Below are positions 1-64,000 of a DNA stretch of 64,000 nucleotides, piece by piece. The stretch covers positions 2,270,001 to 2,334,000 of the forward strand of contig NZ_CP017042.1 in assembly GCF_001717585.1 (NCBI RefSeq), in the 5' to 3' direction. Under the pieces are notes generated by a model, which saw nothing but the letters and a program-made list of their open reading frames with translations, made no database searches and was not told the origin of the DNA. Numbering within the stretch: the first letter of the stretch is position 1; each line of letters begins with the position of its first letter. The stretch comes from Selenomonas sp. oral taxon 920. GTDB taxonomy: Bacteria > Bacillota > Negativicutes > Selenomonadales > Selenomonadaceae. The translations under genes and the position numbers were made by a program.

Positions 1-15
1 TCGTCAACTGCTCTC

Positions 16-43
16 ATTATATCATCCTGCGGTGCGAATGCAA
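16..43 (-). promoter_or_regulatory. Promoter of a divergent gene to the left of the window
   Basis: On the minus strand, TTGCAT (43..38) and TATAAT (21..16) are separated by 16 bp, a good housekeeping promoter pointing out of the window. A short reading frame with a purine-rich upstream stretch begins at position 53 on the same strand and also runs off the edge; too little is visible to name it. Confidence 0.45.
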
Positions 44-71
44 GCGCCCCCATTCCTTCCTTATAATATTC

Positions 72-110
72 TTGTTTCTTTCACGTTCCTGTGTTATTCT
101 ATGGTAGAAT
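72..110 (+). promoter_or_regulatory. Probable promoter of clpX-like gene
   Basis: TTGTTT at 72-77 is followed after 17 bp by TATTCT at 95-100, and an extended -10 (TGGTAGAAT) ends at 110. Either could serve the gene starting at 144; which is used cannot be decided from sequence. Confidence 0.4.
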
Positions 111-143
111 TTATCTGTAAAATCTTCCTGAAAGGAATTTGAA

Positions 144-1436
144 ATGTCGAAAAATCCGGTGAAGCATCAGTGCAGCTTTTGCAAGCGCATCATCGATGTC
201 CGCGACCAATACGATATGCCGATCTACGATCCGAATACGGGCTTTGCAATCTGCAAGGACTGTGTGCGCGAGATCAACCGCTTCCTCGATGAGCACGATG
301 CCTCCGTCTCCTCCGAGGAACGGAGCTCATTCCGTATGCAGCTTGACGACGTGCTCGAGAAGACACGACCGCATCTCATCAAGAAATATTTGGATACGTA
401 CATTATCAAGCAGGATCGTGCGAAAAAAATTCTCGCGGTTGCAGTCTACAACCACTACAAGCGCATGAAGTACGGCTACGAGAGTACGGGTGAGGACACA
501 GAGATCGAGAAGTCGAACGTCATCATGCTCGGTCCCTCGGGCTGCGGCAAGACGGCGCTGCTCTCCCACCTCTCGAAGCTGCTCGATGTGCCGTTCGCGG
601 TGACGGACGCATCAAGTCTGACAGAGGCGGGCTTCGTCGGCGCGGATGTCGAGGTCGCCGTACGCAATCTCTACTACGCGGCGGACAAGGACGTGGAGAA
701 GGCGGAGCACGGCATCATCTATCTCGACGAGTTCGACAAGATCGCGCGCAAGTCGGGCGCGAACAACTCCATCACTGCCGACCCCGGCCATGAAGGCGTG
801 CAGCAGGCACTGCTGAAGATGCTCGAGGGCAGCGTCGTGGAGTTCACGGCACGCGGGCAGCGCAAGCACCCCGAGGCACCGACGATCAAGGTGGACACGA
901 AGAACATTCTCTTCATCGTCGGCGGTGCATTCGTCGGCATCGAGAAGACGATTGCAAAACGTCTGCGCAAAGACAACGTTGCCATTGGCTTCGGTGCAGA
1001 GGTGCGCGGCAAGGAGCTCGAAAAGGAGTTTGACACGCTGATCCACCAAGTAACGCCCGAGGATCTGATGCAGTACGGCATCATCCCCGAGATCATCGGT
1101 CGCCTGCCCGTGATCTGCACGCTTGAGACACTCGACGAGGACGCACTCCTGCGGATTCTCACAGAGCCCATCAACGCGCCCGTGCGTCAGTACGAAAAGC
1201 TGCTCGCGATGGACGGCGTCGAGCTCATCTTTACCGAGGACGCCCTGCGCGCGGTCGCAAAGAAGGCGATTGAACGCAAGACCGGCGCACGCAGCCTGAA
1301 GGGCATCATCGAGGAGGTTATGCTCGACGTGATGTTCGACATCCCGCGCGAGAGTGCGCCGCGCCGCGTCACCGTGACGCAGGAGTGCATCACCGAGGGG
1401 GCTGCCCCCGTGATTGAGAATGCGGCGGCAGGCTAA
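144..1436 (+). CDS. clpX: ATP-dependent Clp protease ATP-binding subunit ClpX (variant)
   Basis: 430 residues. AAA+ unfoldase that delivers substrates to ClpP in the cytoplasm. The N-terminal zinc domain has C10, C13, C37 and C40. Walker A reads GPSGCGKT (family usual GPTGSGKT) and Walker B IIYLDEFDKI. An RKH loop (QRKHPE) and the ClpP-docking IGF tripeptide (VAIGFGAE) are present, so it should dock on ClpP. The pore-1 loop is GFVG rather than the near-universal GYVG. Start chosen at ATG 144, after AAAGGA at 131-136. No clpP or tig gene is adjacent and a terminator follows, so this may be a second, specialised ClpX. Identity as ClpX is secure; specialisation is inference. Confidence 0.9.
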   Translation: MSKNPVKHQCSFCKRIIDVRDQYDMPIYDPNTGFAICKDCVREINRFLDEHDASVSSEERSSFRMQLDDVLEKTRPHLIKKYLDTYIIKQDRAKKILAVAVYNHYKRMKYGYESTGEDTEIEKSNVIMLGPSGCGKTALLSHLSKLLDVPFAVTDASSLTEAGFVGADVEVAVRNLYYAADKDVEKAEHGIIYLDEFDKIARKSGANNSITADPGHEGVQQALLKMLEGSVVEFTARGQRKHPEAPTIKVDTKNILFIVGGAFVGIEKTIAKRLRKDNVAIGFGAEVRGKELEKEFDTLIHQVTPEDLMQYGIIPEIIGRLPVICTLETLDEDALLRILTEPINAPVRQYEKLLAMDGVELIFTEDALRAVAKKAIERKTGARSLKGIIEEVMLDVMFDIPRESAPRRVTVTQECITEGAAPVIENAAAG

Positions 1437-1443
1437 ATCAGGG

Positions 1444-1472
1444 TTGAAAAAAACTAAAAAGCGTGCTATAGT
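1444..1472 (+). promoter_or_regulatory. Promoter of the putative antisense RNA (1479-1551)
   Basis: TTGAAA (1444-1449), 17-bp spacer, TATAGT (1467-1472). It lies just after clpX and has no protein-coding gene in front of it before the terminator at 1511-1551. Confidence 0.6.
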
Positions 1473-1478
1473 ATTTAT

Positions 1479-1551
1479 AGAAGTCATGGAGTGTCATGGA
1501 CAACCCATAAAAAAGAGCGCCCTGCGGCTGGTTACCGCAGGGCGCTCTTTT
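1479..1551 (+). ncRNA. Putative antitoxin RNA of a type I toxin-antitoxin-like locus
   Basis: A short transcript of about 73 nt is predicted from the promoter at 1444-1472 to the hairpin at 1515-1547. It runs opposite to the small hydrophobic-peptide gene at 1600-1689, whose mRNA should end at the same bidirectional hairpin, so the two RNAs would overlap at their 3' ends, as in txpA/ratA-type systems. Predicted from promoter, terminator and orientation only. Confidence 0.4.
1511..1551. terminator. Bidirectional intrinsic terminator
   Basis: A perfect 13-bp GC-rich stem (1515-1527 with 1535-1547), 7-nt loop, four T after it on the plus strand and an A tract before it that becomes a T run on the minus strand. 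It can end both the clpX-side RNA and the minus-strand small-peptide mRNA. Confidence 0.85.
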
Positions 1552-1599
1552 GCGGTTGGTTAGACCGCATCAACTGCCTGCCACATGAGATGCTCTCCG

Positions 1600-1689
1600 C
1601 TACCACCTCAACAGTCGAAGGATCAGCGCCCCCAGGATACTTCCCAAAATACTGATCAGGAGAGATACGACAAAGTCATAGAACATCAT
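1600..1689 (-). CDS. 29-residue hydrophobic peptide, type I toxin-like
   Basis: The peptide begins MMFYDFVVSLL and ends LRLLRW: one membrane-spanning stretch of about 18 residues followed by two arginines and an aromatic end, the layout of small membrane toxins of type I systems. A strong Shine-Dalgarno (GGAAGGGAGG) lies just upstream of the ATG at 1689. An extended -10 promoter (TGATATACT, 1751-1743) lies 54 bp upstream and the bidirectional terminator at 1511-1551 downstream. I cannot assign it to a named toxin family; a structural micropeptide is the alternative. Confidence 0.5.
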   Translation of the reverse strand: MMFYDFVVSLLISILGSILGALILRLLRW

Positions 1690-1742
1690 GAGACACCCTC
1701 CCTTCCTTGCTGGATTGGCTTGGTTAGGGCCGTGGCAGCTTC

Positions 1743-1751
1743 AGTATATCA
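1743..1751 (-). promoter_or_regulatory. Extended -10 promoter of the small toxin-like gene
   Basis: TGATATACT on the minus strand, an extended -10 element with no clear -35. Transcription would start near 1736, giving a leader of about 45 nt before the ATG at 1689. Confidence 0.4.
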
Positions 1752-1763
1752 CAACGGACGACA

Positions 1764-1803
1764 AAACTCCCACTGCGCCTGGTAAACGCAGTGGGAGTTT
1801 TCA
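1764..1803. terminator. Bidirectional terminator after the YggC-like kinase gene
   Basis: A perfect stem ACTCCCACTGCG / CGCAGTGGGAGT with a 9-nt loop, flanked by A and T runs on both sides. It lies just past the stop of the minus-strand kinase gene (1813). Confidence 0.8.
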
Positions 1804-1812
1804 TATGGAAAT

Positions 1813-2565
1813 TTATACCCGCACGAAGTCGCCGTCCGCTTCCATGCGCCAGACCTCGTCCGCCGCACCTGCATGTGCGGCAAAGCGTTCGACGTTGCGG
1901 GCATCACTCGCCTCGCAGAAGGCAGTCGCCTCCGCCTCGGAGAGTCCCCCCTGCACCTTGCGGGCGATGAGACGATCCCGCAGGAACGCGGCGGGTGCGT
2001 CGATACGGACGGAATAGTCGGCGAGGGGACGGAGGCCTCTCCACGGCTCCTCATCCAAGAGCAGCCAGTTGCCCTCGATGAGGAGGATGGGCGCGTCCAC
2101 GGTCAGTGCATCGGGTACAACATCGTGAATGCGGCGGTCATAGACGGGGAAGAGTGTCCGCCCGTTCTTCGCCGCACACAGTTTTGCTGCGAGCGCAGGC
2201 ACGTCGAACGTCTCGGGCGCGCCCTTGATGGATTTCAGTGGTATCTCCACACCGTCGCGCAGGATGGTATGTGTCTCCAGATAACGGTTCGGATAGTGGA
2301 AGCCGTCCATACCGAGCGCCTGCATCTGCGTGAGGTCAGCGTGCTCCCGCACGAGCCGCTCCAAAAATTGCAGGAGTGTAGATTTCCCCGTCGCAGGCGG
2401 TGCAGCGAGAAAGGCGATGACCCGCCGTCCCGCACGCCGCTGCATCTGCGTGAGGCGGCGCAGGAGCGGCAGAAAGAGATGTTCCACCGTATCTATATTG
2501 TAGCGGATGTGCTGCGGCAGTCCGTTGACCGTCATCGCGCAGCTTTGCCATCGCTTTTCATGCAC
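1813..2565 (-). CDS. YggC-like P-loop kinase (PanK/uridine kinase superfamily)
   Basis: 250 residues from the GTG at 2565, which has GGTGGG six bases upstream; the frame is open further upstream but without a ribosome site. Walker A appears as APPATGKST, followed by a MDGFHYPN motif and LKSIKGAPETFD, the pattern of the YggC/fructose-kinase branch of the CoaA-like kinases. These phosphorylate small metabolites in the cytoplasm; the substrate cannot be read from sequence. Its promoter probably overlaps the nrdD terminator region (TACAAT near 2587). Monocistronic, ended by the hairpin at 1764-1803. Confidence 0.7.
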   Translation of the reverse strand: MHEKRWQSCAMTVNGLPQHIRYNIDTVEHLFLPLLRRLTQMQRRAGRRVIAFLAAPPATGKSTLLQFLERLVREHADLTQMQALGMDGFHYPNRYLETHTILRDGVEIPLKSIKGAPETFDVPALAAKLCAAKNGRTLFPVYDRRIHDVVPDALTVDAPILLIEGNWLLLDEEPWRGLRPLADYSVRIDAPAAFLRDRLIARKVQGGLSEAEATAFCEASDARNVERFAAHAGAADEVWRMEADGDFVRV

Positions 2566-2597
2566 TGCAATCCCACCTTTATTTGTTATTGTAGCAG

Positions 2598-2638
2598 AAA
2601 AAAGAGTGCACCTCAAACGCGATGTTTGTGGTACACTC
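2598..2638 (-). terminator. nrdD terminator
   Basis: On the minus strand GAGTGTACC pairs with GGTGCACTC, with an inner CAAAC/GTTTG helix and six T following. It begins only 16 bp after the nrdD stop codon, leaving no room for a missing C-terminal segment. Confidence 0.8.
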
Positions 2639-2653
2639 TCCGTCTGTTTCTTT

Positions 2654-4918
2654 TTAGTCCTTCATGCGCGGCACGGTCATGGTGCCGAAGGAGCTCTCCT
2701 TGCGGTGGCAGTGCGGGCACTCGTTCTCGATCAGTCCCGTGTAGCCGCAGACGGGGTCACGGTCAACGGGATGATTGATGGAGAAGTAGCCCATGTCCGC
2801 GTCGTGCATGGCGCGGACGACCTTCTCGAACGCCTTGACGTTCTTCGAGGGATCCCCGTCCATCTCGATGTAGGCGATGTGCCCCGCGTTCTCAAGCGCG
2901 TGGTACGGCGCCTCGATGCGGATCTTGTCGTACGCGCTGATGTCGTAGTAGACGGGCACATGGCTCGAGTTCGTCATGTAGGAGCGGTCGGTGACCCCGG
3001 GGATGATGCCGTACGCCTTTTTGTTCGCACGCTGGAACTGCCCCGCCGTGCTCTCCGCCGGCGTGCCGAACGTCGTCCAGTTGCGTTGTTCCGCCTCGGT
3101 GTACGCGTCCGTGCGCTCTCTGAGATGTCCGACAATCTTGAGCCCGAGTTCCTGCGACTCGGGACTCTCGCCGTGGTGCTTGCCCGTGAGTGCGACCAGA
3201 CACTCGGCAAGCCCGCAGAAGCCGATGGAGTACGAGGCATGCTTGAGGAGATCCTTGATGGAGTCGACGGGAGCCGCCTTCTCGCTGTCCATCCAAACCC
3301 CCTGCCCCATGAGGAACGGATAGTTGTAGACGTGCTTGTCCTCGATGATTTTCAGGCGGTCGAGCAGGTAGTCGTGGCAGAGATCAATGTAGTGATCGTA
3401 GAGTTTCCAGAACTCGTCAAGATCCCCCTTCGCCTCCAGAGCAAGCTTCGGCAGGTTGATCGTTGTAAAGGAGAAGTTGCCGCGGCTGCCCGACTGCTCA
3501 GGGCCGTTGACGTTGCTCATGACGCGCGTGCGGCAGCCCATGGTCGCAACGCAGCTGTTGTAGTCGCCGGGTTTGTAGTACTGGAGGTTGTACGGCGCGT
3601 CGATGTTGACATAGTTCGGAAAGAGACGGCGTGCGCTGACGCGGCAGGACTCGATAAAGAGGTCGTAGTTCGGATCCTCGGGGTTGTAGTTGACGCCTGC
3701 CTTCAGCTGGAACACGGAGATTGGGAAGATCGCCGTCTCGCCGTTGCCGAGCCCCTGCCAGATGGCACTGAGCACCTCGCGGGTGACGAGTCGCCCTTCG
3801 GGCGAGGTGTCCAGTCCGTAGTTGATGGAGCTGAACGGCACCTGCGCACCCGCGCGCGAGTGGAGGGTGTTGAAGTTGTGAATGAGCGCCTCCATCGCCT
3901 GATGTGTCTCCTCCTCGACGCTCTCGCACGCGAGTTGATAGACGGTGCGCGCGTCTGCTTCGAGTTCCTGCGCGACGGGTGTCTCGAACGCCGCGCTGTA
4001 GACGGCGTGCAGGGCTCGTGAGAGTTCGGCTCGCGCCCGCTCTGCGCGTTCGTCGTCCTGCCTTTCCGCATAGACACAGACGGCGAAGTCCAGTTCGTGA
4101 CGCAGTGCCTTCTTGAACGCCTCGTGGGTGAAATGTCCGCGGCCAAGGCGGTAGAGCAGCGCCTTCCACGCCTCCTCCACAATCGCCTTGCGAAACGACT
4201 TCTTTACTCCGTCCGCCATGGCATAGTCGAATGCGTTGATGCTCTGCCCGCCGAACATATCGTTCTGGTTCGACTGGATCGCAATGCACGCGAGGCTCGC
4301 GTACGCGCGAATGGAGTTCGGCTCGCGCAGGAAGCCGTGCCCCGTGGAGAAGCCGCCGCGGAACAGCTTCAGCAGATCGATCTGGCAGCAGTTGAACGTG
4401 ATGAGCGAGAAGTCCTTGTCGTGGATGTGGATGAAGTTCTCGCGGTCGGCGACGGCGTAACGCTCCTCCAGGACGTAGTTGTCGACGAAGTGTTTCGCGC
4501 CCTCCGCGCCGAGCTTCAGCATGATGCCCATGGACGCGTCCGTGTTGATGTTCGCGTTGTCGCGCTTGAGGTCGGAGTCGACGGCATCCGCGAAGAAGAT
4601 GTCGCGGTAGCTCGCCATCAGGTGTTTCTGTGCAAGGCGCCGCTGTGCATGCCGCTGACGGTAGGTGATGTAGCGGCGTGCGATGTCGTGGAAGCCGTGC
4701 ACGAGCAGCTGCTTTTCGACGAGATCCTGGATCTCCTCGACGCTGATCTGCGCGCGGTCGCCAAACGCCGCCTCGACGGCGCTTGTCACCTCGTCGATCT
4801 CGATGCCCGTCATCGGGTGGACATACTCCTTGCTCGCCGCTGCGATCGCGTTGCGGATCTTCGCGCGGTCATAGGGGACGGCGTGGCCTGCACGCTTCGT
4901 TACGGTCGTTACTGTCAT
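2654..4918 (-). CDS. nrdD: Anaerobic ribonucleoside-triphosphate reductase, C-terminally atypical
   Basis: 754 residues from the ATG at 4918 (AAGGAG seven bases upstream); the frame is open further upstream but that is antisense to trpS. Class III enzyme that reduces NTPs to dNTPs. An ATP-cone is visible at residues 8-60 (AVPYDRAKIRNAI) and the body is typical (NSCVATMGCRTRV, LETAIFPI-like GETAIFPISVFQ). The C-terminus has zinc-ribbon remnants VCGYTG and CPHC, then ends PRMKD. The family normally continues into an R-x-x-G-Y-L glycyl-radical loop about 15-20 residues after the last Cys pair; that is absent in all three minus-strand frames before the terminator. No nrdG activase gene adjoins. 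Either this copy is not a conventional radical enzyme or the sequence carries an error. Confidence 0.85.
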   Translation of the reverse strand: MTVTTVTKRAGHAVPYDRAKIRNAIAAASKEYVHPMTGIEIDEVTSAVEAAFGDRAQISVEEIQDLVEKQLLVHGFHDIARRYITYRQRHAQRRLAQKHLMASYRDIFFADAVDSDLKRDNANINTDASMGIMLKLGAEGAKHFVDNYVLEERYAVADRENFIHIHDKDFSLITFNCCQIDLLKLFRGGFSTGHGFLREPNSIRAYASLACIAIQSNQNDMFGGQSINAFDYAMADGVKKSFRKAIVEEAWKALLYRLGRGHFTHEAFKKALRHELDFAVCVYAERQDDERAERARAELSRALHAVYSAAFETPVAQELEADARTVYQLACESVEEETHQAMEALIHNFNTLHSRAGAQVPFSSINYGLDTSPEGRLVTREVLSAIWQGLGNGETAIFPISVFQLKAGVNYNPEDPNYDLFIESCRVSARRLFPNYVNIDAPYNLQYYKPGDYNSCVATMGCRTRVMSNVNGPEQSGSRGNFSFTTINLPKLALEAKGDLDEFWKLYDHYIDLCHDYLLDRLKIIEDKHVYNYPFLMGQGVWMDSEKAAPVDSIKDLLKHASYSIGFCGLAECLVALTGKHHGESPESQELGLKIVGHLRERTDAYTEAEQRNWTTFGTPAESTAGQFQRANKKAYGIIPGVTDRSYMTNSSHVPVYYDISAYDKIRIEAPYHALENAGHIAYIEMDGDPSKNVKAFEKVVRAMHDADMGYFSINHPVDRDPVCGYTGLIENECPHCHRKESSFGTMTVPRMKD

Positions 4919-4971
4919 AAATGTGCTCCTTATACTATATCTTGTGGTTCGTTCTTGATCGTACGGAAGAT

Positions 4972-5000
4972 ATTGTAACAGAGAGAAGGAATGTTGGCAA
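4972..5000 (-). promoter_or_regulatory. nrdD promoter
   Basis: Minus strand TTGCCA (5000..4995), 17 bp, TACAAT (4977..4972); gives a leader of about 50 nt. It is back to back with the trpS promoter. Confidence 0.65.
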
Positions 5001-5015
5001 GATTTTTTTGTGGCT

Positions 5016-5044
5016 TTGCTTATCTTTCTCTCATGGTATATAAT
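5016..5044 (+). promoter_or_regulatory. trpS promoter, probably also serving the phosphonate operon
   Basis: TTGCTT (5016-5021), 17-bp spacer, TATAAT (5039-5044). No terminator is seen between trpS and pntC, so it can feed the downstream operon. Confidence 0.7.
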
Positions 5045-5077
5045 GGAGAAACATTCTACAACAAAGGAAGGAACGTC

Positions 5078-6088
5078 ATGAACGAAAAGGACGCAGTCAC
5101 CTCCCGCCGCAAGATTATCCTGAGCGGCATTCAGCCCACCGGCACATTCACCCTCGGCAACTATCTCGGGGCAGTGAAAAACTGGCGGCACCTGCAGGAG
5201 GAGTATGACTGCTATTATTTTGTCGCCGATCTCCACGCACTGACGGTGTACCACGATCCCGCCGCACGGCGTAAGGCGAGCCGCGCGGCGTTTGCGCTGC
5301 TGCTCGCGTGCGGGCTTGACCCCGAGGAGAGCCTCGTCTTTATCCAGAGCCATGTACCCGCGCACGCGCAGATGGGGTGGATGCTGTCCTGCCTCAGCCC
5401 GTTCGGCGATCTCTCGCGCATGACGCAGTTCAAGGACAAGTCGGCGAAGCACCCCGAGGACATCAACGCGGGGCTCTTTACCTACCCCGCCCTCATGGCG
5501 GGTGACATCCTGCTCTATCAGGCGGACTATGTGCCTGTCGGTGCGGATCAGACGCAGCACCTTGAGTTTACGCGGAACATCGCAGCGCGGTTCAACCACG
5601 TCTACGGCGAGACGTTCCGCCTGCCCGAGGGCTATTTCCCTAAGGCGGGTGCACGCGTCATGAGTCTCGCGGAGCCGACGGCGAAGATGAGCAAGTCGGA
5701 CGAGAATGCAAAGGCGACGATCTACATCCTTGACGACGAGAATACGATCCTGAGAAAATTCAAGTCCGCCGTGACGGACAGCGAGGCGGAGGTTGCATTC
5801 CGCGAAGGAAAAGACGGCATCAACAATCTGATGACGATCTACTCCGCCGTGACAGGCAAATCGCTCGATGAAATTACGGCGGAGTTCGCGGGCAGGGGCT
5901 ACGGCGACTTCAAGACGGCGGTCGGCACGGTGGTCGCGGACGAACTGCGTCCGATCCGCGAGAATTACGCGCGGCTGATGGAGGACAAGGCGTATCTCGA
6001 CGCGGAGGTCGCAAAGGGCGCGGAGCGTGCCGCGCACATCGCGGAGAAGACACTGCGGAAAACCATGCGCAAGATGGGGCTGTGCTGA
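5078..6088 (+). CDS. trpS: Tryptophanyl-tRNA synthetase
   Basis: 336 residues; the ATG at 5078 has AAGGAAGGA at 5063-5071. Class I synthetase charging tRNA-Trp in the cytoplasm. The HIGH-equivalent is TLGNYLG near residue 25 and the KMSKS loop is AKMSKSDENA near residue 203; GDILLYQAD and QTQHLEF are also typical. Length is normal for bacterial TrpRS. Its stop codon overlaps by one base the ATG of the phosphonate cytidylyltransferase gene, so the two are translationally coupled, an unusual partnership of housekeeping and accessory genes. Confidence 0.97.
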   Translation: MNEKDAVTSRRKIILSGIQPTGTFTLGNYLGAVKNWRHLQEEYDCYYFVADLHALTVYHDPAARRKASRAAFALLLACGLDPEESLVFIQSHVPAHAQMGWMLSCLSPFGDLSRMTQFKDKSAKHPEDINAGLFTYPALMAGDILLYQADYVPVGADQTQHLEFTRNIAARFNHVYGETFRLPEGYFPKAGARVMSLAEPTAKMSKSDENAKATIYILDDENTILRKFKSAVTDSEAEVAFREGKDGINNLMTIYSAVTGKSLDEITAEFAGRGYGDFKTAVGTVVADELRPIRENYARLMEDKAYLDAEVAKGAERAAHIAEKTLRKTMRKMGLC

Positions 6089-6807
6089 TGGGTACACACC
6101 GTGTAAGACGCGCCGTCATTCTCGCGGCGGGGCGCGGCTCGCGCCTCGCACCGCTGACGGACCATATGCCGAAACCGCTCGTGCCCGTGAGCGGCACGCC
6201 GATCATTGCGACAATTTTAGATGCGCTTAATGCGGCGGGGATTTCGTCGATTACTATTGTGCGGGGGTATTGCGGCGCGGCATTCGACACGCTCCGCACA
6301 AAGTACCCTCACCTGCAGTTTGTCGACAATCCCGACTGGGAGACGGCGAACAACATCTCGTCCATCGCACTCGCGGGACGTGCGGGGCTGCTCGCAGACA
6401 GCTACGTGATCGAGGGCGATCTCTACGTTGCCAATCCTGCCGTCATTACGCCCACACAGGAGCGTTCGAACTACATCGCATTCCCCGTCGCAGAGGCGGA
6501 CGACTGGTGCTTCGACTCGGACGCGGCGGGCAGGATCACACATATTGACACCGAAAGTGATCACCCCTGCCATCAGATGCTCGGGCTGTCCTACTGGACG
6601 GCGGCGGACGGGGAGCGGCTCGCCGCATGTGCAAATGCGCTCTACGCCGAGGAACAGTATCGTCAGCTCTACTGGGACGAGATCATGCTGAAATATCATC
6701 CGCGCGAATGCGACGTGTATATCAGGGAATGCACGCGCGCGGACGTGTGGGAGATTGACACGGTGGAGGAGCTGCGGGAGCTTGAGGCGCGGATAAAGAG
6801 GGGCTGA
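6088..6807 (+). CDS. pntC: CTP:2-aminoethylphosphonate cytidylyltransferase (PntC/LicC-type)
   Basis: 239 residues starting at the ATG that overlaps the trpS stop (TGATG). NTP-transferase fold with the signature LAAGRGSRLAPLT and MPKPLVPVSGTPI at residues 12-40, an EGDLYV metal-binding segment near residue 112 and WEIDTVEEL near the C-terminus, as in LicC phosphocholine cytidylyltransferases and the AEP-specific PntC. Given PEP mutase, decarboxylase and transaminase genes downstream, CMP-AEP formation is the likely reaction; phosphocholine or phosphoethanolamine activation is the alternative. Family assignment is solid; substrate is inferred from neighbours. Confidence 0.75.
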   Translation: MGTHRVRRAVILAAGRGSRLAPLTDHMPKPLVPVSGTPIIATILDALNAAGISSITIVRGYCGAAFDTLRTKYPHLQFVDNPDWETANNISSIALAGRAGLLADSYVIEGDLYVANPAVITPTQERSNYIAFPVAEADDWCFDSDAAGRITHIDTESDHPCHQMLGLSYWTAADGERLAACANALYAEEQYRQLYWDEIMLKYHPRECDVYIRECTRADVWEIDTVEELRELEARIKRG

Positions 6808-6815
6808 GTGTCCAG

Positions 6816-6850
6816 CTTGGCGGAGTGCCCGATGCGAACGCCTCGCCAAG
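6816..6850 (+). repeat. Intercistronic inverted repeat
   Basis: CTTGGCG (6816-6822) and CGCCAAG (6844-6850) could form a hairpin between pntC and pepM. There is no T run, so it may be an RNA-processing or stability element rather than a terminator. Confidence 0.35.
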
Positions 6851-6905
6851 TCACAGATATACGATCCTCCAGCGCAAAAGATAGAGATAGAGGGAGAAGG
6901 AATCT

Positions 6906-8201
6906 ATGAAACATGTTTACACTTGCTTCTGCACCGACATCATCCACGCGGGACACCGCAACCTCCTGCGTGCGGCGGCAGAGCTGGGCGAGGTCACGGT
7001 CGGCGTGCTCTCCGATCCGGAGATGGTTCGCTACAACCGCTTTCCGACCAAGACGCTCGCCGAGCGCATGGAGATGATCCGCGCACTGCCCGAGGTCACA
7101 CAGGTTATCGTGCAGGAGCACATCATGTACGACGAGGTCATTGATCGCCTGCGCCCCAACTACGTCGTGCACGGGAGCAACTGGGCGCAGGGACCCGAGT
7201 CGTCGATCCGCAAGAACGTGCTCGCCGCACTCGCGCGTTACGGCGGCGAGCTGATCGAGCCGCCCTATACGGAGAATGCCGAGGTGCGCAAGATCGACTG
7301 GCAGATGCGTGAGCAGCTCGCGATGCCTGAGGCACGGCGCGGACGGCTGCGCCGCCTCCTCGAGATCGTCCCCATCGTAAAGACCATCGAGGTGCACAAC
7401 GGACTCACGGGGCTGATTGCCGAAAAGACAGTCGTCGAGAACGACGGCGGGCTTGACCAGTTCGACGCAATGTGGGTCTCAAGCCTCTGTGATTCGACCT
7501 CGCGCGGCAAACCAGACATTGAGCTGGTCGACCTCTCCGACCGCATCCAGACCATCAACGAGGTCATGGAGGTCACAACGAAGCCCATCATCCTCGACAT
7601 GGACACGGGCGGCACGGCGGAGCATTTCGCCTACAACGTCCGCACGCTGGAGCGCATCGGAGTCTCTGCCGTCATCATCGAGGACAAGACGGGCGCAAAG
7701 CGCAACTCCCTCTTCGGTACAGAGGTCGCGCAGACACAGGACACGATCGAGAACTTCTCCGAGAAGATCGCCGCAGGCAAGGCGGCACAGCGCACGGAGG
7801 AGTTCATGATCATCGCACGCATCGAGAGCCTGATCCTCGAAAAGGGGCTGGACGACGCGCTGGAACGCGCGGAGGGATACGTCGCGGCAGGCGCGGACGG
7901 CATCATGATCCACTCGCGCGCGAAGTCTCCCGACGAGGTCATCGCGTTCTGCGACGCATTCCGCGCAAAACATCCGAACGTCCCGATCGTCGCCGTCCCC
8001 TCCTCCTACAACACAATCACGGAAGCGGAGCTCGCGGCACACGGCGTGCGCATCGTCATCTACGCGAACCAACTCACGCGTGCGGCATTCCCCGCCATGG
8101 AGGGCGCGGCACGTTCCATTCTCACGCACCACCGCGCACACGAGATCGACAGTGCGCTGCTGCCGATCAAGGACATCATCCGGCTGATCGAGGTAGTATA
8201 G
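6906..8201 (+). CDS. pepM: Phosphoenolpyruvate mutase with N-terminal cytidylyltransferase-like domain
   Basis: 431 residues; AGGGAGAAGGA precedes the ATG. Two domains: residues 1-130 are a cytidylyltransferase-like fold with the HxGH motif as HAGH (residues 15-18), but the usual C-terminal RTxGISTT signature is replaced by GPESSIRKN; residues about 150-431 are a PEP mutase of the isocitrate-lyase superfamily with the diagnostic EDKTGAKRNS at 259-268. It isomerises PEP to phosphonopyruvate, the entry step of nearly all C-P bond biosynthesis; the unfavourable equilibrium is pulled by the decarboxylase at 18609. The fused N-terminal domain is known in some PepM proteins; its role here is unclear because a dedicated CTP transferase is also present. 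Confidence 0.92.
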   Translation: MKHVYTCFCTDIIHAGHRNLLRAAAELGEVTVGVLSDPEMVRYNRFPTKTLAERMEMIRALPEVTQVIVQEHIMYDEVIDRLRPNYVVHGSNWAQGPESSIRKNVLAALARYGGELIEPPYTENAEVRKIDWQMREQLAMPEARRGRLRRLLEIVPIVKTIEVHNGLTGLIAEKTVVENDGGLDQFDAMWVSSLCDSTSRGKPDIELVDLSDRIQTINEVMEVTTKPIILDMDTGGTAEHFAYNVRTLERIGVSAVIIEDKTGAKRNSLFGTEVAQTQDTIENFSEKIAAGKAAQRTEEFMIIARIESLILEKGLDDALERAEGYVAAGADGIMIHSRAKSPDEVIAFCDAFRAKHPNVPIVAVPSSYNTITEAELAAHGVRIVIYANQLTRAAFPAMEGAARSILTHHRAHEIDSALLPIKDIIRLIEVV

Positions 8202-8908
8202 TGAGCAATGAATGGAAAGCCGTCTGGAACCGGCGGCAGGCGGCAGACGATGCCCTCATGGGCGATTGGCAGGATGTCTTTCTCGAACTGAAGCGCCTCA
8301 ACGGCTTCGATGTCGTGGACGGAGGCATTCCGCTGGACTCGCTTCTGATGCAGGGGCGGCGCATCAAAGAGCTGCTGCATCTCAAAGATGGTATGAGCGT
8401 CTATGATGTCGGCTGCGGCGCTGGGGCCAATCTCTACCTCATGCAGCGCGACGGCATTGCGGTCGGCGGCACGGACTATGCTGCCCCTCTTGTCGAAACA
8501 GCACGTAAAGTGCTCCCCGATGCGCGTGAACTCACCTGCGGTGAGGCAGATGCGTTCGACACGGCGCTCAAATACGATGCGGCTCTCTCGAACAGCGTCT
8601 TTTCCTATTTCCCAAGCGAGGAATTCGCAGAGCGCGTCCTCACTCGTATGCTCGAAAAAACGACCGGTGCCATCGGTCTCATTGACCTGCACGATGCGGA
8701 CAAAGAAGAAGACTTCCTCGCCTATCGCCGTGCGACAATCCCCGACTATGACGAACGCTACAAGGGGCTCAGAAAGTTCTTTTACTGCCGCGCGTTCTTC
8801 GAGGACTTCGCACGCGCGCACGATCTTAACATCAACTTCCCCGCCATCGAGATGGAGGACTACTGGAACACACCGTTTGTATTCAATGTATTTATGTATC
8901 GGAAGTAA
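8201..8908 (+). CDS. SAM-dependent methyltransferase in the phosphonate operon
   Basis: 235 residues starting at the GTG that shares one base with the pepM stop codon. A class I methyltransferase fold: motif I VYDVGCGAGANLYL near residues 67-80, then GGTDYA (acidic ribose-binding position), and a C-terminal half rich in aromatic residues. Because it sits between PEP mutase and AEP transaminase, methylation of AEP, of CMP-AEP or of the final conjugate is the simplest hypothesis; small-molecule N-methyltransferases look like this. No residue visible fixes the substrate. There is no strong ribosome site, so expression probably depends on coupling to pepM. Confidence 0.75.
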   Translation: MSNEWKAVWNRRQAADDALMGDWQDVFLELKRLNGFDVVDGGIPLDSLLMQGRRIKELLHLKDGMSVYDVGCGAGANLYLMQRDGIAVGGTDYAAPLVETARKVLPDARELTCGEADAFDTALKYDAALSNSVFSYFPSEEFAERVLTRMLEKTTGAIGLIDLHDADKEEDFLAYRRATIPDYDERYKGLRKFFYCRAFFEDFARAHDLNINFPAIEMEDYWNTPFVFNVFMYRK

Positions 8909-8911
8909 GCT

Positions 8912-10006
8912 ATGAACATCAAACGCAACATTCTCCTCAACCCCGGTCCCGCGACAACGACCGATACGGTCAAGGCGGCACAGCTCGTCCCCGACATCTG
9001 CCCGCGCGAGCGCGAATTCGGCGAGCTCATGCGGGAGCTTGGCACAGATCTACTAAAGGTCGTCCACGCAAATGAAACGGAGTGGACGACCGTCCTTTTC
9101 TGCGGCTCGGGTACGATCTGCATGGATGCGTGTGTCAGCTCGCTCGTCCCTGCGGAGGGGAAGCTCCTCATCGTCAACAACGGCGCATACTCCGCACGTG
9201 CAGCAGAGATGGCGCGCGCCTACAGCGTGCCGCATATCGACCTGAAGTTTCCGATTGACGGGCAGCCCAATCTCGCCGAGGTCGAGCGCATGCTCATCGA
9301 GCATCCTGACATCACTGCCGTCTACACAACCCATCAGGAGACAGGCACGGGCATTCTAAACCCCGTGCAGGAGATCGGCGCACTCGCCCACGCATACGGG
9401 GCCGTCATGATCGCGGACACAATCTCAACGTATGCCATGATTCCATTCAGCGTTGATGAAATGAACATTGACGTGTGTATGTCCTCGGCACAAAAGGGCA
9501 TTCAGGGCATGACGGGGCTGTCCTTTGTCCTCGCGAAAAAATCCGTGCTCGCGGCAGCAAAGGCGTATCCCGTGCGCTCGTACTACACGAATCTCGTCAT
9601 GCAGTACGAGGGGTTCGAGCAGACGGGCGAGATGCGCTTTACCCCGCCCGTGCAGACGGTCTATGCGGCAAGGCGTGCGCTCACGGAGTACTTTGCCGAG
9701 GGCGAAACGAAAAAATGGGCACGCCATACGCGCACGATCAACGCCATCCACGAGGGACTTGCAGAGCTTGGGCTGAAGGAAGCCATCCCGCGCGCGATCC
9801 AGTCGGGACTCGTGGTCGCCGTGGAATATCCATCGGCAGACTTTGATTTCATGCGCGTACACGACTACTGCTATGAGCGCGGCTACACCATCTACCCCGG
9901 TAAGATGCAAACCTCGGCGACGTTCCGCCTCTGCGCCCTCGGCGCCATTGATGAGGCAGACATCCGAGGCTTTTTCCGCGTATTTAAGGAAGCACTGAGG
10001 GCGTAA
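8912..10006 (+). CDS. phnW: 2-Aminoethylphosphonate aminotransferase (PhnW-type)
   Basis: 364 residues, three bases after the methyltransferase gene; GGAAG precedes the ATG. A PLP-dependent class V aminotransferase: N-terminal LNPGPATTTDTV, pyrophosphate-site GSGT (residue about 66), DTIS with the ring-binding Asp near 171, and the Schiff-base Lys195 in SSAQKGIQG. PhnW interconverts AEP and phosphonoacetaldehyde with alanine/pyruvate; in an operon with PepM and Ppd it should run in the biosynthetic direction. Length matches the family. No phosphonatase (phnX) or C-P lyase gene is nearby, which argues against a catabolic role. Confidence 0.9.
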   Translation: MNIKRNILLNPGPATTTDTVKAAQLVPDICPREREFGELMRELGTDLLKVVHANETEWTTVLFCGSGTICMDACVSSLVPAEGKLLIVNNGAYSARAAEMARAYSVPHIDLKFPIDGQPNLAEVERMLIEHPDITAVYTTHQETGTGILNPVQEIGALAHAYGAVMIADTISTYAMIPFSVDEMNIDVCMSSAQKGIQGMTGLSFVLAKKSVLAAAKAYPVRSYYTNLVMQYEGFEQTGEMRFTPPVQTVYAARRALTEYFAEGETKKWARHTRTINAIHEGLAELGLKEAIPRAIQSGLVVAVEYPSADFDFMRVHDYCYERGYTIYPGKMQTSATFRLCALGAIDEADIRGFFRVFKEALRA

Positions 10007-10031
10007 CTGATTGCAAAGGGGACAGGGAGAA

Positions 10032-12191
10032 ATGCAGGACGATTTCACGGTATTCTGGAAAAACAACGACCGCGCCCGTACTCTCTTTTACGACCTCCTC
10101 GCACGCTCGGAGCGCAGGGCATACGATGATGATTTTCTGGCACAGCTCGCTGCCTATCGGGAGGCTGCACCAGACTCGGAGCGCGCGGACATCTTCGCCG
10201 CGCAGTACCTCCTCCATCACGGCGACGCTGAGAACGCCGCGCTCTGCGGGGAACGCGCCTTTCAAAAGCGGCCCCTGAATCTCGAGGTGTGGCGCGTGCT
10301 CGCCGCCGCCTACAAGCAGCTCGGGCGGGAGCTCGATGCTGTCACGATGCAGGGCTACGCCTACGGGCTCTATCGAGGTGCGGACACGGGGGGAATCGAC
10401 CTCGATCTCAGTCTGACCGAGGAAATTCAAAACGAAGCCTTGGGCCGACTGACGCTCGCCACGGGAAAGAGCCTGAACGCCCCGACCTCAACCAGCCGCG
10501 CCTATCTGATGAACCCGGGGCTCGGGTTCCGCTTTGACGTATTCATCGGTGAGGAGATTCCCATAACGATGCCACAGGGCAGCGCACGCTTTTGGAGTGC
10601 CGCCTATGCAGAGAACACGGGGCTGTCCGATCACAGCTATATGCTCACTGAGGCACGGCATACTGCATGGTTCACACGCTACGGCCACCGCGACTTCTTC
10701 TTTGACCTGCAAAAGGCAAGCGAGGTGCGCGGCACAACCGAGATCGCGCTTCCCGCCGGACGGGAGGCAATTGTCCCCTTGGCGGGCACGGTCCCCGACC
10801 AACGAATCTCTGTCACAACGCCCTCCATGGGGACACGGGATATCTATCTCGGCAAGTGGGCGTTCAGCTTCTTTCGTCTGAACGAGACCACACAGCTGTA
10901 TGCCGATGCACAGGATGCCTATGCCGTCGGCACCCCGATCCTGCTCGAACACAGCCCCGTGCGGCGCAAGCTCGTCCTGAATATTTTCGTCGACGCTCTA
11001 TCCTGGGCGGTCGTTCGTCCCTACGCCGCGACCCATCTGCCAAACATCTCCAAATTCTTCGCACGCGGCACAATCTTCGATCAGCATTTCTCGACCTCAG
11101 AGCACACCCTCTCGGCATTCCCTGCCATTGAGACCGGCTGCTATCCCCATCATACACATATCTTCAACGTAAATGCCGGACGCGAGCTGCCCGCAGAGAT
11201 GACCACCACAGCCGAGCACATGAAGGCACTCGGCTACTACTGTGCCATCCCGATGGGGGCCGATCAGGGGCTCTCTCAAGGCGTTATGCGCGGCTATGAC
11301 CGCGCGGTGCTCTCCACATGGATTCAGAATTCGGTCGATGGCGTGGACCACGTCCTGCGCCAGCTCAAAGCCTTCGACGAGGTCGATCAGTTCCTCTTTC
11401 TTGCGGTCAATGACATACACCCGTATGACGGTCTCGGCTATAAATTCGACACCAACGTTGAGACCCATCTCCCGCTCGCCGACCGCTTCTTTGACCACAC
11501 AGAGCGTACGGCAAGCGTCTTTTTGACCAATATGCGCATCTATCAGGAGCAGTATCTGGAACGCGTGCGTCAGGTGGATCACAACATCGGCATTCTCCTC
11601 ACCTACCTGGAGGAGAACTTTGCCGCCGACGAGTACATTGTCAGCCTCTACTCGGATCACGGTGTTCCCATATTCAACAAGGAAACCTCGGACAAGCTGG
11701 ACATTATCAGCACATACGTCTCAAACGCGACATGGATGATGCGCGGCACGGGCGTGCCCGTGGGTGTGCGTACAAATGAACTGACGAGCATTGTCGATAT
11801 CCAGCGGACGCTCGCCCATCTGTGCGGCTTCTCCGTCGCCGCGTGCAGTGACGGCAATCTCCCCGCCGTATTCGGCGGCAGGGAGCGCGATGTGGTCTGC
11901 TCCACGTCTCAGTTCCCGGGGCAGACATTCAAGCTTGCTGTCCGCACGCGCGATCATGCGCTGCGCCTTGAGACGCAGGAGTTCGTCGACGAGGACGGGC
12001 GTGTGGACCTTGCAGGAGCAACGGTCGGCATCTATCCGCGCGAACACGAGCTTGAGGAAGGCTATCGGCTCGACTCCGAGGAGCTGCGTGCGTTCTTCTA
12101 CCCGCGCGCACGGGACTTCGTGCGCGCGATCGCAAGCAACGGTGAACACTGGCCCGCGATGCGTGCAGCTCGCCCGCAGTGGTTCGGATAA
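10032..12191 (+). CDS. AP-superfamily phosphotransferase/hydrolase-like protein, tandem paralogue 1
   Basis: 719 residues; start set at the ATG aligned with the other three paralogues (MQDDFTVFWKNND), with AAAGGGG ten bases upstream. No signal peptide or membrane segment, so cytoplasmic. Residues 1-110 look like helical TPR-type repeats (ADIFAAQYLLHHGDAENA). The C-terminal two thirds is a sulfatase/phosphatase-superfamily domain: metal Asp in NIFVDALSW, nucleophile position Thr359 in SEHTLSAFPAIETG, NDIHPYD, and the metal pair in LYSDHG. Thr rather than Cys/Ser points to phospho- or phosphono-ester chemistry, not sulfate. Automated annotation would call it sulfatase. Placement between AEP transaminase and phosphonopyruvate decarboxylase suggests it acts on an AEP conjugate; this is inference. 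Confidence 0.75.
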   Translation: MQDDFTVFWKNNDRARTLFYDLLARSERRAYDDDFLAQLAAYREAAPDSERADIFAAQYLLHHGDAENAALCGERAFQKRPLNLEVWRVLAAAYKQLGRELDAVTMQGYAYGLYRGADTGGIDLDLSLTEEIQNEALGRLTLATGKSLNAPTSTSRAYLMNPGLGFRFDVFIGEEIPITMPQGSARFWSAAYAENTGLSDHSYMLTEARHTAWFTRYGHRDFFFDLQKASEVRGTTEIALPAGREAIVPLAGTVPDQRISVTTPSMGTRDIYLGKWAFSFFRLNETTQLYADAQDAYAVGTPILLEHSPVRRKLVLNIFVDALSWAVVRPYAATHLPNISKFFARGTIFDQHFSTSEHTLSAFPAIETGCYPHHTHIFNVNAGRELPAEMTTTAEHMKALGYYCAIPMGADQGLSQGVMRGYDRAVLSTWIQNSVDGVDHVLRQLKAFDEVDQFLFLAVNDIHPYDGLGYKFDTNVETHLPLADRFFDHTERTASVFLTNMRIYQEQYLERVRQVDHNIGILLTYLEENFAADEYIVSLYSDHGVPIFNKETSDKLDIISTYVSNATWMMRGTGVPVGVRTNELTSIVDIQRTLAHLCGFSVAACSDGNLPAVFGGRERDVVCSTSQFPGQTFKLAVRTRDHALRLETQEFVDEDGRVDLAGATVGIYPREHELEEGYRLDSEELRAFFYPRARDFVRAIASNGEHWPAMRAARPQWFG

Positions 12192-12218
12192 CTTTGAACG
12201 AGGGAAAGGGAACGTAAC

Positions 12219-14324
12219 GTGACGGACGATTTCAGCGTATTTTGGCAAAACAACGATACTGCCGCCGCACTCTTTTACGATCTCCTCGCACGCTCGGAAC
12301 GCGGAGCATATGATGATGATTTTCTTGCTGCACTTGCTGCCTATCGGGAGGCAGGAACGAACCCAGCCCATGCAGACATCTTTGCTGCGCAGTACCTCCT
12401 GCATCACGGCGATACCGAGAATGCGCGCCTCTGCGCTGAGCGAGCCTATGCGCTTCGCCCTGTGCACAACGAGACATGGAGGCTGCTTGCTGTCATACAT
12501 TCAGCGCTGGGGGATGCTCTGAATGCTTCGATTTTTAATGCCTATCTCCATCGCTTTAAGCAGACAGCGATACCCTCCACCCTGCCGCATGCGGATGCGG
12601 CGGCACTTGCCCGTCTCACACGTGCAATGATTGGCTGCATTGACGCACCTCTTGCAAAGAGGCGCGCCGTCATCGAAAACGATACGCTGACCTTCCATCC
12701 AGATGTCTTTGTCGGGGAGTACCTTCCCGTCACGGTGCCGGAGGGAAGCGCCCCGTTCTGGGTCGGAACTTATGCCGACGGCGGCTTTCTCTCGGATCGC
12801 GGATATATGATTGCGGATGCCCGTACAAAGGATTGGTTCCAAGACAATATCTGCCGCGATTTCCCCTTTGACCTGCAGAAGGCGCAGGAGGTACGCGGCG
12901 CCGTACAGATCGATGTGCCGGAAGGACGTGAGGCACTCCTCCCTATTGCCGGAACACAGCCCGTGCAGGAACTGATTGTCAGCACGCCGTCGCACGCAGA
13001 TCAGCTTGCCTACCTCGGCAAATGGTCGTACAGCTATATACGGCTCTCCGAACCGACGACGCTGACATGCGAGGAGGATGCGCCATTTGCCGCAGGTACG
13101 CCAATCCTCCTCGGACACGGCACACATCGCCATAAGCTCGTGCTGAATATTCTCGTCGATGCGCTCCCGTGGAATGTTGTACGCGGTCACTTTGCCGAAT
13201 GGATGCCGCATATCGCTCGCTTCTTTGCACGTGGAACAGTTTTTGATGCACATTTCTCCACATCGGAGTACACCTATCCCGCCCTGCCCGCTATCGAGAC
13301 GGGACGCTTCCCGCATCACACGCAGTTCTTTCAAGGTGAGGCAAGTCATGAGCTCTCGCCTGCATTCCTGACGCTTGCCGAGTGCATGAAGGATCTCGGC
13401 TACTACACCTCCGCCCCCATATTAGCGACAGACGGCATCTATAACGGTACGATGCGCGGTTACGATCGGCTGATTTCGACGGTATGGCAACAACCCTCCC
13501 GCCTCGGTGCAGAACGAACAATCCATCACATCGAGGCATTCGGCGAGGCGGATCTCTTCACCTTCCTCCATCTTTCCGATGTGCATCCGTGGGATGCGAT
13601 GGCGTTCAACTTTGCGACCGAGGTGGAGACGCGCCTGCCGCTTGCGCACCGTCTCTTTGCGTGGGAGAAGGAGACGGCGAGTGTACGTCTGCCGGACTTT
13701 GAGATCTACAAGGCGCAGTTCCGCGCAGGTCTCAGAGATGTTGACCGCAATATCGGCATGCTTCTCTCCTATATCGAGAGTCACTATGCGGACGATGAAT
13801 ATATTGTCAGCCTCTACTCCGATCATGGCAGTTCGGTCTTTACTCCGCGCGTGGAGGGCACGGAGCTCGATGTCATCGGAGAGAACTCAACAATGGCTGC
13901 GTGGATGATGCGCGGCGCGGGTGTCCCGGAAGGGGTTGTCACGAATGAACTGACAAGCATCGTGGATCTTTATCCAACGCTGGGTACTCTGTGCGGTTTT
14001 CCCGTCGCTGGGGATATCGACGGGAATCTGCCCGCCATCTTCGGCGGCAGGGAGCGCGATACAGTATGCTCCTACTCTCAATTTCCAGGACAGACATTCA
14101 AGCTCGCCGTGCGCACAGCGACACATGCCCTGCGCCTTGAGACGAAAGGCTTTACGGAAACGGATGGGACCGTGGATTTTGCAGGAGCAGCTGTCGGCAT
14201 TTATCCGCGCGGACATGAGCTCGAGAAAGACCATGCGGCCGACAGCGCAGAGCTGCGCTCATTCTTCTATCCGCGTGCACGGGACCTCGTACGGGAGATT
14301 GCAAACAATGGGGAACGTTTTTAA
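12219..14324 (+). CDS. AP-superfamily phosphotransferase/hydrolase-like protein, tandem paralogue 2
   Basis: 701 residues from a GTG with AGGGAAAGGG eight bases upstream; 27 bp after paralogue 1. Same architecture: an N-terminal helical-repeat region beginning MTDDFSVFWQNND, then the catalytic domain with NILVDALPW, Thr352 in SEYTYPALPAIETG, SDVHPWDA and LYSDHG. All metal-ligand positions seen in paralogue 1 are retained, so it is probably active. It ends at NNGERF and lacks the Trp-containing tail (WPAMRAARPQWFG-like) of paralogues 1 and 4. Cytoplasmic, no signal sequence. Confidence 0.72.
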   Translation: MTDDFSVFWQNNDTAAALFYDLLARSERGAYDDDFLAALAAYREAGTNPAHADIFAAQYLLHHGDTENARLCAERAYALRPVHNETWRLLAVIHSALGDALNASIFNAYLHRFKQTAIPSTLPHADAAALARLTRAMIGCIDAPLAKRRAVIENDTLTFHPDVFVGEYLPVTVPEGSAPFWVGTYADGGFLSDRGYMIADARTKDWFQDNICRDFPFDLQKAQEVRGAVQIDVPEGREALLPIAGTQPVQELIVSTPSHADQLAYLGKWSYSYIRLSEPTTLTCEEDAPFAAGTPILLGHGTHRHKLVLNILVDALPWNVVRGHFAEWMPHIARFFARGTVFDAHFSTSEYTYPALPAIETGRFPHHTQFFQGEASHELSPAFLTLAECMKDLGYYTSAPILATDGIYNGTMRGYDRLISTVWQQPSRLGAERTIHHIEAFGEADLFTFLHLSDVHPWDAMAFNFATEVETRLPLAHRLFAWEKETASVRLPDFEIYKAQFRAGLRDVDRNIGMLLSYIESHYADDEYIVSLYSDHGSSVFTPRVEGTELDVIGENSTMAAWMMRGAGVPEGVVTNELTSIVDLYPTLGTLCGFPVAGDIDGNLPAIFGGRERDTVCSYSQFPGQTFKLAVRTATHALRLETKGFTETDGTVDFAGAAVGIYPRGHELEKDHAADSAELRSFFYPRARDLVREIANNGERF

Positions 14325-14341
14325 TCACGAGGAGGCGTGTC

Positions 14342-16444
14342 ATGAGCAGCAACTTCACCGTATTTCACCAAAACAACAAACACGCCGCTGAGCTCTTTTA
14401 CGATCTTCTTGCACGTGCAGAGGCTGATGCCTACGATGATGATTTCCTCACATTGCTCGCTGCCTATCGGGAGGAAGAGGATAGTGAACGCGCGGATATC
14501 TTTGCTGCAGAATATCTGCTTGCGAACGGTGATGCAGAGAATGCCATCCTTTGCGGCGAGCGCGCCTTTCACCGCCGTCCCGTCGAGCCGCGGATCTGGT
14601 CTGTGCTGTCGCGCGCCTATGCGGCTGCCCGCCGCTATGCGGATGCGCTCGTCATGCAGGGATATCCGCTGAACTTCTTCCATATGCCCATCTCTCTCGA
14701 TGTCCCCTCCTCTGTATTGACGAAGGAAGTCCTCGACCGCCTCTCGCGTGCGACAGGCAAGGCAAACTATGCCCCCTATGCACTCAGCCGTATGCACTTT
14801 TCACCAGAGTCAGGATTGACGGCAGAGTCCACAGTCTTCTTCGAGGAGTTCCTTCCTGTCTCGCATCATATTGCACCACACTACTATGTCGGGGCGTATA
14901 CAGAGCAGGAGATCCATGGCAATAAGCGCTGGCTGATGCATACGATTGCCCACGCGGATGGACTGGCGGGCAATGTCGGCGGGGATTTTACCTTCGACAT
15001 CATGCGCGGTACACGCGCGCCAAAAGAAGCAACCATCTCGATTGAAGCAGGTACCGAGGCGATTGTCCCCATCTTTGGAACTGCAAACGAGCAGGTCCTC
15101 ACTGCAAAAACAGAAGCAGCAGATGACTGCATTTGGCTGAATTCCGCAACGCCAAATTTTTTCCGTCTGAACGAAGATACTCAGTTCTCGTCGGCAGAGG
15201 ACTTTATCGTCGGCACGCCGATCCGTCTCGAACACAGCCCTGCACGAAAGAAACTCGTCGTGAACATCCTCGTGGATGCCCTGCCGTGGCAGGTGCTTCG
15301 CTCGTCATTTGCCAAACATATGCCTGAGACTGCGCGCTTCTTTGCACGCGGTACGATTTTTGACCAGCATTTCTCTGTACTCGAGTACACCTATCCCTCA
15401 CTTCCCACAATCGAAACAGGAATGTACCCCCAACATTCGGGTGTATTCAGTGAGTGGGCAGCGATCGAACTGAACGAGGACTATATCACCATTGCTGAGC
15501 GTGCGCGTGATGCAGGCTACACAACAACGAGCCTTATGGGCGACGGTATCGGCATCTACAACGGAGTGACGCGCGGGTACGACCGTCTCGTTGTTTCGCC
15601 CTACCGCCTCCATGCCTATGAAGGTGTGGAGCGCACGATCCGCTATCTGGATGGATGTCACGAGGCGGATCACTTTATCTTCCTGCACTTCGGCGATGTG
15701 CACCCGTGGGGCGGCGAAATATTCCAAATTTCCTCCTCTGCGCAAATGCAGCTGCCGCTTGCGGGACGTCTCTCCGGCTCAAAGGAGAAGGTTACGAGTC
15801 CATACCTGCGTCCAAGCGCATTTTACCAAACCGCATTCTGGCAGGCGATACACGATACGGATCGTGCGCTCGGTGCACTCTTCGCCTATATTGAGAAGCA
15901 TTATGCTCCTGAGGACTATCTCGTCAGCCTGTACTCGGATCACGGTGTGCCGATCTTCAGCCCGACACATTATATCGTGGACGCTCAATTAACGGGCGCA
16001 GCGTGGATGATGCGCGGCGCAGGGGTGCCGGAGGGCATTGTTGCGGATGAGTTGACGAGTGCCGTGGACATCTATCCGTCACTTGCCCATTTGCTTAGGT
16101 TTCCGGTCGGCGACAATGTGGACGGTGTCCTGCCGCAGCTCTTCGGCGGCACAGGACGCGAGATCGCCTACAGCAATTCCCTCTTCCCGCGCAAGCACTA
16201 TCATCTTGCAGCGCGTGCACAATACTATACATTCTGTCTCGAGACAATGGATGTCGTCTCGCTCAGCGGTACTGCCGATCTTGAACGAACAAAGGCGGGG
16301 ATTTATCCTCGTGCACATGAAGGTATTGCAGGGCATGAGGTGGACAGCCCTGAACTGCGCGCATTTTTCTACCCGCGTGTGCGGGAATTCCTAAAGTGTA
16401 TTGGGAATAACGGGGAAATGTTCCCTCTGCCGGAGGAAATATAA
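14342..16444 (+). CDS. AP-superfamily phosphotransferase/hydrolase-like protein, tandem paralogue 3
   Basis: 700 residues; ATG at 14342 preceded by GAGGAGG-type purines, 17 bp after paralogue 2. The most divergent copy by eye: it starts MSSNFTVFHQNNK and has FSVLEYTYPSLPTIETG (Thr350) where the others have FSTSE. GDVHPWGG and LYSDHG are kept, so the metal site appears intact, but the midregion (residues about 110-290) differs strongly from the other copies, as expected if that region sets acceptor or substrate choice. Its stop overlaps the start of paralogue 4 by one base. Confidence 0.7.
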   Translation: MSSNFTVFHQNNKHAAELFYDLLARAEADAYDDDFLTLLAAYREEEDSERADIFAAEYLLANGDAENAILCGERAFHRRPVEPRIWSVLSRAYAAARRYADALVMQGYPLNFFHMPISLDVPSSVLTKEVLDRLSRATGKANYAPYALSRMHFSPESGLTAESTVFFEEFLPVSHHIAPHYYVGAYTEQEIHGNKRWLMHTIAHADGLAGNVGGDFTFDIMRGTRAPKEATISIEAGTEAIVPIFGTANEQVLTAKTEAADDCIWLNSATPNFFRLNEDTQFSSAEDFIVGTPIRLEHSPARKKLVVNILVDALPWQVLRSSFAKHMPETARFFARGTIFDQHFSVLEYTYPSLPTIETGMYPQHSGVFSEWAAIELNEDYITIAERARDAGYTTTSLMGDGIGIYNGVTRGYDRLVVSPYRLHAYEGVERTIRYLDGCHEADHFIFLHFGDVHPWGGEIFQISSSAQMQLPLAGRLSGSKEKVTSPYLRPSAFYQTAFWQAIHDTDRALGALFAYIEKHYAPEDYLVSLYSDHGVPIFSPTHYIVDAQLTGAAWMMRGAGVPEGIVADELTSAVDIYPSLAHLLRFPVGDNVDGVLPQLFGGTGREIAYSNSLFPRKHYHLAARAQYYTFCLETMDVVSLSGTADLERTKAGIYPRAHEGIAGHEVDSPELRAFFYPRVREFLKCIGNNGEMFPLPEEI

Positions 16445-18612
16445 TGATGCACGACTGCACGGTATTCTGGCAGAGCAATGAACGCGCCTGCCAGCTCTTT
16501 TACGCTCTGCTCGCACGTGCAGAGCGCGGGGAATACGATGATGGTTTTCTTGCTGCTCTCGCCTCCTATCGGAAGGAGTCTCCGGATGCCGAAAATGCGG
16601 ATATCTTCGCCGCGCGCTATCTCCTGCATCATGACGACACTGCGGCAGCTCTTGTCTGTGCAGAGCGAGCCTATCGCCGCCGTCCGGTACACTATGAGAT
16701 ATGGACGCTGCTCGCGGAGATCTACACCTGCCTCGGGCGTACGCTGGATGCCCTCACAATGTATGGCTATGCCTACGGGCTGCATTTTGCCCCCGATATC
16801 CCCATAGAGCTTACCGTCCGCGGCGGAACGGAGGGACTGAATCGGCTCTCCGTCGCGGCGGGGTTCGGGACGGGTGCGCCGATGACACAGAGCCGTGCAG
16901 CGCTCGATGAGGGGGGCGGGCTTCGCTTTGACCTCGATGCCTTTGTCGGCGAACATCTGCCGCTAACGCCTCCTGCGGGAAGTGTACGTCACTGGGTCGG
17001 TACCTATGTCGAGAACGCCTTTCTCTCTGACAAGAGTGCGCTCATCGAGGAGGTGCGCCACACCGGGGTATTCGTCGACAAGATGCAGCGCGACTTCCCC
17101 TTTCAGCTGCAAAAGGCGCAGACGGTATGCGGTGCGGCAACAATCGAAATTCCGCAGGGGACGGAGGTCATCCTCCCCATTGCGGGTACGAAAAACCTAC
17201 AGGAACTCACAGTAAAAACCGAGACCCTTCCCCCCGCAACGGCATATCTCGGAAAATGGGCGTTCAGTCACTTCCGGCTCTCGGAGACGACACATCTCAA
17301 AGCGGCGGACGATTCCCCATATGTTGTTGGCTTGCCAATTCGTCTCGGTCACAGCCCCATGCGGCATAGACTCGTGCTGAACATCCTCGTTGACGGGCTT
17401 TCATGGAATGTGGCACGCGCCCGCTTCCCCGACTGTATGCCGAATATTGCACGCTTCTTTGCGCGCGGCGTGATCTTCGATCAGCATTTCTCCACGTCGG
17501 AGTGCACTTATCCCGCACTCCCCGTCATTGAGACGGGACGCTATCCGCATCACACACAGGTCTTTCACGAACGCGACAGCCACGAGCTCCCACCGGACTT
17601 TATGACGCTCTCGGAGTGTATGTCGGATCTCGGCTACTATGCTGCAGCACCGATGGGCGCAAGCGACAGCGTCTACTGCGGCGCACTGCGCGGCTACGAC
17701 ATGCTGAACGTGAGTGCGTGGAAGCTCCCGTCTGCGGAGATGGTTGATCGCGCGATCATGCAGATCGAGGCGTTTCGCGAGACAGATCAGTTTCTCTATC
17801 TGCATACGACCGACGTACACCCGTGGAATGCAAAAGGCTTCAAGTTCCATCCATCGGTGGAGACACAACTGCCGCTCTCTGATCGTCTCTTTGAACTCGA
17901 CGAGAGCATCGCAAGTGTCCGTCTGCCGAAACTCGCGATCTATCAGGAACAGTTCTGGCGGAGTCTCCGCCATGCAGACCGCAGCATCGGCTGTCTGCTC
18001 TCCTATGTCGAGGAGCATTTCGCGGCAGATGAGTATATCGTGAATCTCTACTCCGATCACGGAAACTCGGTATTTTCTGCACCGACAAACGGTGTGATCG
18101 ATGTTATTGGTGAAAATTCGACGCGTGCCGTCTGGATGATGCGCGGCGCAGGAATTCCTGAGGGGATCGTTACAGATGAGCTGACGAGTATTGCGGACAT
18201 CTATCCGACCTTGGGCCATTTGACAGGATTCCCCGTCGCCGAGGACATCGACGGCAATCTGCCCGCCGTCTTTGGTGGCAGACAACGCGATGCCGCGATC
18301 AGCATGTCTATGTTCCCTGGGCAGACATACAAACTCGCCGTGCGCACGCATACACATACGCTGCGCCTCGAGACAGCAGGCCCACTCAATGAGAATGGAA
18401 CAGCAAACTTCGCCGATGCCAAGGTCGCCATCTATCCGCGCGCCCATGAACTTGAACACGGATACGAACGGGACAGCGAGGAGATGCGCGCCTTCTTCTA
18501 CCCGCGTGCACGTAAAATTGTACAAGTGCTTGCAAACAACGGTGAGATCTGGCCGGAGATGCACGCGGCAAGGCCAGAGTGGTTTGGAAAGGACAAAAAG
18601 GAGCACCTATGA
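16444..18612 (+). CDS. AP-superfamily phosphotransferase/hydrolase-like protein, tandem paralogue 4
   Basis: 722 residues; the ATG at 16444 overlaps the previous stop and GGAGG lies upstream (a second ATG follows at 16447). It starts MMHDCTVFWQSNE. Catalytic features are NILVDGLSW (Gly replaces Ala after the metal Asp), Thr355 in SECTYPALPVIETG, TDVHPWNA and LYSDHG. The C-terminal WPEMHAARPEWFG tail matches paralogue 1, so 1 and 4 are probably closest relatives. The stop overlaps the ATG of the decarboxylase gene by four bases, tying the four paralogues to the AEP pathway. Confidence 0.72.
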   Translation: MMHDCTVFWQSNERACQLFYALLARAERGEYDDGFLAALASYRKESPDAENADIFAARYLLHHDDTAAALVCAERAYRRRPVHYEIWTLLAEIYTCLGRTLDALTMYGYAYGLHFAPDIPIELTVRGGTEGLNRLSVAAGFGTGAPMTQSRAALDEGGGLRFDLDAFVGEHLPLTPPAGSVRHWVGTYVENAFLSDKSALIEEVRHTGVFVDKMQRDFPFQLQKAQTVCGAATIEIPQGTEVILPIAGTKNLQELTVKTETLPPATAYLGKWAFSHFRLSETTHLKAADDSPYVVGLPIRLGHSPMRHRLVLNILVDGLSWNVARARFPDCMPNIARFFARGVIFDQHFSTSECTYPALPVIETGRYPHHTQVFHERDSHELPPDFMTLSECMSDLGYYAAAPMGASDSVYCGALRGYDMLNVSAWKLPSAEMVDRAIMQIEAFRETDQFLYLHTTDVHPWNAKGFKFHPSVETQLPLSDRLFELDESIASVRLPKLAIYQEQFWRSLRHADRSIGCLLSYVEEHFAADEYIVNLYSDHGNSVFSAPTNGVIDVIGENSTRAVWMMRGAGIPEGIVTDELTSIADIYPTLGHLTGFPVAEDIDGNLPAVFGGRQRDAAISMSMFPGQTYKLAVRTHTHTLRLETAGPLNENGTANFADAKVAIYPRAHELEHGYERDSEEMRAFFYPRARKIVQVLANNGEIWPEMHAARPEWFGKDKKEHL

Positions 18613-19721
18613 ACGTAAGCGAACTCATCTCTGCGCTTGGCGCGGAGTTCTTTGCGGGCGTGCCGGACTCGAAGCTGCGCCCGCTCGTGGACTATCTGAT
18701 GGACACGTACGGGGCGAACAGCCCCGCGCATATGATTGCGGCAAACGAGGGCAGTGCGGCAGCGCTTGCGGCAGGTTATCACCTTGCGACGGGAAAGACG
18801 CCGCTCGTCTATCTCCAAAACAGCGGGCTCGGCAACATTGTCAACCCTCTGCTCTCCCTGCTGCACGAGGAGGTCTACGGAATTCCCTGCATCTTTGTCA
18901 TCGGCTGGCGCGGCGAGCCCGATCTGCATGACGAGCCGCAGCATCTCGTGCAGGGGCGGCTGAGTCTGCCGCTGCTGGAAACGATGGGCGTGCATACGAT
19001 CGTGCTCACGCGCGACACGACACCCGCCAAGATTGCGGCATGGATGGAACAGCAGACCTCACACCGTGAGCGCGGCGGACAGTGCGCGCTCCTCGTGCGG
19101 GACGGTGCACTCTCGTATCCAAAGCGCACGTATGCAAACAACTATGCCCTGCGCCGCGAGGAGGCAATCGCACGCATTCTGGATACAGCAGGGGATGCCG
19201 TCATTGTTGCAACCACAGGCAAGACGGGGCGCGAGCTCTTCGAGCTGCGCGCGACGCGCGGCGAGGATCACGCACATGACTTTCTCACGGTCGGCTCGAT
19301 GGGGCATGCCTCCGCGCTCGCGCTCGGCATCGCCATCCACCGCCCGAATCGCCGCGTTATCGCGCTCGACGGCGACGGTGCGGCGCTCATGCACATGGGC
19401 GCCATGGCGACCATCGGCGCAGCTGCCCCGCCCAACCTCATGCACATCCTCCTCAACAACGAGGCACACGAGAGCGTCGGCGGCGCACCGACGGCGGCGA
19501 GCAGCATCAGTTTCCCCGCCATCGCCGAAAATCTCGGCTATCATGTGCTGCCGACGGCACAGACGGCGGATGAACTCACGCATGCCCTCCTGCAGCTGCA
19601 CGATGCGCGCGCCCTCACCTTTCTCGAGGTGCGCACCGCCGTCGGCTCCCGCGCGGACTTGGGACGTCCGACAACGACGCCGCACGAGAATAAAGAAGCA
19701 CTGATGGAAACGCTGCGGTAA
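18609..19721 (+). CDS. ppd: Phosphonopyruvate decarboxylase
   Basis: 370 residues; ATG inside the stop of the preceding gene, with AAAAAGGAG upstream. Thiamine-diphosphate enzyme that converts phosphonopyruvate to phosphonoacetaldehyde and CO2, making the PEP mutase step irreversible. The N-terminal pyrimidine-binding half carries the conserved glutamate in AANEGSAAAL (residue about 48); the C-terminal pyrophosphate half has GDGAALMHMG at 255-264 with the downstream NN pair (LLNNEAHES). Length fits Ppd rather than the larger acetolactate synthases. Last gene of the operon, followed by a strong terminator. Confidence 0.93.
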   Translation: MNVSELISALGAEFFAGVPDSKLRPLVDYLMDTYGANSPAHMIAANEGSAAALAAGYHLATGKTPLVYLQNSGLGNIVNPLLSLLHEEVYGIPCIFVIGWRGEPDLHDEPQHLVQGRLSLPLLETMGVHTIVLTRDTTPAKIAAWMEQQTSHRERGGQCALLVRDGALSYPKRTYANNYALRREEAIARILDTAGDAVIVATTGKTGRELFELRATRGEDHAHDFLTVGSMGHASALALGIAIHRPNRRVIALDGDGAALMHMGAMATIGAAAPPNLMHILLNNEAHESVGGAPTAASSISFPAIAENLGYHVLPTAQTADELTHALLQLHDARALTFLEVRTAVGSRADLGRPTTTPHENKEALMETLR

Positions 19722-19726
19722 GCGCC

Positions 19727-19765
19727 AAAAGGCTGGAGAGGACTGCCCTTGCTCTCCAGCCTTTT
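19727..19765 (+). terminator. Terminator of the trpS-phosphonate operon
   Basis: A 14-bp perfect stem (AAAAGGCTGGAGAG with CTCTCCAGCCTTTT) around an 11-nt loop; arms end in A and T runs. It lies five bases after the ppd stop. Confidence 0.9.
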
Positions 19766-19839
19766 CATATCTGCCGCACTGCTCTGCACCTGAAAAAATA
19801 TGCGTTTCTCCAAAAACAGGGACGATTGACCCTGTACTA

Positions 19840-19916
19840 TGTGACAGCTATCTTTTTGCAGTAAACTTAGATAAAATAAAAGAAATAAATCGATATGAAT
19901 CATTTGACCTGTCACA
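19840..19916 (+). promoter_or_regulatory. Widely spaced inverted repeat upstream of the lipoprotein gene
   Basis: TGTGACAG (19840-19847) and CTGTCACA (19909-19916) flank 61 bp of AT-rich DNA that should hold the promoter of the gene at 19935. It could be a pair of operator half-sites or a leader helix next to the ribosome site. Confidence 0.3.
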
Positions 19917-19934
19917 GCGAAAGGAGATGCCCCC

Positions 19935-20456
19935 ATGCGCCCCCTGCTTCTCATCGGAATGACCGCCCTCCTTCTCTGCACCGCCGGGTGCTCCAATCCC
20001 ATCAGCAAGCTGATGGATGATTGGAACGGCGATGCCAAAAATCCGCCGCAGCAAGCGACGACCCAGGATGCGGCGCAGTCGTCTGCTCAGAGCGATGCGC
20101 AGACGCGCGCACCATCCCAAACGCAGACGCAGGCCTCTGCGCTCACGCCATCGCAGACGCAGGCCTCCGCACCGGCGCCGGCATCAGCTCCTGCGGCGCC
20201 GCCATCTCCGGAGCCCCGCATTGTCGTTGACAGTCTGCGGCATGAGATGTTCCTCCTCCCCCCGAACACGCATGGTCAGATTCACGGCACGGAGGTGCGG
20301 ATGCGCGAAGGCCCGAGCACAAACGATGTAATCCTGGGCTATTTTGACAACGGCGAGTACCTCTCCCTCATCGGGAGCACAGACGGCTGGTACTATGTGC
20401 GCCGGGCCAACGGCTCCGATGGCTGGGTCTCTGCCGACTTCTGCAAGAAGATTTAA
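19935..20456 (+). CDS. Lipoprotein with C-terminal SH3b domain
   Basis: 173 residues; AAAGGAG precedes the ATG. Lipoprotein signal with lipobox LLCTAGC (Cys19). Residues 35-95 are a low-complexity Ala/Gln/Ser/Thr/Pro linker containing short TQTQAS repeats, probably a flexible spacer through the cell wall. Residues about 110-172 form a bacterial SH3 domain (EVRMREGPSTNDVILGYFDNGEY, then DGWYYVRRANGSDGWV), which usually binds peptidoglycan. It is 17 bp upstream of an L,D-transpeptidase gene, so the pair probably works in wall modification. Confidence 0.8.
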   Translation: MRPLLLIGMTALLLCTAGCSNPISKLMDDWNGDAKNPPQQATTQDAAQSSAQSDAQTRAPSQTQTQASALTPSQTQASAPAPASAPAAPPSPEPRIVVDSLRHEMFLLPPNTHGQIHGTEVRMREGPSTNDVILGYFDNGEYLSLIGSTDGWYYVRRANGSDGWVSADFCKKI

Positions 20457-20473
20457 GAAAAGGAGCGCGCACA

Positions 20474-21193
20474 ATGCGACAAAATGATCTGCGCTCCGTC
20501 CGTATACGCCGCAAACAGCGTAGCAATACGAGGCTCTTTGCTCTGCTCGGCTGCGTACTGATCCTCGCGTTCGCCTATGGGGCATACACCTCCCTGAGCC
20601 CATCAAACGAGAAGCCCACAGCCCCCGCTCCTGCCATTTCGTCTGCCCCTGCCCCTGCGGACACATCGGCACAAGTTCCGCCAGCCGCAGCAGCGCCTGT
20701 TGAGGCCGCCTCTGCTGCAGAGGAAAAGCCGCCTGCAGAGCCGCCGTCCCAGCCGGCCCAAAAGGCACCCGCCGGAACGAGCATCCTTATCAAGAAGAGC
20801 GAGTTCCGTCTCTATCTCCTCGCAGACGGCGACGTCGTAAACTCATGGCCGATTGCGCTCGGCAAGAACGCGGGACAGAAGCGCGTGAGCGGCGACATGA
20901 AGACCCCCAACGGCAGCTTCCCCATCGACGAGGTGCTTGACTCCTCCTACTGGACGCATGATTTCCATGACGGCAAGGGCGAGATCGAGGGCGCATACGG
21001 CCCGTACTTCATCAGTCTCGATACGTCTGCGCTCTCAGGAGGCGCATGGGACGGCATCGGCATCCACGGCACGCACGATCCCGCGAGCATCGGGACGCGC
21101 GCCTCCGAGGGCTGCATCCGCATGAACAATGAGGATCTCTGCGCGCTCAAGGAACACGTAAACGTCGGTATGCAGGTGACGATTGAGGAGTAA
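20474..21193 (+). CDS. L,D-transpeptidase (YkuD domain), membrane anchored
   Basis: 239 residues. An N-terminal basic stretch and one membrane helix (LFALLGCVLILAFAYGAY, about residues 22-39), a Pro/Ala-rich spacer to residue about 97, then a YkuD catalytic domain with the motif HGTHDP followed by SEGCIRM; the Cys is the nucleophile. It forms 3-3 crosslinks or attaches proteins to peptidoglycan outside the membrane. Glu replaces the common His before GC (SEGC), a variant also known in active family members. Probably co-transcribed with the SH3 lipoprotein. Confidence 0.88.
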   Translation: MRQNDLRSVRIRRKQRSNTRLFALLGCVLILAFAYGAYTSLSPSNEKPTAPAPAISSAPAPADTSAQVPPAAAAPVEAASAAEEKPPAEPPSQPAQKAPAGTSILIKKSEFRLYLLADGDVVNSWPIALGKNAGQKRVSGDMKTPNGSFPIDEVLDSSYWTHDFHDGKGEIEGAYGPYFISLDTSALSGGAWDGIGIHGTHDPASIGTRASEGCIRMNNEDLCALKEHVNVGMQVTIEE

Positions 21194-21208
21194 CAAGATA
21201 TACGACAA

Positions 21209-21246
21209 AAGCCGCATCCTCTCATAGAAATGATTGGATGCGGCTT
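21209..21246 (+). terminator. Hairpin after the L,D-transpeptidase gene
   Basis: An 11-bp perfect stem (AAGCCGCATCC with GGATGCGGCTT) with a 16-nt loop; no long T run follows, so efficiency is uncertain. Confidence 0.55.
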
Positions 21247-21274
21247 CATTCTGCCTACGTTGCAGAAAATTCGT

Positions 21275-21303
21275 TTGTATTTTTACATAATCCCGTGTAT
21301 AAT
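21275..21303 (+). promoter_or_regulatory. Type I toxin promoter
   Basis: TTGTAT (21275-21280), 17 bp, TATAAT (21298-21303). It precedes a structured leader and the 23-residue toxin frame. Confidence 0.75.
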
Positions 21304-21349
21304 GCAGACGAAACGTCCTGGGCGGGAGAAATCCCGCGGCGGTGTCTTT

Positions 21350-21364
21350 CCCCCGAAAGGGGGT
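21350..21364 (+). promoter_or_regulatory. Hairpin occluding the toxin ribosome-binding site
   Basis: CCCCCGAAAGGGGG folds into a GNRA-type tetraloop hairpin whose right arm is the Shine-Dalgarno of the toxin at 21372. Sequestration of the ribosome site in the primary transcript is a known feature of type I toxins. Confidence 0.6.
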
Positions 21365-21371
21365 GAGTGAG

Positions 21372-21443
21372 ATGTCTGAAATCGGTGCGATTTTGTTGTT
21401 AATCGTTGCCACAGGCTATATACTCGCGATAACAAAAAAGTAG
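21372..21443 (+). CDS. 23-residue type I toxin (holin-like toxin family)
   Basis: Peptide MSEIGAILLLIVATGYILA followed by ITKK: a short acidic/polar start, one hydrophobic helix and two C-terminal lysines, closely resembling the putative holin-like toxin peptides of Firmicutes. Own promoter at 21275-21303, a leader with two hairpins and a strong but occluded ribosome site (AAGGGGGTG). The 3' end carries the hairpin shared with the antisense RNA. Membrane insertion and depolarisation is the expected toxic action from family knowledge. Confidence 0.7.
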   Translation: MSEIGAILLLIVATGYILAITKK

Positions 21444-21473
21444 CCGCCCACTCTGCCAAGTGAGCGGTTGTTC
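21442..21473. terminator. Shared hairpin of the toxin mRNA and its antisense RNA
   Basis: AGCCGCCCACT and AGTGAGCGGTT pair across a short loop; the same palindrome forms on both strands. On the minus strand it is followed within a few bases by TTTTTT, giving a proper terminator for the antitoxin RNA. Confidence 0.6.
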
Positions 21474-21522
21474 AAAAACAATTCGCAACTTCGGAAAGAT
21501 GCCGCATAGGGCGTTTCTTTCT
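21444..21522 (-). ncRNA. Antisense antitoxin RNA of the type I system
   Basis: Predicted from its own consensus promoter (minus strand 21557..21529). The transcript starts near 21522, runs toward and overlaps the 3' end of the toxin mRNA and ends at the shared hairpin, about 80-90 nt. Overlap with the toxin 3' region is the standard arrangement for RNA antitoxins acting by pairing. Confidence 0.6.
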
Positions 21523-21528
21523 GCTTTT

Positions 21529-21557
21529 ATTATAGCAATTCCCTTAGCGATTGACAA
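21529..21557 (-). promoter_or_regulatory. Antitoxin RNA promoter
   Basis: Minus strand TTGTCA (21557..21552), 17 bp, TATAAT (21534..21529): nearly perfect consensus, as expected for an abundant unstable antisense RNA. Confidence 0.75.
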
Positions 21558-21573
21558 GTAGAAAATATACACA

Positions 21574-22671
21574 CTACCCTTTCCCCCGCACAAGCCCCAT
21601 CGCGAGCTCTGCGTTGCGCGCCGCGAGTCCCCGCATCTGTGTGAGGAGATCGGCGTTTGCCGCCGTAAAGTCGTGCCGCGCCGCCCATTTGCGGCGCACC
21701 TCCTTCAGGACGCTCGCAGTCGTGATGTCCTGCAGGTCATTGACAGGCTTCTCGCCGATGGAACGCAGGAAGCGATCGACCTTCGGATCATATGAGATGC
21801 CGATCATGGGAACGCCCATCACGCCTGCAAAGATCAGTGCGTGAAGGCGTACGCCGATCATCAGATCCATGTTGGCGACGAGGGAGAGGAGCTCGCTCGT
21901 GCTGTACTCATCCGCGAGAACGGTACACTCCTCTTTCGTCCATGCGGCGACGGTCTTTGCCGTGCGCACGTCCTCGGGATACTGCATGGGGAGGAAGACG
22001 ACGCGCGCGTCCAGTTCGCGCACGATGGCATCACTGATCTCGGCGAGGATCTCCTTGTAGTGCTGCCAGCCCTGCCAGTCGCGCACGGAGATGCCGACAA
22101 CGGGCTTTGCGCCGTCCGCGCCATAGCGGCTGAGGATGGCGCGCCCTGCCTCCCGTCCGACGGGATGAATGCCGAGCACGGGATCTGCCGTGCACTCCAT
22201 CGGCGGCCGCGTGATGCCGAGGCGGCGCAGCTCTGCCATCGAGCCCTCGTCACGCACGGTGATAAGGGAGACGCGGTTGCCGAGCCAGCGCATCGAGCGG
22301 CACGCAAAACGCCCCGTGACAGGGCCGATCCCCTGCGCATACAGCATGACCTTTTTCCCAAGAAGCAGTGCGAGCAAAATAATGCCCATATAGTAGTAAA
22401 GGCTGCGGCGGCTCGTGACGTTCTGCAGGAGGCTGCCGCCGCCGCTGATGAGGAGGTCGGCACGACGCATCGCACCGAGGATTCCGCCCACATCAAGGGA
22501 ACCTACCGCGTGCACACCGTGGCGTCGCTCGGTGTCTGCAGGATCGGCGCTGATGACGGTGATATGAAGTTCCGGGTCCAAATCCGCGAGCACCTCGAGC
22601 ATCGCCGCGAGCATGGCTTCGTCGCCCGCGTTCTTTGCCCCGTAGTACCCCGATACAACGATCCGCTTCAT
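21574..22671 (-). CDS. csaB: Polysaccharide pyruvyl transferase CsaB
   Basis: 365 residues; GGAGGG lies 11 bases before the ATG at 22671. Family with N-terminal SGYYGAKNAGDEA and a central ISGGGSLLQN, then a glycosyltransferase-B like C-terminal half (GVRLHALIFAGVMGVPMIGISYDPKVDRF). CsaB adds ketal-linked pyruvate to secondary cell-wall polymers, which creates the anchor for SLH-domain proteins. Followed upstream by DUF5693 and DUF2993 genes on the same strand, an envelope gene set often found together. Confidence 0.88.
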   Translation of the reverse strand: MKRIVVSGYYGAKNAGDEAMLAAMLEVLADLDPELHITVISADPADTERRHGVHAVGSLDVGGILGAMRRADLLISGGGSLLQNVTSRRSLYYYMGIILLALLLGKKVMLYAQGIGPVTGRFACRSMRWLGNRVSLITVRDEGSMAELRRLGITRPPMECTADPVLGIHPVGREAGRAILSRYGADGAKPVVGISVRDWQGWQHYKEILAEISDAIVRELDARVVFLPMQYPEDVRTAKTVAAWTKEECTVLADEYSTSELLSLVANMDLMIGVRLHALIFAGVMGVPMIGISYDPKVDRFLRSIGEKPVNDLQDITTASVLKEVRRKWAARHDFTAANADLLTQMRGLAARNAELAMGLVRGKG

Positions 22672-22736
22672 CGGGTAGAATGCCCTCCATTTCCCATTCC
22701 TATGACGATCTTCCTTTATTGCTCAAAGCGCCCCTT

Positions 22737-22752
22737 CGCCCTTGCAAGGGCG
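22737..22752. repeat. Short palindrome after TCAAAGCGCCCC motif
   Basis: A perfect 16-bp palindrome CGCCCTTGCAAGGGCG directly after TCAAAGCGCCCC. The TCAAAG(C/T)GCCCC motif followed by a hairpin recurs at 26683-26740 and 33789-33849, so it is a small dispersed repeat family. Confidence 0.5.
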
Positions 22753-22765
22753 TGCACGCACAAAT

Positions 22766-24817
22766 TCAGACCGCTTTCCGCACACGCTCCAAGAGATGAT
22801 TCCATGCCGCGACGAGCGCCACGAGCACCGCGCCGATTGCGCCGCCGAGGAAGACCCCGCCGATGCCGCGCACAAGCGACATCTCCACCGGTGTCCGCAT
22901 GTGCGCGAAGGTCTCAACCATCGAGCCCTGTCCGATGGTCGCCGCAAGCACAAGAGCAAAGACGATCCACGTCCGCCACCGCTGTGCCGCACCGTAGATG
23001 GCGAGCAGGAACGCGGGATGACCGATCATGAACTCCTTTGTGCGCGGGCGCGCGTAGAAGAGCTGCTCAAGCGCCGCACGCATCTTCAGCTCGATGCCGG
23101 GCACGGGCATCCCCGAGGTGTGCCCGCTGCGGAGAACCAAAACAACGAGCGCCCCGATGAGGACGAGTCCTCCGAGGAGCGAGCCGACGCGCACGGGGGT
23201 CGCCATAATCTCCCGCAGCTGTCCGAACACGCCCGCCGAGGCATCGAACTGCCCATCAAAGATGTCGAACCGCTGCAGGAAGGCAGCGGCGACGAGGATC
23301 ATCGGCAGGACAAAGGTCAGCTTGATCCCGCGGAAGATGTCAAACTCGAGGAGATAGCGCGTATCCGCGAGCGCACCCGAGAGATAGGACGCACCGATCA
23401 TGGAGAGCCCGCTCGTGATGCCGAGCAGCACGAGCCCTGCAACGAGGATGCGCCACGTCGGCGCGCCCTTCTGGAAGCGCCGCCCGCGCAGGAGGTCGAG
23501 CAGTGCAACAACGGCAAGCGTCGGAAAGAGATTTGCACTCGCGAGAGCCGCGACAACACGCACCTTGCTGCCCGCGCCGATCAGGACCGGCATCATCGAG
23601 ATGAGTGCCGCAGCGACGAAGAAGAGCAGGACAGCCTTCCGCCGACGATTCAGCGCGGGAATGACGAGCGAGAGATAGAGCACGCCCGCCGCAGCGACGC
23701 CCATGATGACGAGCGCCCGCAGAATGGAGGATGGCTCGTACGAGGCGAACATGCCCGCCCGCCCGATCTTGAACCCATGCGATTCGAGCGCGGCACGCGT
23801 GTCCGCGAAGTACTTCATGTTCGTCTCGATGAGGCTCATATTCGGCGCGGGTTCCTCGTAGATGCGCAGGAGATTGATGCGGATGTTGCGCTCCTCATCC
23901 GTCGTCACCCAGCGCTCGACGGCGGCATCGATCTTGAGCTTTTTCAGCTCGTCCTTCGGGATGGAGTAAAGGCGTGCGACGCTGCCGTAGCCGACGCCCG
24001 CCGCGATCTCGTCCATGCCCTGCTGTTTGTAAAACTGGAGCTGAGTCACGCCCTCGATCAGTCCGAGGGGCAGACGGCGTGCCTTCATCTCGTCGATGGT
24101 CGTCTGGAGAGCCTGCGGCGCACCGAGGCACTCCTGTCCCGAGAACACGATATCCGACACAGCGATGCCGTCCATGCGTGCAAAGACAGCGTGTACATCG
24201 TCCGGCGTACACGCATGGTAGTTCGAGGGGCGTGCGATCACGTCGAAGCCCGCCGCGTTGACGGCACGCATCTCATCGGACGGCAGCCCGATGTTGCGCT
24301 TCTCGAATGCCTCGTAATGATCCTTGACCGCGAGGACCTCATCCGCGCCGACCGTATACACGGTGACACGCGCCGCGCCGAAGCGGCGCAGGAGATCTTC
24401 CTTGAGCTCGGCATAGGTCACGGGGTCATGCGAAACAACGTAGATCTCCGTACCGACAATCTTGCCTTCCTCGACGAGCGCACGCCAGCGCGGGTCGGTG
24501 AGCGTTCCCGTATGGTAGGCGGCAAGGAGATCCGCTCCCTGCACTGCGTTTGCCTTTCCGTTTTTGTTGAATTTTTCAAAGGTCGTCTCGTAGACAGCGA
24601 GCGAGGTGATGCCCACCTCCTTGGCGCGGGCAAGCACATCTTCTGCGGGCAGTCCCTCACGCGCGGCGAGCTCGAGCAGGCCCTCGTAGTCGACGGCGAG
24701 CTCCACCGTGCGTGAGTTCTCCTCTACAGCGTGGCGCTCCATGCCGATCACGAGGCTCGCGATGAAGCCGACGAGGATCGCCGCCAAGAGGATCGGATGA
24801 TAGTGAAATTTCTTCAT
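22766..24817 (-). CDS. DUF5693 multi-spanning membrane protein
   Basis: 683 residues; AAGGAA upstream of the ATG at 24817. One N-terminal membrane helix (ILLAAILVGFIASLVIG), a soluble outer region of about 350 residues (ELAAREGLPAEDVLARAKEVGI, DDVHAVFARMDGIAVSDIVFSG) and about seven to eight C-terminal helices from residue 365. The family is known only as DUF5693 and is regularly found beside csaB. The outer domain has a TIM-barrel or deacetylase-like feel but no catalytic motif can be named. Role probably in cell-wall polymer handling, from context only. Confidence 0.7.
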   Translation of the reverse strand: MKKFHYHPILLAAILVGFIASLVIGMERHAVEENSRTVELAVDYEGLLELAAREGLPAEDVLARAKEVGITSLAVYETTFEKFNKNGKANAVQGADLLAAYHTGTLTDPRWRALVEEGKIVGTEIYVVSHDPVTYAELKEDLLRRFGAARVTVYTVGADEVLAVKDHYEAFEKRNIGLPSDEMRAVNAAGFDVIARPSNYHACTPDDVHAVFARMDGIAVSDIVFSGQECLGAPQALQTTIDEMKARRLPLGLIEGVTQLQFYKQQGMDEIAAGVGYGSVARLYSIPKDELKKLKIDAAVERWVTTDEERNIRINLLRIYEEPAPNMSLIETNMKYFADTRAALESHGFKIGRAGMFASYEPSSILRALVIMGVAAAGVLYLSLVIPALNRRRKAVLLFFVAAALISMMPVLIGAGSKVRVVAALASANLFPTLAVVALLDLLRGRRFQKGAPTWRILVAGLVLLGITSGLSMIGASYLSGALADTRYLLEFDIFRGIKLTFVLPMILVAAAFLQRFDIFDGQFDASAGVFGQLREIMATPVRVGSLLGGLVLIGALVVLVLRSGHTSGMPVPGIELKMRAALEQLFYARPRTKEFMIGHPAFLLAIYGAAQRWRTWIVFALVLAATIGQGSMVETFAHMRTPVEMSLVRGIGGVFLGGAIGAVLVALVAAWNHLLERVRKAV

Positions 24818-24827
24818 GTATAATTCC

Positions 24828-25502
24828 TTATTTCCCCGCCGTCAGAATAACCACGCCGTCCTTCGCCTCGACGGTCTGGAACGCGAGCCCGAACGGCAGC
24901 GTGTCGGCGCGTGCAACGAGCACATCTGGGAAGAGCCCATCGAGACTCAGCACATTCAGCCCCATCCCACGCGCAGAGATACGGCGTGCCTTGTAGTAGA
25001 GGTCGCCGCTGACAATGGAGAAGCCTCCCTCAATCGTGACCTCAAAGGTCTGTCCGAACGCGCGCGTCTTTGCTGTTGTGAGGACGCTTCCCGGATGCAC
25101 CGTGACGGCAACGTCGGTGAATTTATCCGCTGCATTCGTAATGAGCTCGCGAATCGCGTCCGCATCGACGATGCCGCGCATCTCGACGCTCTCCGCTGCG
25201 GTGAGGACAAGCTGCTGCTCGGAGAGGAGCTGCCTCATGTCAAAGCGCAGGTTCGTGCCCGTGACGGTCAGCTCGCGCACAAACACCTTCCCGATGCGTC
25301 CCTGCCGCAGTACGCCGTCCATCGCGCCGATCTCACCGAAGATGAGACGCGGGCTGTCCGTGATGGAGATCTGCACCTCCTCCGCCCCCGTGCGCGCACG
25401 CAGACTGTCCGTCACGATCGTCGTAACCGCGCGCGGCAGGGCAAAGATGCCGCAGACAAGCACAGCGACGAGCATGAGAATAACAGCAGATACTTTCTGC
25501 AT
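24828..25502 (-). CDS. DUF2993 (LmeA-like) exported lipid-binding protein
   Basis: 224 residues. An N-terminal signal/anchor (VILMLVAVLVCGIFALPRAV) followed by a single DUF2993 domain of alternating beta strands. LmeA in mycobacteria is a phospholipid-binding protein affecting lipomannan elongation, so an envelope role is likely. It is 10 bp upstream of the DUF5693 gene and 12 bp downstream of prfB, all on the minus strand, probably one operon. Confidence 0.7.
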   Translation of the reverse strand: MQKVSAVILMLVAVLVCGIFALPRAVTTIVTDSLRARTGAEEVQISITDSPRLIFGEIGAMDGVLRQGRIGKVFVRELTVTGTNLRFDMRQLLSEQQLVLTAAESVEMRGIVDADAIRELITNAADKFTDVAVTVHPGSVLTTAKTRAFGQTFEVTIEGGFSIVSGDLYYKARRISARGMGLNVLSLDGLFPDVLVARADTLPFGLAFQTVEAKDGVVILTAGK

Positions 25503-25514
25503 GAGGTTTACTCC

Positions 25515-26621
25515 TTAGAATTCGTGATTTGCCTTCGCATTCAGGTACGCACGGATAAAGGGATCGATGTCCCCGTCCATGACCGCCTGCACGTTGCCCG
25601 TCTCGGCGTTCGTGCGCACGTCCTTCACCATCGTATACGGCTGGAACACATAGGAGCGGATCTGACTGCCCCACTCGATTTTCTGCTGCACGCCCTCGAG
25701 TTTCGCGATCTCCTCTTCCTTCTTCTCCTGCTCCAGCTCAAACAGCTTTGCGCGGAGCATCTTCAGACACTGCTCCTTGTTCTGGAGCTGTGAGCGCTCA
25801 TTCTGGCACTGCACGACAATGCCCGTCGGCTCATGCGTCATGCGCACGGCAGACGAGGTCTTGTTGATGTGCTGCCCGCCCGCACCGCTCGCGCGGAAGT
25901 AGTCGACGCGCACATCGTCCATATTGATGGGAACTTCCACAGCATCATCAATTTCGGGCATGACATCGCACGCGGAGAACGACGTGTGCCGCCGCGCCTG
26001 CGAGTCAAACGGCGAGATGCGGACGAGGCGGTGAACGCCCTTCTCGGACTTCAAGAAGCCGTACGCATTGTGCCCCTTGATAAAGAGCGTTGCGGACTTC
26101 ACGCCCGCCTCGTCGCCCGGCTGCAGGTCGGCTGTGTCGACGGTGAAGCCGTGCCGCTCCGCCCAGCGGCCGTACATACGGAGGAGCATCTGCGTCCAGT
26201 CCTGTGCCTCCGTGCCGCCCGCGCCCGCGTGGAGCGTCAGGATGGCATCGTTCGCATCGTACTCACCCGAGAGCAGGACCTCGAGCTGGAGCGTTTCAAG
26301 GCCCTCGGAAATAAGGGTCAGCTCCGCGCGGATGTCCGCCTCCATCGAGGCATCGTTCTCCTCGATGCCCATTTCATACAGGGTCTCGGCGTCCTCGTAC
26401 TTCGCCATAAGGTCACGGTACGTATCAACTCCGCCCTTCAGCGCGGCGAGTTCCTGATTCAGCTTCTGCGCCGCCGCCGCATCATCCCAGAAGGACGGCT
26501 CACCCATCTTGTACTCGAGCTCGGCGATCTTCTCCTCCTTCGCGGGGATCTCCAGAGAGATGCGCATCTGATCGAGCTTTTCGCCCAGATCATTCAGTAT
26601 CGGTTTCAGATCTTCCAGCAT
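25515..26621 (-). CDS. prfB: Peptide chain release factor 2
   Basis: 368 residues. Recognises UAA and UGA stop codons. The GGQ peptidyl-hydrolysis motif is GAGGQHINK and the stop-codon reading SPF motif is RISPFDSQARRHTSF. The gene is one uninterrupted frame: the in-frame UGA and +1 frameshift near codon 25 that autoregulate prfB in many bacteria are absent (MRISLEIPAKEE reads through this region). ATG at 26621 has AAGGAAAA upstream. Confidence 0.96.
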   Translation of the reverse strand: MLEDLKPILNDLGEKLDQMRISLEIPAKEEKIAELEYKMGEPSFWDDAAAAQKLNQELAALKGGVDTYRDLMAKYEDAETLYEMGIEENDASMEADIRAELTLISEGLETLQLEVLLSGEYDANDAILTLHAGAGGTEAQDWTQMLLRMYGRWAERHGFTVDTADLQPGDEAGVKSATLFIKGHNAYGFLKSEKGVHRLVRISPFDSQARRHTSFSACDVMPEIDDAVEVPINMDDVRVDYFRASGAGGQHINKTSSAVRMTHEPTGIVVQCQNERSQLQNKEQCLKMLRAKLFELEQEKKEEEIAKLEGVQQKIEWGSQIRSYVFQPYTMVKDVRTNAETGNVQAVMDGDIDPFIRAYLNAKANHEF

Positions 26622-26682
26622 TGTTTTTTCCTTAAAATGTAAATCCCTGTTTCCTGTTCAACGTGATGTAACAACGAACCGT

Positions 26683-26740
26683 TCAAAGCGCCCCCACCGG
26701 CTCACTCCGTTCGCCACCTCCCCCGTACCGACGGGGGAGG
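26683..26740. repeat. TCAAAGCGCCCC motif plus CCTCCCCCGT hairpin
   Basis: TCAAAGCGCCCC near 26683 and, 22 bp further, CCTCCCCCGT/ACGGGGGAGG (26717-26726 with 26731-26740) as a perfect 10-bp stem with a 4-nt loop. A near copy lies at 33789-33849. Confidence 0.6.
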
Positions 26741-26777
26741 CTTTCGTATTCGGTGGAATGCGGCAGGATGCTCATAA

Positions 26778-26917
26778 GCAAACCCTAGTGGAGCAAGTGA
26801 GTAAAGCGTGCGACTCGCCCCCCGGCGTACTTCTTTCGTTCAAGCGCAGCGCGTTTAAGAAGTCCGCAGGTATTTCGGCGAATAAGCACGCGATCACTTG
26901 CGTAACTAAGCGTTCGC
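26778..26917 (+). repeat. Palindromic MITE-like element, copy A
   Basis: About 140 bp between prfB and secA. The ends are imperfect inverted repeats (GCAAACCCTAGTGGAGCAAG against CTTGCGTAACTAAGCGTTCGC), the inner arms continue to pair (GCGTGC/GCACGC, ACTTCTT/AAGAAGT) and the apical loop holds AAGCGCAGCGCG. Together with the motif at 26683-26740 it fills the 321-bp gap; no gene is seen there. Confidence 0.75.
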
Positions 26918-26942
26918 GTTGGGCATACTCCGCGATCCCTTG

Positions 26943-29585
26943 TCATTTATCCTTCCCGTGGCAGTTCTTATACTTCTTCCCGCTGCCGCAGGGGCACGGA
27001 TCGTTGCGCCCGACCTTCTTCCCGTCCTCGCCCTTCTCCGCCCTTGCCTCAGCAGGCACGGACTCATCGCCGTGCGAGGCGCGGGCGGTCGAGAGGTGAT
27101 CCTCGAGCTTCGAGCGCTCGCGTGCGAGCAGCTGCTCCGCGCGCCGCTGTGCCCCCTCGTCCACCACTGGAGCGGGGCGCGGCGTACCGTCCTCCGCCAC
27201 AGGGGCTGCGGCGGCCGCAGCCTGGGGCGTGACGATGCTTACATGGTACATGAGGGAGGCGATCTGATCCATGATGGCCGCCTCCATCTCCTCGAACATC
27301 GTGAGAGCCTCGATCTTGTACTCGACAAGCGGGTTGCGCTGCCCGTACGCGCGCAGGTTGATGCCCTCACGCAGCATATCCATATGGTCGAGATGATCCA
27401 TCCACTTCTGATCGACGACGCGGAGCATGACGACCTTCTCGAGCTCGCGCATATTCTCCTCGCCGAACATCAGCTCACGCGTGCGGTAGCCCTCCTCGGC
27501 GACCTTTTCGAGCTCCTCCTGGATCTCGTCGCGCGCGAGCACTTCGAGCTCCTCTTTCTTGAGCCGCCCCTGCGGCGCGTAGACCTTCTCTGCGTCCTCG
27601 ATGAGCGCGTCCAGCTGCCACTCCTCGGGATAGAGCTTCTCGTTCGCGTACTGCGTCATCTCGTCCTTGATGATATGCTTCACCATCGCGAGGATGTTCT
27701 CGCGCAGGTTCTCGCCGAGCAGAATCTTCTTGCGCTCGCCGTAGATGACCTCGCGCTGCTGATTCATGACATCGTCATACTCGAGGACGTGCTTGCGGAT
27801 GTCGAAGTTGCGCGCCTCGACCTTCTTCTGCGCGTGCTCGATCGAGCGTGTGATGATCGCGTGCTCGATCGGCTCGTCCTCCTCCATGCCGAGGCGGTCC
27901 ATGATGCCTGCGATGCGGTCGGAGGCAAAGAGACGCATCAGATCGTCCTCGAGCGAGAGGAAGAACTTGGATGCACCGGGGTCGCCCTGACGCCCCGAAC
28001 GGCCGCGCAGCTGATTGTCAATGCGCCGCGACTCGTGGCGCTCCGTGCCGACAATGTAGAGTCCGCCGAGTGCCTCAACACCCTCGCCGAGCTTGATGTC
28101 CGTGCCGCGGCCCGCCATGTTGGTTGCGATTGTGACCGCACCCTTCTGCCCTGCATTCGCGACAATCTCCGCTTCCTTCTCGTGGAACTTCGCGTTCAGG
28201 ACAACGTGCGGGATGCCGTTCTTTTTGAGGACGTTCGACATCTCCTCGGACTGCGTGATCGAGGTTGTACCGATGAGGATCGGCTGGCCCGTCTCGTGGA
28301 TCTCCTTGACCGCATTGCCCACCGCGCGGTATTTTGCCGCCTTTGTCTTGTAGATCACATCCGGCTCGTCAATGCGCTGGATGGGCTTGTTCGTCGGGAT
28401 GACAATGACGGGCAGGTTATAGATTTTGAGGAACTCGTTCTCCTCGGTCTTTGCCGTGCCCGTCATGCCCGCGAGCTTCTCATACATACGGAAGTAGTTC
28501 TGGAAGGTGATGCTCGCGAGCGTCTGCGACTCACGCTGAATCTTCACGCCTTCCTTCGCCTCGATCGCCTGATGAAGACCGTCCGAGTAGCGGCGCCCCT
28601 CCATGAGGCGGCCCGTGAACTCATCGACAATGATGATCTCATCATCGCGCACCACGTAGTCGCGGTCGCGGTGCATCAGTGCCTTTGCGCGCAGTGCCGC
28701 CGTAAAGCAGTGCGAGAGCTCGATGTTCTCGGGCGCGTAGAGATTCGTGATGCCGACGATCTTCTCAATCTTCGGCACGGCACTGTCCGCCGGCGCGACG
28801 GTCTTCTGCTTCTCGTCGACCGTGTAGTCCTCGCCCTCCTTGAGGTGGCGCACCGCCTCTGCCATGACGCGGTAGTTGTCCGTGGACTTTGTCCCCGGCC
28901 CTGAGATGATGAGCGGCGTACGCGCCTCGTCGATGAGGATGGAGTCCACCTCATCCACGATCGCATAGTGGAGCGGTCTCTGCACCATCTGCCCCTCGGA
29001 GAGCACCATGTTGTCGCGCAGGTAGTCAAAGCCGAACTCGTTGTTCGTTCCGAACGTCACGTCCGCCGCATACGCGGCTTTGCGCTCGGGGAAGTCCATG
29101 TTGTGTGCAATAAGCCCCACGGAGAGACCGAGATAGCGATAGAGCTTTCCCATCCACTCGCTGTCGCGGCGTGCGAGGTAGTCGTTGACCGTGACAACGT
29201 GGACGCCCTTGCCTTCGAGCGCATTGAGGTAGACTGCCGTGGTCGCGACGAGGGTCTTGCCCTCGCCCGTGCGCATCTCGGCGATGCGCCCCTCGTGGAG
29301 GCAGATGCCGCCGATGAGCTGCACGTCAAAATGACGCATGCCGAGCACGCGGCGCGAGGTCTCGCGTACAACGGCAAACGCCTCGGGGAGAATCTCCTCC
29401 ATTGCCGCGCCCTCTGCAAGCTGCTCGCGGAATTTCCGCGTATAGCCCGTCAGCTTGTCGTCCGTGAGATTCGCCATCGTGGGTTCGAGCGCGTTGATCT
29501 GCTCGACGATCTCGCGGTAGCGTGCGATCTCCTTGTCGTTGTTGTCGCCGAGAAAGCGTTTAAGAATCGAAGATATTCCAAACAA
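26943..29585 (-). CDS. secA: Preprotein translocase ATPase SecA
   Basis: 880 residues from a TTG at 29585, which fits the family N-terminus ([16 protein letters not shown]) and has AGGAG 11 bases upstream. Drives Sec-dependent export at the inner face of the membrane. Walker [24 protein letters not shown], a helicase-like second domain and a C-terminal zinc tail [18 protein letters not shown] that binds SecB or phospholipids. The region before the tail is Ala/Pro/Glu-rich linker. Normal length. Confidence 0.97.
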
Positions 29586-29609
29586 GCGGTTTCACACTCC
29601 TGTATGTAT

Positions 29610-29639
29610 GATATAACACGATGTCCTGTCGAAAGGCAA
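29610..29639 (-). promoter_or_regulatory. Probable secA promoter
   Basis: Minus strand TTGCCT (29639..29634), 18 bp, TATATC (29615..29610), about 25 bp before the TTG start. Confidence 0.4.
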
Positions 29640-29661
29640 TATTCGTTTCATTATAACACAA

Positions 29662-29702
29662 AGCCCCCGCCTTTGCATAATAAATGTTGCAAGGCGGGGG
29701 CT
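29662..29702 (-). terminator. Terminator of the LysR-type gene
   Basis: AGCCCCCGCCTT pairs with AAGGCGGGGGCT around an AT-rich loop, with TTTGTGTT after it on the minus strand. It lies 7 bp after the stop codon of the regulator gene. Confidence 0.8.
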
Positions 29703-29708
29703 AGGGCT

Positions 29709-30629
29709 CTATTTCATTGTACGCTGGTCAGAATCTTTCTTCTTCCCGCCGAGCAGCTCCTTCGTCAGCCCGCGCAGGTAGTTCATGACGAGCCGTACGT
29801 CGTCGAAGGTCTGGCGCCCCTTCTTCGTGACGAGACCGCTGTTGATGAAGATGGGATCGAGCAATGGAATCTGGACGAAGTTGTCCGTCGGCAGCACGGA
29901 CGGCCGTGCGAGGAAGGTCGAGCCAATCCCCGCGTGCACAAGGTTCTTGACCGTGTGCAGATACGGCGAGTAGTGGATGACATTCGGCTTCTCGCCCGCG
30001 CGCCCGTAGGCATCCTGCACAAGGCGATCGACGAAGAAATTGCTGTCGAGCATGACGAGCGGCTCATCCCGCAGGTCGGTGATGCTGAGCGAGTGCCACC
30101 CCGCAAAGGGATGATCGGGACGTGTGACGAAGGTGCACTCACAATCAAAGAGCTTCGCGTACGAGAGACGCGTGCTGAAATCGACCGTGTAATTTGTCAG
30201 GGCGAAGTCCAGCTTTTCCTCCTCGACCATCTGGAGCGCACTCACGCCGCCTGTCTCGATGATCTCAAGTTCGATCTCGGGGTGCTCGCGGCGAAAGCCG
30301 CCGAGGATGTGCGGCAGGAAGACGACGCCGAGCTGCAGCGGCATTGCAATGCGCACCTTCGCATGACGGTGTGCCATGTCGCGGATCTCATCATCGAGGC
30401 GCGAGACCTCCGTGAGGATGTAGGAGACCTTGCCGAGGAGCTTCGCTCCGTCCGCTGTCACCGTGATCTTGCGTCCCTCACGGTGAAAGAGGTTCAGCCC
30501 CGTCTCCGCCTCGAGCGCCTGCATGGCGACCGTCACGGTCGGCTGCGAGACATGGAGATGCTCCGCCGCCTTCGTGATGTTCTGCCATTGGCAGACCTCA
30601 TAGAAATATCGCATTTGTACCAACGTCAT
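29709..30629 (-). CDS. LysR-family transcriptional regulator
   Basis: 306 residues; GAGGAGATGATCCG precedes the ATG. N-terminal winged helix-turn-helix (MRYFYEVCQWQNITKAAEHLHVSQ, residues 6-29) and a periplasmic-binding-protein like effector domain from about residue 90. The effector and target genes are not evident: it is monocistronic, with the 54-residue gene at 30885 transcribed divergently, which is the classical place to look for a LysR target. Confidence 0.88.
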   Translation of the reverse strand: MTLVQMRYFYEVCQWQNITKAAEHLHVSQPTVTVAMQALEAETGLNLFHREGRKITVTADGAKLLGKVSYILTEVSRLDDEIRDMAHRHAKVRIAMPLQLGVVFLPHILGGFRREHPEIELEIIETGGVSALQMVEEEKLDFALTNYTVDFSTRLSYAKLFDCECTFVTRPDHPFAGWHSLSITDLRDEPLVMLDSNFFVDRLVQDAYGRAGEKPNVIHYSPYLHTVKNLVHAGIGSTFLARPSVLPTDNFVQIPLLDPIFINSGLVTKKGRQTFDDVRLVMNYLRGLTKELLGGKKKDSDQRTMK

Positions 30630-30797
30630 CGGATCATCTCCTCTTACACAGGAAGCAGAAAGAACTCGCCTTACAATTTAAAAAAGCTATGCTGCTTATT
30701 AGTTTACTATATATGAACGGATTCGAACAGTAAAAATGTCACAGATAAGATAAAATATTTTTATAGTGCCAGCCTATTATTTTATCATGAAGAAATA

Positions 30798-30817
30798 TTT
30801 TTCTCTGCACAGAAAAA
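30798..30817. promoter_or_regulatory. AT-rich inverted repeat between the LysR gene and the small divergent gene
   Basis: TTTTTCT (30798-30804) and AGAAAAA (30811-30817) form a symmetric site with 6-bp spacing in the 255-bp divergent region. It may be an operator; the rest of this region is AT-rich promoter-like DNA without a confident -35/-10 pair. Confidence 0.3.
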
Positions 30818-30884
30818 GTGCTAAGGTAAGCCTAGTAATAAGAGCGCTGCGGCGCAGGCATAGATATGGAAAAGAGGAATTGCG

Positions 30885-31049
30885 ATGGCAGTATATTTTG
30901 CAGATGCAGTGGAACGCTTCATCGAGGATATGCTCGAGGCAAACGCGGACAATCTGAAGTCGTTCGAGACGAAGCCGGGCGTATATTCGAATGTCGATCC
31001 CGACACACATCACGATGTCGAGATTCCCGATGTGCATCTCACGAAGTAG
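30885..31049 (+). CDS. Small hypothetical protein (54 residues)
   Basis: Starts MAVYFADAVERFIEDMLEA, with AAGAGGAAT upstream of the ATG at 30885, and ends PDVHLTK. Acidic, soluble, with an N-terminal amphipathic helix and a C-terminal half rich in Asp and His (DPDTHHDVE). No known domain is recognised. It is the only gene between the LysR regulator and a good terminator, so it is likely real and possibly regulated by the LysR protein. Confidence 0.55.
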   Translation: MAVYFADAVERFIEDMLEANADNLKSFETKPGVYSNVDPDTHHDVEIPDVHLTK

Positions 31050-31125
31050 CTTTTTATCATCCTACTACAGATGAATAAAAAGGAGGAATCGGGAGAAAGG
31101 CTAGGTTCTCATCGATTCTCAAAAG

Positions 31126-31157
31126 AAAGCGGGCAGCTGACCACTGTCCGCTTTTTT
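31126..31157. terminator. Terminator between the 54-residue gene and hypE
   Basis: An 11-bp stem (AAAGCGGGCAG with CTGTCCGCTTT, one G-U) and 7-nt loop followed by TTTTTT on the plus strand; the opposite strand also ends in CTTTT, so it can stop both sides. Confidence 0.75.
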
Positions 31158-31204
31158 CGTGCGCGGAAATATTTTTTGAGGGGGCAATACTCCTCGCAGC
31201 CCCC

Positions 31205-31333
31205 TCGTTACGCAAGCGCTCGGGCACTTATCTGCTGAAATACCTGCGGATTCCAAACGCGCTTCGCTTGAACGGTTAAAATCCGCAGGGCCAGAACGTA
31301 CCCTCGATTCCGCCTGCTCCACTAGGGTTTGCT
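31205..31333 (-). repeat. Palindromic MITE-like element, copy B
   Basis: In inverted orientation between the small gene and hypE. Apical stem GCGGATT/AATCCGC replaces the ACTTCTT/AAGAAGT helix of copy A, a matched change on both arms. The inner end carries the GTAACGAGG variant shared with copy E. With the terminator at 31126-31157 it accounts for most of this 340-bp gap. Confidence 0.7.
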
Positions 31334-31389
31334 GCGGAGTATCGCCCCCACAAGTTTCCCCTGCGCCACAGCGAATTCTCAGCGGATAT

Positions 31390-32397
31390 TCAGCAAATGC
31401 GCGGCACAAGCTCCCCGAGCGGCAGGTCCACCACGCGGATGCCGCCGAGAGAGGTGCGCAGCCCCACGGTGCCCGCCTCCTCTGCGGTTGTGTGTCCGAT
31501 GACACACGCCGCGCGTCCGTGCGGGTCAGCGCGCATCACCGCGAGTACGCGTTCTGTGTCTTCGGGCGGGACAAAGGCGAGGAGTTTCCCCTCATTCGCG
31601 AGTGTGAGCGGGTCGAATCCGAGGATGTCACAGACTCCCTGCACGGCGGGATGCACGGGAATCGCAGCCTCGTCCAGCAGGATGCCGACATGCGCCGCCG
31701 CCGCAAGCTCGTTCAGCGACGCCGCCACGCCGCCGCGCGTCGGATCGCGCAGCACGGCAATCGTCGGTGCCGCCGCGAGCATCGCCGCCGTCAGATGGCA
31801 GAGCGGCGCACTGTCGCTCTGTATTTCGGGCGGGAGCGTCAGGTCATGCCGCGCCGCCATGACGGTCGCCGCATGGTCGCCGAGCGTGCCCGAGACGATG
31901 ATGTCCATGCCCGCCTTGATGTTCGTCGGCGCGATGTCCACACCCTCGATCATCTCCCCGACGCCCGCCGTATTGATGTAGATGCCGTCGCCGCAGCCGC
32001 GCGGCACAACCTTCGTATCGCCCGTCACGATGAGAACGCCCGCCTCCTCTGCCGCCGTGCGGATGTCGCGCACGATGCGGCGCAGGGTCTCCATCGGGAA
32101 GCCCTCTTCGAGGATGACCGCGAGCGAGAGCCAGCGCGGGACTGCGCCCGTCATCGCGAGATCGTTGACCGTCCCGCAGACGGCAAGCCGCCCGATGCTC
32201 CCGCCGGGGAAGAAATGCGGCTGCACGACGTAGGAATCCGTGGTGAACGCCACGCGTCCCGCACTGGGCAGGATGGCACCGTCATGCAGCGTATTGAGAA
32301 TCGTATTGCCGAGCTCCGGCAGCACGACCTCCTCCATCAGCGCGTGACTAAGCTGTCCGCCCGCACCGTGCGCGAGTGTGATGACCTCATGCTCCAT
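31390..32397 (-). CDS. hypE: Hydrogenase maturation protein HypE
   Basis: 335 residues; start at the ATG 32397 after GGGGAGGAAAA, overlapping the end of hypD by 11 bp. PurM-like fold, binds ATP and dehydrates the thiocarbamate on its C-terminal Cys to a thiocyanate that becomes the iron cyanide ligand. The essential C-terminus PRIC is present, as are LAHGAGG near the N-terminus and TGDTKVV in the ATP site. Last gene of the hydrogenase maturation run. Confidence 0.95.
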   Translation of the reverse strand: MEHEVITLAHGAGGQLSHALMEEVVLPELGNTILNTLHDGAILPSAGRVAFTTDSYVVQPHFFPGGSIGRLAVCGTVNDLAMTGAVPRWLSLAVILEEGFPMETLRRIVRDIRTAAEEAGVLIVTGDTKVVPRGCGDGIYINTAGVGEMIEGVDIAPTNIKAGMDIIVSGTLGDHAATVMAARHDLTLPPEIQSDSAPLCHLTAAMLAAAPTIAVLRDPTRGGVAASLNELAAAAHVGILLDEAAIPVHPAVQGVCDILGFDPLTLANEGKLLAFVPPEDTERVLAVMRADPHGRAACVIGHTTAEEAGTVGLRTSLGGIRVVDLPLGELVPRIC

Positions 32398-33496
32398 AGC
32401 GGAATTTTCCTCCCCCATATTTATACCATGCGGCACACGTTCCCTCGACCGACACCATGCACGGGCCGATCGCGTGCTCCGGCACACATGCCCTGCCAAA
32501 GAGCGCACAGTCACGCGGCACGATTGCACCGCGCAGCACCTCGCCGCAGCGGCATCCGTTCCGCCCATCCCCGACCGCCGCAAGCGCGAGCGGACGTACG
32601 CAGGCAAAATCGAACGCCGCATATTCCTCCCGCATCACGAGCCCCGAGGCGGGGATTTCACCCAGCCCGCGCCAACGCACCGCCGCAGGTTCATAGACAC
32701 GCTCGATTGCCGCACGCGCGACCGGATTGCCCTCCCGCCGCACAACCGTCTCGTATGCGTTCTCGACGCGCGCCTCCCCTGCGCCGATCTGATGCACAAT
32801 CATCTGCAGAGCACGCAGAATCTCGAGCGGCTCAAAGCCGCCCACAACACCGGGGATATGGTAGTCCTGCGCGAGGAAGTCAAAGGCATCCGTCCCCGTC
32901 ACCACCGAGACGTGTCCCGGCAGGAGGAAGCCGTCAACGCGCGTCTCCCCGCCATCGAGGAGCGCACGCATCACGGGCGGGACGAGCTTTTGCGCGGAGA
33001 GCAAAAAGAAGTTCCCGCGCCCCTGCTTCTTAGCCGCGAGCACCGCCGCAGCCTCGGTTGGCGCGGTCGTTTCAAATCCGACGGCAAGGAATACAACCTG
33101 CTTGCTCGGATTTTCCGCTGCGACCGTGAGCGCGTCGAGCGGCGAGTAGACGATGCGGACATCCGCGCCCTGTGCCTGCACCTCGGCAAGGCTTGAATGC
33201 GTACCCGGCACCTTCAGCATATCGCCGAACGTTGTGATGATGACATCCTCCATCCCCGCATACGCAATCGCTGCGTCGATGTAGTCGTCCGCCGTCACAC
33301 AGACAGGGCAGCCGGGCCCCGAGACCAGCTCGATGCCCTCGGGCAGAATCTGCCGCAGTCCCGCGCGAAAAATCGCAACCGTGTGCGTGCCGCAGACCTC
33401 CATAATGCGGATGCTCCTGCTCCGTGCCGCGAGAATGCGGCGCAGATCCGCAACGATCTCCGAGGCAGCCTGCCGCGTGTCCTGTGCGCTCCTCAT
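32387..33496 (-). CDS. hypD: Hydrogenase maturation protein HypD
   Basis: 369 residues. Iron-sulfur scaffold on which, with HypC, the Fe(CN)2CO group is assembled. The redox motif MEVCGTHTVA and GPGCPVCVT are intact, and the C-terminal cluster-binding cysteines appear in GDGRNGCRCGEVL, CALFGRAC and GPCMVSVEGTC. Starts at ATG 33496 overlapping the hypC stop by four bases, so stoichiometric coupling with its partner is expected. Confidence 0.96.
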   Translation of the reverse strand: MRSAQDTRQAASEIVADLRRILAARSRSIRIMEVCGTHTVAIFRAGLRQILPEGIELVSGPGCPVCVTADDYIDAAIAYAGMEDVIITTFGDMLKVPGTHSSLAEVQAQGADVRIVYSPLDALTVAAENPSKQVVFLAVGFETTAPTEAAAVLAAKKQGRGNFFLLSAQKLVPPVMRALLDGGETRVDGFLLPGHVSVVTGTDAFDFLAQDYHIPGVVGGFEPLEILRALQMIVHQIGAGEARVENAYETVVRREGNPVARAAIERVYEPAAVRWRGLGEIPASGLVMREEYAAFDFACVRPLALAAVGDGRNGCRCGEVLRGAIVPRDCALFGRACVPEHAIGPCMVSVEGTCAAWYKYGGGKFRYGA

Positions 33497-33732
33497 GGGA
33501 TGCTCTCCACCGTACGCGGCGCACCGTGCATCTCCGCCCGCAGAGCCTCGATGCGCTCCGCCTCCTCCGCCGCAACGATCTGCATCGCAAAGCCCGCGTG
33601 GACGAGCACATAGTCGCCCACCGTCGCCTCTGGCAGCAGCATGAGACTTGCCGCGCGGCGCACTCCGCTCACCTCCACCGAGGCAAGCTGATCCTGTATG
33701 TCAACGATTTTTGCAGGAACTGCTAAACACAT
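33493..33732 (-). CDS. hypC: Hydrogenase maturation chaperone HypC
   Basis: 79 residues with the essential MCLAVPAKI start (Cys2 carries the iron group). AGAGGAG precedes the ATG. Partners HypD and the hydrogenase large subunit. Separated from hypF by a 383-bp gap filled with repeats. Confidence 0.95.
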   Translation of the reverse strand: MCLAVPAKIVDIQDQLASVEVSGVRRAASLMLLPEATVGDYVLVHAGFAMQIVAAEEAERIEALRAEMHGAPRTVESIP

Positions 33733-33788
33733 AGTTTCTCCTCTAAATCTTGTTGGATTCCATCTCTATCAAAACGTATCCTTGCACG

Positions 33789-33849
33789 TTCAAAGTGCCC
33801 CTACCGTCACGCTGACGCGTGCCACCTCCCCCGTAGCAACGGGGGAGGC
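33789..33849. repeat. TCAAAGTGCCCC motif plus CCTCCCCCGT hairpin
   Basis: A second near copy of the 26683-26740 repeat: TCAAAGTGCCCC then CACCTCCCCCGT and ACGGGGGAGGCT as a hairpin. It lies in the hypF-hypC gap just before MITE copy C. Confidence 0.6.
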
Positions 33850-33933
33850 TAATATTGCGGCATCGTTACGCCTCGCCGGGCAGGGGAGGCTTTGACGGCA
33901 ATCGGGGTAAGCCTCCGCAGTGCGATGCCCTGA

Positions 33934-34071
33934 GCGAACCCTAGTGGAGCAAGTGGGAAAAGTGCGCGGTACGCCCCGTCGGATTTCTTTCGTTCAAGCG
34001 AAGCGCGTTTAAGAAGTCCGACGGTATTTAAGCGTACAAGCGCACGAACGCTTGCGCAACTAAGCGTTCGC
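33934..34071 (+). repeat. Palindromic MITE-like element, copy C
   Basis: In the hypF-hypC gap. End repeats GCGAACCCTAGTGGAGCAAG and CTTGCGCAACTAAGCGTTCGC; inner arms GTGCGC/GCGCAC, GTACGC/GCGTAC and CCGTCGGA/TCCGACGG all pair perfectly although each differs in sequence from copies A and D. The remainder of the 383-bp gap shows no gene. Confidence 0.78.
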
Positions 34072-34115
34072 GACGGGCACGCACAAAGGCTAATCAAAAA
34101 CTCCAATCATCTTTA

Positions 34116-36443
34116 TCATCCCATCCGTGCGAGCGCCGCCGCCGCCTGCCCATACGCAATGCCGCCATCGTTCGGCGGGGCGTTGTGCGGCAGGAGCACA
34201 CGGAAATCGCCGAGACGCGTGAGCAGATTCTCCAGCAGCAGCGCATTCTGGAACACACCGCCCGAAAGCACCGCCGTGCGAAGTCCCGTCCGCGTTGCCA
34301 AAATGCCGAGCATCTCCGCGACCGCCGCCGCCATCGTCACATGGAAGTCAAGCGCACGTCCCGCACGCTCCTCCGCCGTCAGCCCCTCTGCGCCGTCCGC
34401 CAGCGCACACAGCACAGGAAAAAAATCCACCGTCATCGACACAGACGCGCAGTTCATACGATACGGCAGCACAACGCCCGCCCGCCGTGCGTGCCGCGCA
34501 CAGAGTTCCAGTCCGATTGCCGCCTGTCCCTCGTACACATTTACGCGGCAAATGTCGAGCAGTGCCGCCGCCGCATCGAAGAGCCGCCCCGCGCTCGAGG
34601 TCGGCGGTGCATTCACCCCCGCCGCCGTCGCCTGCATCAGCAGTTCCCATCCTGCGGGAAGTGCAGCCGCAAAGCGCGGTGCATGCGCCGCAAGCTCTGC
34701 CCCGTACATCCCGTGGAGCACCCAGAGCGCGAGCCGCCACGGCTCTGCGGCCGCTCGGTCGCCGCCCGGCAGGGGGATATAGGCAAAGTGGGCGCACCGC
34801 TCATAGGCTGCCAAATCCGCAGCCATAAACTCCCCGCCCCACGAAGCACCGTCATCGCCGTACCCCGTCCCGTCGAGCGCGACACCGAGCACGCGCTCAT
34901 GACAGGCGTGTTCGGCGAGCACCGCAGCAATGTGCGCGTGATGGTGCTGCACGCGCACGAGCGGAAGCCCCTCCCGTGCGGCACGCGCCGTCATGTATTG
35001 CCCCGAGAGATAGGCAGGATGGAGGTCTGCTGCAAGCACCTCCGGCCGCACCGCAAAGAACTGCTCGTAATGTGCGATGGTCGCCTCGTAGGACGCAAGT
35101 ACAGAACGCTCCATCAGATCGCCGATATGCTCGCTCAGAAACGCCTCTGCCCCGCGCGTCAGGCAGAACGTATTCTTCAGCTCTGCGCCGCCCGCGAGCA
35201 CCGTGCATTCCCGTGCAGACGGCAGCGCAAGCGGTGTCGGCGCAAAGCCGCGGCTGCGGCGGATGATCTGCCGTCCGCCCGCCGTCATGCGCATCACCGA
35301 ATCGTCAACGCGGTGCACGATCTCCCGATTGTGCACGAGAATCGCATCCGCAATTCCCGCAAGCCCCCGCACGGCAGCCGCATCCTCGCACATCATCGGC
35401 GCACCGCTGAGGTTCGCACTCGTCATCACCCAGAGGTCGTTTGCCGCGAGCAAAAGCAGATGCACGGGGGCATACGGCAGCAGCACGCCGAGGTACGCAT
35501 TCCCCGGCGCAGCGCTCTGTGCGACAGCATCCGACGCATCCGTGCACCGACGAAGCAGCACAATTGGCGCGGCAGGAGACATGAGCCACCGCTCCTCCTC
35601 CTCGGAGACGACACACAGCGACCGCACCAGTTCCATCGACCCCGCCATCACGGCGAGTGCCTTCGCCTCACGGTGCTTCCTCGCCCGCAGGCGGCGCACC
35701 GCCGCGTCACTGCGCGCATCGCACGCGAGATGATAGCCGCCGATGCCCTTGACCGCAACAATGCCGCCCGCCGCGACAATCTCCCGCACCCGCGCGAACG
35801 GATCGCCCTCCTGCGCCGCCCCATCGACGAGGAGACGATAGGCGGGGCCGCAATCCGCGCACGCATTCGGCTGGGCGTGAAAGCGGCGATCAGCGGGGTC
35901 ATCGTACTCGCGCTGGCACGCATCACACATCTGAAACGAAGCCATCGAGGTCAGCGGACGATCATAGGGAACGCCGCGGATGATCGAGTAGCGCGGGCCG
36001 CAGTTCGTACAGTTCGTAAAGGCGTAGCCGTGCCGCCTGTTTTCATCGGACAAAATCTCACGGCGGCAGTCCGCACAGACCGCGAGGTCGGGTGAGACAA
36101 GCGTCCGCGCGACCGTTCCCGCAGGGCTCGGCAGGATCTGAAAGACCTGTGCCCCCGTCGGCGAGACCTCCTCGAATGTCACAGCGGTTACAGATGCCGC
36201 AAGCGGAGCCTCCGCGCGCACGTCCTCTGCAAACGCATCGAGAGCCGCCGCCGTCCCCTCCGCCTCGATGCCGACACCCGCGCTGTCATTCCACACGCAT
36301 CCCGCCAGTCCGTACCTCACGGCAAGCCGATAGACAAAGGGGCGGAACCCCACGCCCTGCACAATCCCTGAGACACGAAAAGCGCGCCTTGTACGCGCGC
36401 CTCCCGCAGGATGTATGGAATCGCCGCCCTGATGCGCGCTCAT
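34116..36443 (-). CDS. hypF: Carbamoyltransferase HypF
   Basis: 775 residues from the ATG at 36443, which overlaps the endopeptidase stop; the frame is open further upstream but only as a shadow. Makes carbamoyl-AMP from carbamoyl phosphate and passes it to HypE. Domain order: acylphosphatase (residues about 20-105, GIVQGVGFRPFVYRLA), two zinc-finger pairs (CADC, CTNCGPRY, CDAC, CADCGPAY), YrdC-like domain, and a Kae1-like domain with HHHAHIAAVLAEH. Length is normal. Confidence 0.96.
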   Translation of the reverse strand: MSAHQGGDSIHPAGGARTRRAFRVSGIVQGVGFRPFVYRLAVRYGLAGCVWNDSAGVGIEAEGTAAALDAFAEDVRAEAPLAASVTAVTFEEVSPTGAQVFQILPSPAGTVARTLVSPDLAVCADCRREILSDENRRHGYAFTNCTNCGPRYSIIRGVPYDRPLTSMASFQMCDACQREYDDPADRRFHAQPNACADCGPAYRLLVDGAAQEGDPFARVREIVAAGGIVAVKGIGGYHLACDARSDAAVRRLRARKHREAKALAVMAGSMELVRSLCVVSEEEERWLMSPAAPIVLLRRCTDASDAVAQSAAPGNAYLGVLLPYAPVHLLLLAANDLWVMTSANLSGAPMMCEDAAAVRGLAGIADAILVHNREIVHRVDDSVMRMTAGGRQIIRRSRGFAPTPLALPSARECTVLAGGAELKNTFCLTRGAEAFLSEHIGDLMERSVLASYEATIAHYEQFFAVRPEVLAADLHPAYLSGQYMTARAAREGLPLVRVQHHHAHIAAVLAEHACHERVLGVALDGTGYGDDGASWGGEFMAADLAAYERCAHFAYIPLPGGDRAAAEPWRLALWVLHGMYGAELAAHAPRFAAALPAGWELLMQATAAGVNAPPTSSAGRLFDAAAALLDICRVNVYEGQAAIGLELCARHARRAGVVLPYRMNCASVSMTVDFFPVLCALADGAEGLTAEERAGRALDFHVTMAAAVAEMLGILATRTGLRTAVLSGGVFQNALLLENLLTRLGDFRVLLPHNAPPNDGGIAYGQAAAALARMG

Positions 36444-36973
36444 GCGCTCTGCCGGCTCTGTTTCGGACGCTCTGCGGGAACAATTCCCCAGCGTACCAGC
36501 TCCTCCACCGCACGATGCGCAAAGTGCGGCAGTGCCGCCGCCATCTCCGGACTGAGCGAGAGCCCCGCCGTCACCTCGTACGGCTGCATTCCGAGCACAA
36601 CGACGTTCGGAATCGCCCGCTCCGTCACCGTCAGCCACGCGAGCACATCCTGAATCCCGATTTCATGTGAAGACATCTTTTCCTGAAAATGCGCCATCAC
36701 CGCGTCGTCCTCAAAGCGGTAGACCGTGCCCGCAGGTGCGTCGCCCGCGACCGCATCGAGGATGAGCAGCTTCTGTGTCCCCGTGACGAAATGCAGCAGC
36801 TCGGGGCCGAGCGTCCCGCCGTCGAGCAGACGGACATCGTGCGGAAAGTGGAAGTGCTCCTCCAGATACTCCACGGCACGCACGCCAAAGCCCTCGTCCC
36901 GCAAAATAATATTGCCGATGCCGAGCACCGTCACGGGCGCCACCGCAACCAACTGGTCATCGATTACGCTCAT
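36440..36973 (-). CDS. hyaD: Hydrogenase maturation endopeptidase (HyaD/HybD family)
   Basis: 177 residues from ATG 36973 (AGGAGGAAGGCG upstream). Nickel-sensing protease that removes the C-terminal extension of the large subunit after cofactor insertion. GIGNIILRDEGFGVRAVE holds the first acidic ligand, LDGGTLG and ILDAVAGDAPAG follow, and SSHEIG supplies the His. The substrate is presumably the large subunit at 39223. Confidence 0.92.
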   Translation of the reverse strand: MSVIDDQLVAVAPVTVLGIGNIILRDEGFGVRAVEYLEEHFHFPHDVRLLDGGTLGPELLHFVTGTQKLLILDAVAGDAPAGTVYRFEDDAVMAHFQEKMSSHEIGIQDVLAWLTVTERAIPNVVVLGMQPYEVTAGLSLSPEMAAALPHFAHRAVEELVRWGIVPAERPKQSRQSA

Positions 36974-36989
36974 CGCCTTCCTCCTATTG

Positions 36990-37652
36990 TCACGTCTGTT
37001 TCTTCTTCGCCTGCACCTGCGCGCGCAGCCAGTCATACCACACGGGGAGCCCCTCGCCCGTACGGCACGAGACGGGCAGCACGGCAATGCCGGGATGGAG
37101 TGCCGTGATGTCGCGCTCCGCCGCCTCCATATCGAAATTCGTATAGGGCAGAATGTCCACCTTGTTGAGGAGAGCCACCGCCGACTCCTTGAAAATGAGC
37201 GGGTACTTCAGCGGCTTGTCGTCGCCCTCCGTGATGCTGAGCGCGACCGCCTTTGCATCCTCGCCGAGCGCAAACTCGGCGGGACAGACAAGGTTGCCGA
37301 CATTTTCAATCACGAGGAGGTCGAGCGCGGACAAATCCAGTTTCCCAAGTGCCGCCGCGACCATCGCCGCATCCAGATGACAGCCGCCGCTCGTGTTGAT
37401 CTGCACGACGGGTGCGCCGCAGCGTTCGATCCGCGCCGCATCCTTCGTCGTGAAGAGATCTCCCTCGACGACCGCCATGCGCAGCTCCCCGCCGAGCGCC
37501 GCAAGCGTCTGCTCGAGCAGCGAGGTCTTGCCGCAGCCGGGCGAGCCGAGGAGATTCAGCGCGTAGATGCCATGCCGCGCAAAGAGTGCCGCGTTCTCCG
37601 CCGCCGTCGCCTCATTCCGCCCGAGGATGTCCGCCTTTACAACTACCTTCAT
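36990..37652 (-). CDS. hypB: Hydrogenase nickel-incorporation GTPase HypB (lacking the N-terminal Cys motif)
   Basis: 220 residues starting MKVVVKADILG at ATG 37652, two bases after the hypA stop; the open frame further upstream is hypA antiframe. SIMIBI GTPase with Walker A LGSPGCGKTSLLE and the G-domain metal site SGGCHLDAAM (Cys-His). The high-affinity N-terminal CxxCGC peptide of E. coli HypB is absent here, and the small protein at 37995 begins with exactly that motif. Hydrolyses GTP to drive nickel transfer with HypA. Confidence 0.94.
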   Translation of the reverse strand: MKVVVKADILGRNEATAAENAALFARHGIYALNLLGSPGCGKTSLLEQTLAALGGELRMAVVEGDLFTTKDAARIERCGAPVVQINTSGGCHLDAAMVAAALGKLDLSALDLLVIENVGNLVCPAEFALGEDAKAVALSITEGDDKPLKYPLIFKESAVALLNKVDILPYTNFDMEAAERDITALHPGIAVLPVSCRTGEGLPVWYDWLRAQVQAKKKQT

Positions 37653-37654
37653 AC

Positions 37655-37993
37655 CTATTCCATCTCTATATAGTCGACGCGCATCTCGCGCCCATGCGTG
37701 AACTCCATCCCGCCGCCGCAGTCGGGACAGAGGTAGTCCTGCGGGCGCAGTGCGCGTTCTTTGCCGCAGTCGTGGCAGCGTCCCGCAAGGGGGATGCGCG
37801 TCCACGTCAGTGCCGCCGTCTCCGCCATGGTCCCGCGCACGAGCGTCCGAAAGGCAAGCGTCAGCGCCTCCGTCTCCACCCCCGAGAGCTCGCCGAGGAG
37901 GAGGTGGATGCGCTCGATGCGCTGCGCATCATTGTCCCGTGCGTGCGTGAGGGCGATGTCAAGGATGCCCTCGGCAATCGCCATCTCGTGCAT
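37655..37993 (-). CDS. hypA: Hydrogenase nickel metallochaperone HypA
   Basis: 112 residues; the conserved MHEMAIAEG start (His2 is the nickel ligand) places the ATG at 37993. The zinc site is two pairs, CHDC and CPDC, near residues 72 and 89. Sits one base downstream of the 80-residue metal-protein gene and two bases upstream of hypB. Confidence 0.95.
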   Translation of the reverse strand: MHEMAIAEGILDIALTHARDNDAQRIERIHLLLGELSGVETEALTLAFRTLVRGTMAETAALTWTRIPLAGRCHDCGKERALRPQDYLCPDCGGGMEFTHGREMRVDYIEME

Positions 37994-37994
37994 C

Positions 37995-38237
37995 CTAGAG
38001 CTCCGCCGAGAGATTGTGTGCAGCAAAGGTGCTGATGAGTTCCGTCATCTTCGTCTTTGCCGGGTCATAGTCCACCGTCGTCTCACCGTCGTGCGTGTGG
38101 ATGTGCACATAGAGCACACCCGCAAGGCCGAGCAGAGCCTTCTCCACGGCGGCAGCATTCTCCGCCGTATAGCCCTTGACAAAAAACTGTAAATGCGTCG
38201 TACTCTCCGCGAGCCCGCAGCCGCATTCTTTACACAT
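37995..38237 (-). CDS. Stand-alone HypB-type CxxCGC peptide fused to an HMA-like domain
   Basis: 80 residues; AAGGAG before ATG 38237. The start MCKECGCGLAE matches the nickel-binding N-terminus of canonical HypB (MCTTCGCG in E. coli). Residues 15-80 follow a ferredoxin-like heavy-metal-associated pattern (LQFFVKGYTAENAAAVEKALLG.. VLYVHIHTH..TTVDYDPAKT) without the usual internal CxxC, but with an HIHTHD cluster. First gene of the hyp set, one base before hypA. Inference: a separate nickel carrier replacing the missing arm of HypB. Confidence 0.75.
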   Translation of the reverse strand: MCKECGCGLAESTTHLQFFVKGYTAENAAAVEKALLGLAGVLYVHIHTHDGETTVDYDPAKTKMTELISTFAAHNLSAEL

Positions 38238-38358
38238 ATGTTGCTCCTTTATATTCTAACGAGAGTAGTCACTTGCGTCACAGAAGTCCCCATCGGCAGG
38301 CCTGCCTTGATTGCCCAAGACGCCCGTCGTGAGAGAGGAGGCGACGCGTTGTCCAAAA

Positions 38359-38497
38359 GCGAACCCTAGTGGAGCAAGCGAGTAAAATGTGCGTTTCGCC
38401 CCCGGCGTACTTCTTTCGTCCAAGCGCAGCGCGTTTAAGAAGTGCGCCGGTATTTAGGCGAATAAGCACATGATCGCTTGCGCAACTAAGCGTTCGC
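38359..38497 (+). repeat. Palindromic MITE-like element, copy D
   Basis: Between hyaC and the hyp genes. Ends GCGAACCCTAGTGGAGCAAG / CTTGCGCAACTAAGCGTTCGC; inner arms ATGTGC/GCACAT, TTCGCC/GGCGAA, CCGGCG/CGCCGG and ACTTCTT/AAGAAGT. Almost the whole 139 bp folds back on itself. The 289-bp gap holds nothing else recognisable. Confidence 0.8.
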
Positions 38498-38526
38498 GTT
38501 GGACACGCAGAAACGCTCCCAAAGAT

Positions 38527-39210
38527 TTACTCCACATCCTGCGCGTCCGCCGCCGTATGCCGCAGCAGCTTCGACCCTGCGAACATACTTGAGACCTCCG
38601 CCTCGCCCTCCATGAACTCCGCACGGACGACGAGGTAGAAATGCCCAATCGCGAACAGCATAATCGCCCACGCTGCATAGTGATGCACGAAATGCGACAT
38701 GAACTCGTTCCCGAGGACACGGTTCACCCAGCCGAACAGGATGCCGCCAATCGCCGACGGCTCCGTCATGTAGTACATGGCAAAGCCCGTCAGCACCTCG
38801 ACCGCCACCATCACATACAGCCCCGCGTATGCTGCGCGCGCCAGAGGGTTGCGCAGGAAGGGGCGATGAGACGTACGCAGGAAAATGTAGTGCTGCACGA
38901 CCTCCCACGCATCCAGATAGTACTGCTTTTTCCAGAAATGCGGGAAAAGGCGGTCGCCGCGATTGATAATAAAGCCGTAGACGCGCCCGATGAAGCCCGC
39001 ACAGAACGCAAACGCCGCAATGAAGTGGATGTTGCGCACGAGATTCATCAGGAGCGGCGTATTCGTCGGCTCGGAGGCAAGAATCACGGGCGGCTTCGTA
39101 ATGAGGAACCCCGTGATAAAGAGCACGATGATCGCAATGACCATCAGCCAATGAAAGATGCGCAGAAAGGGGCTAAAGAGGTAGTACTCCTTGCGTTCTT
39201 CTTGTTTCAT
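38527..39210 (-). CDS. hyaC: [NiFe] hydrogenase b-type cytochrome subunit
   Basis: 227 residues with four membrane helices (IFHWLMVIAIIVLFITGFL; IHFIAAFAFCAGFIGRVYG; LYVMVAVEVLTGFAMYYM; HYAAWAIMLFAIGHFYLVV). His residues in RIFHW, RNIHF, FVHHY and IGHFY are the heme b ligand candidates. It anchors the hydrogenase dimer and passes H2 electrons to the quinone pool. 13 bp after the large-subunit gene. Gene order small-large-cytochrome is that of group 1 uptake hydrogenases. Confidence 0.93.
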   Translation of the reverse strand: MKQEERKEYYLFSPFLRIFHWLMVIAIIVLFITGFLITKPPVILASEPTNTPLLMNLVRNIHFIAAFAFCAGFIGRVYGFIINRGDRLFPHFWKKQYYLDAWEVVQHYIFLRTSHRPFLRNPLARAAYAGLYVMVAVEVLTGFAMYYMTEPSAIGGILFGWVNRVLGNEFMSHFVHHYAAWAIMLFAIGHFYLVVRAEFMEGEAEVSSMFAGSKLLRHTAADAQDVE

Positions 39211-39222
39211 GCGGATCGCCCC

Positions 39223-41136
39223 CTATTCGTCCACGCGCACGCCGGCGTAGGGGTCGGTCGTGACGACGCGGATCTTCTCCCCCTTCGCGTTAAAGAGGTG
39301 AGTCGAGCACGCCATGCACGGGTCGAACGAGCGCACCGCCTTCACGATCTCGAGCGGCTTGTCCGCAATCTTCACGGGCGTATCCATCATCGACATCTCG
39401 TATGCGCCGTGTCCCGCCGCATCATCGCGCGGGCAGGCGTTCCACGTCGTCGGCACGACCGCCTGATAGTTCGCGACCTTGCCGTCCTTGATGACGACCC
39501 AGTGGCTGAGTCCGCCGCGCGGTGCCTCGTAGAAGCCAACGCCCTTTGCCTCCTTCGGCCAGGTCGAGGGATCCCACTTGTCGTTGTTCACCACGCGCGT
39601 GTCGCCGCTCTTGATGTTCGCGACGAGCTTGTCAAAGAAGAACTTGCTGATCTCCGCCTGCAGCTGCGCATCGAGCGCACGCGCCGCCGTGCGGCCAACC
39701 GTCGAGGGCAGCCACGCCTCGGCAGGAACGCCGAGCACCTTCGTCACCGCGTCGATCTGGTCGACGATCATCTGCTCCGCCCACGTGAGGTCGCCGAGCA
39801 GCCCCTGCTTTGCCTTCGTGTAGAGCACGATGTAACGCGCGAGCGGACCGACCTCGCAGAGCTTGCCGCGCCATTTCGGCGTCTTGAGCCACGAGTATTT
39901 GCCCTGCTCGTTCAGCGCCTTCCACTCCGTCTTCGTGCCTTCCTTCGGCTCCGTGTAGTGCGGCTTCGTCTCGCCCTCCCACGGATGGAGACCCTTGCTG
40001 TCGCCGCCGCTGTACTCGTACCAGCCGTGCTCAACACTCTCGCTGATGACCTCGGGGTCGGAGACATCCTCCATCTTAAAGTCATAAACCTTTGCCTGCA
40101 TCACGCCGCCCGCGAAGTTCTCCACGACGCCGTTGCAGCGTACGAGCAGCTTGCTGAAGAAATCGCCGTTTGTCGCACCGCTGAACGGCTCCTGCGGGAA
40201 CATACCGAACGCGAGCACGCGCTCCTTCGCGAGCCCGCCGCCCGAGACATAGCCCTTCTGCACATACAGATGCCCGATGGCGAGCACGTCCGGCAGGTAG
40301 TAGTCGTTCATCATGTGGCGCGCGGACTGGATCGAGCGGTCGACAATCGCCAGGCGTGCCGTGTTGATCGGCGCATTGCCGTCCTCCATCGAGATGGAGC
40401 AGGGCATACCGCCCAGCACATAGTGTGGGTGCGGGTTCTTGCCGCCGAAGACAACGTGCGGTACGACGAGATCCTTCTGCTTGTCCAGCATCTCGAGGTA
40501 GTGCGAAATCGCCATCAGATGCACCTCGGGCGGCAGCATCTGATAGTCGGGGTGATCCCACCACTGCGCGGAGAAAATACCGAGCTGGCCGCTCTCCACG
40601 ATCTTCTGCACCTTCGCCTTGATCGCCGCATAGTACTCGGGATTCGATACGGGTACGTCATGCGGGTATGCCTCCGTCTCGAGCCCCGCAGGACCGCGAA
40701 AGGGGAGACGGTAGGTCGCGAGCACCGTATTCTGGAGTGCCGCCGTCGCCGCAGGATCCGCCTTGAGCGCCTCGAGCGGGCTGACCCAGTCGAGGGCGTG
40801 CAGATGGTAGAAATGGATGATGTGGTCCTGATGTCCGAGACACGCCGCGATGATGTTGCGAATATAGTGTGCGTTCTTCGGGATGGTGATGCCGAACGCA
40901 TCCTCCACGGCACGTAGGCAGCCGAGCGCATGGGACGACGTGCAGACGCCGCAGATGCGCTGGATGTATGCCCATGCGTCACGCGGGTCGCGATCATTCA
41001 TGACGAGCTCGAGGCCGCGCCATGCCGTACCGGAGGAGATGGCATCCGTGACCTTGCCCGTCGCCTCATCCACCTGGATCTCAACGCGCAGATGTCCCTC
41101 AATGCGCGTAATCGGGTCGACAACAACGTGTTTCAT
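39223..41136 (-). CDS. hyaB: [NiFe] hydrogenase large subunit, group 1 uptake type
   Basis: 637 residues. Holds the NiFe(CN)2CO site with four cysteines: N-terminal RICGVCTSSHA (about residues 60-63) and C-terminal DPCMACSTH. After that His a 24-residue extension (from LFNAKGEK) would be removed by the HyaD-type protease; E. coli group 1 enzymes have about 15, so this tail is long. Overlaps the small-subunit gene by four bases (ATGA). Oxidises H2 on the outer side of the membrane. Confidence 0.96.
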   Translation of the reverse strand: MKHVVVDPITRIEGHLRVEIQVDEATGKVTDAISSGTAWRGLELVMNDRDPRDAWAYIQRICGVCTSSHALGCLRAVEDAFGITIPKNAHYIRNIIAACLGHQDHIIHFYHLHALDWVSPLEALKADPAATAALQNTVLATYRLPFRGPAGLETEAYPHDVPVSNPEYYAAIKAKVQKIVESGQLGIFSAQWWDHPDYQMLPPEVHLMAISHYLEMLDKQKDLVVPHVVFGGKNPHPHYVLGGMPCSISMEDGNAPINTARLAIVDRSIQSARHMMNDYYLPDVLAIGHLYVQKGYVSGGGLAKERVLAFGMFPQEPFSGATNGDFFSKLLVRCNGVVENFAGGVMQAKVYDFKMEDVSDPEVISESVEHGWYEYSGGDSKGLHPWEGETKPHYTEPKEGTKTEWKALNEQGKYSWLKTPKWRGKLCEVGPLARYIVLYTKAKQGLLGDLTWAEQMIVDQIDAVTKVLGVPAEAWLPSTVGRTAARALDAQLQAEISKFFFDKLVANIKSGDTRVVNNDKWDPSTWPKEAKGVGFYEAPRGGLSHWVVIKDGKVANYQAVVPTTWNACPRDDAAGHGAYEMSMMDTPVKIADKPLEIVKAVRSFDPCMACSTHLFNAKGEKIRVVTTDPYAGVRVDE

Positions 41137-42221
41137 TCATGCACCTGCTTTCCCTCTTTTTCGAGCTGCTTCTCGTGGCATTTCTTCTGCACAAGGCTCG
41201 CGCCCGCGTGTGCCGCGACACCGACCGCCGTAGCGACGGCAAGACCCGCACCGACCATATCCACATCGATGCCGTCATACTCGGGCAGACGTTTCGAGAA
41301 GGGTGCATCGTCCCAGAAATTCGCATTGCTGCACCCGATGCAGGGCGCACCCGACTGGATCGGGTACGACATCCCCTGATACCAGCGCAGATTGCCGCAG
41401 GAGTTGTAGGTCTCAGGTCCTCGGCACCCGAGGTGGTAGAGACACCATCCCGCCTTTGCCCCCGCATCGTCGAAGCGATCGGCAAACATGCCCGCATCGA
41501 AGAACGGACGGCGGTAGCAAGTGTCGTGAATGCGGTTGCCGTAGAACTGGCGCGGCCGTCCCTCCCCGTCGAGCGGGGGCAGCGTACCGAAGAGCGCGAC
41601 ATGCATGACGACGCCCGTCATGACCTCGGGGATCGGCGGGCAGCCGGGCACGGCGATGTAGGGCTTTGAACCAATGAACGAGCGAATGCCCGTGGACTCC
41701 GTCGGATTCGGCGCAGCCGCCTGGATGCCGCCCGCCGTCGCACACGTCCCGTAGGCGATGACCGCCTTTGCCCCCTCGGCGACACGCCTCAGCGTATGCG
41801 AGAAGGGATGTCCGCCCGACATGCAGGTATACTCGTGCGCGCCCGATGCAACCGCGCCCTCGACCGCGAGAATGTACTCCCCGTGGTACTTTTTGATCGT
41901 CGTCTCGAGGTGCTCCTCGAACGGCTCACCGCAGCCCGCACTCAGGACATGGCTGTACTCAAGCGCGATGCTGTTCAGTACGAGATCGGATGCAAGCGGC
42001 GCACCCGAGCGGATGAAGGACTCATCGCAGCCCGTGCACTCGTGCCCATGCAGCCAGATCACGACCGGCAGCGGCTTCGTCTCCGCCGCCTCGACGACCT
42101 TCGTCATCATGTCCGTGCTCAGCCCCATCAGGGACGTGAGCGTCACACAGCCCTTCAAAAAGCTGCGGCGGCTCATGCCCTTTGCGAGATAGGCCTCCCA
42201 TAAGCTCTCCCTTTTACTCAC
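41133..42221 (-). CDS. hyaA: [NiFe] hydrogenase small subunit with Tat signal
   Basis: 362 residues from GTG 42221 (AGGAGG six bases upstream; the ATG overlapping it is out of frame). Twin-arginine signal SRRSFLKG near residue 18 exports the folded dimer. Iron-sulfur ligands: HECTGCDES and GTCATAGG and PGCPPIPE (proximal), and CLYHLGCRGPETYNSC, CGNLRWYQG, CIGCSNANFWD (distal and medial). A C-terminal helix (MVGAGLAVATAVGVAAHAGASLV) anchors it beside the cytochrome. First gene of the hydrogenase operon. Confidence 0.95.
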   Translation of the reverse strand: MSKRESLWEAYLAKGMSRRSFLKGCVTLTSLMGLSTDMMTKVVEAAETKPLPVVIWLHGHECTGCDESFIRSGAPLASDLVLNSIALEYSHVLSAGCGEPFEEHLETTIKKYHGEYILAVEGAVASGAHEYTCMSGGHPFSHTLRRVAEGAKAVIAYGTCATAGGIQAAAPNPTESTGIRSFIGSKPYIAVPGCPPIPEVMTGVVMHVALFGTLPPLDGEGRPRQFYGNRIHDTCYRRPFFDAGMFADRFDDAGAKAGWCLYHLGCRGPETYNSCGNLRWYQGMSYPIQSGAPCIGCSNANFWDDAPFSKRLPEYDGIDVDMVGAGLAVATAVGVAAHAGASLVQKKCHEKQLEKEGKQVHE

Positions 42222-42291
42222 ATGAATCCTCCTAACCAATACACCATTTATAATTGATAATTATTGCTCATAGTTATAGAAAATTTTTATA

Positions 42292-42315
42292 ATTATACAC
42301 CCATCCCATCAAAAA
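42292..42315 (-). promoter_or_regulatory. Possible hya operon promoter
   Basis: Minus strand TATAAT (42297..42292) preceded after 17 bp by a weak TTTCTT. The DNA from 42240 to 42300 is very AT-rich and contains TTGATAATTATTG-type dyads that could bind an anaerobic or metal regulator; no consensus is good enough to name one. Confidence 0.35.
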
Positions 42316-42370
42316 AGAAATACACTTTTGTGCAGTACGAAAACTAATTTTGCGTTCGTTTTTTGCACGC

Positions 42371-42411
42371 AAAAAAAGCTGTCCCCCGCACCCAAAGGCA
42401 TGACAGACAGC
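42371..42411 (-). terminator. Terminator of the candidate RNA
   Basis: Minus strand GGCTGTC ... GACAGC followed by seven T. The stem is short (6-7 bp) with a long loop that can pair further (TGTC/GACA). Confidence 0.6.
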
Positions 42412-42667
42412 CCCTTAACACAGCCATATACGCCGCATCTGCACATCCTGAAACAGACGCATGAAACAGCCCTGTGACGGCAATTCTGTCGCTTCCTTTT
42501 CAATGGGGAGGCGATTCCTCCCGACGGAAAGGCGCGTGCATTTCTGCCCGTACCCTGTGCGCATCTTGGGAGAATCCCGCAGCGCAGGCGCAATATCATA
42601 GGAATGGTGCCCTTAGATATTTTTGCTCGGAAACGTGAAAGAGCTTTGCAGGCTCTTCCTTAATTAT
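42371..42667 (-). ncRNA. Candidate structured noncoding RNA or long leader upstream of the hydrogenase operon
   Basis: About 300 nt bounded by a strong promoter (42702..42674) and a terminator (42411..42371), with no credible reading frame: a 96-codon frame here has no ribosome site and runs through the terminator. Internal helices visible on the minus strand include GAAGAGC/GCTCTTTC at the 5' end, AATATC/GATATT and GGGAGG-AATCG-CCTCCC. It does not show tmRNA, RNase P, SRP or T-box hallmarks that I know. It may be a free small RNA or an attenuator for hyaABC, which starts 150 bp beyond the terminator. Confidence 0.5.
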
Positions 42668-42673
42668 TTGTTA

Positions 42674-42702
42674 ATTTTAACAGGAAATTGCCGTACTGTC
42701 AA
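42674..42702 (-). promoter_or_regulatory. Strong promoter of the candidate RNA
   Basis: Minus strand TTGACA (42702..42697), exactly 17 bp, TAAAAT (42679..42674). It lies 20 bp after the stop of the gene at 42722. Confidence 0.75.
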
Positions 42703-42721
42703 TATCTGATATTTATTCTCA

Positions 42722-43480
42722 TCATGTGTGTGATTTATTTTTGATGTTCCGTTTCTTCGCCGCCTTCTTCACGGCATCGCGTTCCTTCGCCGCCATCGTG
42801 TGCGGGCGGATCTCGGCGGCGTGCCCGTCACGCGCACTGTCCGTAATGACCGCATTCTCCGTGTCATAGGCGATGATCTCGTAGGTGCGGATCGTGTTTT
42901 TCTTCGGGTCGAGCACGCGCCGTTGAAGTGTGTAGCCAACATTGCGGTACGCTTCGTCGTGCATTGCACTCACGAACTGCGCCTTGCCGAGGTCATTGTA
43001 GAGGATGAGCTGCCAGTAGGAGATGCTCCCATCGCCATTGCGCCGCATCTTCGCGCGGTCAAAGAACCAGCCGCGCCGCTCGTCCCCCTCGATAAAGACC
43101 CAGTCGCCGTCCGCGAGCGTCACGGGTTCGATCGCCGTCGCCGCGCCGTAGGCAGCGTCGGATGCCACGGGAGCAATGCCGATCCCGTGCCCACCGTCCT
43201 GCGGTGCGGACTGCTCCTCGGCAGCATCCTGTGCTGCTGGCCCCTCAGGCACAGAGCGGAGTGTGCCGTCTTCATCGTGCGAACCGGCAGGCTCATCCCC
43301 CAGCTCGTCCATCTCCTCGTCCAGGACGCTCTCCTCGTCCGATGCACGCTCTGCGGGCGCGGTGCTCCCGTGGTGCTCCTCTGCCATCATGACCTCGTGG
43401 ATATCCTTCTTCTCCGCGCTCACGCCCCATGCAGGCAGGAGAAAAAGTCCTGCGGCAATCATACAAATGAAGGATTTCAT
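42722..43480 (-). CDS. Exported hypothetical protein
   Basis: 252 residues; GGGAGAATGCT precedes the ATG. A signal peptide (FICMIAAGLFLLPAWGVSA, cleavage near residue 22), an acidic Glu/Asp-rich low-complexity stretch to about residue 100, a C-terminal beta-rich domain (DGDWVFIEGDERRGWFFDRAKM, SYWQLILYND, TIRTYEIIAYD) resembling surface-adhesin or periplasmic family E domains, and a basic tail of Lys/Arg. The domain looks like those describing redox-state-like transitions in Negativicutes secreted proteins, but I cannot name a function. Follows the M23 peptidase gene by 11 bp. Confidence 0.6.
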   Translation of the reverse strand: MKSFICMIAAGLFLLPAWGVSAEKKDIHEVMMAEEHHGSTAPAERASDEESVLDEEMDELGDEPAGSHDEDGTLRSVPEGPAAQDAAEEQSAPQDGGHGIGIAPVASDAAYGAATAIEPVTLADGDWVFIEGDERRGWFFDRAKMRRNGDGSISYWQLILYNDLGKAQFVSAMHDEAYRNVGYTLQRRVLDPKKNTIRTYEIIAYDTENAVITDSARDGHAAEIRPHTMAAKERDAVKKAAKKRNIKNKSHT

Positions 43481-43491
43481 AGCATTCTCCC

Positions 43492-44400
43492 TTATAAATA
43501 TCCTGCGGGGTTGACGGGCTGCCCATCAACGCGCACCTCGTAGTGAACATGGGGTCCCGTAGAGCGTCCCGTCGAGCCGACATAGGCGATGACCTCACCG
43601 CGCCGCACCTGCTGTCCAACCGTCACGGCGAGCGCGGAGGCGTGCCCGTAGCGCGTCACAATGCCGCCGCCGTGGTCCACATCGACCATGTTTCCATAGC
43701 CGCCGTTCCACCCTGCCGCCGTGACAATGCCGTCAGCGGTCGCAACGATGGGCGTGCCCATATCGGCGGCAATGTCGATCCCTTGATGGAACTCCGTACC
43801 GCCAAAGCGCAGACCGTAGGGCGAGCTGACGTAGCCCGCCGCCGGCCAGATGGAGGGCATCGTGTGCGGTGCGCTGTCCGAGGCATAGGATGCCGCCCCC
43901 GGGAACTCCCTGCGCATGGTCTCGGCGAGGAGGTCGATGGACGAGCGGCGCGTACCGAGACGCTCCTCGATCATCTCAAGTGCCTCGGAGAGATCCGCCG
44001 TGGTCGGCGCATGCTGCTCTCCGCCCGTCGGCGAGACCGTTCCCTCCTGCACAGTCTCGTCCGCCGCGGCGGGCGGTGCACCGACGATGGCACGCAGCCC
44101 GTCCTCGGCGCGGCGGAGACTGTCAAGATCCTGTTGGAGGGCGGATGCCTTTTTCGACACCTGCAGGATCTGCTCCTGTTGGATGCGGTTCGCCTCGCGC
44201 AGCTGTGCCGTCTCAGACGCGTGCATTTCTCCGTTCATCAGCGTGTAGATGGAGAGCACCGCGCCGACAGCGAGCACGGCGACCGCTGCGCCCGCCCCCA
44301 CGGCAATCAGGCGTAGGGAGCGGAGCGACAGGCGCACAGTGCGCGTCACATCCTCCTCGCTGTCGATGAATTGGATTTTATAGCGTTTTTCTTCGTTCAA
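43492..44400 (-). CDS. M23 (LytM-type) metallopeptidase, membrane anchored
   Basis: 302 residues from TTG 44400 with AGGAGAACAGC upstream. One N-terminal membrane helix (residues about 31-52), a coiled-coil region (about 58-105, SETAQLREANRIQQEQILQ) and a C-terminal peptidase domain with HQGIDIA and HVHYEV, so all zinc ligands are present and it is probably an active peptidoglycan endopeptidase rather than an EnvC-like activator. Confidence 0.9.
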   Translation of the reverse strand: MNEEKRYKIQFIDSEEDVTRTVRLSLRSLRLIAVGAGAAVAVLAVGAVLSIYTLMNGEMHASETAQLREANRIQQEQILQVSKKASALQQDLDSLRRAEDGLRAIVGAPPAAADETVQEGTVSPTGGEQHAPTTADLSEALEMIEERLGTRRSSIDLLAETMRREFPGAASYASDSAPHTMPSIWPAAGYVSSPYGLRFGGTEFHQGIDIAADMGTPIVATADGIVTAAGWNGGYGNMVDVDHGGGIVTRYGHASALAVTVGQQVRRGEVIAYVGSTGRSTGPHVHYEVRVDGQPVNPAGYL

Positions 44401-44461
44401 GCTGTTCTCCTATGCTATGATGTGGTCCGTTTCCTTCGCCCTATCCTAGCCGAACAAAATG

Positions 44462-44488
44462 AAAACCTGCTGAGTTTCAGCAGGTTTT
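44462..44488 (-). terminator. Terminator after the DUF4446 gene
   Basis: A 12-bp perfect stem AAAACCTGCTGA / TCAGCAGGTTTT with a 3-nt loop, 11 bp beyond the DUF4446 stop on the minus strand. Confidence 0.85.
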
Positions 44489-44498
44489 CTGTGCTATT

Positions 44499-45020
44499 TC
44501 AATACTGGATCGGCAGCGGCTGCGCCATCGCTTCCCGCAGCACGCCCTTCTCCTCGTCCGTCAGCGGGTACTCCGAGGAGCCGCCCTTGATCGGCTTGAT
44601 GTAGCTGCGCGAGTCCGCACGCGCGAAGATGCTCGAAAAGATGATCCCGTCGTTGTTCGCGTCGAGCATGGCGACAGCATAGCTGAGATCGCCCCCCATG
44701 TCCTCGAACGCGCGGAAACGCACCATCGCAGTGCGTACGAGAGATTTGCGGATGAACTGGCGGATCAGTTCGTTCTCCTCGAGGATGCGCGTGTTGATCG
44801 CGGAGACCTTCTCCACTTCGTGAATGTGCTGGATCAGCATTCCCTCGAGGTTCTCCGTCTGCGAGCCGCGCATCATCTCGCGGTACCGCGCCCGCATCGT
44901 CGAGAGACGCACCATTGTGTAGATAACCAGTATCAATAAGATCAGTATCAGCAGCATGCAGGTCAGCAAAAGTACCGTCGCATGCGATGCAATATAGTTA
45001 ACGAGATTGTTTAGAAACAA
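44499..45020 (-). CDS. DUF4446 family membrane protein
   Basis: 173 residues from TTG 45020 (AAGGG nine bases upstream). One N-terminal membrane helix (VLLLTCMLLILILLILVIYTMV), a short coiled coil, and a C-terminal DUF4446 domain (VRFRAFEDMGGDLSYAVAMLDANNDGIIFSSIF). This family is repeatedly found just after parB in clostridia and Negativicutes; function unknown. Last gene of the pfkA-parA-parB unit. Confidence 0.82.
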   Translation of the reverse strand: MFLNNLVNYIASHATVLLLTCMLLILILLILVIYTMVRLSTMRARYREMMRGSQTENLEGMLIQHIHEVEKVSAINTRILEENELIRQFIRKSLVRTAMVRFRAFEDMGGDLSYAVAMLDANNDGIIFSSIFARADSRSYIKPIKGGSSEYPLTDEEKGVLREAMAQPLPIQY

Positions 45021-45057
45021 TGCTTTCTACCCTTCTTCCCTACATTTTCTTGGAGCA

Positions 45058-46077
45058 TCACACCGTGAAGTTCTGCGTGGAGATGGCGCGCAGGGCAGCG
45101 CGTTTGTCCTCTTTCCCCGCGCCCTCGGTCTCTGTGAGCAGACTCAGGAGGCGTTCGAGGTCATCCATCGAGAAATAGCTGATCTCGAGCCTTCCCTTTC
45201 CCTTTTCGCGCCCCTCCTGTATGCGCACCTTCGTCCCGAGGCTTCGTGTCAGGCGCTCCTCCGCCTCGCGGACGAAGATGTCCGGCGTGCGTGCCGATTT
45301 TGCCGGCTCCGCCGTCTTTTTAAGGGCGTTCGGATCCTTGACGAGGCGCTTGACAAGTGCCTCTGCGCCGCGCGCAGAGAGCTCGTGCTCCTGGATGTAC
45401 TCCGCTGCCTCACGTTGGAGTGTGGGCGTGTCGAGGGTGAGAAGCGGCCGCACCTGCCCCATTGTGAGGACTCCGTTCGCAACGAATGCCTGTACCTCCT
45501 CCGCGAGCCGCAGGAGGCGGACGCTGTTCGCAATCGCCGAGCGGCTGCGCGCCACGCGGCGGGCAAGCTCCTCCTGCGAGAGACGGAACTCGGTCAAGAG
45601 CCGTTCGTAGGCACGTGCCTCCTCGATCGGGTTAAGATCCTCGCGCTGAATGTTCTCGATGAGTGCCATCTCTGCAAGCTCTGCATCCGACGCCGTGCGA
45701 AAAACGACGGGCACGGCGCCGAGCCCTGCAAGGCGTGCCGCACGCAGGCGGCGTTCGCCCGCGATGAGCTCATACTTTCCGTCGCCGACGGCACGAACGG
45801 AGAGCGGCTGAAGAATCCCGTGCCGCACGATGGACTCGCGCAGCTCCTCGAGTGCTGCTTCATCGAACTCGCGCCGCGGCTGAAATCGGTTCGGCTGAAT
45901 CGCATCCACAGGGAGTTCGGCGGGAGTACTCGCGGACAATGCGGGCGCGGGTGTCTGCACCTGCGCCTCTGCCGGGGCGATGGTTTCCGTCTTTTTTTGC
46001 CCGCCCGCAAGCGCGTTTCTGCCGAGGCCGAGCGCCCCGAGGCCGCGCCCGAGGCCGCCTGTCTTAGCCTTCTTCAC
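45058..46077 (-). CDS. parB: Chromosome-partitioning protein ParB
   Basis: 339 residues from GTG 46077, overlapping parA by 14 bp. CTP-dependent clamp that loads at parS. N-terminal ParA-stimulating basic segment ([16 protein letters not shown]), a 35-residue Ala/Pro/Thr linker longer than usual, the CTPase box ([13 protein letters not shown]) and [14 protein letters not shown], a helix-turn-helix ([24 protein letters not shown]) and a C-terminal dimerisation domain. Four matching parS sites are within 4 kb. Confidence 0.96.
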
Positions 46078-46828
46078 GCTTCATAACCTCCCTCGCAAGT
46101 GCAATATAGCTCTCCGCTCCGCGCGATGTAATATCGTAGGAGGTGATGGGCTGCCCGAAGGACGGTGCCTCCGACAGGCGTACGTTGCGCGGAATCAATG
46201 TCTTGTAGAGTGCCGTGCCAAAGACGCCCTTTACCTCGTCGACAACCTGTGTCGCGATCCGTGTCCGACCGTCGTACATGGTCATGACGACGCCCTGCAC
46301 GCGGAGTGCGGGGTTGACGCTCTCCTGCACAAGTGTGATCGTGTTCATCAGCTGCGCCACGCCCTCGAGCGCGTAAAATTCACACTGGATGGGGATGAGG
46401 ACAGCGTGTGCCGCCGCGAGTGCATTCAACGTGAGAAAGCCGAGCGACGGCGGACAGTCGATAAAGATGTAGTCGTAGTCATGCTCCACTACGGTAAGTG
46501 CATCCCGCAGACGTGTCTCGCGGCGTTCGAGCTCCGCCAGCTCCACCTCGGCCCCCGCGAGGTCAACGTTGGCGGGCAGGACGTGTACGCGGTAGTCCGA
46601 GGCGACAATTGACTCCCGAAGGCTGTGCCCCTCGATGAGGACGCGGTATGTCGTGGACATCAGCATGTTTTTGTCGATGCCGAAGCCGCTCGTCGCATTT
46701 CCCTGCGGGTCGATGTCAACAAGCAGGACGCGGCGCTTCGCGCGCGCAACAGCGGCGGCGAGGTTGACTGCCGTTGTCGTCTTTCCGACGCCGCCCTTTT
46801 GACTGGCGATCGCAATGATCTTTGCCAC
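46064..46828 (-). CDS. parA: Chromosome-partitioning ATPase ParA (Soj)
   Basis: 254 residues from GTG 46828 (GAAAGGATGATCCC upstream). Deviant Walker [17 protein letters not shown] at the N-terminus, Walker A' [13 protein letters not shown] and Walker [18 protein letters not shown]-dependent nucleoid binder that moves ParB-parS complexes. Confidence 0.97.
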
Positions 46829-46862
46829 GGGATCATCCTTTCTTCGGAAGTGTGGAAATGTT

Positions 46863-47825
46863 TTAGAACAGCACCTTCGCGAGGTGCAGATACTCGGGGT
46901 CGAGTGCCTTCTTGTTGTTCACCGCATCGTAGAGGTTGACCGAGACAACATGGCCCTTGCTGTAGCCGAACACAACGCCCGAGAGCCCCGAGATGAGTGC
47001 GAGCGCCGCCTGCTCTCCGAGCTGGCTGGCACGCACGCGGTCGATGACCGTCGGCGAGCCGCCGCGCTGAATATGCCCGAGCACGGAGACGCGTGTCTCG
47101 ATGTCCGTGTGTTTGGCGATGTAGTCGCAGACCTCCTGCCCGCTCGCCGCGCCCTCGGCAACGACGATGAGGATGTAGCGCTTGCCGTGCTCGTAGGCAC
47201 TCGTGAGACTGTCCGTGATCTGCTGCAGATCGAACTTCTCCTCGGGCACGAGGATGTACTCCGCGCCGCCCGAGATGCCTGCAACGAGTGCGAGCCAGCC
47301 GCTGCCGCGCCCCATGACCTCGAGCACGATCACGCGGCGGTGTGCCGATGCTGTGTCGCGCAGCTTGTTGATTGCGTCAATGATCGTATTCGCTGCCGTG
47401 TCACAGCCAATCGTGTAATCCATGCCCCAGACATCGTTGTCGATCGTGCCCGGCAGACCGACGATGGGGAAGCCGTACTCCTCCGAGAGCAGCTGTGCAC
47501 CGCGCAGGGAGCCGTCCCCCCCGATCACGCAGAGTCCCTCGATGCCGCGCTTGATGAGGTTTTCATGACCGAGGCGGCGTCCCTCCGGCGTCTGCCAGCG
47601 CTTGCAGCGTGCCGTCCCGAGGAAGGTGCCGCCGCGCTGGATGATGTCGCCTACGTCCTTGGATTCCAGTTCCCTCATGTCCTCTTCGAGCAGGCCGTGG
47701 TAGCCGTCATTGATGCCCCAGACCTTCACGCCCTCGTAGAGCGCCGTGCGCGCAACCGCGCGCGCCGCAGCATTCATCCCCGGGCTGTCGCCCCCACTCG
47801 TCATGATTGCAATGCTCTTTAACAC
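46863..47825 (-). CDS. pfkA: 6-Phosphofructokinase
   Basis: 320 residues from GTG 47825 (GGGGAGGAAGAGTC upstream), exactly the usual PfkA length; the upstream open frame lacks a ribosome site. ATP-dependent glycolytic enzyme. [24 protein letters not shown] (catalytic Asp), MGRGSGW and HIQRGGSP are intact. Gly rather than Ser follows GGDGS at positions typical of ATP users. Its placement directly before parA is unusual; the two are 34 bp apart. Confidence 0.96.
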
Positions 47826-47911
47826 GACTCTTCCTCCCCTGCCCATTTGTAAAATGCGTGAATAAACGCATACCCATTCTTTCGTACTCTCCTCATCATA
47901 GCACAAATAGC

Positions 47912-47940
47912 AAAAAAAATCCCCTCTTTTTTGAGGGGAT
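47912..47940 (-). terminator. dnaB terminator
   Basis: Minus strand ATCCCCTC-AAAAAA-GAGGGGAT followed by seven to eight T, 37 bp past the dnaB stop. Confidence 0.88.
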
Positions 47941-47950
47941 GGTGCTAAAA

Positions 47951-47966
47951 TGTTTCACGTGAAACA
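47951..47966. promoter_or_regulatory. parS: parS site 1
   Basis: TGTTTCACGTGAAACA, a perfect 16-bp match to the ParB-binding consensus, in the 3' leader between dnaB stop and its terminator. Confidence 0.95.
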
Positions 47967-47976
47967 AATCTGTCGA

Positions 47977-49299
47977 TTATCCTTCTCGTGTGAGATCGCG
48001 GAAGCGCGTATACTCTTTCTGAAAGAACATCTTCACCGTGTCGGTTGCACCGTTGCGGTGCTTCGCTATGCTGAGTTCCGTGATATTCGCGTTCTCCGTG
48101 TCCTGGTTGTAGTAGTCCTCACGGTAGAGGAACATGACGATGTCCGCATCCTGCTCGATGGAACCGGACTCACGCAGATCGGAGAGCATGGGGCGCTTGT
48201 CCGAACGTCCCTCCGTAGCGCGCGAGAGCTGCGAGAGCACAACGATCGGCACGGAGAGCTCACGCGCAAGAACCTTCAGCGAGCGCGTCATCTCCGCAAC
48301 GGCGAGGGTGCGGTTCTCCGCACGCCCCGGCGCCTGAATGAGCTGCAGATAGTCGATCGCAATGAGGTCGAGCCCGTGCTCTGCCTTCAGGCGGCGTGCA
48401 CGCGTGCGAATATCGAGCACAGTCGTGCTGCTCGTGTCGTCGAAGTAGAGATTCGTCTTCATCATGCGGTCGGCAACCTTGACGAGGCGCTCCCACTCCT
48501 CATCGTCGAGCTCGCCGCGGGCAAGGCGCGTTGCGTCAATCTGTCCCTCGGCGCAGAAAATACGGTGCATCAGCTGCTCGCGCGGCATTTCAAGCGAGAA
48601 GAACGCAACCGTTCCGCCCTGTAGTGCGACATGTGTTGCAAGGTTGAGGACAAACGCCGTCTTTCCCATCGCGGGGCGGGCAGCGACGATGATGAGGTCG
48701 GACTTCTGCAGTCCGCGCGTCACGGAGTCAAGTGTCTGGAGCCCTGTGGAGAGTCCCGTGATGCCCCCCTTTGCTTTTGCAAGCTCGCTCACGCGATCCA
48801 CGGCATCAAAGACTACATCTTTGATCGGAACAAACGCACCCGTCGTCTGTCCGCCTGCAATGGCGAGGATCTTCCGTTCCGCATCATCGAGCTGTTCTGC
48901 GATGTCCTCACTCGCCTCGTATGCTGCACCCGCGATCTCCGTGCTCGCATCGATGAGGGAGCGCAGGATCGCCTTCTCCTTCACAATCTTTGCATAGTGC
49001 GCGAGATTCGCCGTACTCGGCACGCTGTTCGTCAGATTTGCGAGGAACGTAATGCCGCCGACCTGTTCAAGCAGGCCGCTCTTCTTCAGCGACTCGGTGA
49101 CAGTAACGATATCGACCGGTTCACCGTCCCTCACAAGCCCTTCCATTGCCTCGAATACGGCGCGGTGTGCCTGCCGATAGAACTCATCCGCGCGCAGCAG
49201 CTCGATCGCCTGCGTGACCGCCGCAGGCTTCAGCATCATCGCGCCAAGCACGGAGAGTTCGGCCTCAATGCTCTGCGGTGGAATGCGTCCTTCCGCCAT
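47977..49299 (-). CDS. dnaB: Replicative DNA helicase DnaB
   Basis: 440 residues from ATG 49299 (AGGAGAATCTC upstream), overlapping the end of the lonC gene by 35 bp. N-terminal DnaG-interacting domain (IEAELSVLGAMML), RecA-type helicase domain with Walker A ARPAMGKTAF, SLEMPREQLMHR and DLIAIDYLQLI, and DADIVMFLYRE. No intein. Confidence 0.97.
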   Translation of the reverse strand: MAEGRIPPQSIEAELSVLGAMMLKPAAVTQAIELLRADEFYRQAHRAVFEAMEGLVRDGEPVDIVTVTESLKKSGLLEQVGGITFLANLTNSVPSTANLAHYAKIVKEKAILRSLIDASTEIAGAAYEASEDIAEQLDDAERKILAIAGGQTTGAFVPIKDVVFDAVDRVSELAKAKGGITGLSTGLQTLDSVTRGLQKSDLIIVAARPAMGKTAFVLNLATHVALQGGTVAFFSLEMPREQLMHRIFCAEGQIDATRLARGELDDEEWERLVKVADRMMKTNLYFDDTSSTTVLDIRTRARRLKAEHGLDLIAIDYLQLIQAPGRAENRTLAVAEMTRSLKVLARELSVPIVVLSQLSRATEGRSDKRPMLSDLRESGSIEQDADIVMFLYREDYYNQDTENANITELSIAKHRNGATDTVKMFFQKEYTRFRDLTREG

Positions 49300-51412
49300 G
49301 AGATTCTCCTTTCTCCTTCCACGTTTCATCTGCAAAGAGGACGGCGAATGCCTCCTCCGCCTTTTTCAGGCGATGGATCACAAGCCCCAGATGTTCCTCG
49401 GGGATGTCCTTCTTGTTCTCCCACGGGATGATAAGCGTGCGAATTCCTGCCTGTCGTGCACCGTAGGCCTTTTCGAACACACCGCCGACCGGTTTCATTT
49501 CTCCCTGCAGAGAGATCTCCCCCGTGACCGCCACATCCTGACGAATCGCCGCCCCCGTCACCGCGCTTACGATTGCCGCAAGGATGGCCGTGCCCGCGCT
49601 CGGGCCGTCGATGTTGCCGCCGCCGATCACGTTGACGTGGATGTCGTAGTCGTGGATGTCGTGCCCCGTAAGTCGGCGCATGACCGACGCAGCATTGAAC
49701 ACAGAGTCCTTCGCCATGCTGCCCGCCGTCTCGTTGAAGCGTACTGTCCCCTTCCCTGCCTCTGCGGCGGGAAATGCTACCGCCTCAATCTCGATAATCG
49801 AGCCGAGGAAACCTGAAACGCCTAGGCCGAACACCCTGCCGACCGCAGACGTATCCGACGCTTTCTTCCGCCCGAACTGGTAGAGGCGGCTGACCTGTGC
49901 AACCTCGTAGATGTCGTCCTTGGTCACAAGCAGGTGCGGTCCTGTTGTTTCACGTGAAACATCGTTCGTTTTCTCCAATGCGCCCTCTACGGGGGATTCC
50001 ACTGTTTCACGTGAAGCATTTTCCTCAGAGGAAGCAGTGTCTTCCTTCAGTTCGTCAGAAGGATGTTCTTTCTGCCGGATTGTTTCACGTGAAACAATCT
50101 GTTCAATCTCCGCATCCGCAAGCCGATTCAGTGCGAGACTGTAAGCATCGGCAAGAATGTTGATCGCCTTGCGCCCCTCGATTGTGTACTCACTGATGAG
50201 CTGCGCCGCCCCCTCTGCAAGCGAGACATTCAAGCGCTGCGCCGCATTCTCCACAATCGTCCGAATGTGTGCGGGGGTCAGCGGCTCAAAGTAGATCTCC
50301 GCACAGCGCGAGCGCAGGGCGGGATTGATATGATCCGCCTCGCGCGTCGTCGCGCCGATGAGGACGAAGTCTGCCGGTGCCCCCTCCTCGAAGAGTTTCT
50401 GAATGTAGGGCGGCACGCGCTTGTCGTCAGGGTCGTAGTACGCCGACTCAAAGTATGCACGCTTATCCTCGAGGACTTTGAGCAGCTTGTTCTGCAGCAT
50501 CTCGTCCATCTCGCCGATCTCGTCGATGAAGAGAATGCCGCCGTGCGCATCCGTCACGAGGCCGGGCTTCGGCTCGGGGACGCCGCTGTCCGCGAGGCTC
50601 TTCTGTGCGCCCTGATAGATGGGGTCATGCACGGAGCCGAGCAGGGGATTCGTCATGTCGCGCGGATCCCAACGCAGCGTCGTCCCGTCCGTCTCCACAA
50701 ACGGTGCGTGCTCCGCGAACGGTGATACGGTACGTTTCTTCGCCGCCTCAAGCACGAGACGTGCCGCCGTCGTCTTGCCCACACCCGGCGGGCCGTAAAG
50801 GAGGAGGTGCTGCGGATAGGGTGAGGAGAGCTTCGCCATGAGCGAGCGCACGGCACGCTCCTGCCCGACGATCTCATCAAAACTCTGCGGACGCAGAAGT
50901 TCCATCACCGACTGCGTGAGGTGAATATTCTCGAGCGCCTCCAGATCCTCACGTTTTTTCTTGTCATGCGGCGACTCCGTGCCGGGGCTCTCCTCCGAGA
51001 TCACCTGCCGGCGGATATCGTCCACGTACTCCTCATGATCCTTTTCGAGCTTCTCATTCACCTTGCGCTCAATGCGGTCCTCAAGATCACGCCGTGCGAG
51101 GATGCTCGCCAGCTGTTCCGTCATACGATTCAAGATCTCCGGAATCTCCGCCTCGGACGGCGGCGGGGAGAGCAGCGGATCCTCTTCGAGAATCCGCATG
51201 AGGGCAAGCACACGCTCACGACGGTTCTCCGACCGCATGAGTGACATTGCATTCATCTTGCCCGCCTGAATGACGAGACGCTCTGTCCCCATCGTGTCCG
51301 CGAGCATGCGAAAGATCGCGGCAATCTCCGCATCCATCCGCGCCTCGGGGGCAAGCTCGGGCGGCTTTTCCTTCTTGCCGTCGCTGCCGAATAAATCTTT
51401 AAAAAATGACAT
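49265..51412 (-). CDS. lonC: Lon-family protease LonC with parS-coding linker
   Basis: 715 residues; AAAGGAAACATTTCT precedes the ATG. Residues 1-165 are a charged helical domain unlike LonA; AAA+ domain with YGPPGVGKTTAA and GILFIDEIGEMDE; C-terminal Lon protease domain with the catalytic Ser in GGGNIDGPSAGTA and Lys in GGVFEKAYGARQAG. Between AAA+ and protease parts (residues about 437-492) is an acidic low-complexity linker containing IVSRETI, NASRETV and DVSRETT, each written by a parS site. Family LonC proteases degrade unfolded proteins; the linker seems to be a DNA constraint rather than a protein one. Confidence 0.92.
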   Translation of the reverse strand: MSFFKDLFGSDGKKEKPPELAPEARMDAEIAAIFRMLADTMGTERLVIQAGKMNAMSLMRSENRRERVLALMRILEEDPLLSPPPSEAEIPEILNRMTEQLASILARRDLEDRIERKVNEKLEKDHEEYVDDIRRQVISEESPGTESPHDKKKREDLEALENIHLTQSVMELLRPQSFDEIVGQERAVRSLMAKLSSPYPQHLLLYGPPGVGKTTAARLVLEAAKKRTVSPFAEHAPFVETDGTTLRWDPRDMTNPLLGSVHDPIYQGAQKSLADSGVPEPKPGLVTDAHGGILFIDEIGEMDEMLQNKLLKVLEDKRAYFESAYYDPDDKRVPPYIQKLFEEGAPADFVLIGATTREADHINPALRSRCAEIYFEPLTPAHIRTIVENAAQRLNVSLAEGAAQLISEYTIEGRKAINILADAYSLALNRLADAEIEQIVSRETIRQKEHPSDELKEDTASSEENASRETVESPVEGALEKTNDVSRETTGPHLLVTKDDIYEVAQVSRLYQFGRKKASDTSAVGRVFGLGVSGFLGSIIEIEAVAFPAAEAGKGTVRFNETAGSMAKDSVFNAASVMRRLTGHDIHDYDIHVNVIGGGNIDGPSAGTAILAAIVSAVTGAAIRQDVAVTGEISLQGEMKPVGGVFEKAYGARQAGIRTLIIPWENKKDIPEEHLGLVIHRLKKAEEAFAVLFADETWKEKGESHGGRTHSTAEH
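49946..49961. promoter_or_regulatory. parS: parS site 2 (inside lonC)
   Basis: TGTTTCACGTGAAACA, perfect consensus, encoding VSRET of LonC on the minus strand. Confidence 0.95.
50003..50018. promoter_or_regulatory. parS: parS site 3 (inside lonC, one mismatch)
   Basis: TGTTTCACGTGAAGCA: 15 of 16 bases match consensus; it encodes ASRET. Confidence 0.85.
50081..50096. promoter_or_regulatory. parS: parS site 4 (inside lonC)
   Basis: TGTTTCACGTGAAACA, perfect consensus, encoding VSRET of LonC. Confidence 0.95.
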
Positions 51413-51555
51413 AGAAATGTTTCCTTTGGTGAGAAAAGCTGATGAAGATTGCCTTCATCAGCCCATTGGATGAAATTGTTGTGCCGTTCTGCCCAACGTA
51501 AACATCGATACAGGAAAATTGACCGCTGTGACATATACTGAGGGGATCCCCTGCA

Positions 51556-51602
51556 GCCAATCTAGTCGAGCAAGCACCCGATCGCTTGTGCAGCGAGGCG
51601 TT
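51556..51602 (-). repeat. Remnant of the palindromic MITE-like element, copy F
   Basis: CTAGTCGAGCAAGC and GATCGCTTGTGCAGCGAGGCGTTTG look like the two ends of the element with the whole centre deleted. Located in the 214-bp gap between rplI and lonC; the rest of that gap shows no gene. Confidence 0.4.
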
Positions 51603-51626
51603 TGTGAAGGGGACTCGACACCGTGT

Positions 51627-52070
51627 CTATTCCTTCTTCACATGAATCTTGATCGTCGTGGAGATGTTCGGATGCACCTTGATGACTGCCTCGTAGAGGC
51701 CCTCGCCCACGACCTCACCGCGAATTGTGATCTTGCGGCGATCGATATCGATATTCTGCTTCTTCAGCGCTTCGGCGACATCCTTACCCGTCACCGCACC
51801 AAAGAGGCGCCCGTTCTCACCGATGCGCACGGGGATCTCCACCGCAACCTTTTCGAGCTGCGCCGCCATAAGCTTTGCCTCATCGACCTCCATCGCATCT
51901 TTTCGCGCCTTCGCTCCCGCCTGTGCCTTCGCGACATTCACGTTCTCACTGCTCGCGGGCAGTGCCAGCTTCTTCGGCAGGAGAAAATTGCGCCCGTAGC
52001 CGTCCGCAACCTCCACGATCTCGCCCTTTTTCCCGATGTTCTTAACGTCCGCCTGCAGTATTACCTTCAC
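51627..52070 (-). CDS. rplI: 50S ribosomal protein bL9
   Basis: 147 residues. The GTG at 52070 is preferred over the GTG nine bases upstream because it gives the family start (VKVILQADVKNIGKKGEIVEVADGYGRNFL) and puts GAGGAG at a normal distance. N-terminal rRNA-binding domain, long central helix with MEVDEAKLMAAQLEK, and C-terminal domain (RLFGAVTGKDVAEAL). Overlaps the end of gdpP by 29 bp. Confidence 0.95.
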   Translation of the reverse strand: MKVILQADVKNIGKKGEIVEVADGYGRNFLLPKKLALPASSENVNVAKAQAGAKARKDAMEVDEAKLMAAQLEKVAVEIPVRIGENGRLFGAVTGKDVAEALKKQNIDIDRRKITIRGEVVGEGLYEAVIKVHPNISTTIKIHVKKE

Positions 52071-54054
52071 TTTGGTCACTCTCCTCTATATATGCCCTCG
52101 CACGCTCGACGACATTGCCGCGCACCACAGAGATCGGTACGCCCTTCACCTGCGCGCCCGCCACATTCGCGTGCCCGCCGCCGCCGAAGGCCTCCATAAT
52201 CACCTGAACATTTATCTCGCCCGTCGAGCGCGCACTGATGCCCACGACATCGCCCGGCAGCTGGAATACGTAGATGCTCATCCGCACTCCGTCCACGCGC
52301 AGCATTCCGTCTGCCGCCTGCGCCGCAATGATCTGCCCGTTCGGCAGACGTTCGGGGATGCTCCCGACGATCAGGCCGCCGGGGAAATACTCCGCATTCG
52401 CCTTGGCGCGCGCGAGTGCCACTGTCGTCTCATAGTCGCTCTGGAACAGCGCCCGCACGAGCACGGGGTCTGCACCTGCGCGCCGGAGATATGCCGCTGC
52501 GTCAAATGTGCGAACCCCCGCGCCGACGCTGAAATTCTTCGTATCCACCACAACGCCCGAGTAGAGCGCCGTCGCGTCGAGACGCGTCGGTCGGACGCTG
52601 TCACCGAAGTACATCAACAGCTCTGTCACCAGCTCGCTCGCAGAACTCGATGCTGTCTCAATGTAGACAAGCAGCGGGTTCTTGACGAAGTTCTCGCTGC
52701 GGCGGTGGTGATCGATCACGACAATCTTTGGAATGCGGTCAAGCAGCGTCGGATCGGCGAGGATGTGCGGGATGTGCGCATCCACTACCACGAGCAGAGC
52801 GGTAAGTGAGGCGACCCCCGCAATATCGCCGGGACGAACGAAGAGTCCGTCATACGCCTCATCTTTCCCCACCATGTCGAGAATGCGGTCAATACCCTCA
52901 TTCATATCGCTGAGCACAATGTGCACAGGTTTGCCGAGTGCGCGCGCCATGCACGCAACTCCCATTGCCGCACCGAAGCAGTCATAGTCCTCATTGTGGT
53001 GACCCATGACATAGACCTCGTCCGCGCTCTCCATGATGTCGCGCAGCGCGTGTGCCACTACGCGCGCCTTGACGCGTGTATGCTTTTCTACCGCCTTGGC
53101 CTTGCCTCCGAAGAACTGCGTCTTGCCGCTGATGACCGCCGCAACCTGATCGCCGCCGCGCCCGAGTGCAAGGTCAAGTTTTGCCTCCGCCTCCTCGCCG
53201 AGTTCCTTCAGCGACTGCTCCGCCGCAAGCGAGAGCCCGATGGAAAGCGTCACGGGAAGCCCCTTCGAGTTGACAATCTTGCGCACCTGATCGAGGATAT
53301 CGAACTTCTCCGCGATCGCATGGTCAAGGGATGCGCGGTCGAGCAGCGCGACAAACTCGCCGTCGGAGATGCTCCGCATGAACCCGCCAAGGGCGTTCAT
53401 CCACGCATCCAGACGCTCACGCACAGCGAGCAGGAGCATGGACCGCTCTGTCTCCGTCTGCCCCTGCATGATCTCGTCATAGTTATCAATCTGAATGTAG
53501 AGGAGCGCTGTCCGGCTCGCGTGAAACCGTTTCTCCAGATCGGCGAGCTCCGTCTCGTCCTCGACATAGAACGCCATCAGAGGATCCATCTGGGGCGGTG
53601 TCGGCACCGTACGATGATAGACATGATAGGTGCGTCCCTCATGTGCGAAGCGATACTCGCCCTCCGTCCCCCAGATGCCCTCGATCTTGAAATCCTGCCA
53701 GAAGTCCGCCACCGGCGTTCCCTGCTCCGGCTTCACGCCGCCAAGATACTCCGCGACCTGCCGGTTGCACCATTCAAGATGTCCTTCCTTCTCCACAACG
53801 AGGATTGCCTGCGGGAGCCGATCCACGGCATAGTTCATCACATCGTTTACATTGCGGATAATGCCCGTACAGTAGCGATCAAATCGCCGTTCTCTGTCTC
53901 GACAACGTTCCCACGCGAATGCGGCAAGAAGCGCCCAGACGAGGAGTGCCGACGCTCCAACGTAGGAATTATAGCAGAACGTCACGAGCGCAAGCGCGAG
54001 CATGACGATCAGATGGATCGTGAGATCGATCCACGCGGATAGATTCCGCGGCAT
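52042..54054 (-). CDS. gdpP: Cyclic-di-AMP phosphodiesterase GdpP
   Basis: 670 residues from ATG 54054 (GAAGGTGTTTCT upstream). Two N-terminal membrane helices, a PAS-like domain (residues about 75-160), a degenerate GGDEF domain (SDGEFVALLD instead of GGDEF) and a DHH-DHHA1 phosphodiesterase: GHHNEDYDCFG, VVDAH, IDHHRRSE and the FGGGGHANVAGA substrate loop. All metal ligands are intact. Lowers cellular c-di-AMP, which controls potassium and wall homeostasis. The gdpP-rplI order is the Firmicutes norm. Confidence 0.94.
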   Translation of the reverse strand: MPRNLSAWIDLTIHLIVMLALALVTFCYNSYVGASALLVWALLAAFAWERCRDRERRFDRYCTGIIRNVNDVMNYAVDRLPQAILVVEKEGHLEWCNRQVAEYLGGVKPEQGTPVADFWQDFKIEGIWGTEGEYRFAHEGRTYHVYHRTVPTPPQMDPLMAFYVEDETELADLEKRFHASRTALLYIQIDNYDEIMQGQTETERSMLLLAVRERLDAWMNALGGFMRSISDGEFVALLDRASLDHAIAEKFDILDQVRKIVNSKGLPVTLSIGLSLAAEQSLKELGEEAEAKLDLALGRGGDQVAAVISGKTQFFGGKAKAVEKHTRVKARVVAHALRDIMESADEVYVMGHHNEDYDCFGAAMGVACMARALGKPVHIVLSDMNEGIDRILDMVGKDEAYDGLFVRPGDIAGVASLTALLVVVDAHIPHILADPTLLDRIPKIVVIDHHRRSENFVKNPLLVYIETASSSASELVTELLMYFGDSVRPTRLDATALYSGVVVDTKNFSVGAGVRTFDAAAYLRRAGADPVLVRALFQSDYETTVALARAKANAEYFPGGLIVGSIPERLPNGQIIAAQAADGMLRVDGVRMSIYVFQLPGDVVGISARSTGEINVQVIMEAFGGGGHANVAGAQVKGVPISVVRGNVVERARAYIEESDQSEGNTAGGR

Positions 54055-54098
54055 AGAAACACCTTCTTTATATGGATAATGTATATACAAAGTATTGC

Positions 54099-55049
54099 TT
54101 ATTGGCTTTTACGAAATTTTTTCCGATAGTCGACTGCGATATCGAACAGCCCCGTCCACGAGATGATCTGTGCCATAAAACCGTTCAGAGCAATGAATAC
54201 ATAGATCAGAACGCGCACAAAGGACGATACCTGAAAGCGCTGCATCAGGAACTGCATGAGGGAGATGCCCTGCACGAGTCCCGCAATAAACGAGATCAGA
54301 TATCCGTTGAGTGCCGCCTGATAGAGCCACGCAATATCGCGTGTCGTCCCCCAGTAAATGCCGATCAGGGAGAACGCAAAGAGGTAGGAGAAGAATACGG
54401 GCAGCCGCCACTCCGTAAATGCGGGCAGCCGTGCCGCAGGAATTCCGAGACGGTGGAGCACCTTGCGCAGAACGACAAAGCACGCCGTCACCTCGATCAC
54501 GGAACTGCCGAGAAAGAGCGCTGGCAGCATGAGTACGAACAACTCGAGCACCTGCGCCGATGCCGCGCGCGTCTCCTCCAGCTGTGCCTCGTTCATGCCG
54601 AGGGAGCGGTACACCGCAAGCGTCTCGTCCATCGTCTCATTTGCCATGGAGATGTCAAACGGGTTCAGCCCGAAGATGAGGAACATCATTCCGGCGGCAG
54701 CCGCCTTCCCGGCAAGGGAGGCGAGTCCACCGCCCACGAGTGCACGCATGGGGTCTGCTCCACGCCGGAAGAGCGCCCCGAGCACCAGTCCCGTCGGCGC
54801 GAACGAGAGCACGAAAAACGCCCCCGTCACCGGCGTCGCAAACAGCATCGTCAGGAGGAGTGATGCCGCAGCTGCGAGCATGCCCCAGCGGAGCCCCTCA
54901 CGCACTGTAACAAGAGCGATAAAGACCGGCCAGAGCAGCCCCATCATCATTGTCAGCATGGGCAGATAGATCGCCGCGAGCGCATAGACCACCGCAGCAG
55001 CGGTCATTACCCCCGCCGTTGCGGCGGGTCTTGCACCTTGCTCACTCAT
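54099..55049 (-). CDS. yybS: YybS/DUF2232 membrane protein
   Basis: 316 residues with about eight membrane helices. Conserved position upstream of gdpP in Firmicutes. Distantly related to ECF-transporter S components and HdeD-like proteins by topology; no substrate is known. AAGGATATGGA precedes the ATG. Confidence 0.82.
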   Translation of the reverse strand: MSEQGARPAATAGVMTAAAVVYALAAIYLPMLTMMMGLLWPVFIALVTVREGLRWGMLAAAASLLLTMLFATPVTGAFFVLSFAPTGLVLGALFRRGADPMRALVGGGLASLAGKAAAAGMMFLIFGLNPFDISMANETMDETLAVYRSLGMNEAQLEETRAASAQVLELFVLMLPALFLGSSVIEVTACFVVLRKVLHRLGIPAARLPAFTEWRLPVFFSYLFAFSLIGIYWGTTRDIAWLYQAALNGYLISFIAGLVQGISLMQFLMQRFQVSSFVRVLIYVFIALNGFMAQIISWTGLFDIAVDYRKKFRKSQ

Positions 55050-55107
55050 TCCATATCCTTTCAGCGGTAATTTGCCGTATTCTCTTCCTTATGTAAAAGT
55101 CTTCCCT

Positions 55108-55136
55108 ATTATAGCAGATTTTACAAGGGATGTCAC
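55108..55136 (-). promoter_or_regulatory. yybS-gdpP-rplI promoter
   Basis: Minus strand GTGACA (55136..55131), 17 bp, TATAAT (55113..55108). Confidence 0.6.
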
Positions 55137-55160
55137 GACAGCAAGCAACAAGCGCCTCCC

Positions 55161-56942
55161 TCACTCCCCCATGATGCCCGCCATCCGCAGCAGGTACTGC
55201 GCGTTTGTCGTGCGGCAGCGTCCCTCGCGAATCTTGAAGTCAAAGAGGATCTTGTCCCCCTCATAGTGTTCCTCGAAATGCGCGTTCGTCACAGGAACGC
55301 CCTCGCGTTCGAGGTCGCACAGCTCGAAGTCATGCGTCGTCACAATCGTGATCGCGTGCGGCAGTGTCAGGCGGCGGATCGCCTCGCGCGCACCGACAAT
55401 GCGGTCGGCGGAGTTCGTCCCGCGAAAGATCTCGTCGATGAGAATCAGCATCGGCTTGCAGCGCTTGCTGTACGTCATCATCTTCTTGATGCGCAGCAGC
55501 TCGGCATAGAACGTCGAAATCCCGCCCGCGAGATCATCACTGATCTGAATCGACGTGTAGACCGCCATCGGCGTCAGCGCAAAGGACTTTGCACATACAG
55601 GCGCGCCGGCGTATGCAAGTACGGCATTCGAGCCAAGCGTACGCATATACGTCGTCTTGCCCGACATATTCGATCCCGTAATGACGAGCGTGCCCGCCGT
55701 GAGGTGCGCATCGTTCGGCGTCGCCGCCTCTTCGGGAATCACGAGCGGCATCGCGCCCTCTGCCATGAGCTGCGGTGCATCTCCGTCGATGAATCGTGGA
55801 AATGCGTGCACCTCACGTGTATGCCCGATCCGTGCGAGCGAGAGCAGCACCTCCACCTCCGCCCAGACCTTCAGCCACCCCGCCGCCGCAGCCCCCGCTT
55901 GGATGCGCCAGTGTGAGAAATACGCCATGCAGTGCAGATCCCAGAGGAGAAGTCCGTTGGCAAGGACGAAAAAGACAAAGTTCCGCCGCATCGCCGCACA
56001 CTGGGCGAGCGTCGTCAGTCTGCTCTGTGCCTGCCGCGCACGGACGGGCGCAAAGAGCGGCGCAAGCACTGCCGCGAATGCCTCCCCGCGCAGCGGAGCA
56101 CGCTCAAGGGCATAGAAAATCCTGCCGTAGAGCCTGAGCTCACGCGCCATACGGCCAAGCGGCGCGAGCTCGCGCTGGGTACGCGGATAGAACGCCATCG
56201 CGACCGTCAGGTTGAACATGAAGAGTATGAGCGGCAGTGCCCACGGGCCGTGCAGGAAAGCCGCCCAGAGAAACGATATCGTGCAGGCGACTGCAAATAC
56301 AATGCCAATACAAGAGATAAGCTTTAATGAACCTTTGAGGGGCTGTGCAAACTCCTCCGCCAGCGCGCGCGTATCGTGCCCGTCAGGCAGGCGCGCCCCG
56401 CGCGCCTCCAGTTCGATGCAGAGCAGAGGATGTGCGAGGAGCTCTGCCACCGCCGCCTGCCGCCGCCGCGTCCGTTCGAGATCACGCGGCGTTGCCGTGA
56501 GTGCCGCCGCAAGGCGCTCCCGCCCTGCCTGCGTCCGCGCCGCACAGAGGTACTGATAGAGCGATGCCGTGCCGAAGATATGCAGATCCCGATCCGGCGG
56601 CCGCTTCTCCTTCCCATAGGCGGCACCATCCTCGGGCAGCGTCTTCCACGCACCCGAGAAGCGCTCAAGGTAGCCCGCCGTCACCGCGAGGTATGCCTTC
56701 GTCAGAAGGAGCAGGCGCTCCAGTTTCCGATGCCGCGCGACAAGCACGGCAAAGAGCAGCAGCAGAAACCCGCCGATCAGGAGTTCTGCTGCCGAGCCCA
56801 TATCATAACCGTGAATCAGAACGATCAGCATCGCGGGAAAGACAAGCGTGCGCGCAAGAATGAAGCGCGTGCGCTGTACTTTCTGCGAGCGCTCGAGCGC
56901 GAGCGTATTTTCACGTACGTTCTCATAGAACAGCTTCTTCAA
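55161..56942 (-). CDS. Membrane-anchored MutS-family ATPase
   Basis: 593 residues from TTG 56942, which has AGAGG seven bases upstream; an in-frame ATG at 56960 lacks a ribosome site. Two pairs of membrane helices (residues about 25-65 and 205-250) precede a MutS-type ATPase: Walker A ITGSNMSGKTTYMRT, the DLAGGISTFYAELLRIKK signature, Walker B LILIDEIFRGTNSADR and TTHDFELCDL. It lacks the mismatch-recognition domain I and the MutS2 Smr domain. Proteins of this build form a separate MutS subgroup of unknown role; membrane location makes classical mismatch repair unlikely. An extended -10 (TGGTATAAT) lies at 56987-56979. Confidence 0.8.
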   Translation of the reverse strand: MKKLFYENVRENTLALERSQKVQRTRFILARTLVFPAMLIVLIHGYDMGSAAELLIGGFLLLLFAVLVARHRKLERLLLLTKAYLAVTAGYLERFSGAWKTLPEDGAAYGKEKRPPDRDLHIFGTASLYQYLCAARTQAGRERLAAALTATPRDLERTRRRQAAVAELLAHPLLCIELEARGARLPDGHDTRALAEEFAQPLKGSLKLISCIGIVFAVACTISFLWAAFLHGPWALPLILFMFNLTVAMAFYPRTQRELAPLGRMARELRLYGRIFYALERAPLRGEAFAAVLAPLFAPVRARQAQSRLTTLAQCAAMRRNFVFFVLANGLLLWDLHCMAYFSHWRIQAGAAAAGWLKVWAEVEVLLSLARIGHTREVHAFPRFIDGDAPQLMAEGAMPLVIPEEAATPNDAHLTAGTLVITGSNMSGKTTYMRTLGSNAVLAYAGAPVCAKSFALTPMAVYTSIQISDDLAGGISTFYAELLRIKKMMTYSKRCKPMLILIDEIFRGTNSADRIVGAREAIRRLTLPHAITIVTTHDFELCDLEREGVPVTNAHFEEHYEGDKILFDFKIREGRCRTTNAQYLLRMAGIMGE

Positions 56943-57015
56943 AGCGAAACCTCTTCTCATTTTGCAATAATTCTCATTATACCATAGGTTGATAGGCAAA
57001 TGTAGACAATTTTTC

Positions 57016-57044
57016 CCAAAACTGCTACAATACGACAGAGGGAG
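57016..57044 (+). promoter_or_regulatory. Promoter of the 74-residue gene
   Basis: TAGACA followed after 17 bp by TACAAT, ending about 15-20 bp before the ribosome site GAGGGAGG of the gene at 57053. Back to back with the MutS-like gene promoter. Confidence 0.5.
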
Positions 57045-57052
57045 GAAGCGCC

Positions 57053-57277
57053 ATGTCTGATCTGAATGATGCCATACGGCGTACGGAGTCGGCGGTGCGC
57101 GCCCTCGATGCTCGGATGCAGTGCGCCATAGGCGATCTCGACTACGAAAGCTGCCTTCACGAGAAGCGTGCTCTCACCGCTGCCCTCCTCGCCCTGCGAA
57201 AACAGCGCGGGAACACAGCCTCTGCGGAAGCATTCAGTCAAAATTCAGCATCACTGGATAGTATAAAAGACAAATAG
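57053..57277 (+). CDS. Small helical hypothetical protein
   Basis: 74 residues starting MSDLNDAIRRTESAVRALDAR, with GAGGGAGGAAG before the ATG. Predicted as one helical hairpin or short coiled coil (residues 1-55); no known domain. Good promoter and ribosome site support a real gene. Forms a unit with the next gene, 32 bp downstream. Confidence 0.55.
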   Translation: MSDLNDAIRRTESAVRALDARMQCAIGDLDYESCLHEKRALTAALLALRKQRGNTASAEAFSQNSASLDSIKDK

Positions 57278-57309
57278 TCAGATTCTCGGTAAAACGAAAG
57301 GAAAATACA

Positions 57310-57585
57310 ATGTCACAACGCATGACCATGGATGAAGTCCTCAAAGAATACGGCGTGCCGCAGCTGCGCCTCGATGTGCACGCGACGCGCACCGACCTCC
57401 TGAAGCTCCGCGAGAAGCTCATGGCGATCCGCGACCTCTCCGACGGACGCGAGCAGGGCTATCTCGACATCGAGTGCAAGCTCTACATCGACGTGGACGA
57501 CATCGACCGCTATCTCTCGGGCGAGCTCGACACCGTCGGCGAGATCTACGCCTTCCCCGAGGATGTAAAGTCCTATCGGGAGTAA
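57310..57585 (+). CDS. Hypothetical protein (91 residues)
   Basis: Starts MSQRMTMDEVLKEYGVP, with GAAAGGAAAA upstream. Acidic and soluble, with an N-terminal helix, a middle coiled-coil-like helix (TDLLKLREKLMAIRDLSDG) and a C-terminal DVDDIDRYLSGELDTVGEIY segment. Not recognised. Codon use resembles the neighbours. Confidence 0.6.
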   Translation: MSQRMTMDEVLKEYGVPQLRLDVHATRTDLLKLREKLMAIRDLSDGREQGYLDIECKLYIDVDDIDRYLSGELDTVGEIYAFPEDVKSYRE

Positions 57586-57607
57586 GGCATCCTCGCGTGC
57601 TCCTCGC

Positions 57608-57907
57608 AGAACGCCTCGTTACGCAAGCGGTCGTGTGCTCGTCCGCGAGGGGAATCACGGACGCATTCAGTTATCCATCTTGGCACATCTTTTTCGCCCT
57701 CTCTGTGTCGATAAATCCTCAGCATAGCCACTGCTATGCTTCCGGTTTATCTCCTTGATAGGACGGAAAATCTGCACCAATCTGAACAACATCATTGCGT
57801 TCGTGATTCCCCAATACCTGCGGATTTCAAACGCGCTTCGCTTGAACGGTCAAAATCCGCAGGGGGCGGGTCGCACACTTTTTCCCGCTTGCTCCACTAG
57901 GGTTTGC
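57608..57907 (-). repeat. Palindromic MITE-like element, copy E, interrupted
   Basis: Reverse orientation. Left part 57608-57648 (CTCGTTACGCAAGCGG, GTGTGC arm) and right part 57813-57907 (CCTGCGGATTT/AAATCCGCAGG stem, GCACAC arm, CTAGGGTTTGC end) make one complete element if the 164 bp between them is removed; the joined TCCGCGA-AATACC matches copy B. Together with the insert it fills the 424-bp gap before 58010. Confidence 0.75.
57649..57812. mobile_element. Second MITE-like palindrome inserted in copy E
   Basis: 164 bp with 17-bp terminal inverted repeats, GGGGAATCACGGACGCA at 57649-57665 and its complement with one mismatch at 57796-57812. The centre is a perfect hairpin AGCATAGC-CACT-GCTATGCT at 57721-57740, exactly at the midpoint, flanked by GATAAATCC/GGTTTATC. 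The arms stay partly complementary throughout. No coding capacity and no clear target-site duplication. Confidence 0.7.
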
Positions 57908-57963
57908 TACGGAGCACCGCTCGTCAAGGTATTAATTTGCGTTTTTCAATTCGGTTACGAATA

Positions 57964-57984
57964 CCGGGGCTATCCCCGTATCGA
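57964..57984 (+). repeat. Hairpin in the leader of the 58010 gene
   Basis: ATACCGGGG and CCCCGTAT flank a 4-nt loop 20 bp before the ribosome site of the gene at 58010; may be a leader or processing hairpin. Confidence 0.35.
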
Positions 57985-58009
57985 ATGATATATTAAAGGA
58001 GAACATCGA

Positions 58010-58693
58010 ATGAACCTAAAGAAACTTATCGCTGCGGCGATGGTCGGCTCGCTGACCTTTACCGCCCCCCTCATCCTCCCGCAGACCGTGCAGAGCACCC
58101 TCGGCGCGCAGGCCGAGGCGGCAAAGGGCGGTGCGCGCATCGCACCGAAGTCTGCGCCCGCGCCGAAGGCGGCACCGAGCACCCAGAGCGGCAGCCAGAG
58201 CAAATCTGTCTCCGGCAACGGCGCGGGCTACGCTCCCTCCAAGAGCGTAAATCAGCTCGACAAGAACGCGCCCGCCGCAGGCGCAAAGGCGAATACACCG
58301 AATGCCGCAGGAGCGGCACAGAAGGGCACAGGCTGGGGCAACACCCTGCGGAACATCGGCCTCCTCGCGGGCGGCATGATGCTCGGCGGACTGCTTGCCT
58401 CCATGTTCGGCATGGGCGGCGGCTTCCTCGCCGACATCCTCGGTGTCCTTGCGAACGTCGCGATCGCCGTGGTCGCCTTCATGGCAATCCGCTGGCTCTG
58501 GAACCGTTTCCGCGGCCGCAAGGAGGAGAACGTCTACCAGCGTGCGGCACGTCCGCAGCAGGCGGCAGCACCGCAGCCACCCATCACGGACATACGTCCG
58601 CAGGGCGCACCCGCATCCTACACAGCGCCCGTACACACGGGTCTCGCCGGTGACAGCCCGCGTGCGATTGCCGACCACTACCGCAGCCGGTAG
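58010..58693 (+). CDS. Tim44-like exported membrane protein
   Basis: 227 residues; AAAGGAGAACATCGA before the ATG. Signal peptide (LIAAAMVGSLTFTAPLILP), an Ala/Ser/Gly/Pro-rich low-complexity region to about residue 100, then two hydrophobic segments (IGLLAGGMMLGGLLASMFGMGGGFLADILGVLANVAIAVVAFMAIRWLW) and a basic, Pro-rich tail. This layout (Gly-rich linker plus double helix and FRGRK) is that of Tim44-like/DUF proteins in Proteobacteria and Firmicutes, here lacking the C-terminal lipid-binding domain. Function unknown. Confidence 0.65.
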   Translation: MNLKKLIAAAMVGSLTFTAPLILPQTVQSTLGAQAEAAKGGARIAPKSAPAPKAAPSTQSGSQSKSVSGNGAGYAPSKSVNQLDKNAPAAGAKANTPNAAGAAQKGTGWGNTLRNIGLLAGGMMLGGLLASMFGMGGGFLADILGVLANVAIAVVAFMAIRWLWNRFRGRKEENVYQRAARPQQAAAPQPPITDIRPQGAPASYTAPVHTGLAGDSPRAIADHYRSR

Positions 58694-58706
58694 CAGCAAA
58701 GACATA

Positions 58707-58740
58707 AACGCCCTGCAGATATGCATCTGCGGGGCGTTTT
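58707..58740 (+). terminator. Terminator of the 58010 gene
   Basis: A 14-bp stem AACGCCCTGCAGAT / ATCTGCGGGGCGTT (one mismatch) with a 4-nt loop and TTTT after it. Confidence 0.85.
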
Positions 58741-58888
58741 CATTACTTTTCTGACGTCTCATCACCATCACCGCTTCACATCTGCGTCCTCAGAAAACAA
58801 TAAAAACAAATTCCATAAAATAGCTATAAATAACTATAAATTTAAACAAATACCGTTCTCCTTTCCCATATTTATCACCGTTTTCCCC

Positions 58889-58917
58889 TTGAAAAAGCCG
58901 TTCATATCATCCATAAT
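58889..58917 (+). promoter_or_regulatory. Promoter of the SIS-domain gene
   Basis: TTGAAA (58889-58894), 17 bp, CATAAT (58912-58917), in an AT-rich stretch of about 130 bp that holds no gene. Confidence 0.6.
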
Positions 58918-58956
58918 AAAAGAAATACAAACACCAGCCACAAAGGAGCAACAAAA

Positions 58957-59622
58957 ATGAAAGATTCTTCCTGCGCCGCCGTAGACACGCTCATCGCGCG
59001 CTATCCCGCGCTCGAGGTCTGCGGCACAGATATCCGCGCCGCGATTGAGGCACTCGTGACGAGCTGCCGTACGGGCGGCAAGCTGATCGTCTGCGGCAAC
59101 GGCGGCAGTGCATCGGATGCGGAGCACATCGTCGGCGAGCTGATGAAGGGCTTTCTCCTGCCGCGCCACCTCGACGAGGATCTGATTGAGAAGCTGCACG
59201 AGGCATGCGACGCGACCGATCCAAAGACCGTCGACTACTTTATGCAGAACCTGCAGGGCGCACTCCCCGCGATCTCGCTGCCCTCGCAGCTCGCGATCAG
59301 CACGGCGTTCTCGAACGATCAGGCACCCGACCTCACCTTTGCACAGCAGGTCTTGGGACTTGGAAAGCCCGAGGATGTCCTGCTCGGCATCACGACCTCG
59401 GGCAACTCGAAAAACGTGCTCTACGCCTTCCGCATGGCGAAGGCACTGGGGCTCACGACGATCGCACTCACGGGCGCATCGGGCGGCAAATGCGTCATGG
59501 GCGGCTACGCCGACATTGTGATCAAGGCACCCGCCGAGGAGACATATATGATACAGGAGTACCACCTCCCGATCTACCATACCCTCTGCATCGCCCTCGA
59601 GGAGGAGTTCTTCGGTGCATAG
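58957..59622 (+). CDS. SIS-domain phosphosugar isomerase (GmhA/DiaA-like)
   Basis: 221 residues; AAAGGAGCAAC before the ATG. A single SIS domain: GGKLIVCGNGGSASDAEHIVGELMKGF (phosphosugar loop, residues 40-66), then GITTSGNSKNVLYAF and EYHLPIYHTLC. GmhA interconverts sedoheptulose-7-phosphate and heptose-7-phosphate for LPS core; GmhA is about 190 residues, this one has an insertion of about 30 residues after KGF. A phosphomannomutase-type gene follows by 104 bp, supporting a role in sugar activation. DiaA-like regulation is the alternative. Confidence 0.72.
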   Translation: MKDSSCAAVDTLIARYPALEVCGTDIRAAIEALVTSCRTGGKLIVCGNGGSASDAEHIVGELMKGFLLPRHLDEDLIEKLHEACDATDPKTVDYFMQNLQGALPAISLPSQLAISTAFSNDQAPDLTFAQQVLGLGKPEDVLLGITTSGNSKNVLYAFRMAKALGLTTIALTGASGGKCVMGGYADIVIKAPAEETYMIQEYHLPIYHTLCIALEEEFFGA

Positions 59623-59726
59623 TGATCTGCGAATCGTGCGTGCCGTGTGATGCTCCGAAGCGAACCCCCAGCAGAGCCTGCACGGTACGAAAGCATAACG
59701 CCAAAATAATCAAAGGAGGAATCCCA

Positions 59727-61235
59727 ATGCCATTGACGCACGATGATTTCAAGAAGCTCGCGAACGGCAGCGACATCCGCGGTGTCGCCGTCCCGGGAGT
59801 CGAAGGCGAGCCCGTCACCCTCACCCCCGAGGCGGCAAACCGCATTGCAAAGGGCTTTGTTCGTCTCCTCACGGAGAAGACCGGCAAGAAGCCCGCCGAG
59901 CTGCAGATCGCTGTCGGCCACGACTCGCGCATCTCCGCACTCGCCATCAAGGACTGCGTCCTCACGGGGCTCACACACACGGGCGCACACGGCATTGACT
60001 GCGTGCTCGCCTCCACGCCCGCCATGTTCATGGCGACCATCTTCGAGGACACAGCGGCGGACGGCTCCATCATGATCACGGCGAGCCACCTCCCCTACAA
60101 CCGCAACGGACTGAAATTCTTCACCGCCGAGGGCGGCGCAGACAAGGCCGACATCCAGAAGATCCTCGCCTACGCTGCCGAGGCGGAGGAGGCACACGGC
60201 AGCCTCGACAACGTGCTGAAATTCGACCTCATCGGCCGCTACAGCGATCACCTTGTCGGCAAAATCCGCACAGCACTCGGCGGCGCAGAAAAGCCGCTCG
60301 CGGGCATGCGGATCGTCGTCGATGCGGGCAACGGCGCGGGCGGCTTCTTTGCAGGACGCATCCTCACGCCGCTCGGCGCGGACACCTCGGGCAGCCAGTT
60401 CCTTGACCCCGACGGACACTTCCCGAACCACATTCCGAACCCCGAGGACCCAGAAGCCATGCGTGCGATCAAGGAGGCCGTCATCGAGAACGATGCCGAC
60501 CTCGGGCTCATCTTCGACACCGACGTCGACCGCATGAGCGCTGTCCTCGCGGACGGCACCGATGTCAGCCGCAACGCCCTGATCGCCATGATGGCAGCCA
60601 TCCTCGCACCGGACTACCCCGGCTCGACCATCATCACAGACTCTGTGACCTCGGACGGGCTGCATGACTTCCTCGAACATGACCTGCATCTGAAGCACCT
60701 GCGCTACATGCGCGGCTACAAGAACGTCATCAACGAGTGCATCCGCCGCAACGAGGCGGGCGAGGTTTCCCCCCTCGCCATTGAGACCTCGGGGCACGGG
60801 GCACTCAGCGAGAACTACTACCTCGACGACGGTGCCTATCTCGCCGTCAAGCTCCTCATCGCGGCGGCAAAGGCACGTGCGGAGGGGAGAACCCTCGACG
60901 ATCTCATCGCAAACCTCCGCCACCCCGCTGAGGCACGCGAGATCCGCATCAAGATCCTCGGCCAAAGCGATCCGAAAGCCTACGGGCAGGAGGTGCTTGC
61001 CGCATTCGAAGCACGCGCAAAGGCAAAGGGGCTCACGATCGCCAGCCCCTCCTACGAGGGCGTGCGCATCGTGTTTGACGGCGGCTGGGCGCTGCTGCGC
61101 ATGTCGCTGCACGACCCGAACATGCCGCTCAATATCGAGGCGGATGCCGCAGGCGGTGCGGACGCGATTGAACGCACCGTACGGGAGCTCATCGCGGACT
61201 TTGACGCCCTCGACCTCTCCGGATTCCACGCGTAG
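59727..61235 (+). CDS. Phosphomannomutase/phosphoglucomutase family enzyme
   Basis: 502 residues from ATG 59727 (GGAGGAATCCCA upstream); the frame is open upstream through the SIS gene but that is a shadow. Four-domain alpha-D-phosphohexomutase: phosphoserine loop TASHLPYNRNG (Ser at about residue 119), metal loop DTDVDRMS, sugar loop ETSGHGAL and C-terminal phosphate-binding VRIVFDGGWALLRMS. The loop ETSGHGA rather than GEMSGH suggests a clade other than classical ManB; the sugar specificity is not readable. Probably feeds sugar-nucleotide synthesis together with the SIS enzyme. Confidence 0.82.
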   Translation: MPLTHDDFKKLANGSDIRGVAVPGVEGEPVTLTPEAANRIAKGFVRLLTEKTGKKPAELQIAVGHDSRISALAIKDCVLTGLTHTGAHGIDCVLASTPAMFMATIFEDTAADGSIMITASHLPYNRNGLKFFTAEGGADKADIQKILAYAAEAEEAHGSLDNVLKFDLIGRYSDHLVGKIRTALGGAEKPLAGMRIVVDAGNGAGGFFAGRILTPLGADTSGSQFLDPDGHFPNHIPNPEDPEAMRAIKEAVIENDADLGLIFDTDVDRMSAVLADGTDVSRNALIAMMAAILAPDYPGSTIITDSVTSDGLHDFLEHDLHLKHLRYMRGYKNVINECIRRNEAGEVSPLAIETSGHGALSENYYLDDGAYLAVKLLIAAAKARAEGRTLDDLIANLRHPAEAREIRIKILGQSDPKAYGQEVLAAFEARAKAKGLTIASPSYEGVRIVFDGGWALLRMSLHDPNMPLNIEADAAGGADAIERTVRELIADFDALDLSGFHA

Positions 61236-61263
61236 AAGCTCTATCATCACATACGAGACGATA

Positions 61264-61279
61264 GTTTCACAAACGTGAC
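61264..61279. promoter_or_regulatory. Upstream operator-like half of the SorC regulator
   Basis: TTTCACAAACGTGACA resembles the palindrome at 61398-61413 (CTTCACAAATGTGAAG), suggesting two sites 134 bp apart for one regulator. Confidence 0.35.
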
Positions 61280-61299
61280 AATAAAACTTAAAAATAACG

Positions 61300-61339
61300 A
61301 AAAACCGCTGTGAAATACAGATTTTACGGCGGTTTTTCT
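61300..61339 (+). terminator. Terminator of the phosphohexomutase gene
   Basis: A 17-bp stem AAAAACCGCTGTGAAAT with ATTTTACGGCGGTTTTT (G-U pairs) and a 4-nt loop, followed by TTTTTCTT. Confidence 0.85.
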
Positions 61340-61367
61340 TGTCTTATTTTCAGCTTCGCGCTATATT
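61339..61367 (+). promoter_or_regulatory. Promoter of the glucitol PTS operon
   Basis: TTGTCT (61339-61344), 17 bp, TATATT (61362-61367). Transcription should start near 61374, so the operator at 61398-61413 lies just inside the transcript. Confidence 0.65.
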
Positions 61368-61397
61368 CAGCTTGTCAGGACGACAATAGCGCTAGCC

Positions 61398-61413
61398 CTT
61401 CACAAATGTGAAG
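61398..61413. promoter_or_regulatory. Perfect palindromic operator before the SorC regulator
   Basis: CTTCACAAATGTGAAG, a 16-bp perfect palindrome between promoter and gene, of the TTCACA-N2-TGTGAA type bound by SorC/DeoR-like repressors. Confidence 0.55.
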
Positions 61414-61439
61414 ATGAATTCTCCTAGGAGGAAAACAAT

Positions 61440-62378
61440 ATGCAGGCCGTGGATAAACGAATCCTGATCAAGGCGGCAAACCTCTACTATACAGATGGTT
61501 TGAAGCAGAGCGAGATCGCCGCACGCCTCGGTGTCGACCGCACAACGGTGAGCAAGTATCTCAAGCGGGCACTTGCGGCGGGCATTGTCCGCATCACCGT
61601 CGAGACGGACAGCAACGAGGAACTTGAAAGCGCACTTGAGCGTCGCTTCGGACTTCGAGAGGCATACGTCGTCGCCCGCAGCATCGACCTCGCGCAGGTC
61701 AAGAGCCGCATGGCACAGGCGGGGCTGAGTCTCCTGCGGCGCATTGTGACCGACGGGCAGACCATCGGCCTTGCATGGGGGACGAGCATCCGCGAGCTGA
61801 CGCGCTATGCGGCGGCGGAGCGGCTGCACCCGATCGACGCGGACTTTGTTCCGCTCGACGGCGGCCCTGAGAGCGTCGACAGCGATCTCCATGTGAACAC
61901 GCTCTGCTATGAACTCGCGAATGCGTTCGGCGGACGCAGTCACTACATCTACGCGCCTGCAATTGCCCGTACGGCGGAGATTGCAGCAGCGATCCGCCAA
62001 GATGTGAACTTCGAGCAGATCATGCAGTTCTGGGAGAAGCTTGACATCGGCATCGTCGGCATCGGTGCACCCGTAAAGTCCTCGAATCTCGTCTGGATGG
62101 GCAGCTTCGGCAGAGAGGCGATTGAGAGCCTGCTGCGGGAGCGTGTGGTCGGCGAGATCTGCTCCATGTTCTACGACATCCAAGGAAAACCCGTCACCAC
62201 AGAGTTCCATGACCGCATCATCGCCGTCGAGCTCGAACGCCTCCGTGCACTCGACTACAGCATCGGCATGGCGGCATCGCGCGAGAAGGTGCCTGCGATC
62301 CTCGGAGCACTGCGCGGACATTTCATCAACGTCCTCATCACGGATGAGGAGACTGCAAAGATTTTATTGAACGAATGA
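61440..62378 (+). CDS. SorC-family sugar-responsive transcriptional regulator
   Basis: 312 residues; TAGGAGGAAAACAAT before the ATG. N-terminal helix-turn-helix (YTDGLKQSEIAARLGVDRTTVSKYLKRAL, residues 18-46) and a C-terminal SorC effector domain with the RpiA-like fold (TIGLAWGTSIRELTRYA, GIVGIGAP). It heads a srl/gut-type PTS operon, so glucitol-6-phosphate is the likely ligand; autoregulation through the palindrome at 61398 is expected. Confidence 0.88.
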   Translation: MQAVDKRILIKAANLYYTDGLKQSEIAARLGVDRTTVSKYLKRALAAGIVRITVETDSNEELESALERRFGLREAYVVARSIDLAQVKSRMAQAGLSLLRRIVTDGQTIGLAWGTSIRELTRYAAAERLHPIDADFVPLDGGPESVDSDLHVNTLCYELANAFGGRSHYIYAPAIARTAEIAAAIRQDVNFEQIMQFWEKLDIGIVGIGAPVKSSNLVWMGSFGREAIESLLRERVVGEICSMFYDIQGKPVTTEFHDRIIAVELERLRALDYSIGMAASREKVPAILGALRGHFINVLITDEETAKILLNE

Positions 62379-62395
62379 CGAAAGGAACGATCCCT

Positions 62396-62788
62396 ATGCT
62401 CTGGCTTGCTCTGATTGCCGTACTCATGTGGGTGCTCCAACTTGTCCTGAGCATCCTGCAGTTTCAGCGCTTCGCGGCGCATGTAAAGGAGATGCGCCGC
62501 GAGGGACGCGTCGCCATCGGCAAGGAAAAAGGGCGTTTCGTCGCAGGGGCAATCGTCCTCTTCGTCATCGACCCCGCATGCAGCATCGTGCGCGGTGAGA
62601 TCATGAAGGGCGTCACCGTATTTGCGGGCTTTCGTACCTTTGATGATTTCACGGGCAGAAATCTGCTCGATCTCACGGAGGCGGATCTCGTCTCCTATGA
62701 CCGTCAGACGCGCCGTGCCGTACTCGGTGCACGCGAGGAGTACATCATCTATCAGGAGCAGGGGGAGGCCCTTGCCGGTCACGCATAA
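62396..62788 (+). CDS. gutM: GutM-like glucitol operon activator
   Basis: 130 residues from ATG 62396, which has AAAGGAACG upstream; an in-frame ATG at 62375 overlapping the previous stop gives 137 residues and cannot be excluded. N-terminal membrane helix (WLALIAVLMWVLQLVLSILQF), then a soluble domain (RRGRVAIGKEKGRF-like) and a C-terminal segment. GutM proteins accompany srl operons and activate them. Confidence 0.82.
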   Translation: MLWLALIAVLMWVLQLVLSILQFQRFAAHVKEMRREGRVAIGKEKGRFVAGAIVLFVIDPACSIVRGEIMKGVTVFAGFRTFDDFTGRNLLDLTEADLVSYDRQTRRAVLGAREEYIIYQEQGEALAGHA

Positions 62789-62829
62789 ATCTGACTTGAT
62801 TTCGTTTCCACAGGAAAGGAGACACGTTC

Positions 62830-63384
62830 ATGGATACCTTGATTCTCTTTGCCGAGGGCTTCATCGGCATGTTCAATAAGGGCGGCGAAACCCTCATCGG
62901 ATGGGTCACAGGCATCATCCCGACCCTCGTCTGCCTGCTCGTCGCGATGAATGCGATTGTGCTCTTCGTCGGCAACGAGCGCGTCGAGAAGTTCGCCCAC
63001 CTCTGTGCGGGCAACCCCATCTCGCGCTATGTCGTACTCCCGTTCATCGGCGTCTTCTTCCTCTGCAATCCGATGGCGCTCTCGCTCGGCAAATTCCTGC
63101 CCGAGTACTACAAACCCTCCTACTATGCGGCGGCATCTTCCGCATGCCACACGATGAACGGCATGTTCCCGCATGTCAACCCGGGCGAGATGTTCGTCTT
63201 CCTCGGCGTTGCGAACGGCATCACCACACTCGGACTGCCGTACACCGATCTCGCACTGCGCTATCTGCTCGTCGGTCTCATTGTCAACTTCCTGCGCGGC
63301 TGGCTGACGGACTTTACGACAGCATATGTGCAGCGTCAACAGGGCGTGCAGCTCAGCAAAGAACCCGCAGTGCTCAAGAGCTAA
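62830..63384 (+). CDS. srlA: PTS glucitol/sorbitol-specific EIIC component
   Basis: 184 residues; AAAGGAG before the ATG. The split-EIIC SrlA: N-terminal amphipathic helix ([18 protein letters not shown]) and about four membrane helices ([37 protein letters not shown]), ending in a basic tail. It forms the channel together with the EIIBC chain of the next gene. Confidence 0.92.
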
Positions 63385-63408
63385 GGCAATCGGAGAGGAG
63401 AACATATC

Positions 63409-64000
63409 ATGAGCGAATACAAGAGCGTCATCGTATCGGCAGGCTCGGGCGGCTTTGGCGGGCCTCTTGCCCTCACGCCGGATGAGAAGCGGAACAAGAT
63501 CGTCAACATCACGGGCGGCGTGATCTCTGATGTTGCCGTGCGCCTTGGCGAGATGACGGGCGCGGAGGTCGTGGACGGCTTCAAGACCAGCGTCCCCGAG
63601 GATGAGATCCTCGCAGCGGTCATCGACTGCGGCGGTACACTGCGCTGCGGCATCTATCCGCAGAAGCGCATCTTCACCATCAACATCAAGCAGACGGGCC
63701 CCTCGGGTCCGCTCGCGCAATACATCAAACCCGACATCTACGTCTCGGCAGTCAAGCCCGCAAACATCGCATTCAGCGACGGTACAGCCGCGCCTGCAGC
63801 AGCTCCCGCAGCGGCGCAGACGGAGGAAGCAAAGCCGAAGTACGACACCTCGAAGAAGATCACAGAGCAGTCCGGCAGTCTCATGGCAAAGGTCGGACAG
63901 ATGATGGGCGGCATCGTCGCGACGTTCTATCAGGCGGGGCGCGAGTCCATCAATACGCTTATCACAACGATTCTGCCGTTCATGGCATTTGTCTCCATGC
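63409..64000 (+). CDS. srlE: PTS glucitol/sorbitol-specific EIIBC component (5' part; gene runs off the window)
   Basis: 197 residues visible from ATG 63409 (GGAGAGGAG upstream). EIIB domain with the phosphorylated Cys in DCGGTLRCGIYPQKR (residue about 77), an Ala/Pro-rich linker near residues 127-140, and the start of the membrane part (ITTILPFMAFVSM). Phosphorylates glucitol during uptake. 24 bp after srlA; EIIA (srlB) and glucitol-6-phosphate dehydrogenase are expected beyond the window. Confidence 0.93.
   Translation, partial: MSEYKSVIVSAGSGGFGGPLALTPDEKRNKIVNITGGVISDVAVRLGEMTGAEVVDGFKTSVPEDEILAAVIDCGGTLRCGIYPQKRIFTINIKQTGPSGPLAQYIKPDIYVSAVKPANIAFSDGTAAPAAAPAAAQTEEAKPKYDTSKKITEQSGSLMAKVGQMMGGIVATFYQAGRESINTLITTILPFMAFVSM

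Follow-up and report, generated by a model that had tools for sequence, protein, structure and literature searches.

The Pnt pathway, as outlined by Rice et al. (2019, PMC6697681), comprises PepM, Ppd, a 2-aminoethylphosphonate (AEP) transaminase and a LicC-like cytidylyltransferase with Glu at the Tde-PntC Glu104 position. The passages on its gene neighbourhoods mention LicD-like phosphotransferases, tailoring after C-P bond formation is called enigmatic, and the main text contains no occurrence of 'sulfatase', 'alkaline phosphatase' or 'Selenomonas' (PMC6697681). The Lic-1 phosphocholine pathway consists of LicA, LicB, LicC and LicD. For the type A pathway of C. difficile (CD0240-CD0244), it was proposed that a CDP-activated phospho group goes onto the flagellin sugar, and the proposed transferase, CD0244, is TagF-like (excerpts of PMC4441256 and PMC10714395). 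AEP was also seen on the GlcNAc of C. difficile flagellin, with a reported mass shift of +107.013 Da, its origin being left open in the excerpt concerned (PMC8861647).

The alkaline phosphatase (AP) fold also occurs in head-group transferases, such as EptA/MCR and LtaS. EptA/MCR and LtaS have a membrane anchor and an extracytoplasmic catalytic domain and draw on phospholipid donors; EptA and LtaS use a Thr nucleophile that forms a phospho-enzyme. PptA is of the same kind, and its donor is given as open in the excerpt of PMC10434233. Among the matches listed from open-licence PMC papers, the excerpts described no AP-fold CMP-phosphonate transferase.

In the present study, we analysed a phosphonate operon of Selenomonas sp. 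oral taxon 920 in a window, meaning the whole stretch of 64,000 nucleotides. The operon shares all of the above components with the Pnt pathway; in place of LicD-like phosphotransferases it carries four AP-superfamily proteins (AP1-AP4). Relatives of this locus share with Lic-1 a choline kinase, a LicC-like enzyme and an EamA protein (called LicB-like here), but AP sits at the place expected for LicD. The C. difficile type A pathway differs, since the operon has no CD0241-0243-like set and CD0244 is unlike the AP fold. One relative's locus (L065), in which AP adjoins SerB-like, cytidylyltransferase-like (NTP transferase) and methyltransferase genes, resembles CD0241-0243 by family only. Unlike the EptA/LtaS type, the window's AP proteins have no membrane segment, contain TPRs and are coupled to CMP donors.

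The phosphonate operon and its four AP proteins

The operon lies directly downstream of trpS, and all of its genes were found by profile searches and in ORF translations. The ORF caller was home-made, and genes may be missed or shifted. The features, in window positions, are as follows.

4991-6088, plus strand: TrpS, upstream neighbour outside the operon function (TIGR00233, 335 bits)
6082-6807, plus strand: LicC/PntC-type cytidylyltransferase, predicted to convert AEP to CMP-AEP (NTP_transf_3 PF12804, E 7.9e-12)
6906-8201, plus strand: PEP mutase PepM with an N-terminal CTP_transf_like domain PF01467 (TIGR02320, 396 bits; cut-off 320)
8201-8908, plus strand: SAM-dependent methyltransferase (PF08241/PF13649)
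8912-10006, plus strand: AEP transaminase PhnW/AepZ (TIGR03301, 432 bits; cut-off 361)
10011-12191, plus strand: AP1, with TPR, beta-rich middle domain and alkaline-phosphatase-fold domain; predicted head-group transferase (PF00884/PF01663)
12219-14324, plus strand: AP2, architecture as AP1 (Sulfatase/Phosphodiest folds)
14342-16444, plus strand: AP3, architecture as AP1 (Sulfatase/Phosphodiest folds)
16444-18612, plus strand: AP4, architecture as AP1 (Sulfatase/Phosphodiest folds; AF2 model)
18609-19721, plus strand: phosphonopyruvate decarboxylase Ppd (TIGR03297, 434 bits; cut-off 312.5)

In the window's genus, trpS is a marker of the conserved operon site. An earlier note on this DNA had started the operon at 6088, given its overlaps as 1-4 bp and named no methyltransferase. 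These points had to be corrected: the first gene begins at 6082, inside trpS, the junctions vary between an overlap of 7 bp and a gap of 98 bp, and a methyltransferase gene is present. Ppd probably starts at ATG 18609, with a 4-bp ATGA overlap with AP4, and its longest frame runs from GTG 18579. Scans for promoters (7 found, 6.2 expected, sd 2.3) and terminators (17 found, 11.5 expected, sd 3.9) were near background, which left the operon ends undecided.

The earlier claim that AEP can be made from PEP held, as PepM, Ppd and PhnW all exceeded curated cut-offs; the PepM translation contains EDKTGAKRNS, matching the EDKX5NS motif. Judged from these sequence families, which support the AEP pathway, the gene set is one that makes AEP. 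It probably also makes CMP-AEP, in line with the same note: the best solved relatives of the cytidylyltransferase were LicC (1jyk, E 2e-30) and the PntC entry 6pd1 (E 3e-13), and the enzyme has Glu at the Tde-PntC Glu104 position. LicC is the nearer of the two relatives, on the other hand, and the enzyme shares with it an Asp at the second amine-contact position. The methyltransferase, a homologue of which adjoins AP in two other loci (L044 and L045), possibly N-methylates AEP or CMP-AEP. The noted absence of PhnX and C-P lyase was confirmed across the whole genome, where PhnJ was not found and PhnX had nothing over the cut-off (best 45 bits against 220); phosphonate catabolism was therefore unsupported.

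No recognised transferase was found in the operon, and the own genome had no match to LicD (PF04991), PF04464 or choline kinase, in agreement with the missing CMP-AEP transferase of the earlier note. The AP array, between PhnW and Ppd, occupies the transferase position, as had been described, and comparison points to AP as the missing head-group transferase. AP2-AP4 are 44-56% identical to AP1, AP3 being the most divergent (44%). The four proteins match PF00884 and PF01663, one also matches PF09295 below the cut-off, and none matches PF04991. The reported TPR-like N-termini were seen both by profile search (residues 62-120) and in the AF2 model (helices 13-139). A hydropathy scan, which is not a signal-peptide predictor, likewise gave no export signal in the four proteins (maximum 0.43 over 19 residues within the first 60), and no membrane segment was detected (maximum 19-residue KD 1.31 overall).

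The AF2 model of AP4 (pLDDT 92.5, pTM 0.92) and the sequence families support an alkaline phosphatase fold in which Asp and His are the metal ligands and the nucleophile opens a helix. T355 is the first residue of helix 355-364 in the model, and D317, E353, T355, H459, D538 and H539 were invariant in all 85 aligned AP proteins. Of 820 pairs, 808 showed lower conservation in the middle domain (model pLDDT 89.5) than in the AP domain. Foldseek gave no confident match for the middle domain; the best was a cupin-like StrC (E 1.2e-3), and carbohydrate-binding modules were near 1e-2. The suggested role of this domain as an acceptor reader is thus drawn from its divergence.

Donor pathways around the AP family

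In genome searches, with at most six AP candidates scored per genome, the AP family was confined to the window's bacterial family (43 of 189 genomes). AP and PepM were no more than 15 kb apart on the same contig in 26 of the 30 genomes with both, including 13/13 in the window's genus. The earlier idea of a phosphonate-decoration system was supported by this proximity, but the family is not bound to phosphonates: PepM over the cut-off was absent from 13 of the 43 AP genomes. The note had asked whether AP is always linked to phosphonate genes, and it is not, as choline kinase, CobD-like fusion and SerB-like neighbours occur in relatives. AP homologues found mainly away from phosphonate genes, which would have spoken against the idea, were not seen, AP being next to PepM in 26 of 43 genomes.

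The other neighbours point to several donors. Choline kinase (PF01633) matched in 12 of 30 genomes tested (11 over the cut-off; G182 below), and in nine of those 12 the match lay within 2.3 kb of AP. In five genomes without PepM over the cut-off (G014, G015, G144, G149 and G182), a choline kinase match adjoins AP. In two others (G165 and G169), AP adjoins a cytidylyltransferase-CobD-like fusion, which was present in loci L044 and L045. In G173, with PepM on another contig, the neighbours are SerB-like, NTP-transferase and methyltransferase genes; elsewhere, PepM and Fe-ADH adjoin AP. Cytidylyltransferase and ChoK are fused in L040, L049 and L054 and separate in L041-L043, the domains having been scanned in L040, L054 and L041 and assigned by cluster in the remaining loci. 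These other pathways and the 13 genomes without PepM over the cut-off ruled out an exclusively phosphonate role for AP.

At first labelling, 19 of 86 AP proteins had no donor label; two of them were relabelled via a neighbouring cytidylyltransferase and one (L065) via its gene set. Several AP loci, including the second own-genome locus (L034), have no recognised donor gene. The 'AEP' label means PepM nearby without Fe-ADH, PhnW being out of view in some such loci, and L090 was changed from AEP to HEP because its cytidylyltransferase has His. On the AP tree, at least 12 changes of donor label are needed among 69 labelled proteins of the 85 aligned ('none' labels dropped, a partial and a GT41-fused protein excluded and one partial sequence added). 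The minimum in 2000 label shuffles was 15, against the 12 observed; with L090 labelled AEP and L065 left out, 10 changes were counted. The AP proteins of L062 and L090 are 84% identical, and their predicted donors differ.

The donor-contacting residue of the cytidylyltransferase varied with gene context, in contrast to the AP catalytic set. At the Tde-PntC Glu104 position, we found E in 18/18 rows with PepM and PhnW (16 different genes), H in 6/6 with PepM and Fe-ADH, and S or D in 8/8 with ChoK (7 different genes), the rows including duplicates of one gene from overlapping loci (L084=L063, L085=L064, L093=L041, L086=L061, L091=L047, L056=L012 and L082_15390=L060). The remaining rows had PepM alone (n=6; E 4, H 2), no clear context (n=7; H 4, S 2, E 1) or SerB/MT (n=1; D). 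Collectively, comparative genomics supports the coupling of the AP family to several CMP-donor pathways.

Predicted head-group transfer and its acceptor

We consider it reasonably probable that the four AP proteins are cytosolic CMP-(phospho/phosphono) head-group transferases, within a scheme that includes flagellin O-glycans as the likely acceptor. In this scheme, PepM, Ppd and PhnW would make AEP, which the methyltransferase may N-methylate, and the LicC/PntC-type enzyme would convert it to CMP-AEP. The AP proteins would use CMP-AEP in the cytosol: the invariant Thr nucleophile at the metal site would take the phosphonyl head group with release of CMP, and the group would then go to a hydroxyl on a protein-linked glycan, which the TPR domain and the variable middle domain would bind. 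With an unrelated fold, AP would thereby fill the role of LicD, or that of CD0244 in the type A pathway of C. difficile. Each of the four paralogues would have acceptor positions of its own, most likely on a flagellin O-glycan, and in relatives the family would serve several CMP-activated head groups. Transfer rather than hydrolysis, the covalent Thr intermediate, N-methylation, the four-way division of labour and the acceptor in this organism are inferred parts of this scheme.

The acceptor was considered in the light of gene neighbourhoods. Comparative genomics supports a link of AP to flagellin islands in some relatives: the AP genes of L058, L059/L083, L061/L086 and L041 belong to flagellin glycosylation islands, and the order flagellin-GT2-GT41-TPR-AP-PepM occurs in L058 and L059/L083. 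Cluster names such as GT2, GT41 and TPR rest on one scanned member each, and in L034 and L083 names like FliD, CsrA, FliW and ValS were assigned by eye. L061 encodes a 1205-aa protein in which GT41 is fused to the AP domain. At least 13 of the 39 AP loci from other genera lay within 25 kb of a PF00669 match, against at most 5.05 expected, with full match lists for 19 genomes, only the listed matches for nine others, G178 (one weak AP match) excluded and the 25-kb limit picked after an initial view of the distances. In the three single-contig genomes, 5/5 AP loci were near a PF00669 match; PF00669 also matches short, possibly hook-associated proteins, and two of these five were nearest a protein of 285-290 aa.

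The same transferases might instead decorate LPS, capsule or another surface glycan, which we regard as rather unlikely. Such an acceptor would fit the own genome, where about 200 kb separate the operon from the flagellin island, as well as the up to 26 of 39 AP loci from other genera that are more than 25 kb from a PF00669 match, though many contigs are short; phosphonate tailoring elsewhere is tied to cell-wall glycans in the account of PMC6697681. It accords less well with the AP genes that are surrounded by GT41, TPR proteins and flagellin, with the GT41-AP fusion and with the single-contig genomes. The own genome, too, has a GT41/TPR flagellin island, with no AP or PepM gene among its labelled genes.

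Transfer, hydrolysis and other roles

The nearest solved relatives of AP, by sequence and by fold, are hydrolases, namely choline sulfatase, other sulfatases and phosphonate monoester hydrolase (PMH). By sequence, the AP domain was closest to choline sulfatase 7pth (E 7e-12) and PMH 4upk (E 1.5e-11); by fold, to choline sulfatase 6fny (Z 31.4) and PMH 4uph (Z 30.8), and model residues 306-715 gave Z of about 29-33 against sulfatases and PMH. The alignment covers the AP domain, the TPR and middle domains lying outside it. In the profile alignment, T355 falls on the Cys of CAPAR in 6fny and on that of CGPSR in 4upk, which we take to be the formylglycine Cys. The formylglycine motif has Cys or Ser as nucleophile, but the AP proteins have Thr in 85/85; formylglycine sulfatases were therefore ruled out.

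These relatives would also fit AP proteins acting as hydrolases or editors, which strip AEP (or choline-P) head groups off glycans or destroy surplus CMP-donor, and in a published seawater scheme AP-family enzymes release phosphonates from glycans (excerpt of PMC8931226). We judged this reading improbable: it would leave the own genome without LicD or PF04464 for the transfer, four hydrolase copies would be odd in a biosynthetic operon, and Thr stands where the hydrolases have Cys. Thr is the nucleophile type of the EptA/LtaS transferases, but of some phosphodiesterases too.

Least likely, and quite improbable, is that AP acts on another step of glycan assembly while AEP is transferred by LicD, in genomes that have it, or by an unrecognised enzyme: LicD adjoins AP in several loci (L042, L044, L050, L054 and L058), and AP therefore need not be the transferase there, and some AP genes adjoin nucleotide-sugar type genes or no donor gene (L036, L048 and L034), but AP repeatedly adjoins differing CMP-head-group pathways, its catalytic set is fully conserved, and LicD, with a match somewhere in 12 of the 30 genomes with PepM and AP and in 8 of the 13 with AP only, is lacking in 18/30, including 12 of 13 PepM+AP genomes of the window's genus.

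Under the preferred reading of cytosolic head-group transfer, a donor-swapping family with a constant catalytic core would be a candidate for the transfer step, and the alkaline phosphatase fold would appear in a new setting, with a CMP donor and in the cytosol. More tentatively, and as a possibility short of probable, the AP proteins may represent a hitherto undescribed class of soluble cytosolic AP-superfamily transferases with TPR and acceptor-reading domains, which would move CMP-activated AEP, hydroxyethylphosphonate, choline, ethanolamine-type or phospho-amino acid groups to flagellin O-glycans, with array paralogues writing a site-specific phosphonate pattern on the filament. The scheme makes a specific prediction: which head group the glycan carries should follow from the type of residue in the adjacent cytidylyltransferase. 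If true, oral bacteria and their relatives would carry a zwitterionic, C-P-bonded decoration on surface glycans, perhaps on flagella, and a new kind of enzyme would account for the poorly understood step of phosphonate attachment.

The phosphonate operon and its linkage to the AP family

The gene run of the window comprises the following features.

4991-6088, + strand: trpS, first of the run
6082-6807, + strand: LicC/PntC-type cytidylyltransferase
6906-8201, + strand: PEP mutase (PepM) with an N-terminal CTP_transf_like domain; curated NCBIfam cut-off passed
8201-8908, + strand: SAM methyltransferase
8912-10006, + strand: PhnW/AepZ; curated NCBIfam cut-off passed
10011-18612, + strand: four AP-superfamily genes
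18609-19721, + strand: Ppd; curated NCBIfam cut-off passed

The earlier note had described this inventory correctly overall, with the SAM methyltransferase missed and minor junction details off. The window PepM carries the EDKX5NS motif, which Rice et al. (PMC6697681) take as the criterion for true Ppm enzymes. In three relatives (L004, L007, and L009), the methyltransferase is present as two consecutive copies, and in G036 the AP copy at the array end is broken across two frames (G036:C1:555957-556974) and is probably a decayed gene.

Among 189 genomes of the family, AP was present in 43 and PepM above the cut-off in 42; 30 had both, 13 AP only, and 12 PepM only (Fisher P 2e-15, genome relatedness ignored). 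In 26 of the 30 genomes with both, AP and PepM lay on one contig within 15 kb of each other, including 13/13 in the genus and 13/17 outside it (apart in G123, G150, G173, and G183). The earlier note had proposed that AP homologues lying mainly away from phosphonate genes would speak against its reading; these counts therefore indicated the opposite. A class-wide search (E<=1e-20) matched 42 of 380 genomes, every one in the same family. The named collection yielded 12 loci, of which 11 belonged to Selenomonas, Centipeda, or a Veillonellaceae MAG (the nearest, Selenomonas infelix ATCC 43532, was 96% identical over the best segment); the twelfth, from a Planctomycetota MAG, matched only residues 338-545 at 25%. 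Phosphonates alone do not explain the AP family. At L035 of G031 (9651-13060), AP is present as a single gene at the same trpS site, and PepM, PhnW, and Ppd are all missing; apparently these phosphonate genes were lost or never gained while AP was retained.

Flagellin islands and the putative acceptor

The flagellin glycosylation islands of some relatives include AP and PepM genes. The gene order flagellin-GT2-GT41-TPR-AP-PepM was observed in G007 (L058) and G156 (L059/L083), the latter island adjoining genes assigned by eye as FliD-, CsrA-, and FliW-like, and the order flagellin-AP-choline kinase-LicC in G015 (L041). In a G177 island, a GT41 (OGT-type) domain and an AP domain are joined in one 1205-aa frame (L061, 15136-18753). 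Outside the genus, 13 of 39 AP loci lay within 25 kb of a PF00669 match, a distance picked after a first look at the data; the expectation was no more than 5.05 (simulated P 0.0008). In three single-contig genomes, all five AP loci were this close, and for two of them the nearest PF00669 protein was a short one. AEP is known to occur on flagellin glycans: PMC8861647 reports it on the GlcNAc of FliC of C. difficile, a species reported without pepM. PMC8931226 interprets protein-fraction phosphonate of Prochlorococcus as O-glycan decoration.

For the window's organism, we infer the acceptor, because its own flagellin-GT2-GT41-TPR island (about G000:C1:2049500-2067400) lies roughly 200 kb from the operon and no AP gene was labelled there; an acceptor other than a flagellin glycan is the alternative at this point. 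One flagellin gene of this genome adjoins a 3817-aa open frame (L077, 7309-18762, G000:C1), apparently a large surface protein. At L036 (G031) and L048 (G030), AP lies beside nucleotide-sugar type genes in a seemingly flagellar region, and a GT2 protein of the window's genome (L081, 15770-18076) is near related sugar genes.

Architecture and proposed reaction of the AP proteins

The operon paralogues were 44-56% identical to the first of the four. The AF2 model of AP4 (pLDDT 92.5, pTM 0.92) begins with TPR-like helices (13-139) at the N-terminus; a middle domain rich in beta structure (about 147-296) comes next, followed by the AP domain (306-715). Among the 50 matches listed, the AP domain resembled sulfatases, choline sulfatase, and phosphonate monoester hydrolases (PMH) with Z of about 29-33, and sequence profiles matched choline sulfatase (E 7e-12) and PMH (E 1.5e-11). 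Asp317, Glu353, Thr355, His459, Asp538, and His539 were invariant in 85/85 family members. The formylglycine Cys of choline sulfatase (6fny) and PMH (4upk) aligned exactly with Thr355, so the AP proteins are not formylglycine enzymes. The pathway genes, fold, and invariant catalytic set were established at the sequence level. No membrane segment was seen in the AP proteins, and CMP-AEP, the donor, would be expected in the cytosol. In 808 of 820 pairs (41 sequences), conservation was lower in the middle domain than in the AP domain, which would fit a middle domain that recognises different acceptors; no confident match to its fold was found.

In the proposed reaction, CMP-AEP would bind at the AP site, Thr would attack the phosphorus with release of CMP, and a glycan hydroxyl would attack the phosphonyl-enzyme. 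That the reaction is transfer rather than hydrolysis, that it has a Thr intermediate, and that the operon methyltransferase N-methylates AEP are what we infer, as is the reason for four AP copies. The principle of moving a CMP-activated head group to a glycan has precedents in the Lic, Pnt, and type A systems; a cytosolic transferase with an AP fold and TPRs was undescribed in the open-licence PMC literature searched. One rival reading, AP proteins as hydrolases, agrees with the scheme in PMC8931226, where AP-family enzymes remove phosphonates from glycans; the donor genes described below are better explained by transfer.

The search for other transferases covered LicD (PF04991) and PF04464. 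Neither matched in the window's genome, and LicD was missing from 12 of the 13 PepM+AP genomes of the genus. Where PepM is apart from AP at G150:C30 and G183:C71, LicD adjoins PepM instead. Two results count against the argument from a missing transferase: some LicD match occurred in 12/30 PepM+AP, 8/13 AP-only, and 7/12 PepM-only genomes, and LicD adjoins AP at several loci.

Donor genes beside AP

Where PepM is absent or elsewhere, AP often has neighbours that serve other CMP-activated head groups. These are cytidylyltransferase fused to choline kinase (L040, L049, L054), the same two functions as separate genes (L041, L042, L043), or a cytidylyltransferase-CobD-like PLP fusion accompanied by a methyltransferase (L044, L045). 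At L065 of G173 (8945-13067), AP is followed by a SerB-like HAD phosphatase, an NTP transferase, and a SAM methyltransferase, a set alike by family to C. difficile type A CD0241-CD0243 (PMC4441256, PMC10714395), with AP where the type A system would have its TagF-like enzyme. Choline kinase matched in 12 of 30 genomes tested (11 above cut-off) and lay within 2.3 kb of AP in nine of the 12 (exceptions G001, G172, and G176). In G177, AP with choline kinase/LicC/EamA and AP with PepM share one flagellin island. In several genomes, Fe-ADH replaces PhnW as the partner of PepM, which suggests hydroxyethylphosphonate.

The cytidylyltransferase residue equivalent to Glu104, the amine contact of Treponema PntC, varied with gene context. 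It was Glu in 18/18 PepM+PhnW rows (16 different genes) and 2/2 CobD-like fusions, His in 6/6 PepM+Fe-ADH rows, and Ser or Asp in 8/8 choline-kinase rows (7 different genes); among the six rows with PepM alone, four had Glu and two had His, and His, Ser, or Glu occurred in the seven rows whose context was not clear. Six loci (L058, L073, L088, L089, L094, L095) carry a PepM-cytidylyltransferase fusion with Fe-ADH as partner, and their His at the amine contact predicts CMP-hydroxyethylphosphonate as the product.

The second AP locus of the window's genome (L034, G000:C1:1974000-1993000) encodes three AP proteins of about 800 aa (8066-15299), adjoins a ValS-like gene (named by eye), and has no donor gene nearby; near-identical C-terminal ends despite diverged middles suggest gene conversion.

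Several AP loci had no donor gene in view, as would fit AP proteins without a part in head-group chemistry, a reading disfavoured by the coupling of AP to CMP-donor pathways that the comparison showed. The comparison also showed a coupling to flagellin islands in some relatives. On the AP tree of 69 labelled proteins, the donor label (the head-group pathway predicted from nearby genes) changed at least 12 times, below the minimum of 15 in 2000 shuffles; the label is thus both inherited and often swapped. This pattern is best explained by AP as an enzyme that transfers whichever head group the adjacent genes activate.
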